Source: Acidobacteriaceae bacterium
Lineage (GTDB): Bacteria > Acidobacteriota > Terriglobia > Terriglobales > SbA1
Reading direction: 5' to 3'
Length of the DNA: 9,417 nucleotides
NCBI GenBank assembly: GCA_003136335.1
Contig: PLEA01000367.1
Location: 247 to 9,663 of the forward strand
Under the pieces are notes generated by a model. That model saw only the letters and a list, made by a program, of their open reading frames with translations, was not told the DNA's origin and made no database searches. Of this stretch, positions 1-9,417 are shown one piece after another. The number at the start of each line of letters is the position of its first letter. Position 1 is the first letter of the stretch. Position numbers and translations under genes: made by a program.

Positions 1-480
1 ACGTCGAAGTCGGCCATCTCCCGCCGGTTCGTCGCCGCCACCGAGACGGCGCTGGCGGACATGCTCGCCGCTGACCTGAGCGAGCTCGACCTCGTGGCGC
101 TCATGATCGACGGCGTGCACTTCGCCGATCACCTCTGTGTCGTCGCGCTCGGGATCGGCATCGACGGCACCAAGTACCCGCTCGGGGTGGCCGAGGGCGA
201 CACCGAGAACACCACCGTCGTGCGGGATCTCCTGGCCGGACTTCGCTGCCGGGGGCTGGACACGGCCCGACCGATCCTGTGCGTGCTCGACGGAGCCAAG
301 GCCCTTGTCGCCGGCGTGAAGGCGGTGTTCGACCAGCCGGTGATCCAACGCTGCCAACTCCACAAGATCCGCAACGTCGAGTCGAAGCTGCCGAAGGCGC
401 TTGCCTCAAGCGTGGCAAAGAAGATGCGGGCCGCCTACCACGACCCCGATGCACTGGCCGCCGAGGCGACGCTCGAGGCC
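1..480 (+). mobile_element. IS256-family transposase remnant (internal fragment)
   Basis: The first 160 codons encode the centre of an IS256/mutator transposase, carrying two of the three DDE residues and the conserved Cys/His motif. Similarity stops within the usual ALAAEATLEA region, where family members continue with a Glu-containing helical section that is absent here. No terminal inverted repeat or target duplication is visible at the break. It therefore ends inside the transposase gene rather than at an IS end, which a simple insertion would not produce. The exact break is uncertain by about 10 bases around 480; the element's left part lies outside the window. Confidence 0.8.
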
Positions 481-1353
481 GAGGGCCGCGGCGAGAACCT
501 CATGGAGTTCGTCGCGCAGATGCGCGAGTACGAGCGCGAGGCGGAGGAGCCGTCGCTGCATGGATTCCTGGAGCGGGTCGCGCTGGCCTCCGACGTCGAC
601 GGATACGATCCGGAGAAGGGGGCGATCTCGCTCATGACGGTGCACACCGCCAAGGGGCTGGAGTTCCCGGTGGTCTTTCTGACCGGCCTCGAGGAGCGGA
701 TCTTCCCGCACGCCCGCAGCGTCGACGACGACTCCGCCGTCGAGGAGGAGCGCCGCCTCTGCTACGTCGGCATGACTCGCGCCATGGACCAACTCATCCT
801 GACGCGCGCCGTCTATCGCCGGAGATATGGCACCGACCTGCCCGAAGCCAGCGTCCCCTCGCGCTTTCTCGAGGAAGTCCCCGCGCCGCTGATAGAAGAA
901 CTAGGAACGCGGCGTGCCAGCAGCGCTCGTGTAGGCACGAGCCGTGTGGGCGCGGGCGACTCGCCCGCGCGGTCGCGCAGCGACGAACATGTCTCGACGC
1001 ACTATTCCTACGAAGACGAAGACCAGAGCGCCGCCTGGCAAGGTCGCGGAGCCCCCGCAGCGCAAAGCCGCCAAAAGCCCACCGCGCCGGCCCGTCCTTA
1101 CAACTCCATCGACAACATCGCCGAGTTCTTCGCCAGCCGCGGCAAGAAGTTCAGCGTCCCCAAGCATGTGGTCGAAGAGCCCACCGGCAAGCGGGGATTC
1201 CGCCCCGGTCAGAAGGTTCGCCATCCAAAATATGGCGAAGGCACGGTCTACCAGCGCGAAGGAGAAGGCGAAGAAGCCAAGATTACGGTACAATTCCCTC
1301 GCTTCGGATTAAAGAAACTGGTCGAGAAGTACGCCCAGTTGGAGAGGGCCTAA
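1..1353 (+). CDS. IS256-family transposase fragment fused in frame to UvrD/PcrA helicase C-terminus (5' partial, chimeric)
   Basis: One open frame runs from base 1 (no start in the window) to a TAA at 1351-1353. Codons 1-160 match a mutator/IS256 transposase: first catalytic Asp in LMIDGVHF (109-111), second in LCVLDGAKAL (289-291), then the CxxHxxxN stretch QRCQLHKIRNVESKLPK. The third catalytic residue (Glu) is absent. From about base 481 (EGRGENLMEF) the protein becomes the C-terminal third of a UvrD/PcrA-type SF1A DNA helicase: motif V LMTVHTAKGLEF (631-666), motif VI EERRLCYVGMTRA (748-786), a low-complexity linker (about 890-1100), and a C-terminal Tudor-like domain (GFRPGQKVRHPKYGEGTVYQ onward, 1198-1350), which in PcrA contacts RNA polymerase. 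Walker A and motifs Ia-IV are missing, so this product should be neither an active helicase nor an active transposase. Families are confident; whether the junction is biological or an assembly artefact is unresolved. The first internal ATG is at 61. Confidence 0.85.
   Translation, partial: TSKSAISRRFVAATETALADMLAADLSELDLVALMIDGVHFADHLCVVALGIGIDGTKYPLGVAEGDTENTTVVRDLLAGLRCRGLDTARPILCVLDGAKALVAGVKAVFDQPVIQRCQLHKIRNVESKLPKALASSVAKKMRAAYHDPDALAAEATLEAEGRGENLMEFVAQMREYEREAEEPSLHGFLERVALASDVDGYDPEKGAISLMTVHTAKGLEFPVVFLTGLEERIFPHARSVDDDSAVEEERRLCYVGMTRAMDQLILTRAVYRRRYGTDLPEASVPSRFLEEVPAPLIEELGTRRASSARVGTSRVGAGDSPARSRSDEHVSTHYSYEDEDQSAAWQGRGAPAAQSRQKPTAPARPYNSIDNIAEFFASRGKKFSVPKHVVEEPTGKRGFRPGQKVRHPKYGEGTVYQREGEGEEAKITVQFPRFGLKKLVEKYAQLERA
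950..970. repeat. GC-rich perfect palindrome inside the helicase linker
   Basis: Two perfect 10-base arms (950-959 and 961-970) flank one central base; the core is cgcgggcga-c-tcgcccgcg. It lies in the helicase linker and is translated as part of VGTSRVGAGDSPARSRS, a segment of low complexity between conserved blocks. It looks like a small REP-like or dispersed palindrome tolerated in frame in a disordered linker. That interpretation is inference; the palindrome itself is read directly. Confidence 0.6.
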
Positions 1354-1370
1354 TGCAATTTAGCAATTGG

Positions 1371-1474
1371 GGAATTGTGTAATTTGGTAATTTTGGACTT
1401 GGGTAATCTTTGATCGCCCCGTTAAGGCTGCGTTTCAGATTACCCAATTGCACAATTACAAAATTACTCAATCC
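1371..1474 (+). repeat. Long imperfect inverted repeat 1 (G/T-rich arm, loop, A/C-rich arm)
   Basis: The left arm is 1371-1408 and the right arm 1438-1474, with a 29-base loop. The reverse complement of the right arm aligns to the left arm with one single-base gap and a handful of mismatches. The left arm is an iteration of AT-rich words such as ggaattg, taatttgg and taattttgg. The inner closing stem is exact (gggtaatc with gattaccc). It is much more AT-rich than the flanking genes. It fills the gap between the helicase stop codon and the small basic ORF, ending 12 bases before that ATG. There is no U-tract, so a standard intrinsic terminator is not supported. Confidence 0.8.
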
Positions 1475-1486
1475 AAGAAAGCATTC

Positions 1487-1648
1487 ATGGCAAACACATC
1501 CAAGCTAACCAAAGAAGAACGCAAGAAATCTAAACGCACCGCCCGCAAGAAGCGCAAGGCGGAAAAGCCGCTCAAGCCCCGCGATTACGCCCGCGGATCC
1601 AAGAAGCCCAAGGTCAAGAAACTGGCTCGCGGCCAGGCGAAGCGGTAA
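1487..1648 (+). CDS. Small, highly basic protein of unknown function (53 aa)
   Basis: The ATG at 1487 opens a 53-codon frame ending in TAA at 1646-1648. The protein begins MANTSKLTKEERKKSKRTAR and contains 16 Lys and 8 Arg against 4 acidic residues, giving a net charge near +20. It has no hydrophobic stretch, no Cys and no recognisable domain. Such composition suits a nucleic-acid- or ribosome-associated peptide, but that is inference from charge only. No strong Shine-Dalgarno is seen; the purine run aagaaag lies about 7 bases upstream. An in-frame TTG at 1448 would extend it into the adjacent inverted repeat and is rejected. The gene sits alone between two long inverted repeats, which makes it a discrete unit. 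Codon use resembles its neighbours (GC-rich third positions such as cgc, aag, gcc), which supports a real gene. I do not recognise a named family. Confidence 0.6.
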   Translation: MANTSKLTKEERKKSKRTARKKRKAEKPLKPRDYARGSKKPKVKKLARGQAKR

Positions 1649-1651
1649 GGC

Positions 1652-1742
1652 AGCAATTGGCATAAGGCACTTGGCACTTGGCCGGTGTGGTTCCAGGAAT
1701 TGCCGGGAACCCAAACTGGCTAAATGCCAGGTGCCAATGGCT
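1652..1742 (+). repeat. Long imperfect inverted repeat 2 upstream of the permease
   Basis: The left arm (1652-1694) and right arm (1706-1742) face each other across an 11-base loop. The arms pair over about 36 positions, with a bulge of roughly 7 bases in the left arm where the word ggca/ggcac is repeated an extra time. The left arm is G/T-rich and iterates ttggcat, cttggcac and cttggcc; the right arm is A/C-rich. It occupies most of the gap between the small basic ORF and the permease Shine-Dalgarno. Sequence words differ from inverted repeat 1 although the architecture is the same. Confidence 0.75.
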
Positions 1743-1756
1743 AAAGGCTAGATTTC

Positions 1757-1762
1757 AGGAGA
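1757..1762 (+). promoter_or_regulatory. Ribosome binding site supporting the TTG start of the permease
   Basis: AGGAGA lies 10 bases before the TTG at 1773. No ATG or GTG follows before the conserved N-terminal region of the permease, so this site is what fixes the TTG start. Confidence 0.6.
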
Positions 1763-1772
1763 CCACAACCGC

Positions 1773-3338
1773 TTGTCACAACTCACGGAACCCGCTGCCG
1801 TCATCCGTACTTCCGACCGCCAGGTTTTCTGTTGCAAGTCCATCGACAAGCTGATCTCGGAATCCGAATCCCCGGGCCAGCGACTGCAAAAAACACTCGG
1901 CCCGTGGTCGCTGACGGCGCTGGGCATCGGCGCCATCATCGGCTCGGGCATCTTCGTGCTCACGGGCACCGCCGCTGCTGGAGAATATTTTCAGGCTCCG
2001 TCGATCCTGCACGCGCAGGTGCTCGACATCATCGTCAACTTTCTGCGCGGCGGCGGCACCAGCGCCGTGCTCATGCATGGGCGCCCGCCGGCGGGCCCGT
2101 CTATTGCGATTTCATTCCTTCTCGTCGCCATCGCCTGCAGTTTCGCTGGCCTCTGCTATGCCGAACTGGCATCGATGATCCCGATCGCCGGCAGCGCCTA
2201 CACTTATTCCTACGCGACGCTCGGCGAAATCTTTGCCTGGATCATCGGCTGGGACCTCATCCTCGAATACGTGGTCAGTAACGTGGTCGTGGCCATCGGT
2301 TTCAGCGCCTATACCAAAGCGCAACTCGCTTCGTTCGGCCTCAACCTGTCCGACCGATGGTCGACGCCCGTTTGGGAGTCCGGGCACTGGACGGGCGCTT
2401 ACTTCAACGTCCCAGCCTTCCTCATCATTTTCATTCTTACCGTGCTTCTGGTGCGCGGCATCCGCGAATCGGCCAAGGCGAACAACATTATGGTCGCCGT
2501 GAAGATTGGCGCGATCCTGATCTTCCTCGTGGTGGGCGGAGCGCTGGTGCACACCAATAACTGGAAGCCGTTCGCGCCCTCCGGATTCGGCGGCATCGTG
2601 ACCGGAGGCGCTATCGTCTTCTTTACCTACATCGGCTTCGATTCCGTCTCCACTGCGGCCGAGGAGGCGAAGAATCCCCAGCGTGACTTGCCCTTCGGCA
2701 TCATCGCTTCTCTGATTGTTTGTACGGTGCTCTACATCGGCGTCTCCATCGTGCTGCTGGGCATGATGAAGTACACGACCTTCGTCTCCGGCGAAGCCGC
2801 CCAGGCCCCTGTGGCCTACGCGCTGAAGGTGCTCGGCGCCAGCCGCTGGTCGCGATCCATCATCGTGATCGGCGCGCTGACTGGCATGATCTCGTCGTTG
2901 CTGGTCTTTCAATATGGCCAGGCCCGCATCTGGTACGCCATGTCGCGGGACCGTCTGTTCCCAAAGATGTTTTCCCTTGTTCATCCCAAGTTCAAGACGC
3001 CGCATGTGTCCACTTGGATTGCCGGATTCGTGGTCGGCATCCCCTCGGGAATTTTCGCCATCAGCGACGCCGCCGACCTGTCGAACATCGGCACGCTGTT
3101 CGCGTTCGTGCTGGTCTCGCTCGGAGTGATTATCCTGCGCCGCACGCAGCCCGACCGTCCGCGCGTCTTCAAAGTCCCGCTGGTTCCGTGGTTCCCGCTG
3201 ATCTCGATTATCCTGTGCGGCGGCCTGATGACCGGCCTTACGGTCATCACGTGGCTGCGCTTCGTGATTTGGCTTGGGCTCGGCCTGCTGATCTACATCT
3301 TCTATAGCCGCCATCGCAGCGAGTTCGCGCGGAAGTAG
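1773..3338 (+). CDS. APC-superfamily amino-acid permease (YfnA/cationic amino acid transporter type)
   Basis: This 521-residue integral membrane protein should carry amino acids across the inner membrane, probably by proton symport. TM1 holds the helix-breaking substrate motif GIGAIIGSGIFVLTG (residues 51-65). Further family marks are AELASMIPIAGSAYTYSYATLGE (130-152), GFDSVSTAAEEAKNPQRDLP (288-307) and the WYAMSRDRLFPKMF region (387-400). About 12 hydrophobic helices can be read, the last around residues 489-511. The pattern matches bacterial CAT-like transporters such as YfnA and GkApcT; the exact substrate cannot be read from sequence. A roughly 40-residue insert (71-109) lies between TM1 and TM2, including a 14-base palindrome at 2083-2096. 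The start is TTG, placed by AGGAGA and by the N-terminal amphipathic segment SIDKLISESESPGQRLQKTL that is usual before TM1. It ends in TAG, convergent with the esterase gene and separated by a repeat. It appears monocistronic. Confidence 0.9.
   Translation: MSQLTEPAAVIRTSDRQVFCCKSIDKLISESESPGQRLQKTLGPWSLTALGIGAIIGSGIFVLTGTAAAGEYFQAPSILHAQVLDIIVNFLRGGGTSAVLMHGRPPAGPSIAISFLLVAIACSFAGLCYAELASMIPIAGSAYTYSYATLGEIFAWIIGWDLILEYVVSNVVVAIGFSAYTKAQLASFGLNLSDRWSTPVWESGHWTGAYFNVPAFLIIFILTVLLVRGIRESAKANNIMVAVKIGAILIFLVVGGALVHTNNWKPFAPSGFGGIVTGGAIVFFTYIGFDSVSTAAEEAKNPQRDLPFGIIASLIVCTVLYIGVSIVLLGMMKYTTFVSGEAAQAPVAYALKVLGASRWSRSIIVIGALTGMISSLLVFQYGQARIWYAMSRDRLFPKMFSLVHPKFKTPHVSTWIAGFVVGIPSGIFAISDAADLSNIGTLFAFVLVSLGVIILRRTQPDRPRVFKVPLVPWFPLISIILCGGLMTGLTVITWLRFVIWLGLGLLIYIFYSRHRSEFARK
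2083..2096. repeat. 14-base perfect palindrome in the permease TM1-TM2 insert
   Basis: The sequence gcccgccggcgggc is its own reverse complement and encodes part of MHGRPPAGPS in the extra loop between the first two membrane helices. It lies in a tolerant loop, like the palindrome in the helicase linker. In GC-rich DNA such a palindrome could arise by chance. Confidence 0.45.
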
Positions 3339-3381
3339 CAAATCTAAGCTGTCAGCTTTCAGCCCTCAGTCAAACCACTCT

Positions 3382-3444
3382 GTCATCCTGAACGAGGCAG
3401 ACCGATTTCGCGCACGCGAATCGGTCTGCGTAGTGAAGGACCCC
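3382..3444. repeat. Dispersed intergenic repeat with strong hairpin between convergent genes
   Basis: The outer parts read gtcatcctgaacgag (3382-3396) and tagtgaaggacccc (3431-3444). They resemble a repeat I recall as common in Acidobacteria and other soil bacteria (gtcatcctgagcgaa...gaaggacct). Between them is a near-perfect hairpin: 3397-3412 pairs with 3415-3429 (gcagaccgatt with aatcggtctgc, then cgcg with cgcg), with one bulged T and a 2-base loop. It sits between the converging permease and esterase genes and could stop or buffer transcription from both sides, but no T-run follows. Just upstream (3348-3369) is a short iteration of tcagc-like words. The remaining bases up to 3506 show nothing recognisable. 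Confidence 0.7.
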
Positions 3445-3506
3445 TGTACTCCTTCGCCACCAATGTCCTCAAAGGGAGTTCTCAATCGAAATCTGGCATC
3501 CGCTTC

Positions 3507-5081
3507 CTACTTCGTCCACGCGCCCGCCAGAAATACATACCGCTCCCGCAGTTCATCCTTGTGCGCCGTGGATTTTATGTCCAGAAAAATCACTGGCCAT
3601 CCGTCAGCTGCTGAATACACGGGCCACTTCGGAAGACCCGGCCCATTGGGATCGCCGCTGCGGGCAAAGTTCGCCCAATATTTCTGCATCTCCGCGCTGA
3701 GCTGACGGTCTTCCGGTCTCCACGCAATCCCGGCTTTGGAATCGAGCTGGCCAAACACATACTCAATCTCCGACGAGTGGAACGCGCCCCGTGGCGGGCC
3801 CTTCGGATCCGACGGAGGACCCAGGTCGAAGCGGTAGCGATAGATCGGCTGCTTACCCGTCCTGGCCTGCGATTCCATCCATTCCCACGTGGAGAATGCA
3901 ATAAAGCGGTCGCCCGCGAAATCCTCCGCGGAACGCAGCGCATGTTCGTCGGTGTCAGCGGGATAAAGTCGAACAAAATCCGCGGCCTTCTCGCCGAACT
4001 CTTTTTGCGCCGTGGCCTTCAAGCTGTCCGCTGTCGACTTCTGCGGAGAGAACGCGATTTCGAAGCTGCCTTCGTCGTGGTTCCAGCCCGCAAGCAGCGG
4101 CACGTCGTTCTGTTTCCCTGCCGCAAATATAGCCGGCACCGATTCCGGCAGAAAATATCCGTCCACGTCCGGATCGAAATCAAAGCCCTGGGACTGGGGC
4201 GGCGCGAATGCATCCAGCAGTTTCTGCGCCGGGACGGCCCGCAACTCGGCCAGCGTGCTCACTCCTAATTTCGCGCTGACAACCTTTACATCCTTCTCTT
4301 CCCGGACCGACCGCGGCTCAAATGCGAGACCTCCACTGAAGAACGCGCCTCCGCTCTCTCCAATTGCCTTCCGAAAAAGGCCTTTGGCAAGGGGAGAGGC
4401 CATCTGCGCGCTGACCGAGAATGATCCCGCGCTTTCTCCGAAGATCGTCACATTTGCCGGATCGCCGCCGAAAGCCGCAATATTGTCATGCACCCACCGC
4501 AGTGCCGCCACTTGGTCGAGCAATCCGTAATTGCCGGCTGCATTTCGTCCCGACTCCTTCGCGAGTTCCGGATGCACAAAAAATCCGGAAATTCCCAGGC
4601 GGTAATTCATACTCACCACGATCACGCTCTGCTGCGCCAGAGTTGTGCCATCCTGCCGCGCCTCAGACGTCGAGCCCGCGACAAATCCTCCGCCATAAAT
4701 CCAAACCATTACGGGCAGCTTCGCCGCGGAGGGCTTCGCCGGGATCCAAACGTTCAGAAACAGGCAGTCTTCGCTGCCGCCGGCATCGCGAAAGCTCATG
4801 TCGCCAAATACTTTTCCTTGCATGCAATGCGTGCCGAACTCCGTGGCTTTCCGCACGCCGCTCCATTTCGCGGCGGCCGCGGGCGGCTTCCAGCGCAGAT
4901 CGCCCACGGGCGGCGCGGCATAGGGGATTCCGAGAAACGCGTGGACCGCGCCGTCTTCCTTGCCCTCGACCATGCCTGCATCGGTTTTCACCAGTGGCAC
5001 TGACGACGTCCCAAACAAGGCTAATGGCGCGGCCAGCATGGCCCACACAACCAGCGACCTGCGGACAATCTTCGCGTTCAT
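3507..5081 (-). CDS. Secreted type-B carboxylesterase
   Basis: This 524-residue alpha/beta-hydrolase of the carboxylesterase/cholinesterase family should hydrolyse carboxylic esters outside the cytoplasm. Residues 1-27 (MNAKIVRRS, then VVWAMLAAPLALFGTSS) look like a Sec signal peptide. The type-B signature SEDCLFLNVW spans 103-112; the oxyanion-hole glycines are in WIYGGGF (127-133); the nucleophile is Ser217 in GESAGS; the acid is probably Glu337 in NHDEGSF; the His is His435 in AFHSSEIEYVFG. Cys86 and Cys106 match the family's conserved N-terminal disulfide. Length fits the family. The frame is open back to 5216, but the ATG at 5079-5081 is preferred because AGGAGA precedes it by 4 bases and the signal peptide starts there. 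The native substrate is unknown; it could serve degradation of plant or xenobiotic esters. It is transcribed divergently from the deaminase and appears monocistronic. Confidence 0.92.
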   Translation of the reverse strand: MNAKIVRRSLVVWAMLAAPLALFGTSSVPLVKTDAGMVEGKEDGAVHAFLGIPYAAPPVGDLRWKPPAAAAKWSGVRKATEFGTHCMQGKVFGDMSFRDAGGSEDCLFLNVWIPAKPSAAKLPVMVWIYGGGFVAGSTSEARQDGTTLAQQSVIVVSMNYRLGISGFFVHPELAKESGRNAAGNYGLLDQVAALRWVHDNIAAFGGDPANVTIFGESAGSFSVSAQMASPLAKGLFRKAIGESGGAFFSGGLAFEPRSVREEKDVKVVSAKLGVSTLAELRAVPAQKLLDAFAPPQSQGFDFDPDVDGYFLPESVPAIFAAGKQNDVPLLAGWNHDEGSFEIAFSPQKSTADSLKATAQKEFGEKAADFVRLYPADTDEHALRSAEDFAGDRFIAFSTWEWMESQARTGKQPIYRYRFDLGPPSDPKGPPRGAFHSSEIEYVFGQLDSKAGIAWRPEDRQLSAEMQKYWANFARSGDPNGPGLPKWPVYSAADGWPVIFLDIKSTAHKDELRERYVFLAGAWTK

Positions 5082-5085
5082 ATGC

Positions 5086-5091
5086 TCTCCT
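5086..5091 (-). promoter_or_regulatory. Ribosome binding site of the carboxylesterase
   Basis: On the minus strand AGGAGA is followed by GCAT and then ATG, a near-ideal Shine-Dalgarno. It decides the start at 5081 over the longer frame beginning at 5216, whose extra residues carry no family similarity and would bury the signal peptide. Confidence 0.75.
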
Positions 5092-5113
5092 GGTTGAGAT
5101 TCAAGGACACCGG

Positions 5114-5119
5114 ATTGTA
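5114..5119 (-). promoter_or_regulatory. Candidate -10 box (TACAAT) for the carboxylesterase
   Basis: Minus-strand TACAAT lies 32 bases before the esterase ATG. This leaves room for a transcription start followed by a leader of about 25 bases containing the AGGAGA site. The -35 is weak (TTTCGT at 16-base spacing), so this is a candidate only. Confidence 0.45.
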
Positions 5120-5174
5120 ACGGAAAATCGTTAGCACGAAAGATCGCTCCCTCGCAAATCCTTCGGCGAGAATC

Positions 5175-5180
5175 TACAAT
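5175..5180 (+). promoter_or_regulatory. Candidate -10 box (TACAAT) giving a leaderless deaminase mRNA
   Basis: TACAAT ends 7 bases before the ATG at 5188. With usual -10 to start-site spacing, transcription would begin at or within a base or so of the start codon, giving a leaderless or nearly leaderless mRNA. The -35 (TCGCAA at 17-base spacing) is poor. It is arranged back to back with the esterase TACAAT about 55 bases away. Confidence 0.4.
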
Positions 5181-5187
5181 CAGAGGG

Positions 5188-6204
5188 ATGACTTCCGTGT
5201 CCCTGCGTCCACCCAATGCTTTTATCCGTCAACTCCCCAAGGCGGAGCTGCACTTGCACCTCGAGGGTACGGTTGAGCCCGCAACGTTGCTCGAACTCCG
5301 CAAGCTCCACGGTGAACATGCCACCCTCGCCGAGGTCGAAGCTCTTTACGGCTACAGCGATTTCCAAAGTTTCCTGATGGCCTTCAAGGCAGTCAGCGCG
5401 CACCTGCGTGGGCCAGACGACTACGAACTTATTACCTACCGCCTGATGCAACGGCTGAAGGAAGAGACCGTGTTGCACGCGGAGGTCTATGTTGCGGTCG
5501 GGGTCTGCCTCTTTCGCAAACAGGATTTCGCCGCCATCTTCGAGGGTCTGGAACGTGGACGCGCACGCGGCACGCGGGACTTCGGCATTTCGTTGCTGTG
5601 GATCTTTGATGCCACCCGCCACTTCGGAGTCGAGGAAGCACAAAAAGTTTTCGAACTCGCGGCGCGCTACCGGGACCGCCACGTCGTCGGCATTGGCATT
5701 GGGGGCGACGAGCTCAAGGCGCCGCCTGAACTTTTCCGCAGCGTCTACGCGTACGCCGCCGATCATGGCATGCGCCTGACGGCGCATGCGGGCGAGACCG
5801 GCCCTCCTGAGTCCATCTGGGGAGCGCTCAACCTGCCCGCCGAGCGAATTGGCCACGGCCTTAGTGCCGCGCAGGACGCCGACCTGATCGAAGAACTCGC
5901 CCAGCGCCAGATTCCAGTAGAGCTCTGCATCACCAGTAATCTCCGCACCGGAGTGTGCAAGGCGGTGGCCGAGCATCCCACGAAGAATTATTTCGACCAG
6001 GGACTTATGATCACGCTCAACACCGACGACCCGGCGCTGTTTGGCACCACACTGTCACGCGAATACCAACTTGCCCAGGAAACTTTCGAATTCAGCGATG
6101 AGCACCTCCGCGAATTAGCCCGCAATTCATTCGAAGCTTCTTTTCTGCCCGCAGAAAAAAAGCTCGAACTCCTGAGCCTGTTCGATGCGGCCGCCGCGAG
6201 GTGA
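5188..6204 (+). CDS. Adenosine deaminase family protein (adenosine, adenine or aminodeoxyfutalosine deaminase)
   Basis: This 338-residue cytoplasmic zinc amidohydrolase should deaminate an adenine-containing compound, releasing ammonia. All metal and catalytic motifs are present: HxH in AELHLHLEG (His22, His24), TAHAGE (His200, Glu203), IGHG (His223), CITSN (248-252) and LNTDDP (Asp280, Asp281). The length suits the family. In classical adenosine deaminases the HxHxD motif supplies an Asp that contacts the ribose; here the equivalent residue is Glu26 (HLEG), a change also seen in adenine-deaminase-like members, so the substrate is left open. The start follows a purine-rich agaggg directly abutting the ATG, and a TACAAT box close by. 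The 71-base gap to the deformylase shows no terminator, so the two may be co-transcribed. Role: purine salvage or, less likely, the futalosine route to menaquinone; no other gene of that route is present. Confidence 0.9.
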   Translation: MTSVSLRPPNAFIRQLPKAELHLHLEGTVEPATLLELRKLHGEHATLAEVEALYGYSDFQSFLMAFKAVSAHLRGPDDYELITYRLMQRLKEETVLHAEVYVAVGVCLFRKQDFAAIFEGLERGRARGTRDFGISLLWIFDATRHFGVEEAQKVFELAARYRDRHVVGIGIGGDELKAPPELFRSVYAYAADHGMRLTAHAGETGPPESIWGALNLPAERIGHGLSAAQDADLIEELAQRQIPVELCITSNLRTGVCKAVAEHPTKNYFDQGLMITLNTDDPALFGTTLSREYQLAQETFEFSDEHLRELARNSFEASFLPAEKKLELLSLFDAAAAR

Positions 6205-6275
6205 CAGGCTGGATATGAATTTAGAATCCAAAATCAACCTACGAATTCCGCTTTAATTGAGAACTGAGAACGGAA

Positions 6276-6833
6276 ATGCCAATCCGCCCGATCCTCCAAC
6301 TCGGCGACCCACTCCTGCGGCAAAAGGCCATCATGGTCGATGACCCGACGGTGCGCGAGATTCACGATCTGGTCCGCGATCTCGCGGACACGCTCGCTCA
6401 CTGGCGCTCCGCAACTGGCTACGGACGCGGCATTGCCGCTCCCCAACTTGGCGAGTTGCAGCGCGTCATTTTTCTCAAACTCCCGGAAGCCGAGCCGTGG
6501 CCGCTCATTAACCCGGAGATCATCGAAGCGAGCGAAGAAAAAAGTATTGTCTGGGACGCCTGCCTGAGTTTCCTTTCGATCTTCATGCAGGTCGAACGCC
6601 ACCGCCGCGTGACAGTGTGCTACCAGAATCTGAATGGTGAAAGGCTCGAATTAAAAGCAGACGACAACCGCAATCTTTCCGAACTCCTGCAGCACGAAAT
6701 CGATCACCTCGATGGCATCCTGGCGATCGATCGCGTCGTCAATCTCAACACCATCTGCACCCGCGAAGAATTCGAAAAGCGTTACCGCGACGCGAGTCCC
6801 TACGCGGTCGCTCCAGTTACAATCAAGAGCTGA
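6276..6833 (+). CDS. Variant peptide deformylase
   Basis: This 185-residue protein belongs to the peptide deformylase family, metalloenzymes that remove N-formyl groups from new proteins. It has motif 1 as YGRGIAAPQLG (49-59; usual GxGxAAPQ), motif 2 as DACLSF (94-99; usual EGCLS) and motif 3 as QHEIDHLDG (139-147). Metal ligands Cys96, His140, His144 and the catalytic Glu141 are kept. The Glu-Gly before the Cys has become Asp-Ala, and motif 1 is preceded by an unusual AHWRSATG segment. The C-terminal tail from about residue 154 (VVNLNTICTREEFEKRY) also differs from the ordinary enzyme. It may be a secondary deformylase or act on another substrate; the metal site argues for activity. The usual partner gene fmt is not adjacent. 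The start ATG has only a weak upstream ggaa. It follows the deaminase in the same direction. I withhold the symbol def because of the motif changes. Confidence 0.85.
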   Translation: MPIRPILQLGDPLLRQKAIMVDDPTVREIHDLVRDLADTLAHWRSATGYGRGIAAPQLGELQRVIFLKLPEAEPWPLINPEIIEASEEKSIVWDACLSFLSIFMQVERHRRVTVCYQNLNGERLELKADDNRNLSELLQHEIDHLDGILAIDRVVNLNTICTREEFEKRYRDASPYAVAPVTIKS

Positions 6834-6834
6834 A

Positions 6835-6946
6835 TAGGTCTTAGGTCTTGGGTTTTAGGTGTTAAGTCTTAGGCAAAGTTTGAAGTTGCGCAGAGACTGA
6901 GAGACGACATCGCCAAAGACCCAATACCTTTAAGACCGAAGACCAA
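6835..6946 (+). repeat. Long imperfect inverted repeat 3 abutting the racemase start codon
   Basis: The left arm (6835-6870) is G/T-rich and iterates ggtctta, ggtcttgggt and taggtgttaagtctt. The right arm (6916-6946) is A/C-rich and reads aagaccc, aatacct, aagacc and gaagacc. They pair as ggtctt-N-ggtctt and ggt-N-tt-NN-gtctt, with a bulge of about 4 bases and a 45-base loop. The right arm ends 5 bases before the racemase ATG, so a folded transcript would cover the usual ribosome-binding position. No Shine-Dalgarno is evident there. A TACAAT sits at 6818-6823 inside the end of the deformylase gene; if used, the leader would be essentially this hairpin. Confidence 0.75.
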
Positions 6947-6951
6947 AACTG

Positions 6952-7641
6952 ATGTTACACATCGGCATTGTCGCATCCAGCGCGGAAGGCGCCGCGCTCT
7001 GCTATCGCACCATCTGCGTTGAGGGCGCGGAGTTGCTCGGTCCCTACAATCATCCCGAAGTGTCGATGCACGGGCATCCTTTCGTCCAATATAAGAAATG
7101 CATTGATGCAACTGATTGGGTCGGAGTCGCAGAACTCATGCTCTCCTCCGCGGAGAAGTTGGCCAAGGCCGGCGCCGACTTTCTTATCGCTCCCGTCAAC
7201 ACCGTGCACCAGGCTTTCGATCTGGTTGAGCACCGCTCCCCGCGCCCCTGGCTGCACATCGCGATTGAAGTCGCCAATGAAGCCAGGCGCCACGGTTACA
7301 AACGCCTCGGAGTACTCGGCACGCGTTCCTTGATGGACGGTCCGGTTTACCGCGACACGTTGAAGGACGCTGGTATCGAGCAGCGCGTTCCGGGCGTGGA
7401 ACAGCGGGAGCGCATTCATCGCATCATCTTCGATGAACTGGTCCAGGGAAATTTCCTGTCTCGCACGCAGGCGTATTTCACAGAGGTGATTCGCACGCTC
7501 AAAGATGAGGGCTGCGACGCGGTGGCACTCGCCTGTACTGAAATCCCGTTACTGATGACGCCGGAGTCTTCCCCGCTTCCCATGCTCGACTCTACGCGCA
7601 TACTGGCCAGAGCCGCCCTGCGCAAGGCAGTGGAAGGCTAG
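6952..7641 (+). CDS. Asp/Glu/hydantoin racemase family protein with altered active site
   Basis: This 229-residue cytoplasmic protein has the two-domain aspartate/glutamate racemase fold, which inverts amino acids with two cysteines and no cofactor. Family marks: an N-terminal strand IGIVASSAEGAALCYR (4-19), ADFLIAPVNTVHQAFD (75-90), PWLHIA (99-104), RLGVLGTRSLMDGPVYRD (118-135), ERIHRIIFDEL (153-163) and ALACTEIPLL (192-201). Cys195 in ACTEI is the C-terminal catalytic cysteine. The first cysteine, expected just before the NT pair, is replaced by Ala80 (IAPVNTVH). With one of the two acid/base cysteines missing, it may be one-sided, use another residue, or have another reaction. The usual N-terminal GGMSWEST-like loop is also changed (ASSAEGA). 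The start is the ATG at 6952, just after inverted repeat 3, with no visible Shine-Dalgarno. It ends in TAG and is followed by a PIN-domain remnant. Confidence 0.85.
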   Translation: MLHIGIVASSAEGAALCYRTICVEGAELLGPYNHPEVSMHGHPFVQYKKCIDATDWVGVAELMLSSAEKLAKAGADFLIAPVNTVHQAFDLVEHRSPRPWLHIAIEVANEARRHGYKRLGVLGTRSLMDGPVYRDTLKDAGIEQRVPGVEQRERIHRIIFDELVQGNFLSRTQAYFTEVIRTLKDEGCDAVALACTEIPLLMTPESSPLPMLDSTRILARAALRKAVEG

Positions 7642-7658
7642 CGAAGGGAGGGCAACTT

Positions 7659-7811
7659 CCTATCGCGGTCATCCCCGCTGACCTGGACCGCGCCACTCGC
7701 GTCGCTGCCCTTAAACAAAAGCATAACCTGGGCCACGCCGATGCCTTCGCCGCCGAACTGGCCATGGAACGCGGGATGACACTCGTAAAGGCAAGGCCGC
7801 ATGTTTCGAGG
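7659..7811 (+). pseudogene. C-terminal remnant of a PIN-domain (VapC-like) protein
   Basis: A frame without its own start reads PIAVIPADLDRATRVAAL then KQKHNLGHADAFAAELAMER and GMTLVKARPHVSR. This matches the second half of PIN-domain ribonucleases: a helix with LK-K, the (Y/H)ADAFAAALA helix carrying an acidic residue, and the final TLVT-DPEF strand. The last acidic residue is lost (ARPHV in place of ADPEF), and the N-terminal half with the first catalytic Asp is absent, since the racemase stop codon lies only 17 bases upstream. The frame runs on past 7811 into the opposite-strand kinase gene without further similarity. I read it as a decayed toxin fragment; no VapB-like antitoxin gene is nearby. 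An internal ATG at 7764 would give only a meaningless tail. Confidence 0.6.
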
Positions 7812-7843
7812 GGGGAGCAGCCGCTATCTGCCAGTGACGACTC

Positions 7844-8509
7844 TCAGGCCCCCGCTGCGTCCTGCCCGCCCAGTGGCAGGAAATACTGCGTACCCTTGAT
7901 GGGCTCGGTAACTTTGCGCAGCAGTTCCTGCAAGTCTTCGTTGCGATCGACGAAATCAATCTCTGACGTATTGACGATCAGCAAGTCCGAAGATGTGTAG
8001 TGAAAAAAGAAGTGCTCGTAGGCCTTGACCACTTCTGCCAGATAATCGTCGCTCACCGCCCGCTCGCCCGGTGCATTCTTCTTCTTGAGCCGCTTCTTCA
8101 GCACCTCGGGCGTAGCCTGCAAATAAATTACGAGATCCGGCGTGGGCAGTTGGTCGCGAAAATGGTTGTAGTAGCGGTTATACGTGTCCAGTTCCTGGTC
8201 GGTCAGATTGAGGCAGGCAAACAGCTTGTCTTTTTCGAAGATAAAGTCGGAGACCACGATTTTCTGCGACCGCGGTCCCAAGTCGAGCGCCTGCAACTGC
8301 TCGAAACGTCGCACTAGAAATGTAAACTGCGCCTGAAACGCCGCCCCGCGTTCGCCTTCATAAAAAGAGTATAGAAACGGATTGCTATCGGGCTCCATCA
8401 CCCGTTGCGCGTTCAACCGCTCGGCTAGAATGCGCGCCAGCGTGCTCTTACCCACTCGAATGGGCCCTTCCACAGCAATGTACCGGGGCAGTTCAAAAAG
8501 ATTGGCCAT
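7844..8509 (-). CDS. Deoxynucleoside kinase
   Basis: This 221-residue cytoplasmic enzyme of the deoxynucleoside kinase family should phosphorylate deoxynucleosides (salvage) with ATP. The P-loop is VEGPIRVGKST (13-23). A substrate-side Glu-Pro follows at 39-40 (VMEPDSNPFL), then the QAQFTFLVRRFEQ helix (59-71) and VVSDFIFEKDKLFA (85-98), in which Asp88 takes the place of the acidic catalytic base of the classical (E/D)RS motif. The lid RLKKKNAPGER (140-150) carries the basic residues. The replacement of the DRS arginine and serine by Phe-Ile is, as I recall, shared by a bacterial subfamily often found near folate or pantothenate genes, which are not present here. The start is the ATG at 8507-8509, with no clear Shine-Dalgarno; a promoter candidate lies 28-56 bases upstream. 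The gene is alone on the minus strand, divergent from the deacetylase and convergent with the PIN remnant. Confidence 0.88.
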   Translation of the reverse strand: MANLFELPRYIAVEGPIRVGKSTLARILAERLNAQRVMEPDSNPFLYSFYEGERGAAFQAQFTFLVRRFEQLQALDLGPRSQKIVVSDFIFEKDKLFACLNLTDQELDTYNRYYNHFRDQLPTPDLVIYLQATPEVLKKRLKKKNAPGERAVSDDYLAEVVKAYEHFFFHYTSSDLLIVNTSEIDFVDRNEDLQELLRKVTEPIKGTQYFLPLGGQDAAGA

Positions 8510-8536
8510 GAGTTCGTGCGATGTCTCGGAATTGGA

Positions 8537-8565
8537 AGGATATCTTGGTTGCGCCTCACTGGCAA
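8537..8565 (-). promoter_or_regulatory. Candidate sigma-70 promoter of the deoxynucleoside kinase
   Basis: On the minus strand TTGCCA (8565-8560) and TATCCT (8542-8537) are separated by exactly 17 bases. They match the consensus at five and four of six positions. Transcription would start near 8530, giving a leader of about 20 bases before the ATG at 8509. Confidence 0.45.
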
Positions 8566-8590
8566 TTGCGGGAAGAGTTAACAGCCCCCT

Positions 8591-8668
8591 ATTGCTGATT
8601 TCTTGATTGTTGATTGCTGAATGAAAGCTCCGAAGGGAATCCGCAATCAGAAATCATCCATTAACAAT
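8591..8668 (+). repeat. Long imperfect inverted repeat 4 upstream of the deacetylase
   Basis: The left arm (8591-8622) is G/T-rich and iterates attgctgatt, cttgattg and ttgattgctga. The right arm (8639-8668) is A/C-rich and reads gcaatcag, aaatcatcc and ttaacaat. About three quarters of positions pair, around a 16-base loop. It lies in the divergent spacer between kinase and deacetylase and ends 12 bases before the ATG at 8681. An alternative ATG at 8621 falls inside the repeat, and translation from it would simply read through the right arm. Confidence 0.7.
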
Positions 8669-8674
8669 TACAAT
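8669..8674 (+). promoter_or_regulatory. Candidate -10 box (TACAAT) directly before the deacetylase start
   Basis: TACAAT follows inverted repeat 4 immediately and ends 6 bases before the ATG at 8681, mirroring the deaminase arrangement at 5175-5188. If used, the mRNA would be leaderless, and the inverted repeat would lie upstream of the transcript in the promoter DNA. No convincing -35 is visible. Confidence 0.35.
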
Positions 8675-8680
8675 TCTTCC

Positions 8681-9394
8681 ATGCTCGGAGCCGTGCTAGC
8701 CGGAACAGGCGCCGCAATTGCCGTCGCCGCTGGATATCAATCGATGGCGCCGACCGGGCAGTGGTACGGCAGCACCTTTACCGGCCTCGCCCGCGGGACA
8801 AGACAAATCGCGCTTACCTATGACGATGGCCCCAATGACGCGCACACCATGCGTTTGCTGGAGGTGCTCGCCAGGCACGAAGTACACGCGACTTTTTTTC
8901 TGATCGGACGCTACGTTCAACAGCTACCCGAAATCGCCCGCCAGATCGTCAAGGCCGGCCACATTGTCGGCAACCACACGTTCACCCATCCGCTGCTGAT
9001 CTTCAAAAGCGCGGCTGAAATTCGCCGGGAAGTCTCCGGCTGTCGCTCCGCCCTGCAGGACGCCGTCGGCGGAAATTTCAATCTAATCTCCAATCTCTTT
9101 CGGCCTCCATTCGGCGGCCGTCGCCCCGGCGTGGTGCGCATCGCGCGTGAATTAGGCCTTGAGCCAGTGATGTGGAATGTGACAGGCTACGACTGGAGCA
9201 CGCCTCCATCGGGGGTGATCGAAGAGAAGGTGGCAAAGCAGATTCGCGGCGGCGACGTAATCCTCTTGCACGACGGCGGTCACAAACACATGGGCGCCGA
9301 CCGGTCCCAAACAGTTCTGGCGACGGATCGGCTGATCAAGCGCTACAAGTCGGAAGGCTACGAGTTCGTGACGATCCCGGAAATGATGAAATGA
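8681..9394 (+). CDS. Polysaccharide deacetylase (NodB domain, membrane-anchored)
   Basis: This 237-residue carbohydrate esterase family 4 (CE4) protein should remove N- or O-acetyl groups from a cell-wall or extracellular polysaccharide using a divalent metal. All five NodB motifs can be read: TYDDGPN (46-52, catalytic base Asp48, metal Asp49), NHTFTHP (98-104, metal His99 and His103), RPPFG (141-145), the WNVTGYDWS region (165-173) and LLHDGG (195-200, His197). Residues 2-18 (LGAVLAGTGAAIAVAAG) form a short hydrophobic segment with no basic N-region or clear cleavage site, suggesting an uncleaved anchor or weak signal. I chose the ATG at 8681 because the 20 codons from the ATG at 8621 translate an inverted-repeat arm and resemble no protein. 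It ends in TGA; the last 23 bases of the window hold nothing recognisable. Substrate (peptidoglycan, chitin-like or exopolysaccharide) cannot be decided. Confidence 0.92.
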   Translation: MLGAVLAGTGAAIAVAAGYQSMAPTGQWYGSTFTGLARGTRQIALTYDDGPNDAHTMRLLEVLARHEVHATFFLIGRYVQQLPEIARQIVKAGHIVGNHTFTHPLLIFKSAAEIRREVSGCRSALQDAVGGNFNLISNLFRPPFGGRRPGVVRIARELGLEPVMWNVTGYDWSTPPSGVIEEKVAKQIRGGDVILLHDGGHKHMGADRSQTVLATDRLIKRYKSEGYEFVTIPEMMK

Positions 9395-9417
9395 TGACCC
9401 GGCCGCGGGCCCAAGCG

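Follow-up and report, generated by a model that had tools for sequence, protein, structure and literature searches.

The window analysed here, a stretch of 9,417 nucleotides of acidobacterial DNA, contains four intergenic spacers (A to D) with inverted repeats and two short arrays of repeated words without an inverted partner. In order of position these are:

Spacer A, 1354..1486, plus strand: period-8 words, 5' arm 1374-1409, 3' arm 1437-1472, loop of 27 nt; an ATG follows at 1487.
Spacer B, 1649..1772, plus strand: period-7 word GGCACTT, 5' arm 1652-1697, 3' arm 1703-1749; downstream lie AGGAG and then, at 1773, the TTG with which an amino-acid permease gene starts.
Array without inverted partner, 3343..3369, plus strand: period 7, AGCTGTC/AGCTTTC/AGCCCTC, beginning 4 nt past the permease gene's TAG stop.
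Array without inverted partner, 6254..6276, plus strand: period 7, GAGAACT, extending to the ATG of a deformylase gene.
Spacer C, 6834..6951, plus strand: word TAGGTCT/GGTCTTA, period 7, 5.6 copies, 5' arm 6841-6879, 3' arm 6907-6947; between the deformylase gene and an Asp/Glu racemase gene.
Spacer D, 8510..8680, no strand assigned: word TTGATTG/ATTGCTG, period 7, arms 8591-8615 and 8638-8661; flanked by divergent genes for dNK and a polysaccharide deacetylase.

The preliminary description had placed an imperfect inverted repeat in each of the four spacers, and the best stems bear this out: none of 1000 dinucleotide shuffles per spacer was as good as the stem of A (score 26, 31 pairs), B (score 19, 35 pairs) or C (score 17, 30 pairs), and that of D (score 14, 20 pairs) reached p 0.019, being weak when taken alone and backed by its orthologs. 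It was also right that the arms are built of iterated short words, for which Tandem Repeats Finder gave period 8 in A (also 16 and 24) and period 7 in B, C and D, and that the first arm is rich in G and T (share 0.72, 0.59, 0.72 and 0.76 in A to D). By direct reading, the A word contains TTGG, which conforms to YYRG, and the B and C words contain TTGG and TTAG; the D word lacks YYRG, and the D family (GATTGCT) has this core on the other strand. Three matches to Rfam 15 in the window all lay far under the curated cut-off. The arrays at 3343-3369 and 6254-6276, which had been overlooked, are too short to attain a Tandem Repeats Finder score of 30.

Spacers A to D are members of a large group of palindromes, made of seven- or eight-letter words, that fill gene gaps in uncultured soil Acidobacteria. 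The class is abundant in some Ca. Sulfotelmatobacter-like Acidobacteriota, and its heptanucleotide form is commoner than the octanucleotide one. The hairpin and array scans were run on relatives (Ca. Sulfotelmatobacter and kin) rather than on the window's own genome, with gene starts and stops taken from a simple in-house ORF caller instead of annotation; in 1.6 Mb they yielded 81 palindromes whose arms are iterated, of which 61 have period 7 and 14 have period 8. One of the conditions set for regarding the pattern as chance was a lack of any excess over shuffled spacers; hairpins scoring at least 18 occurred in 68 of 1057 spacers against 0.4 after shuffling, and the case for chance therefore fails. 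A second hairpin scan gave 20 in 298 spacers, against 0.4 in shuffled spacers and 3 in coding pieces. Intergenic arrays of period 7 numbered 189 against 12 after shuffling, and their density in G001 and G008 was 61.6 per 100 kb of intergenic sequence versus 3.0 in coding sequence. An inverted partner lay within the same spacer for 112 of the 189 arrays, a number that fell to 3 when the remaining spacer was shuffled, and a second copy in direct orientation accompanied only 12. The word classes of the window recur in these relatives, A and C in G008 and D in G001, L003 and L004. A 173-kb sample of G003 held four iterated palindromes with periods 6, 9, 9 and 11, none of them 7.

The elements were initially taken to sit just before start codons. 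The distances from repeat end to start codon in the window (A 14, B 23, C 4 and D 19 nt) agree with this, but in the relatives iterated palindromes begin a median of 4 nt after stop codons and lie a median of 14 nt from start codons. Since stops are nearer and convergent gaps are occupied too (10 of 176 spacers), we reject the reading as a start-codon element; closeness to starts is a by-product of elements filling gaps, from shortly past a stop to shortly ahead of the following gene. In G001 and G008, divergent gaps are poorer in elements than codirectional ones (8/263 vs 63/826; Fisher p 0.009), and convergent and divergent gaps do not differ clearly (Fisher p 0.22). The trend is opposite in L001-L080, where divergent gaps are richest (24/320 vs 23/695 codirectional), every one of these loci having been selected around the divergent site D.

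The four words of the window had been described as unrelated and without conserved sequence. This does not hold: the words recur in relatives, and A, B and C (not D) share YYRG. Among 288 arrays there are 130 distinct words, and 205 arrays share their word with another array, against 80 expected. In the 21 families whose words recur, polarity agreed for all 57 of 57 members; random draws averaged 41, and the highest value in 2000 was 49. The orientation noted in the window is in fact a polarity: reverse complementing an inverted repeat gives the repeat back, a first arm rich in G and T on one strand is matched by the like on the other, and the direction on the plus strand carries no meaning. 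The keto bias of the 5' arms is real but partial (two sets of iterated palindromes gave 56 to 25 and 37 to 14).

At gene borders, the majority of 7-nt arrays carry a degenerate core: the 5' arm has YYRGNNN and the 3' arm has its complement. Most words read YYRG in sense when they follow a stop and CYRR when they precede a start. We spotted this rule by eye in the arrays of G001 and G008; G003 (3 arrays on each side) was kept out of the discovery, and the L001-L080 arrays were absent from the list that revealed it, although their hairpins had been seen earlier. After stops, the ratios of arrays with only YYRG to arrays with only CYRR were 12:2, 39:4, 24:3 and 2:0, and for unpaired arrays alone 34:7; all 134 after-stop arrays comprise 77 with only YYRG, 9 with only CYRR, 24 with both and 24 with neither. 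The 17 period-8 arrays after stops divide into 5, 2 and 10 (only YYRG, only CYRR, neither). Before starts, where the search extended 60 nt beyond the called start, the ratio in L001-L080 was only 11:20. The class and phylum samples gave 1:1 and 4:1 after stops and 0:0 and 1:1 before starts, too few arrays to reveal the rule, and the phylum sample is partly biased, as 4 of its 20 stretches (L180, L183, L192 and L196) were chosen at word hits. Both partnerless arrays of the window are in line with the rule, with TCAG (3343-3369) and CTGA (6254-6276) on the sense strand. Purine/pyrimidine word classes are enriched (66 of 130 words vs about 28, words one change apart not being independent). The vocabulary, the core and the polarity rule look new.

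Comparison of orthologs indicates rapid change in place. At site D, the arms of one ortholog pair better with each other than with those of other species (score 20.3 vs 7.3), and a tree whose labels were set by hand from the D ortholog clusters, L018 and L043 being put in by eye, shows at least 12 changes of word class. At a given site one word class can disappear and another take its place between flanks that remain similar. Compensatory change in orthologous spacers, proposed beforehand as something to look for, proved slight: in 23 close ortholog pairs with 667 paired positions there were 88 single and 17 double changes, 10 of the doubles keeping a Watson-Crick pair, and the new single mismatches were 29 A.C and 27 G.T. 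The structure therefore looks inborn rather than selected, B possibly excepted. For the A and B alignments, orthologs with related words were picked by eye. Words related to A were found in 14 of 26 orthologous loci, of which 12 were aligned (L250 and L256 left out); the consensus fold has 6 pairs only, in our opinion because the words slip out of register, and A was therefore judged sequence by sequence. The B word recurs in its orthologs, and the consensus fold has 29 pairs in 10 sequences.

Contrary to what had been supposed, named elements of this kind do exist. The STRR (short tandemly repeated repetitive) sequences of cyanobacteria, found for example between hupS and hupL and before hoxW, usually have 7-bp tandem units, can form hairpins and lie between genes (PMC2670836); the same three properties, with many intergenic copies, are found here. 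The hoxW STRR lies close to the upstream gene's 3' end, as the elements here hug stops, and the function of STRRs is given as unknown, with roles in stability, coupling or termination proposed (PMC2670836). Our elements differ in having many word families per genome, a common core, a fixed polarity and an Acidobacteriota host. The P6b stem of the trnL(UAA) group I intron of Nostoc and Calothrix shares the design as well: its 7-nt repeats fall into the classes TDNGATT and NNTGAGT, very different in sequence and similar in structure, and the region has been replaced repeatedly (PMC4476775). That is one intron site, whereas the elements here occupy many intergenic sites. In Beggiatoaceae, arrays of the heptamer TAACTGA stand mostly just upstream of start codons in one orientation (PMC4679880), and the word carries CTGA, which matches the before-start rule; there, unlike here, a single word dominates, single-base variants rarely repeat and one inverted case is reported. 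The mostly intergenic arrays of GGGAATC in Xanthomonas and GGGGA(C/T)T in Nostoc (PMC4692102) both contain YYRG, like the words here, and inverted pairs of GGGAATC number 70 and 75 in two Xanthomonas genomes. That study tracks one word per genome with quadruplex formation as its theme; here there are many words. The published heptamers were compared with ours by their word patterns.

We lean, with slightly better than even confidence, towards reading A to D as members of dispersed, STRR-kind hepta- and octanucleotide repeat palindromes, in which arrays of a word at the borders of a gap have been mirrored by fold-back copying. A word array would arrive at a gene border and grow or shrink through slippage of units; fold-back (template-switch) synthesis would then copy it onto the opposite border of the same gap. 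On this proposal the arms owe their match to a common birth, with the loop consisting of the sequence that happened to separate them. Point mutation would then decay most copies. The elements would be tolerated at places where the damage is small, and a few of them, B perhaps included, may become part of an mRNA leader. The mechanism of spreading is one that we infer; arrays without a partner may be remnants instead of precursors, and the same words at many loci need a dispersal route, of which none was found. Loops of same-word palindromes within one genome gave no match at E 0.01, a comparison with little power for short loops; the only matches were between same-site loops and in one octamer family. 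This fits fold-back copying across the gap better than transfer of whole units. The preliminary description had offered a generating mechanism or selection on structure; the former fits better, and the mostly uncompensated changes speak against the latter. The persisting A words and the G.U-biased pairing of B suggest some selection.

The strongest competitor, which we hold to be unlikely yet worth serious attention, is that selection acts on the hairpins as RNA structures of intergenic transcript regions (serving as terminators, in protection of 3' ends or in translational coupling), with only pairing mattering and the words drifting freely. The richness of codirectional over divergent gaps in G001 and G008 speaks for it, as does the sense strand of iterated codirectional hairpins there, with G.T 97 to A.C 66 (p 0.018) and more stable folding in sense (n=63, p 0.004). 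A second set did not replicate this (G.T 21 to A.C 22; stability n=23, p 0.42). The tolerance of wobble pairs suggested for a G/U-rich arm was thus seen in one set and absent from the other, and we reject wobble-based selection as a general rule (pooled p 0.043, with L001 lying in G001, so that one G001 palindrome is counted twice in the pooled sets for wobble, polarity and loops). Spacer B shows sense-strand counts of G.T 34 to A.C 11 over the window and 10 orthologs and a stabler sense fold in 11 of 11 sequences; in A the sense fold is stabler in 10 of 13, but G.T and A.C are 10 each. The single changes of close orthologs and the position of D between divergent genes also argue against it, and a simple consensus scan for intrinsic terminators (loops 3-8) gave no sense-strand match in A to C and none on either strand of D, only a single weak antisense match within B.

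Distinctly less probable, in our judgement, is a conventional mobile family whose palindromes move as whole units, either MITEs or REPs that are mobilised in trans. Polarity fixed within families would suit it, and so would relative L081, which has only about 15 nt at the place of C; at this one nearly empty site, read by eye, no target-site duplication was recognised. A covariance model of B matched 54 times in G008 and once or twice in four other genomes, counting two strands of one place apart and scoring the best candidates alone, and Y1_Tnp (IS200-type) transposase matches in 34 of 41 class genomes are weak evidence. Against it stand the absence of loop matches among same-word copies of one genome, the lack of any observed shared ends and the many word families in place of one. 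Like the elements here, REP elements are multicopy palindromes of intergenic regions; in REPs the sequence is conserved within each family, and their arms are not known to contain iterated heptamers. The REP/RAYT hallmark, one conserved palindrome in near-identical copies, was not found among our arrays, and the REP-like repeats (TGTCATCCTGAGCGAAG...) of these genomes are a distinct set without iteration. The REP class is named in PMC4692102.

We give little credence to a broader reading in which bacterial intergenic heptamer repeats (those found here, TAACTGA of Beggiatoaceae, GGGAATC of Xanthomonas, GGGGA(C/T)T of Nostoc and GTGATTA of Helicobacter) form one class, with YYRGNNN in sense after stops and CYRRNNN before starts, written by one shared process at gene borders. 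A template would give the core and leave three positions to vary, with telomerase-like addition of units and mirroring across the gap. Accidental folding of AT-rich, low-complexity spacers, for which only the weakness of D by itself could be cited, is refuted by the shuffled and coding controls, with the D orthologs and the excess of arrays and inverted partners pointing the same way, and we regard it as practically eliminated.

The published accounts compared deal with heptamer repeats a word or two at a time and offer no explanation. Here a single lineage holds dozens of words together, which share a core, keep a fixed polarity and turn over quickly in place, so that the origin and spread of such repeats become testable through close relatives. 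As a caution, a hairpin at one place in many species may persist without selection on its structure.

Some smaller features of the arrays may be added. An inner conserved AAA, suspected by eye, occurred in 18 of 132 only and was dropped. Seeding by the same stop codon showed a weak periodic excess at offsets 7, 14, 20-21 and 27. Among the after-stop arrays, stop codons in at least two frames showed no rise on the sense strand (37 vs 45 unit-permuted), whereas on the antisense strand they were present in 72 of 134, against 36 when units were permuted.

All four inverted repeats of the preliminary description are present in the spacers of the window. The stems of A, B and C scored better than 1000 of 1000 dinucleotide shuffles and that of D reached p 0.019, and RNA folding of the entire spacers gave z values of -4.4 (A), -5.3 (B), -4.3 (C) and 0.0 (D). 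A scan of the entire window for period-7 runs (threshold 11 of 14 matches) returned six, every one within spacers: B, C, the two arms of D, and two arrays absent from the preliminary list.

1354..1486: spacer A, imperfect inverted repeat, words of period 8
1649..1772: spacer B, imperfect inverted repeat, period 7
3343-3369: extra period-7 array, directly past the permease stop
6254-6276: extra period-7 array, reaching the deformylase ATG
6834..6951: spacer C, imperfect inverted repeat, period 7
8510..8680: spacer D, imperfect inverted repeat, period 7

Period-8 runs were confined to the two A arms and 9380-9401, where the last gene ends. Tandem Repeats Finder (score 30) added intragenic runs, of period 12 at 1915-1952 and a short one of period 7 at 5559-5577, and an Rfam scan of the window gave no match reaching a cut-off. 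A REP-like palindrome at 3386-3440, like TGTCATCCTGAGCGAAG..., belongs to a non-iterated repeat set of its own that is frequent among relatives.

Such structures are abundant in related genomes. Comparison with shuffled intergenic sequence, a check proposed in the preliminary description, revealed a large excess: 68 spacers with a hairpin score of at least 18 against 0.4 expected among 1057 spacers (80 relative loci and the window). In 400 kb of the related genome G001, 20 of 298 spacers carried hairpins, compared with 0.4 after shuffling and 3 in coding pieces. Together, G001 and a second relative, G008 (1.6 Mb, 1265 spacers), contained 162 hairpins with a score of at least 15; 81 had iterated arms, 61 of period 7 and 14 of period 8. 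The same two genomes held 189 period-7 arrays against 12 in shuffled sequence, and 112 of these had an inverted partner within the same spacer (3 after shuffling the spacer remainder), with a second copy in direct orientation in 12. Iterated palindromes per Mb numbered 32 in G001, 48 in G008, 23 in a third relative, G003 (none of its four having period 7), 5 in 20 genomes of the class, and 27 in a phylum sample chosen in part at word hits.

These palindromes are gap fillers with no tie to starts. In G001 and G008, the palindromes began a median of 4 nt past a stop codon (n=83) and ended a median of 14 nt short of a start codon (n=78; one further palindrome had no start within 150 nt). Start-codon proximity, previously taken as a property of the element, thus gives way to nearer stops and to convergent gaps that are occupied too. 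Palindromes lay in 63/826 codirectional, 10/176 convergent and 8/263 divergent spacers of these genomes, and in 23/695, 4/173 and 24/320, respectively, around the relatives' loci L001-L080, a set picked around divergent site D.

Nor are the words unrelated between loci, as had been supposed. The class of A recurs, judged by eye, at 14 of 26 orthologous loci, and also in G008, that of B in orthologs, that of C in G008, and that of D in G001, L003 and L004. Among 288 arrays from G001, G008 and other loci there were 130 distinct words, and 205 arrays shared their word with another, against 80 expected from letter-shuffled words. A search for CTGAGAA (three units, at most 2 mismatches, overlapping hits within one array counted separately) gave 127 hits in G120, 112 in G008 and 21 in G001, with no more than 6 elsewhere; the word was present in 16 of 119 phylum genomes, and the reversed pattern in 0-3 copies per genome. 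G120 is a phylum-level relative, in which the 127 pattern hits by themselves would indicate another amplification. A covariance model of B matched 54 times in G008, 54 in G012, 51 in G178 and 45 in G019, and once or twice in G175, G176, G179 and G180; these counts take the two strands of one place separately, and cover the best candidates alone, with rough E-values.

Within the words, most arrays past stops carry YYRG on the sense strand, and the opposite, CYRR, prevails before starts. After stops, arrays with only YYRG and only CYRR stood at 12:2 (G001), 39:4 (G008), 24:3 (L001-L080) and 2:0 (G003); before starts, at 1:15, 2:17, 11:20 and 0:3. Arrays were scarce in the class sample (1:1 of 3 after stops, 0:0 of 4 before starts) and in the phylum sample (4:1 of 7 and 1:1 of 6, respectively). 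Pooled over the first four sets, after-stop arrays had only YYRG in 77 cases, only CYRR in 9, both in 24 and neither in 24. Partnerless arrays also followed the rule (34:7); period-8 arrays after stops had neither in 10, only YYRG in 5 and only CYRR in 2. Genes with arrays showed an excess of TAG stops (59/114 vs 943/2563, p 0.001). Window spacers A, B and C agree with the rule, and D disagrees because its GATTGCT family carries the core on the opposite strand. The published heptamers TAACTGA, GGGAATC, GGGGAYT and GTGATTA, a small sample, contain YYRG on one or both strands in every case (4/4, vs 33% of random heptamers).

The G/T-rich first arm on the plus strand had been read as a conserved orientation; since an inverted repeat is its own reverse complement, the statement is equally true of the minus strand, and what stands is the polarity of the arms rather than a direction relative to a gene. 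The keto bias is real, at 56/81 and 37/51 iterated palindromes, but not general. It held in 37 of 49 distinct period-7 families (p 0.0005; neighbouring words are not independent), and all 57 members of 21 recurring period-7 families shared their family's polarity (random mean 41). Similar palindromes of L030, L035, L052, L070 and G008 have A/C-rich 5' arms; these reverse-polarity families use words such as CACAGAGA and ACACGAAGG, with best lags of 8 to 10.

At orthologous sites, the words turn over. Among 64 orthologs of site D without N, the window included, 37 had a significant hairpin; arms paired with a mean score of 20.3 within species and 7.3 between species, and 24 of the 37 paired with no other species' arm equally well. 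The 27 "none" rows reflect the score rather than proven absence, because in some of them the loop is long or the score falls narrowly short of the threshold. On a quick tree from flanking genes, the minimum number of word-class changes was 12 (31 classified rows), or 29 over 64 rows with "none" and "other" counted, and a supported seven-row set including the window spans three word classes. In L056 and L062, a second word class is nested, by eye, in the loop of the first. At site C, the gap is nearly empty in L081, ACTGAGA- or ACTGGCA-type words precede the start in L082, L083, L084, L086 and L095, and the GGTCTTA palindrome of the window occurs in none of the orthologs shown. At sites A and B, many of 26 loci (from 25 of 28 genomes) have related hairpins, the remainder having other words or none.

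Paired positions in 23 close ortholog pairs, which are not independent because species are shared between pairs, were unchanged in 562 cases, changed on one side in 88 and on both in 17; the latter kept Watson-Crick pairing in 10, wobble in 1 and none in 6. Double changes thus lie above expectation (17 vs 5.45), but uncompensated singles dominate. New single mismatches were A.C in 29, G.T in 27 and other in 32. Wobble pairing of a G/U-rich RNA arm, suggested earlier, finds partial agreement: sense-strand G.T:A.C in codirectional iterated palindromes was 97:66 in G001 and G008 (p 0.018) but 21:22 in the other set (pooled p 0.043). B is an exception (34:11 in the window and 10 orthologs, sense strand stabler in 11/11), compared with 10:10 for A (stabler in 10/13); in both, the sequences share ancestry.

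The data are consistent with heptanucleotide repeats of the kind of the cyanobacterial short tandemly repeated repetitive sequences, mostly palindromic, which spread through gene gaps, switch word class in place and decay. From the pairing of arms within their own species, the fixed polarity, the changes between ortholog pairs, the unmatched loops and the inverted-partner counts, we infer that the arms match by birth; our best guess is that the birth step would be fold-back copying. The rival, movement of palindromes by whole-unit transposition, is weakened because loops of same-word copies do not match: within one genome they gave no match at E 0.01, and the only loop matches were same-site loops and one octamer family across three species.

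In the open literature, most subscription papers being outside the scope, we found no relevant report of such repeat words, nor of heptanucleotide tandem intergenic repeats in Acidobacteria; such a search does not establish their absence from print. The Solibacter genome is reported to be rich in short repeats, mostly smaller than 50-100 nt, with no description of such words in the parts of that paper covered (PMC3174227), and a survey reports palindrome excess across phyla (PMC4060949).

The window comes from a contig of an uncultured Acidobacteriota; its dNK protein shares up to 95% identity with proteins from MAGs that carry the names Acidobacteria, Acidobacteriaceae or Ca. Sulfotelmatobacter. 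The genes are a fusion of a transposase fragment with a UvrD C-terminus, a small ORF lacking any Pfam match, an amino-acid permease, a carboxylesterase, an adenosine deaminase, a deformylase, an Asp/Glu racemase, dNK and a polysaccharide deacetylase. In the first ORF (1-1353), a Mutator-type transposase fragment (residues 43-161) is in frame with the UvrD/PcrA C-terminus (from residue 149), a joint that is either an insertion into the helicase gene or an assembly chimera. Upstream of dNK, a promoter-like pair, TTGCCA-17-TATCCT, adjoins a conserved GTTAAC block (8537-8565 and orthologs). On the deacetylase side of site D, TACAAT lies ~6-10 nt upstream of the ATG in many orthologs, a spacing that looks as if the deacetylase mRNA were leaderless.
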